Below are positions 1 through 10,147 of a stretch of 10,147 nucleotides of DNA, in pieces (the first letter of the stretch is position 1; the number at the start of each line of letters is the position of its first letter). The translations under genes and the position numbers were made by a program. The DNA comes from an uncultured Erysipelotrichaceae bacterium (lineage in GTDB: Bacteria; Bacillota_I; Bacilli_A; RF39; UBA660), in assembly GCA_902783345.1 (NCBI GenBank), contig CACZQI010000010.1, positions 1 to 10,147 of the forward strand, given 5' to 3'. Under the pieces are notes generated by a model. The model was not told where the DNA came from. It was given only the letters and a program-made list of their open reading frames with translations, and did not search any database.

Positions 1-696
1 ATACCACCATTTATGATTCATAGTGATGTTGTAACTGGAGTTATGTCTTTTCCTGAAATGGAAGCCATGATGTATAAAATTGAAGGTGAAGATTTATATT
101 TAATTGGAACATCTGAGCATTCAATGATTGGAAGATTTAAAGGCCAAATGGTTAAAAAAGAAGATTTACCAATTAGAATGACTTCATATTCACCTTGCTT
201 TAGAAAAGAAGGTGGTTCTCATGGTCTAGAAGAAAGAGGTTTGTACCGCGTTCATCAATTTGAAAAGCAAGAAATGATAGTTCTATGTGAACCAGAAGAT
301 TCTATGAAATATTATGAAGATATGTGGAAATATACAGTTGAAGTCTTTAGAAATATGGATATTCCTGTTCGTGAACTTGAATGCTGTTCTGGAGATTTAG
401 CAGACCTTAAAGTAAAATCTTGTGATATTGAAGCATGGAGCCCAAGACAGCAAAAGTATTTTGAAGTTGGCTCATGTTCTAATTTAGGCGATGCTCAAGC
501 AAGAAGACTTGGAATTAGAGTAAAAGGAGAAAATGGTAATTACTATTTACATACATTAAATAATACTGTTCTTGCTACTCCAAGAGGACTTATCGCTTTA
601 TTAGAAAATAATTATAATGCTGATGGTAGTGTAACTATTCCAAAAGTATTAAGACCTTACATGAATGGTTTAGAAAAAATTGAAATTAAGAAGTAG
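1..696 (+). CDS. serS: Seryl-tRNA synthetase, C-terminal catalytic part (5' end outside window)
   Basis: Class II aminoacyl-tRNA synthetase that charges tRNA-Ser with serine in the cytosol. The frame is open from base 1, so about 231 residues are visible; the N-terminal tRNA-binding coiled coil and motif 1 lie upstream. Seen here: a serine-site motif TSEH (109-120), class II motif 2 PCFRKE (193-210) followed by RVHQFEKQEM, the segment CCSGDLADLKVKS, a SCSNLGDAQARR segment, and class II motif 3 around 559-609 with its invariant Arg at 583-585. The end, IPKVLRPYM, is typical of SerRS C-termini. Several signatures differ from the usual Bacillus enzyme, which from memory has TAEV and CTGDLG where this one has TSEH and CSGDLA, so it looks like a divergent SerRS lineage. 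Stop TAG is at 694-696, inside the terminator stem. Identity as SerRS is secure; the sub-lineage is inference. Confidence 0.93.
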   Translation: MPPFMIHSDVVTGVMSFPEMEAMMYKIEGEDLYLIGTSEHSMIGRFKGQMVKKEDLPIRMTSYSPCFRKEGGSHGLEERGLYRVHQFEKQEMIVLCEPEDSMKYYEDMWKYTVEVFRNMDIPVRELECCSGDLADLKVKSCDIEAWSPRQQKYFEVGSCSNLGDAQARRLGIRVKGENGNYYLHTLNNTVLATPRGLIALLENNYNADGSVTIPKVLRPYMNGLEKIEIKK

Positions 697-715
697 AGAA
701 ATCTGCTTCTTTTTT
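688..715 (+). terminator. Intrinsic terminator of serS
   Basis: A 10-bp stem (688-697 with 702-711, one G-T pair) closed by a GAAA tetraloop (698-701) and followed directly by a T run. The serS stop codon forms part of the 5' arm, so the coding end and the terminator are merged. Confidence 0.88.
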
Positions 716-758
716 AACACTTTTAAATTAGGCACATATACTATTTTAGGTGAGATAG

Positions 759-995
759 ATGGATGATAATTTATTTGAAAAAGTAGAAAAGAAAACTAAT
801 GTTGATAAGGATACTATTATATCTTTAGCGCATATGGTAGAAGAAAATGGTTTAAAGGATGAAAAAACTTTAAGAGAAGTTATATCTAAATTAAGTAAAA
901 TGACTGGTAAGGATGTAAGTCCTGAACTTGAAAATAGGATAATAAATACAGTAATGGAAGATAAGGTACCTAATAATATTGATTCATTATTTTAG
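759..995 (+). CDS. spoVIF: SpoVIF-like small sporulation protein
   Basis: A 78-residue acidic, soluble, helical protein with no membrane segment. Its pattern (FEKVEKKTNVDKDTI, a KDEKTLREVISKLSKMTGK segment, then a KVP motif near the C-terminus) matches my memory of the stage VI sporulation protein F family. In Bacillus subtilis that protein is made late in the mother cell and is needed for spore coat maturation. Length agrees with the family (about 80-90). ATG 759 is chosen because AGGTGA (748-753) sits five bases upstream. The gene is monocistronic between two terminators, as expected for a separately timed sporulation gene. A sigma-K-like -10 match nearby is too close to the start to be convincing. 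Family call from recognition, not from a search. Confidence 0.75.
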   Translation: MDDNLFEKVEKKTNVDKDTIISLAHMVEENGLKDEKTLREVISKLSKMTGKDVSPELENRIINTVMEDKVPNNIDSLF

Positions 996-999
996 TATA

Positions 1000-1013
1000 T
1001 AGTTTATAAACTA
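1000..1013. repeat. Perfect 14-bp palindrome downstream of spoVIF
   Basis: TAGTTTATAAACTA reads the same on both strands. It lies four bases after the spoVIF stop and ten bases before the terminator stem. It could be a protein site or only an AT-rich chance palindrome; no function is claimed. Confidence 0.35.
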
Positions 1014-1022
1014 CTTTACATC

Positions 1023-1050
1023 AAATGTGTCAAATGGCACATTTTTTAAT
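1023..1050 (+). terminator. Intrinsic terminator of spoVIF
   Basis: AAATGTGTC (1023-1031) pairs with GGCACATTT (1036-1044) around an AAAT loop, with one G-T pair, and runs into T residues and a further AT-rich tail. It separates spoVIF from the mraZ promoter. Confidence 0.88.
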
Positions 1051-1068
1051 TTTGATTAAAATTTATTA

Positions 1069-1100
1069 TTGATATTTTATCCTTAATATTGTAATATAAT
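1069..1100 (+). promoter_or_regulatory. Probable sigma-A promoter of the mraZ (dcw) operon
   Basis: A TATAAT -10 element lies at 1095-1100. TTGATA at 1069-1074 is 20 bases upstream of it, which is long; the overlapping TAATAT at 1092-1097 gives a 17-base spacer instead. Either choice starts transcription at about 1104-1107, just upstream of the MraZ-box repeats. The exact -10 is ambiguous. Confidence 0.65.
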
Positions 1101-1132
1101 GGTAGACGGTGGCATGATGTGGAAGAAAGTGG
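1096..1132 (+). promoter_or_regulatory. MraZ operator: GTGG boxes with exact 10-bp period
   Basis: Seven-base units ACGGTGG (1106-1112), GATGTGG (1116-1122) and AAAGTGG (1126-1132) repeat with an exact 10-base period. A weaker unit ATAATGG (1096-1102) is in the same register over the -10 element. MraZ is known to bind tandem TGG-type direct repeats with this spacing upstream of its own gene (studied in E. coli and mycoplasmas), so this is very probably the autoregulatory site. The last box merges with the purine-rich ribosome binding region of mraZ (G run 1131-1135). Confidence 0.8.
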
Positions 1133-1141
1133 GGGATTAAA

Positions 1142-1582
1142 ATGTTAATGGGTGAGTTTCATCATAATATTGATGATAAAGGTAGGCTTATAATTCCAGC
1201 TAAATTCAGATATGAATTAGGGGAAAAATTTGTTATTACTCGTGGACTTGAAAAGTGTTTATTTGTTTATTCTCTTACTGAATGGGAAAAGATAATTAAA
1301 CGTTTAAAATCCTTACCATTTACTAATAAAGATGCTCGTAATTTTACAAGATTCTTCCTATCAGGCGCTGCAGAATGTGAGTTCGATCGTCAAGGTCGAA
1401 TAAACATTACCTCCCCACTCGTGCATTACGCCGATTTGACCAGTAAATGTGTGATAATCGGCGCTAATGACCGATTAGAAATATGGGCTGAGGATAATTG
1501 GGATACTTTCTTTAGTGAAAATGAGGATAGTCTAGCCGAAATTGCTGAAAATTTATTTAAGGATAGTTATGAAACATTATAG
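1142..1582 (+). CDS. mraZ: Transcriptional regulator MraZ
   Basis: A 146-residue DNA-binding protein of the AbrB-like fold, first gene of the dcw operon and its expected autorepressor. Two MraZ repeats are visible, each with a DxxGR core: [13 protein letters not shown] near residues 11-23 and DRQGRINI near residue 85. The block [14 protein letters not shown] is highly characteristic of the family. Length equals the usual 143-150. ATG 1142 matches the family start (MFMGEY in Bacillus, MLMGEF here) and follows the GTGGGGG sequence. The 3' end overlaps rsmH by 14 bases. Roughly 1371-1475 contains many C- or G-ending codons, unlike the rest of the window, and holds a strong inverted repeat listed separately. 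Confidence 0.96.
1429..1463. repeat. Perfect 8-bp inverted repeat inside mraZ
   Basis: CGCCGATT (1429-1436) and AATCGGCG (1456-1463) are perfect complements separated by 19 bases. They lie in a locally GC-rich part of mraZ, so the mRNA could form a stable hairpin there. No U tract follows, so it is not a terminator. Confidence 0.5.
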
Positions 1583-2492
1583 TGTATTAAAAAAAGAACT
1601 AATTGATGGTTTAAATATTAATCCTGATGGAATTTATGTTGATTGTACGCTTGGCTATGCAGGTGACGCTAAAGAAATATTAAGAGAGTTAAAAAGGGGC
1701 TTTCTTTTCGCCTTTGATAGAGATGAAGACGCTATAAACTATAGCGCTAATGAACTATCAAAAATAGGAAATAACTTTAAAATTATTCATGCAAATTTTA
1801 GTGATTTAAAAGAAAAACTTGCAAGTGAAGGTATAACTAAAGTAGATGGATTTATCTTTGATTTAGGATTATCTAGTCCTCAAATTGATGAAAAAGAACG
1901 TGGTTTTTCGTTTCAAAGTGATGCTACTTTAGATATGCGAATGGATAAAAAAAGTTCACTAACGGCTAAAATGATTGTAAATACTTACTCTTATGAAGAA
2001 CTTGTTCGTATTTTTTATAAGTATGGTGAAGAAGATTTTTCGAAACCAATTGCTAAAAAAATAGTTGAAGTAAGAAGTAAAAAAGAAATTGAAACAACTT
2101 TAGAATTAGCTCAAATAATTAAAGAAGCAGTTCCTGTTAAATACTATCTTAAAAGTCATCCTGAAAGACAAATATTTCAAGCAATTAGAATTGAAGTTAA
2201 TGATGAATTAAGATCAATTGAAAAAGCCTTAAATGACGCAATTGATATGCTAAATATTGGCGGTAGAATATGCGTTATTAGTTTTCATTCATTAGAAGAT
2301 CGTATTGCTAAAAATATTTTTAAAGAAAAAAGTGAAATTAATCCTTTAGTTAAAGGTTTACCAGTTATTCCAGATGACTATAAGCCTTTAATTAAATTAA
2401 TTAATAAAAAACCTATTTTACCTAGTGAAAAAGAAATAGAGGAAAATAGTCGAAGCAAAAGTGCAAAATTAAGAATAATTGAAAGGGTATAA
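1569..2492 (+). CDS. rsmH: 16S rRNA (cytosine(1402)-N(4))-methyltransferase RsmH
   Basis: SAM-dependent enzyme that N4-methylates C1402 in the ribosomal P site; 307 residues, normal for RsmH/MraW. Seen in order: [10 protein letters not shown] start, SAM-binding motif I region [11 protein letters not shown], acidic [19 protein letters not shown], the block [61 protein letters not shown], and the C-terminal [15 protein letters not shown] 1569 is used because it matches family N-termini and has AAGGAT at 1559-1564; an in-frame ATG at 1542 would add nine residues without homology. The SAM loop reads GYAGDA where most family members have GGAGHS. Overlaps mraZ by 14 bases, suggesting translational coupling. 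Confidence 0.96.
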
Positions 2493-2496
2493 AATT

Positions 2497-2784
2497 ATGA
2501 AAACAAGAAGAAGAGTAAAATTATATAAAACAGATAAATTTATGATTAGTCTAATTTTATTTTTATTAGTACTAAGCCCAGTTGTTATTGTTTATTCTAA
2601 AAGTGTTTTATCTAAAAGTAATATTGAAGTAGAAAGAATTAAAAACAAAATTGAAAAACAAGAAACAATTAATGAAAGTATTTCAATGAAGATAAATGAA
2701 TTAGCATCACTTTCAAATATTCAAGATGTTGCAAAAAATTATGGATTAACATATCAAAATGATAATATAATTGTGGTAAAATAA
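2497..2784 (+). CDS. ftsL: Cell division protein FtsL-like
   Basis: A 95-residue bitopic membrane protein: basic cytoplasmic start (MKTRRRVKLYK), one transmembrane helix at about residues 15-35, then a heptad-like coiled coil (about 40-75) outside the membrane and a short tail. This is the FtsL/DivIC architecture; in the divisome FtsL pairs with DivIC and DivIB and helps activate the septal PBP. Sequence conservation in this family is low, so the call rests on size, topology and position between rsmH and the PBP, which is the standard dcw order. ATG 2497 follows GAAAGGG (2481-2487); a TTG at 2479 is in frame but has no better site. Confidence 0.85.
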   Translation: MKTRRRVKLYKTDKFMISLILFLLVLSPVVIVYSKSVLSKSNIEVERIKNKIEKQETINESISMKINELASLSNIQDVAKNYGLTYQNDNIIVVK

Positions 2785-2800
2785 TAAAAGGTGATATTAA

Positions 2801-4960
2801 ATGAAAAAAGCAAGCAAAAATATAAGAGTTAATAGATTTACAATTATTTGCTGTGCTTTTTTATTTGTCTTAATAATTGCTAAACTCTTATATGTTGCAG
2901 TATCTCCTAAAGTAGATGGAATAGATTTAAAGACTTTTGCTTTATCAAGAACAACTGCTAATAAAACAATTGAAGCTAAAAGAGGCACTATTTATGATAT
3001 TAATGGTGAAGTTCTAGCGCAAGATGTTCGAAGCTATACTGTTATCGCATATTTAGCCGAAAGTAGAACTAAAAATCCAGATAAACCTCAACATGTTGTT
3101 GATAAAAATATGACAGCTGAAAAACTAGCTCCAATTTTAAATATGAGCAAAGAAAGCATTTTAAAAAGATTAAATATGGAAGGCTTATATCAAGTTGAAC
3201 TTCGTCCAGGTGGATTAAATATTACGGAACTTAAAAAACAAGAAATTGAAGCCTTAGATTTACCTGGTATTGATTTTATTAAAGGAAGTAAAAGAGATTA
3301 TCCTAATGGAGATTTTGCTTCTCATATTATTGGTTATGCTAGAAAACTAGACGGTGAAGAGATCAATGGGGAACTTGGTATTGAAGCCAAATATAATACT
3401 GAATTAAAAGGTACGGATGGGAAAATAACATATCAAAAAGATGCTTATGGATATAAAATTGCTAATACTCCTGAAGTAATTGAAGAAGCTGAAGATGGCT
3501 ATGATATTTATTTAACGATTGATAATAATATTCAATTATATTTAGAAAACGCAATTGATAAATTAGAAAATTTAGGTATGGAGTGGGCAACTATTACAAT
3601 TGCTGATGCTAAAACTGGCGCTATTGTAGGTTCAGCATCTAGCCCTAGTTTTAACCCTAATACATTAAATATCACTAATTATAATAATCCTCTTACTAGT
3701 TATGCATATGAACCAGGTTCAACAATGAAAATATATTCTTTTATGGCAGCTATTGAAGAAGGCGTTTATAATGGTGATGAAAAATACTCATCTGGTTCCA
3801 TTCCAGTTGATCAATTTACTATTAATGACTGGAATAAAAAAGGATGGGGTTCAATTACTTTTGATAGAGGTTTTACTTATTCATCAAATGTTGCGGCTGT
3901 ATTACTTTCTAAAAAACTTGGTAAAGATAAATTATATGAATACTATAAAAAATTTGGCTTTGGTGATAAAACAGGTATTGAGCTTTCCAATGAATATACT
4001 GGTAAAATAAGTTTTACCTATAACTCAGAAATAGCAAGTGCTTCTTTTGGACAAGGTATTACTACCACACCAGTACAAAATATAGAAGCTCTTACTTCTA
4101 TTACTAATAAAGGAATTGTTTTAAAACCATATATCATTAGTAAAATAGTTAATCCATCTACTAATGAAATTATTTATGAAGGACAAAGAACTGAATTAGA
4201 CCGTGCAGTAAGTGAAGAAACAGTTAATAAAATAATTGATTTAATGGATCAAACGGTTAATTCTGAAGATACAGCAGTAACCGGATATAAATATCATACA
4301 AATGCCGTTAGATTAATTGGCAAAACCGGAACTGCTCAGTATACAACTGCAAGTGGTAGATATTCATCAGGTACTTATAATAATATTCGTTCTTTTGCGG
4401 GAATATTTCCTAAAGATAATCCTGAATATATTATTTATTTATCTATTAAAAGATTTGCTAATGCTTCAAATAAAATGGGGGAAGTCGTAAAAGAAGTAGT
4501 TGAATCAGTTGCTAAATATAAAAATTTATCTGATAAAGAAACAACGGAAGATATTAGTAAAATATATACTGTCGATAGTTTTATTAATAAAAATGTTAAA
4601 ACTAGCGTAGAAAAACTAGAAAAAGCAGGATTAAAACCAATTGTTATTGGTAATGGCGATAAAGTAATTAAACAGTATCCTACTAAAAAAATGAGCGTTT
4701 TAGAAGGAAGTAAAGTTTTCCTTTTAACCAATAGTGATACATATACTATGCCTAAAATGATTAACTGGACTAGTAGTGAAGCAATAACATTTGCTAATTT
4801 AGTTCATTTATCTTATAATATAGATGGATATGGGAAAGTTAACAAAACTTCAATAAATGTTGGAGAAGAATTAACTAACGATATGGTTTTAGAAATAGTT
4901 TTAGGAGGTACGGTTAATGAAGAAAGAGAAAATGGAGACGAGGAGAGTAAAGAGAATTAA
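2801..4960 (+). CDS. pbpB: Class B penicillin-binding protein with C-terminal PASTA domains (PBP2B/SpoVD type)
   Basis: Monofunctional transpeptidase that cross-links septal peptidoglycan; 719 residues. One N-terminal membrane anchor (about 13-33), then the PBP dimerisation domain containing KRGTIYDINGEVLA (about 60-240), then the transpeptidase domain with all three active-site motifs: STMK (Ser307, Lys310), SSN (361-363) and KTGT (508-511). Two C-terminal PASTA-like domains follow (about 588-648 and 649-708), a combination shared by PBP2B and SpoVD of Bacilli. AAAGGTGAT (2787-2795) precedes the ATG. The last 44 bases overlap the next gene. Bacillus has pbpB and spoVD in tandem here; only one copy is present in this window, so it could be either, or serve both division and spore cortex formation (inference). 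Confidence 0.93.
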   Translation: MKKASKNIRVNRFTIICCAFLFVLIIAKLLYVAVSPKVDGIDLKTFALSRTTANKTIEAKRGTIYDINGEVLAQDVRSYTVIAYLAESRTKNPDKPQHVVDKNMTAEKLAPILNMSKESILKRLNMEGLYQVELRPGGLNITELKKQEIEALDLPGIDFIKGSKRDYPNGDFASHIIGYARKLDGEEINGELGIEAKYNTELKGTDGKITYQKDAYGYKIANTPEVIEEAEDGYDIYLTIDNNIQLYLENAIDKLENLGMEWATITIADAKTGAIVGSASSPSFNPNTLNITNYNNPLTSYAYEPGSTMKIYSFMAAIEEGVYNGDEKYSSGSIPVDQFTINDWNKKGWGSITFDRGFTYSSNVAAVLLSKKLGKDKLYEYYKKFGFGDKTGIELSNEYTGKISFTYNSEIASASFGQGITTTPVQNIEALTSITNKGIVLKPYIISKIVNPSTNEIIYEGQRTELDRAVSEETVNKIIDLMDQTVNSEDTAVTGYKYHTNAVRLIGKTGTAQYTTASGRYSSGTYNNIRSFAGIFPKDNPEYIIYLSIKRFANASNKMGEVVKEVVESVAKYKNLSDKETTEDISKIYTVDSFINKNVKTSVEKLEKAGLKPIVIGNGDKVIKQYPTKKMSVLEGSKVFLLTNSDTYTMPKMINWTSSEAITFANLVHLSYNIDGYGKVNKTSINVGEELTNDMVLEIVLGGTVNEERENGDEESKEN

Positions 4961-5462
4961 AGGCTTTTTAAAGTCTTATAAACCTGTCTTAATAGTGCTT
5001 ATTATTTTACTTGTTGTAGTAATGAGTTATTCAAATTATTTACTTAAATCAACTAAAGTATATACTTTTAGTGGTAAAGGTGATTACGTTAAAATAAATA
5101 ATGGTGTAGTTAGTTTAAATTATGATGTTAATTTATTAAATGGTAGTGATATTACATATATTAAAGAAAAAGATATCGTCGTAGTTGATTATAAAATTGG
5201 TTATTATGTTAAAGATGGTGATAATTTATTATCTTTGTTAGTAGTAGAAGATGCTGATAAAGAAGGTTTATCTTTAAAGAAAGTTTTAGAAGGAACTAAT
5301 ACATTTAATTTAAATGAATTAAATAGTAATCATAAATTCTTTAGTAAAGAAAAGATTGAACTTTTAAATAATGGTTTATACTTTACTATTGAAGCCAAAG
5401 ATAAAAAAGGTAAAGAAATTAAAGATATTACTAAATTAGACTTAATTAAACTTACAAAATAA
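4917..5462 (+). CDS. Unrecognised single-pass membrane protein following the PBP gene
   Basis: A 181-residue protein I do not recognise. Its start is strongly basic (KKEKMETRRVKRIK), then one transmembrane helix at about residues 23-42 and a roughly 135-residue extracytoplasmic part with alternating hydrophobic and polar residues suggesting beta structure; no cysteines or catalytic motif are apparent. A perfect AGGAGG (4903-4908) lies eight bases before ATG 4917, among the best ribosome sites in the window, so the 44-base overlap with the PBP is real and the two are likely co-translated. Position suggests a partner of the divisome or of the PBP, but it is too short for DivIB/FtsQ and no POTRA-like pattern is evident. 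It is the last gene before the terminator, so the dcw cluster ends here. Confidence 0.8.
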   Translation: MKKEKMETRRVKRIKGFLKSYKPVLIVLIILLVVVMSYSNYLLKSTKVYTFSGKGDYVKINNGVVSLNYDVNLLNGSDITYIKEKDIVVVDYKIGYYVKDGDNLLSLLVVEDADKEGLSLKKVLEGTNTFNLNELNSNHKFFSKEKIELLNNGLYFTIEAKDKKGKEIKDITKLDLIKLTK

Positions 5463-5463
5463 A

Positions 5464-5487
5464 CAAATTTTAGATTTTTAAAATTTG
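5464..5487 (+). repeat. AT-rich hairpin after the membrane-protein gene
   Basis: CAAATTTTA (5464-5472) pairs with TAAAATTTG (5479-5487) around a 6-base loop, one base after the stop codon. It stacks directly ahead of the next hairpin and may protect the mRNA 3' end or support termination. Confidence 0.5.
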
Positions 5488-5489
5488 CT

Positions 5490-5532
5490 AGCAATCCCAG
5501 TAATAATGCAGGATTGCTTTTAATTTTTTATT
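5490..5532 (+). terminator. Intrinsic terminator ending the mraZ-PBP operon
   Basis: AGCAATCC (5490-5497) pairs with GGATTGCT (5511-5518) around a 13-base loop and is followed by a T-rich tract (5519-5530) that runs into the -35 box of the next promoter. Confidence 0.85.
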
Positions 5533-5559
5533 GACAAAAAATACTCATAATTATATAAT
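5531..5559 (+). promoter_or_regulatory. Consensus sigma-A promoter for the small-peptide gene
   Basis: TTGACA (5531-5536), 17-base spacer, TATAAT (5554-5559): both hexamers and the spacing match the housekeeping consensus exactly. Transcription would start near 5566, giving a leader of about 77 bases before the 25-residue peptide gene. Confidence 0.92.
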
Positions 5560-5597
5560 TAATCATGAGCGGAAGTTTGGCGCTGATTTCATCTTTT

Positions 5598-5625
5598 CAA
5601 AATAAAATCTTTTGATTTAATTTTG
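5598..5625 (+). promoter_or_regulatory. Leader hairpin immediately upstream of the peptide ribosome binding site
   Basis: 5598-5609 pairs with 5614-5625 (12 positions, one A-A mismatch) around a TTTT loop. The 3' arm ends one base before GAAGGAG (5627-5633), so folding or unfolding could control ribosome access. A second weaker stem (AGCG with CGCT, roughly 5567-5584) is also possible near the 5' end of the leader. Confidence 0.6.
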
Positions 5626-5642
5626 GAAGGAGAGTGATAAGT

Positions 5643-5720
5643 ATGAAGCAAAGTAGTTTCTACAAAGTTGTAATACTCTCGCTGTTATTTATATTAATAA
5701 TTGTATTATTAAATAGATAA
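5643..5720 (+). CDS. 25-residue hydrophobic membrane peptide, candidate type I toxin
   Basis: A 25-codon gene from ATG 5643 to TAA 5718-5720. It begins MKQSSFYKVV, continues as an uninterrupted run of about 15 Leu/Ile/Val/Phe-type residues, and ends in Asn-Arg: one short transmembrane helix with charged ends. GAAGGAG (5627-5633) is a strong ribosome site nine bases upstream. It has its own consensus promoter, a structured leader, and a convergent antisense RNA covering its 3' untranslated region. Size, composition and layout resemble type I toxins of the TxpA, holin-like or Ibs kinds, with no sequence match claimed. It might instead be a small membrane regulator. That it is translated is well supported; toxicity is inference. 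Confidence 0.72.
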   Translation: MKQSSFYKVVILSLLFILIIVLLNR

Positions 5721-5722
5721 TC

Positions 5723-5747
5723 AAAAAGGCACAACCGAAGTTGTGCC
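5723..5747 (-). terminator. Perfect UUCG-capped terminator of the antisense RNA
   Basis: On the minus strand GGCACAAC pairs with GTTGTGCC around TTCG (8 bp, no mismatch; plus positions 5728-5747), followed by TTTTT (plus 5727-5723). On the plus strand the same hairpin lacks a T tract, so it terminates only the antisense transcript. Confidence 0.9.
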
Positions 5748-5759
5748 GACACAACCGAA
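5730..5759 (+). repeat. CACAACCGAA direct repeat giving two mutually exclusive hairpins
   Basis: CACAACCGAA occurs at 5730-5739 and 5750-5759 with GTTGTG (5740-5745) between them. GTTGTG can pair with the upstream copy (8-bp stem, 5728-5747) or the downstream copy (6-bp stem, 4-base loop, 5740-5755), but not both. The same choice exists in the antisense RNA. Confidence 0.7.
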
Positions 5760-5805
5760 AAGGTGAGGTCGGCCACTTGGGGGTCTTCCACTCTTTTCAT
5801 TTATT
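5757..5805 (+). terminator. Weak candidate terminator of the peptide mRNA
   Basis: GAAAAGGTG (5757-5765) pairs with CAC and CTTTTC (5789-5798) with one bulged T; the tail after it is only moderately T-rich. It would end the plus transcript within the antisense promoter region. Imperfect, so readthrough into spoIIB is possible. Confidence 0.35.
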
Positions 5806-5834
5806 ATTATATCAATATTATTTTTATTTATCAA
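5806..5834 (-). promoter_or_regulatory. Minus-strand sigma-A promoter for the antisense RNA
   Basis: Read on the minus strand: TTGATA (plus 5829-5834), 17-base spacer, TATAAT (plus 5806-5811). One mismatch to consensus and ideal spacing. It points back toward the peptide gene. Confidence 0.85.
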
Positions 5835-5842
5835 ATAAAAGT

Positions 5843-5876
5843 GACAATAATAGACAAAGTTCTTTATTAGATTGTC
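5843..5876. repeat. Bulged inverted repeat upstream of spoIIB
   Basis: GACAAT (5843-5848) is complementary to ATTGTC (5871-5876), extended inward by AATA with TATT across a two-base bulge. It ends 22 bases before the spoIIB start and could be an operator or an mRNA hairpin. No convincing promoter was found for spoIIB here. Confidence 0.35.
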
Positions 5877-5898
5877 GTATGATAATTTTGGTGATGAT

Positions 5899-6333
5899 AT
5901 GAAAAAATTTCTTCCTTATATCTTTTCTTTAATAGTTGGTTCAGTCTTTGGCTTTTTACTTTTCAATAGTAAAGATATTGATATACCAGTTTTTAAAGAA
6001 AATATTAAAGCAACTGGGTTTCAGCTTGGAGTATTTAATTCTTTAGATTTAGCTAAAGAATATACTAATAAATATCCTAGTTCGATTATAATTAGTGAAG
6101 ATGATGTTTATAGAGTATATATAAGCATTTTAACTAATAATAGATGTATAAGTAAAATGGAAGATTATTTAGATAAACAAAAAATAGCCTATTATAAAAA
6201 AGATATTATGATAAGTGATAGAGGGCTTATTAAAGCACTAACAAATTATGAAAATACTATGTTAGAAGGTAATACTGATACATTTATTAGTATAAATAAA
6301 TTAATTATGGATAGTTATGGGGGAAATGTATGA
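5899..6333 (+). CDS. spoIIB: SPOR-domain membrane protein, SpoIIB-like
   Basis: A 144-residue protein with one N-terminal transmembrane helix (about 4-23) and an extracytoplasmic domain. Residues about 41-103 fit a SPOR domain, which binds denuded peptidoglycan: FQLGVFNS, then a helix with AKEYTNKYP, then IISEDDVYRVYISI. In Bacillus subtilis SpoIIB is a SPOR-domain protein active at the sporulation septum and engulfment, and its gene lies just upstream of maf and radC. Here the gene overlaps radC by 4 bases (ATGA), so position strongly backs the name. ATG 5899 is preferred with GGTG at 5890-5893; an in-frame TTG at 5872 lacks a ribosome site. It is much shorter than the Bacillus protein, and orthology is inferred from domain plus synteny. 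Confidence 0.7.
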   Translation: MKKFLPYIFSLIVGSVFGFLLFNSKDIDIPVFKENIKATGFQLGVFNSLDLAKEYTNKYPSSIIISEDDVYRVYISILTNNRCISKMEDYLDKQKIAYYKKDIMISDRGLIKALTNYENTMLEGNTDTFISINKLIMDSYGGNV

Positions 6334-7013
6334 GATTAAAAGAACTACCAAAAGCCGAAATGCCAAGGGAAAGACTTATTAAATATGGTGCTTCTAATTT
6401 AAGTAATGAAGACTTAATATCAATTTTAATTAGAACGGGAAACAAAGATGAAAACGTTAAAGAATTAAGTAGTAAAATACTTAGCAAAATTAAAAGTATA
6501 AGTTCTTTAAATGATTTAGGATTAAGAGAACTTACTTCTATTAAAGGAGTAGGGAGAGCTAAGGCCTTAACTATTCTTGCTGCTATTGAACTTGGCAAAA
6601 GAGTAAGTAATGTAAGTATTGAAGATAAAGTAGTTTTAACTAATACCGATAAAGTACATGAATATTTTTCATCTTTAATTGCGAATGAAAAACAAGAAAA
6701 TTTATTAGTCATTTTATTAGATAATAAAAATAGATTAATTAGTTATAAAATTATGTTTAAAGGAACAAATAATGAGTCTATCGTAGATATTAAAGAAATA
6801 TTTAACTATGCTATTAAAGAAAGGGCTGATAGACTTATCATTATGCATAATCATCCATCAGGTATGGTTGAACCAAGCAAGTCCGATATTGAACTTACCA
6901 ATAAAATAAATCTAAGTGGTAGGATTATTGGCATTCCTTTAGTCGATCATTTAATTACTAATGGTATTAAATATTATAGTTTTTATAAGGAACTAAATAA
7001 AAATGAAGCCTAA
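6330..7013 (+). CDS. radC: RadC family JAMM/MPN-domain protein
   Basis: A 227-residue protein; Bacillus RadC is about 231. The N-terminal part has a helix-hairpin-helix DNA-binding motif (TSIKGVGRAKALTI, about residues 70-83). The C-terminal JAMM metalloprotease-like domain carries HNHPSG (His173, His175) followed by Asp186 in KSDIELT, the expected zinc ligands, plus an upstream NLLVILLD strand. Despite its name the family's function is unsettled, and a direct role in DNA repair is not established. The start overlaps the spoIIB stop (ATGA) and the end overlaps mreC by 11 bases, so these genes form one transcription and translation unit. In Bacillus mreB follows radC; here it does not. Confidence 0.95.
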   Translation: MRLKELPKAEMPRERLIKYGASNLSNEDLISILIRTGNKDENVKELSSKILSKIKSISSLNDLGLRELTSIKGVGRAKALTILAAIELGKRVSNVSIEDKVVLTNTDKVHEYFSSLIANEKQENLLVILLDNKNRLISYKIMFKGTNNESIVDIKEIFNYAIKERADRLIIMHNHPSGMVEPSKSDIELTNKINLSGRIIGIPLVDHLITNGIKYYSFYKELNKNEA

Positions 7014-7626
7014 TTATCTACTATATTTAACATTATTTCTTTTAATTATTTTTCGCACCTGTTTTATAAATATGGTTAATAATTTAGGGGTAATGTTTTT
7101 TAATGATAAAGATGAATTACAAGTAAAAGTCTTAAATGATAAAATTAAATCTTTAGAAACTGAGTACGCTGCTTTAGTAGATTTTAAAAATAATATTAAT
7201 ATAAAATCTAATTATACATTAACTAATCTTTATATGAATAACTATAGCTTTGATAAACTATTAATAAATGGTGATAACTATCAAAAAGGTGATGAAGTAA
7301 TAAGTGTGGAAGGCCTTATTGGGATTATTTATAAAACATACCTTAATTATAGTGAAGTATCTTACATTTATGATACAAAATTACCAGTTAAAATAAATAA
7401 TAATGAAGGTAAAATAATCGGTAAAGATGATGATAATAATTTAATAGTTAAAGAACTAACTAATTATAATGATATATCTTTAAATGATAAAGTCTTAAGC
7501 ACTAATAATACTTATATTGGTAAAGTAATTAAAATAGATAAATCGGCCTTAGATACAATCGTAAAAGTTAAAACAGTTGATATGAAAAATATTCATTATG
7601 TAGTAGTAATAAGTAGGCAAATATGA
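7003..7626 (+). CDS. mreC: Rod shape-determining protein MreC (short)
   Basis: A 207-residue bitopic protein; Bacillus MreC is about 290. A transmembrane helix near residues 5-25 is followed by a short coiled coil (about 35-62, including LNDKIKSLETEYAAL) and a beta-rich extracytoplasmic region with MreC-like features: a LLINGD segment, KGDEVIS, then GLIGIIYKTY and, later, LNDKVLSTN...YIGKVIKI. MreC scaffolds the elongasome between MreB, MreD, RodA and PBP2. Position after radC and before mreD supports the call, because the sequence itself is divergent. The coiled coil and C-terminal portions are shortened relative to Bacillus. AAGGA (6987-6991) is a rather distant ribosome site, so coupling to radC translation is likely. 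Confidence 0.82.
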   Translation: MKPNYLLYLTLFLLIIFRTCFINMVNNLGVMFFNDKDELQVKVLNDKIKSLETEYAALVDFKNNINIKSNYTLTNLYMNNYSFDKLLINGDNYQKGDEVISVEGLIGIIYKTYLNYSEVSYIYDTKLPVKINNNEGKIIGKDDDNNLIVKELTNYNDISLNDKVLSTNNTYIGKVIKIDKSALDTIVKVKTVDMKNIHYVVVISRQI

Positions 7627-8018
7627 TTTTAGATTTTCTTTCTTTAAATTTAACCAATATTTTATTATGCTCAGTTTTAGTTAATATTTTTTATTTAACT
7701 GATAAAAAGGTTTACTTTATTTTAGGTATTGATATCTTACTTAATGGAATACCATTTACAACTATTTTAATTATTCTTTTATATTATTTAAATAACTTTA
7801 TTTTTAAATTTATAAGTAAAAGTTTTTTAACTAAATATCTTTTAATTATTATTTATTATTTATTATTTAATATTATCCTTTATAGTATTTTTCATACCTT
7901 TGATTTTTATATTATCAAATATGCTTTTAATAATTTAATTTATAACTTAATCTTTTACTTTATTAGTATAAAATATTTAGATGATAAATATAATTTAGAA
8001 GGTGAAACTTATGGATAA
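7623..8018 (+). CDS. mreD: Probable MreD, integral membrane protein
   Basis: A 131-residue, extremely hydrophobic protein rich in Leu, Ile, Phe and Tyr, with about four to five membrane helices. MreD is the polytopic member of the elongasome and is normally about 160-170 residues, so this is a short version. The segment GIDILLNGIPFTTILIILLYY is MreD-like. The call depends mostly on position: the start overlaps the mreC stop by 4 bases (ATGA) and the end overlaps the spoIVFA-like gene by 8 bases. No separate ribosome site is obvious, in keeping with coupled translation. Its extreme AT content forces this amino acid composition, so similarity searches may be weak. Confidence 0.72.
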   Translation: MILDFLSLNLTNILLCSVLVNIFYLTDKKVYFILGIDILLNGIPFTTILIILLYYLNNFIFKFISKSFLTKYLLIIIYYLLFNIILYSIFHTFDFYIIKYAFNNLIYNLIFYFISIKYLDDKYNLEGETYG

Positions 8019-8559
8019 GAAAAAATATATTAAATCATTATTTACTAGAGTTTTAATTAGTATTATTTTATTTTTAAGTATCTCTATCTTTGTTAATTCA
8101 AGTGATAAGAATTTATTACTTTTTAAAAATAACATTTATGATAAAACTTTTAAGTTTACTAAAGTGTCTAATTGGTATAATAAATATTTTGGTGATATTG
8201 TTAAAAAGCCTAGTATTGAAAAAGTAGTTGCAGTAAATAAGGAACTAACATATACCAATTATGAGAAATTCAAAGATGGCGTAGAACTATATGGAGTAGA
8301 TGCAGTATATCCTTTTAAAAGTGGGATAGTAGTTTATATTGGGGAAAAAGAAGGATATGGAAGCACAGTTATTATTCAAGGAATGGATGGTATAGATTAT
8401 TGGTATGCTAATATAGATAATTTAAGTGTTAAATTATATGATTATGTTGAATCAGATAATATTATTGGAGAATCTAAAGATAATAAGTTATATTTAGTCT
8501 TTATGAAAGATGGTAATACTTTAAATTATGAAGATTTTTTAGAGAAAAAGGAAAATTAA
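8011..8559 (+). CDS. spoIVFA: SpoIVFA-like membrane protein with degenerate LytM/M23 domain
   Basis: A 182-residue protein: basic N-terminus, one transmembrane helix (about 13-30), a linker, then an M23/LytM-like domain (about 90-170) with AVYPFKSGIVVYIGEKEGYGSTVIIQ and YWYANIDNLSVKLYDYVESDNIIGES. The metal-binding residues of active M23 enzymes are missing: the usual HLHF strand reads LYLVF and no HxxxD is seen, so this is a non-catalytic fold. B. subtilis SpoIVFA is such a protein: it anchors and regulates SpoIVFB in the outer forespore membrane. Placement directly before the SpoIVFB-like gene supports this role. ATG 8011 has AAGGTG (7999-8004); a GTG at 8002 is part of that ribosome site. 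Confidence 0.8.
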   Translation: MDKKKYIKSLFTRVLISIILFLSISIFVNSSDKNLLLFKNNIYDKTFKFTKVSNWYNKYFGDIVKKPSIEKVVAVNKELTYTNYEKFKDGVELYGVDAVYPFKSGIVVYIGEKEGYGSTVIIQGMDGIDYWYANIDNLSVKLYDYVESDNIIGESKDNKLYLVFMKDGNTLNYEDFLEKKEN

Positions 8560-8580
8560 AGGTCTTTTTTCTTTTTATTT
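8543..8580 (+). terminator. Weak AU-rich hairpin between spoIVFA and spoIVFB
   Basis: 8543-8552 can pair with 8563-8572 (10 positions, mostly A-T with one G-T) around a 10-base loop, followed by TTTTATTT. At best a leaky terminator or attenuator; it could make the two subunits unequal in amount. Confidence 0.3.
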
Positions 8581-8602
8581 AAATATATTTATAAAGAGTA
8601 TT

Positions 8603-9346
8603 ATGAAAATAAGCATTAATCCGATAACCTATTTTTTACTTTTAGTTATTTTATTATGTGGTTATTTTAACTATTTTTTAATTATAAGTATTATTTTATT
8701 TATTCATGATTTAGGTCATTTAATCATTTTAAAATTATTAAATATAAAAGTTGATAGTATTGAGATATTACCATTTGGAAGTCTTATTAATACAAATATA
8801 AGTTATAACATAAAAAGTATATATTTATTTTTAATATCTACTAGCGGTATTTTAATGCAAATGGTGCTTTATCTTATTTTCTATCTTTTATTTTCTTATA
8901 GTTTAATAAGTGATTTATCATATAATATTTTTATAATTTATAATAAACTTATTATTATCTTTAATTTACTACCTATAATTCCTTTAGATGGCTCTAAAAT
9001 CTTATTTAGTTTACTTGAAAATATCATTAGTTATAAAAAGTGTTTAATTATTATGAATATTATTAGTATTATATCAATTATCATCTTTATCTTTATTAAT
9101 ACAATGAACCTTAATTTATTATTAATTAGTTTCTTTTGTTTATTTAAAACTTACCTTGAAATTGCTAATCATGCCTTTATTTTTAATAAATTTTTACTAG
9201 AAAGATATATCTATCATTATAAATATAAAAAAGTTAAAAATGTTGGCTCTATTAAAAATATTTACAAAAATAGATTAAATTTTATAAATAATGAGAGAGA
9301 AGATAAAATTCTTGCGAAAATATTTGACATTGGAAGGTATTTTTGA
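8603..9346 (+). CDS. spoIVFB: SpoIVFB-like intramembrane metalloprotease (M50, site-2 protease family)
   Basis: A 247-residue polytopic membrane protein of the S2P/M50B type. In Bacillus subtilis SpoIVFB sits in the outer forespore membrane and cleaves pro-sigma-K. Seen here: the zinc motif in the second hydrophobic segment reads HDLGH (His35, Asp36, His39) instead of HExxH, and the third zinc ligand lies in NLLPIIPLDGSK (Asp129), as in the family. Several further membrane helices follow (to about residue 185), then a basic C-terminal domain of roughly 60 residues, probably the CBS-like part in reduced form. The Glu-to-Asp change affects the catalytic base. The ribosome site is weak (AAAGAG, 8593-8598), hinting at low or coupled expression. 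The next promoter overlaps its 3' end. Confidence 0.88.
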   Translation: MKISINPITYFLLLVILLCGYFNYFLIISIILFIHDLGHLIILKLLNIKVDSIEILPFGSLINTNISYNIKSIYLFLISTSGILMQMVLYLIFYLLFSYSLISDLSYNIFIIYNKLIIIFNLLPIIPLDGSKILFSLLENIISYKKCLIIMNIISIISIIIFIFINTMNLNLLLISFFCLFKTYLEIANHAFIFNKFLLERYIYHYKYKKVKNVGSIKNIYKNRLNFINNEREDKILAKIFDIGRYF

Positions 9347-9352
9347 TATTAT
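9324..9352 (+). promoter_or_regulatory. Sigma-A promoter of the rplU-prp-rpmA operon
   Basis: TTGACA (9324-9329), 17-base spacer, TATTAT (9347-9352). The -35 box lies inside the last codons of spoIVFB. Transcription should start near 9359, giving a leader of about 92 bases. Confidence 0.88.
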
Positions 9353-9358
9353 CTAGTT

Positions 9359-9450
9359 GTTTGTAATTAATTTATAAACCGCACTAAAAAGGTAAAAAGT
9401 TGGGTATCCACACCTTCAAGGCGAGTCCTAAAAAAGATGGGAGGAAATTA
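9359..9450 (+). promoter_or_regulatory. Probable L21 leader (ribosomal protein autoregulatory 5' UTR)
   Basis: A leader of about 92 bases precedes rplU. It contains AACCGCAC, a GGGTATCCACACC block, CCTTCAAGGCGAGTCC, and then GGGAGG. AAGGT (9390-9394) can pair with ACCTT (9412-9416) enclosing TGG-GTAT-CCA, and CCTT with AAGG makes a competing small stem. Position, size and these blocks resemble the L21 leader RNA found upstream of rplU in Bacilli. Recognised from memory, not searched. Confidence 0.6.
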
Positions 9451-9750
9451 ATGAAAGCTATATTTGTAACTGGTGGAAAACAATACTATGTTGCTGAAGG
9501 CGATACTATCTATGTAGAAAAGTTAGACGCTAAAGAAGGCGAAACTGTTGATTTTGATACAGTACTTGCTGTTGGTGAAAAAACTGGTACTCCATATGTA
9601 AGTGGCGCTAAAGTAACTTGTGAAGTCGCAAAACATGGTAAACAAAAGAAGATTATTGTTTTCAAATACAGACCTAAAAAGAAATATCGTAAAACTCAAG
9701 GTCATAGACAACCTTATACTAAACTTGTAGTTAAGAAAATAGTTGGTTAA
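9451..9750 (+). CDS. rplU: 50S ribosomal protein L21
   Basis: A 99-residue ribosomal protein that binds 23S rRNA near L20; Bacillus L21 is 102. Characteristic blocks: [18 protein letters not shown] at the start, then [13 protein letters not shown], the rRNA-contacting basic region [21 protein letters not shown], and the C-terminal [11 protein letters not shown] 9451 is chosen over an in-frame TTG at 9400 because GGGAGG (9439-9444) is six bases upstream and the N-terminus matches the family; the upstream region belongs to the leader RNA. It is the first gene of the rplU-prp-rpmA operon, with codon use richer in optimal codons than the neighbouring membrane-protein genes. Confidence 0.98.
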
Positions 9751-9751
9751 T

Positions 9752-10048
9752 ATGATTAAAGTTAAACTAGGTGAAAATAAAATAGTTATTAAAGGACATG
9801 CAAACTTTGATAATTATGGTAAAGATATTGTTTGTGCGGCAGTATCATCAATTGTAACTGCTAGTGTAAATGATATGCATATAGTTAATCCTAAGGGTTT
9901 AAAATATACTGATGATGGAGAGGCTATTACAATTGAAATAATTCAAAATGATGAATTATTAAATAAGTTATTAAATAATCTTAAAGAATTATTAATTAAT
10001 TTGGAAGAAGATTATCCGAAAAATATAAAAGTTGAAAGGGAAGGATAA
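9752..10048 (+). CDS. prp: Ribosomal-processing cysteine protease Prp
   Basis: A 98-residue protease (YsxB family) that removes the N-terminal extension of ribosomal protein L27 in Firmicutes. The signature GHANFDNYGKDIVCAAVSS is intact, with His16 and Cys28 separated by 11 residues as in the Staphylococcus aureus enzyme (His22 and Cys34). ATG 9752 starts one base after the rplU stop and has no clear Shine-Dalgarno of its own, so translation is probably coupled to rplU; a TTG at 9743 inside rplU is in frame but less likely. Its place between rplU and rpmA is the conserved arrangement, and rpmA in this window carries the matching cleavable extension. Confidence 0.95.
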   Translation: MIKVKLGENKIVIKGHANFDNYGKDIVCAAVSSIVTASVNDMHIVNPKGLKYTDDGEAITIEIIQNDELLNKLLNNLKELLINLEEDYPKNIKVEREG

Positions 10049-10049
10049 A

Positions 10050-10147
10050 ATGTTATTTATAAAATTAAACATTCAACGTTTTGCTCATGTTAAAGCACAG
10101 GGTTCTACACAAAATGGTAGAGATTCTGAAGGACGTAGATTAGGTGC
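10050..10147 (+). CDS. rpmA: 50S ribosomal protein L27, 5' part (runs off window)
   Basis: Thirty-two complete codons are visible. The N-terminus MLFIKLNIQRFAHVKAQGST is followed by QNGRDSEGRRLG, the highly conserved L27 segment near the peptidyl transferase centre. Firmicute L27 is made with a short extension ending at a LNLQFF-A site that Prp cleaves; here the equivalent is LNIQRF followed by Ala, so the mature protein would begin at Ala12. The extension is two to three residues longer than in Staphylococcus, and the P2 position is Arg instead of Phe. AAGGA lies at 10041-10045, one base after prp ends the ATG begins. Confidence 0.95.
   Translation, partial: MLFIKLNIQRFAHVKAQGSTQNGRDSEGRRLG

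Follow-up and report, generated by a model that had tools for sequence, protein, structure and literature searches.

A repeated intergenic module of uncultured Bacilli with features of a type I toxin-antitoxin system, a putative 3'-UTR antisense RNA and an mRNA predicted to close end to end

Genomic context and layout of the module

The analysed stretch of DNA, referred to as the window, comprises 10,147 nt from an uncultured Erysipelotrichaceae bacterium and contains an intergenic region of 436 nt which carries the module at 5531-5834. Upstream, this region is flanked by a 181-codon gene, itself downstream of a penicillin-binding protein gene, and downstream by a 144-codon gene located upstream of radC. 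The initial annotation, made from the sequence alone, had named the downstream neighbours spoIIB and radC. The name radC is supported by Pfam, but spoIIB is not, as the 144-aa protein (window 5899-6330) had no Pfam match above the cut-off. The features of the conserved unit are listed below.

5477..5530, no strand assigned: upstream hairpin and T-run, perhaps an insulating terminator; arms AGCAATCC (5490-5497) and GGATTGCT (5511-5518); part of the conserved unit
5531..5559, plus: promoter of the peptide mRNA, TTGACA-17-TATAAT, 12/12 sigma-A-type, from the promoter scan; at least 10/12 in the 10 close copies
5566..5797, plus: putative peptide mRNA of about 232 nt, its 5' end deduced from the -10 and its 3' end from the T-run that follows the closing stem
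5567..5598, plus: 5' leader with the 5' arms of the closing stem, from fold prediction and covariation over 10 copies
5625..5632, plus: Shine-Dalgarno (SD) region GGAAGGAG, predicted mean unpaired probability 0.27
5643..5720, plus: ORF of 25 aa, MKQSSFYKVVILSLLFILIIVLLNR, a putative membrane toxin; ATG at 5643, stop at 5718-5720
5723..5799, minus: putative antisense RNA (antitoxin) of about 77 nt, whose complementarity is confined to the 3' UTR; relatives retain its promoter and terminator
5723..5747, minus: antisense terminator (hairpin 5747-5728), 8-bp stem, UUCG loop and TTTTT, from the terminator scan and relatives
5757..5793, plus: 3' arms of the closing stem, a target common to leader and antisense RNA, from fold prediction and covariation
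5806..5834, minus (5834-5806): antisense promoter TTGATA-17-TATAAT, 11/12, extended -10 (TGA), from the promoter scan

The peptide gene described initially, with an exact consensus promoter and a ribosome site, was recovered as a 12/12 promoter, a hydrophobic ORF of 25 codons and GGAAGGAG upstream of it, and so was the facing minus-strand promoter, which scores 11/12 and has a TG before its -10. The UUCG terminator of the minus-strand RNA lies just past the peptide stop, as had been stated. This RNA would run from about 5799 to 5723 within the 3' UTR and does not overlap the ORF. Because the antisense terminator is located just past the ORF stop, the antisense RNA would cover the 3' UTR only. 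The upstream hairpin and T-run were read by eye and were not flagged by the terminator scan.

The minus-strand terminator is the sole terminator-like site between 5000 and 6300, where shuffled sequences have a mean of 0.2. Promoter-like sites are common in the same interval, with 14 compared to 10.7 in shuffles (sd 2.6). To estimate the role of chance, the 436-nt region between the genes was simulated 3000 times with a first-order Markov model. Five simulations contained a plus promoter scoring 12/12, 62 contained a minus promoter scoring 11/12 or better, and one contained both.

Close copies and conservation

The nearest relative found is contig CACZRB010000032.1 (L036) of the metagenome-assembled genome Erysipelotrichaceae bacterium RUG12877, whose penicillin-binding protein shares 85% identity with that of the window. 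The block is located between the same two genes as in the window, despite a 538-codon ORF inserted beside it, and comprises the peptide MKNREKILYTIIISLLFIIIAILFKY, both promoters and a terminator hairpin identical to the window's. With blastn, eight copies of the block were found in the genome of this contig (G001), one of them truncated at its 5' end, and two strong copies in a second genome (G002). Conservation of the block in relatives, which the initial annotation had proposed as a check, is borne out by the same-site copy, the repeats in both genomes and many matches to the model described below.

The alignment of ten copies (set A1) includes the window; the truncated copy, L093, is an eleventh and was left out. 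An ORF of 24-26 aa is present in all ten aligned copies, and both promoters, the ORF and the minus-strand terminator are kept throughout. The TG before the minus-strand -10 also occurs in 10/10 copies, by a score that favours TG. The hairpin at 5477-5530 is aligned in the same ten copies and, judged from this alignment, is part of the repeated unit, so that it is more than a terminator for the gene upstream. The initial block limits of 5531-5834 therefore hold for the core only, as the conserved unit begins with this hairpin at about 5477.

The close copies sit between longer ORFs. By their record titles, the relatives inspected are metagenome-assembled genomes, several of them from animal guts. 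The truncated copy (L093:1475-1630) has lost its 5' half and retains the antisense terminator and promoter region; it is possibly an orphan antitoxin. ORFs with a GVTYAYF, GITYAYF or GLSYAYF N-terminus, SipW/TasA-like by eye, adjoin several copies in G001 (L036:9742-11358, L090, L091, L092 and L093). In L036, an inserted ORF of this type separates the block from the upstream gene; it is absent in the window.

Predicted fold of the peptide mRNA

A feature that is new relative to the initial annotation is the predicted pairing of the mRNA leader with the antisense-covered 3' UTR. In this closing stem, 5567-5575 would pair with 5785-5793 and 5590-5598 with 5757-5765, with one mismatch in the window's outer stem (C5570/A5790). 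The mRNA folds far better than shuffled sequences, with z-scores of -6.07 for the window (5566-5805) and -8.81 for L036, because the first ~30 leader bases pair with the 3' UTR. Changes on both sides were found in 10 of the 53 pairs of the ten-copy alignment, in which 95.4% of cells are paired, and sliding one strand by 1-3 columns lowers the pairing to 46-58%. On four of five covariation measures none of 500 shuffles was as high, and on the fifth, the number of further pair types, 53 of 500 were. The stem of the antisense terminator has three of its eight pairs changed on both sides in A1. By comparison of the copies, the promoters, the ORF and the terminator are thus conserved and the closing stem covaries.

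The ribosome site is predicted to lie inside the closed mRNA, where it takes part in local helices formed with leader or ORF sequence, at a median unpaired probability of 0.17 in the 45 modules dissected below. Its predicted pairing with the tail is near zero on average, and removal of the tail makes the SD more open in 13 of the 45 modules and less open in 12. An opening by 3' trimming, as in hok or aapA, is therefore not predicted. The window's antisense RNA alone is predicted to fold poorly (z -1.68), and the terminator hairpin is not part of its minimum-energy fold. At least four U among eight positions follow the closing stem in 24/45 modules by script, and the sequence there is T-rich by eye in several groups. 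The closing stem may be an intrinsic terminator of the mRNA, but the stem ends called by the script ran into the A/T flanks.

Four or more consecutive G are present in the leader or tail of 28/45 modules and might seed antisense pairing. A small hairpin near the likely 5' end of the antisense RNA, with a GAAA-type loop and CAAG/CTTG or GAAG/CTTC stems, was found by pattern in 15/45 (L146, L148, L112, L105 and others); the CAAG-GAAA-CTTG-type pattern is absent in the window.

The encoded peptide and database searches

The window's peptide has 25 aa and is hydrophobic. Across the 45 modules the peptides are 18-30 aa long, with a median best 15-aa hydropathy of 3.56 and a median net charge of +2, although the hydrophobicity of the distant matches is partly a matter of choice because the ORF script preferred hydrophobic ORFs. 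Comparison with the two nearest copies clearly indicates purifying selection on the peptide, with a pN of 0.09 and a pS of 0.41 against L087 and a pN of 0.07 and a pS of 0.26 against L088. Over all ten copies it appears modest, with a pooled pN/pS of only 0.64, and it is absent in the pairs of L087 with L089, L090 and L091, where pN exceeds pS.

Consistent with the initial annotation, which could not name a family for the peptide, searches of the peptides against Pfam, NCBIfam and PHROG gave no family above the cut-off. The best match was Sec61_beta (E 0.034, 14.6 bits compared to a cut-off of 27). No toxin match was obtained from Pfam or NCBIfam, and no Fst family was among the matches up to E 10, in searches that, because of their filters, discard most matches with E values higher than 0.1. 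At the RNA level, the region matched no Rfam family at gathering, and RatA, which is included in Rfam, was not among the nine matches up to E 10.

Among the phage and plasmid records, none matches the block over 80% of its length, and the best of the places listed cover 13% and 15%. A phage or plasmid origin was rejected on account of these short partial record matches and of two exact core patterns that are absent from viral contigs. Control by LexA was also rejected, since a Bacillus-like box occurs in only 3/45 modules. LexA-box-like GAACAAATGTTT or GAACAAGTGTTT lies upstream of the ORF in L114, L115 and L148 and by eye adjoins the plus-strand -10.

Distribution and distant modules

A covariance model (R1) was built from the ten copies and applied with a match threshold of E <= 0.001, its E-values being rough. 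Matches were found in 37 of 75 genomes from a penicillin-binding-protein search (21/40 and 16/35); among these 75 are G001 and G002, which contributed copies to the model, together with an unrelated genome that gave no match. Among 40 genomes drawn from the family of G217, several of which are common to the first sets, 19 had matches. In a phylum-wide draw, none of 38 other genomes matched and G001 itself was the only match; with stricter filters the result was 0/40 for mostly the same genomes. At the DNA level, a search of the family gave matches in 5/193 genomes, namely G001 and four others in which the match was short and partial. Neighbouring copies lie about 0.4-0.5 kb apart in G023, G217, G037, G211 and L113.

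For a detailed comparison, 51 places were dissected, of which 48 had a short ORF by script and 45 also an A-run with a hairpin, corresponding to a minus-strand terminator. The places dropped had no ORF (L138, L106, L111), no hairpin by rule (L136, L147) or too short a tail (L118). The dissected set omits L093, 34 places from the 35-genome search and further places from the search of the G217 family. The mean best promoter scores of the 45 modules are 9.87 on the plus and 9.90 on the minus strand, compared to 7.87 and 7.91 in shuffles.

The letters of leader and tail differ widely between distant groups, and their pairing is kept. The cognate leader/tail duplex has a mean of -34.3 kcal/mol compared to -17.3 kcal/mol with non-cognate tails, and 42/45 modules beat all of their non-cognate partners, of which single-linkage grouping left most modules only eight; the other three form one group. 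In 41/45 modules, no shuffle out of 300 equals the cognate duplex. This duplex test is inflated because R1 matches are selected partly for pairing. A distant group of six copies (A4), which was retrieved by R1 and not used to build it, folds to the same closing stem with 13 + 15 pairs. These are mostly invariant, with one pair changed on both sides, and the RNAalifold covariation term is slightly unfavourable (+0.56).

Discussion

The arrangement of signals, their conservation and the results of the family searches suggest that the module is probably a type I toxin-antitoxin system of an undescribed family. Its novelty is judged from these family searches and from literature searches, in which the sources, as far as their text was available, gave no such type I system for these uncultured Bacilli. 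The type I reading proposed initially is strengthened by the signals kept in ten close copies, the recurrence of the block and the fact that no known family was matched above the cut-off. With regard to the general features of type I systems, the module has a small hydrophobic peptide and, in its sequence, an overlapping antisense gene with its own promoter and terminator.

The transcripts, the toxicity, the role of RNase III and the order of events in the following scheme are those that we infer. The plus-strand transcript would encode the 25-aa membrane peptide as toxin, and the minus-strand transcript of about 77 nt would be a cis-antisense antitoxin that is fully complementary to the 3' UTR of the mRNA. 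The mRNA leader would pair with the same 3' UTR, so that the transcript is closed end to end. As the SD region is predicted to be paired locally, either with the leader or with the first part of the ORF, translation would remain low until the fold is disturbed. The antisense RNA would most likely act mainly via a duplex cut by RNase III, as RatA does on txpA. Since its location is the same as that of RatA, a duplex at the 3' end followed by decay is the first-choice mechanism.

A different action of the antisense RNA, possible but rather less likely, would be a BsrG/SR4-like refolding switch, in which it takes the 3' UTR and the anti-Shine-Dalgarno of the freed leader masks the ribosome site. 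Without the tail, the predicted pairing between leader and SD increases by over half a pair in 33/45 modules and decreases by that much in none. Removal of any competing strand would, however, be expected to have this effect, and overall SD accessibility is unchanged on average. The complementarity of the leader to its own SD beats shuffles (p<0.05) in 20/45 modules, yet p is 0.60 for the window, and complementarity to a consensus SD does so in only 7/45. In A4, a leader hairpin abutting the SD is changed on both sides in three of four pairs. These predictions lend the switch no more than partial support, which is weak in the case of the window.

In an unlikely alternative, the antisense RNA would tune a small peptide that acts at the membrane as a regulator or signal and not as a toxin. 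Any toxicity of the peptide is putative, and some copies adjoin the ORFs with GVTYAYF-like N-termini. However, short hydrophobic peptides with many copies per genome and convergent antisense RNAs are usual for type I toxins. Clostridioides difficile is an example of such multi-copy type I toxins with convergent antisense RNAs in the available text of one source (PMC6563280).

A par/Fst-like control, in which the antisense RNA would have two pairing sites, one at the terminator and one, by way of a direct repeat, at the ribosome site, is very unlikely, even though the promoters are convergent and antisense/SD pairing beats shuffles (p<0.05) in 11/45 modules, including 7/10 close copies. The SD/tail direct repeat is significant in only 2/45, so that par-like direct repeats were rejected as a general feature, and in the window the repeat has p = 0.34 and antisense/SD pairing p = 0.82. 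In addition, the hairpin lacks a T-run on the plus side, and the peptide has no Fst match. That the unit, being intergenic and repeated, is a non-coding MITE-like mobile repeat with incidental ORF and promoters is highly improbable, given that the ORF is intact in ten close copies, that distant relatives have the architecture and not the letters in common, and that only imperfect A/T-rich inverted repeats occur near the block ends (e.g. 5457-5475/5811-5829, 74%).

The preferred reading, a type I system acting through a 3'-end duplex, can be compared with several known systems. Like txpA/RatA and bsrG/SR4 of Bacillus subtilis, the module would have a small membrane peptide and an antisense RNA at the mRNA 3' end, here by position (5799-5723, with the stop at 5718-5720). 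According to the accessible part of PMC6562991, the complementarity in these two pairs is 100 to 140 bp, RatA acts on txpA through RNase III-dependent decay, and SR4 in addition tightens the helix masking the bsrG ribosome site. Unlike in these systems, the complementarity of the module is about 77 nt and confined to the 3' UTR, the peptide is shorter and without a family match, leader and 3' UTR form an end-to-end stem, and there is no phage or plasmid copy among the records searched. The analogy to TxpA/RatA drawn initially applies to the 3' location of the antisense RNA. It did not take in the multi-copy distribution or the leader/3'-UTR pairing, by which the module comes closer to hok and aapA.

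As in hok/Sok and aapA/IsoA, the mRNA of the module would have a 5'-3' long-distance interaction, as suggested by prediction and covariation. IsoA targets the 5' region of the aapA mRNA. For Sok, an action on the 5' region is described in the accessible part of PMC6562991. For the aapA mRNA of Helicobacter pylori, the portion of PMC6733600 available describes several chromosomal copies and a stable 5'-3' long-distance interaction which keeps the message silent; there, the SD is masked by this very stem and becomes open on trimming of the 3' end. In contrast to aapA, the closing stem of the module is not itself predicted to mask the SD, nor is removal of the tail predicted to open it, and unlike Sok and IsoA, its antisense RNA would cover the 3' UTR and not the 5' part of the mRNA.

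The par system (fst/RNA II) of Enterococcus has convergent promoters, an mRNA of ~230 nt, an SD in an intramolecular helix and a sequestered 5' end, as the available text of PMC7472228 describes it; the module has the first of these and is predicted to have the other three. Unlike par, the module lacks a bidirectional shared terminator, the scan having found only the minus-strand one, as well as general direct repeats DRa/DRb, and its peptide is not Fst-like. Ibs/Sib of Escherichia coli has a very short, almost wholly hydrophobic peptide and is multi-copy. The module resembles it in both respects and differs in antisense position, RNA structure and the lack of a Pfam toxin match.

The best reading of these comparisons is that the module would join a 3'-UTR antisense RNA, as in TxpA/RatA, with an end-to-end closed mRNA, as in hok and aapA, two regulatory ideas for toxin mRNAs that are usually found apart. 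The genes of type I systems are too short for ordinary annotation, which makes such systems difficult to detect, and the module provides a searchable RNA signature that reaches copies with diverged letters in uncultured Bacilli. Tentatively, and with slightly less than even confidence, the modules may form a large lineage-specific type I superfamily with one RNA design, in which leader and antisense RNA compete for the 3' UTR and the copies diverge into private pairs but retain the design. If this competition design is true, the antitoxin would in effect be a trans-acting copy of the mRNA leader. The many copies per genome provide natural experiments on specificity.
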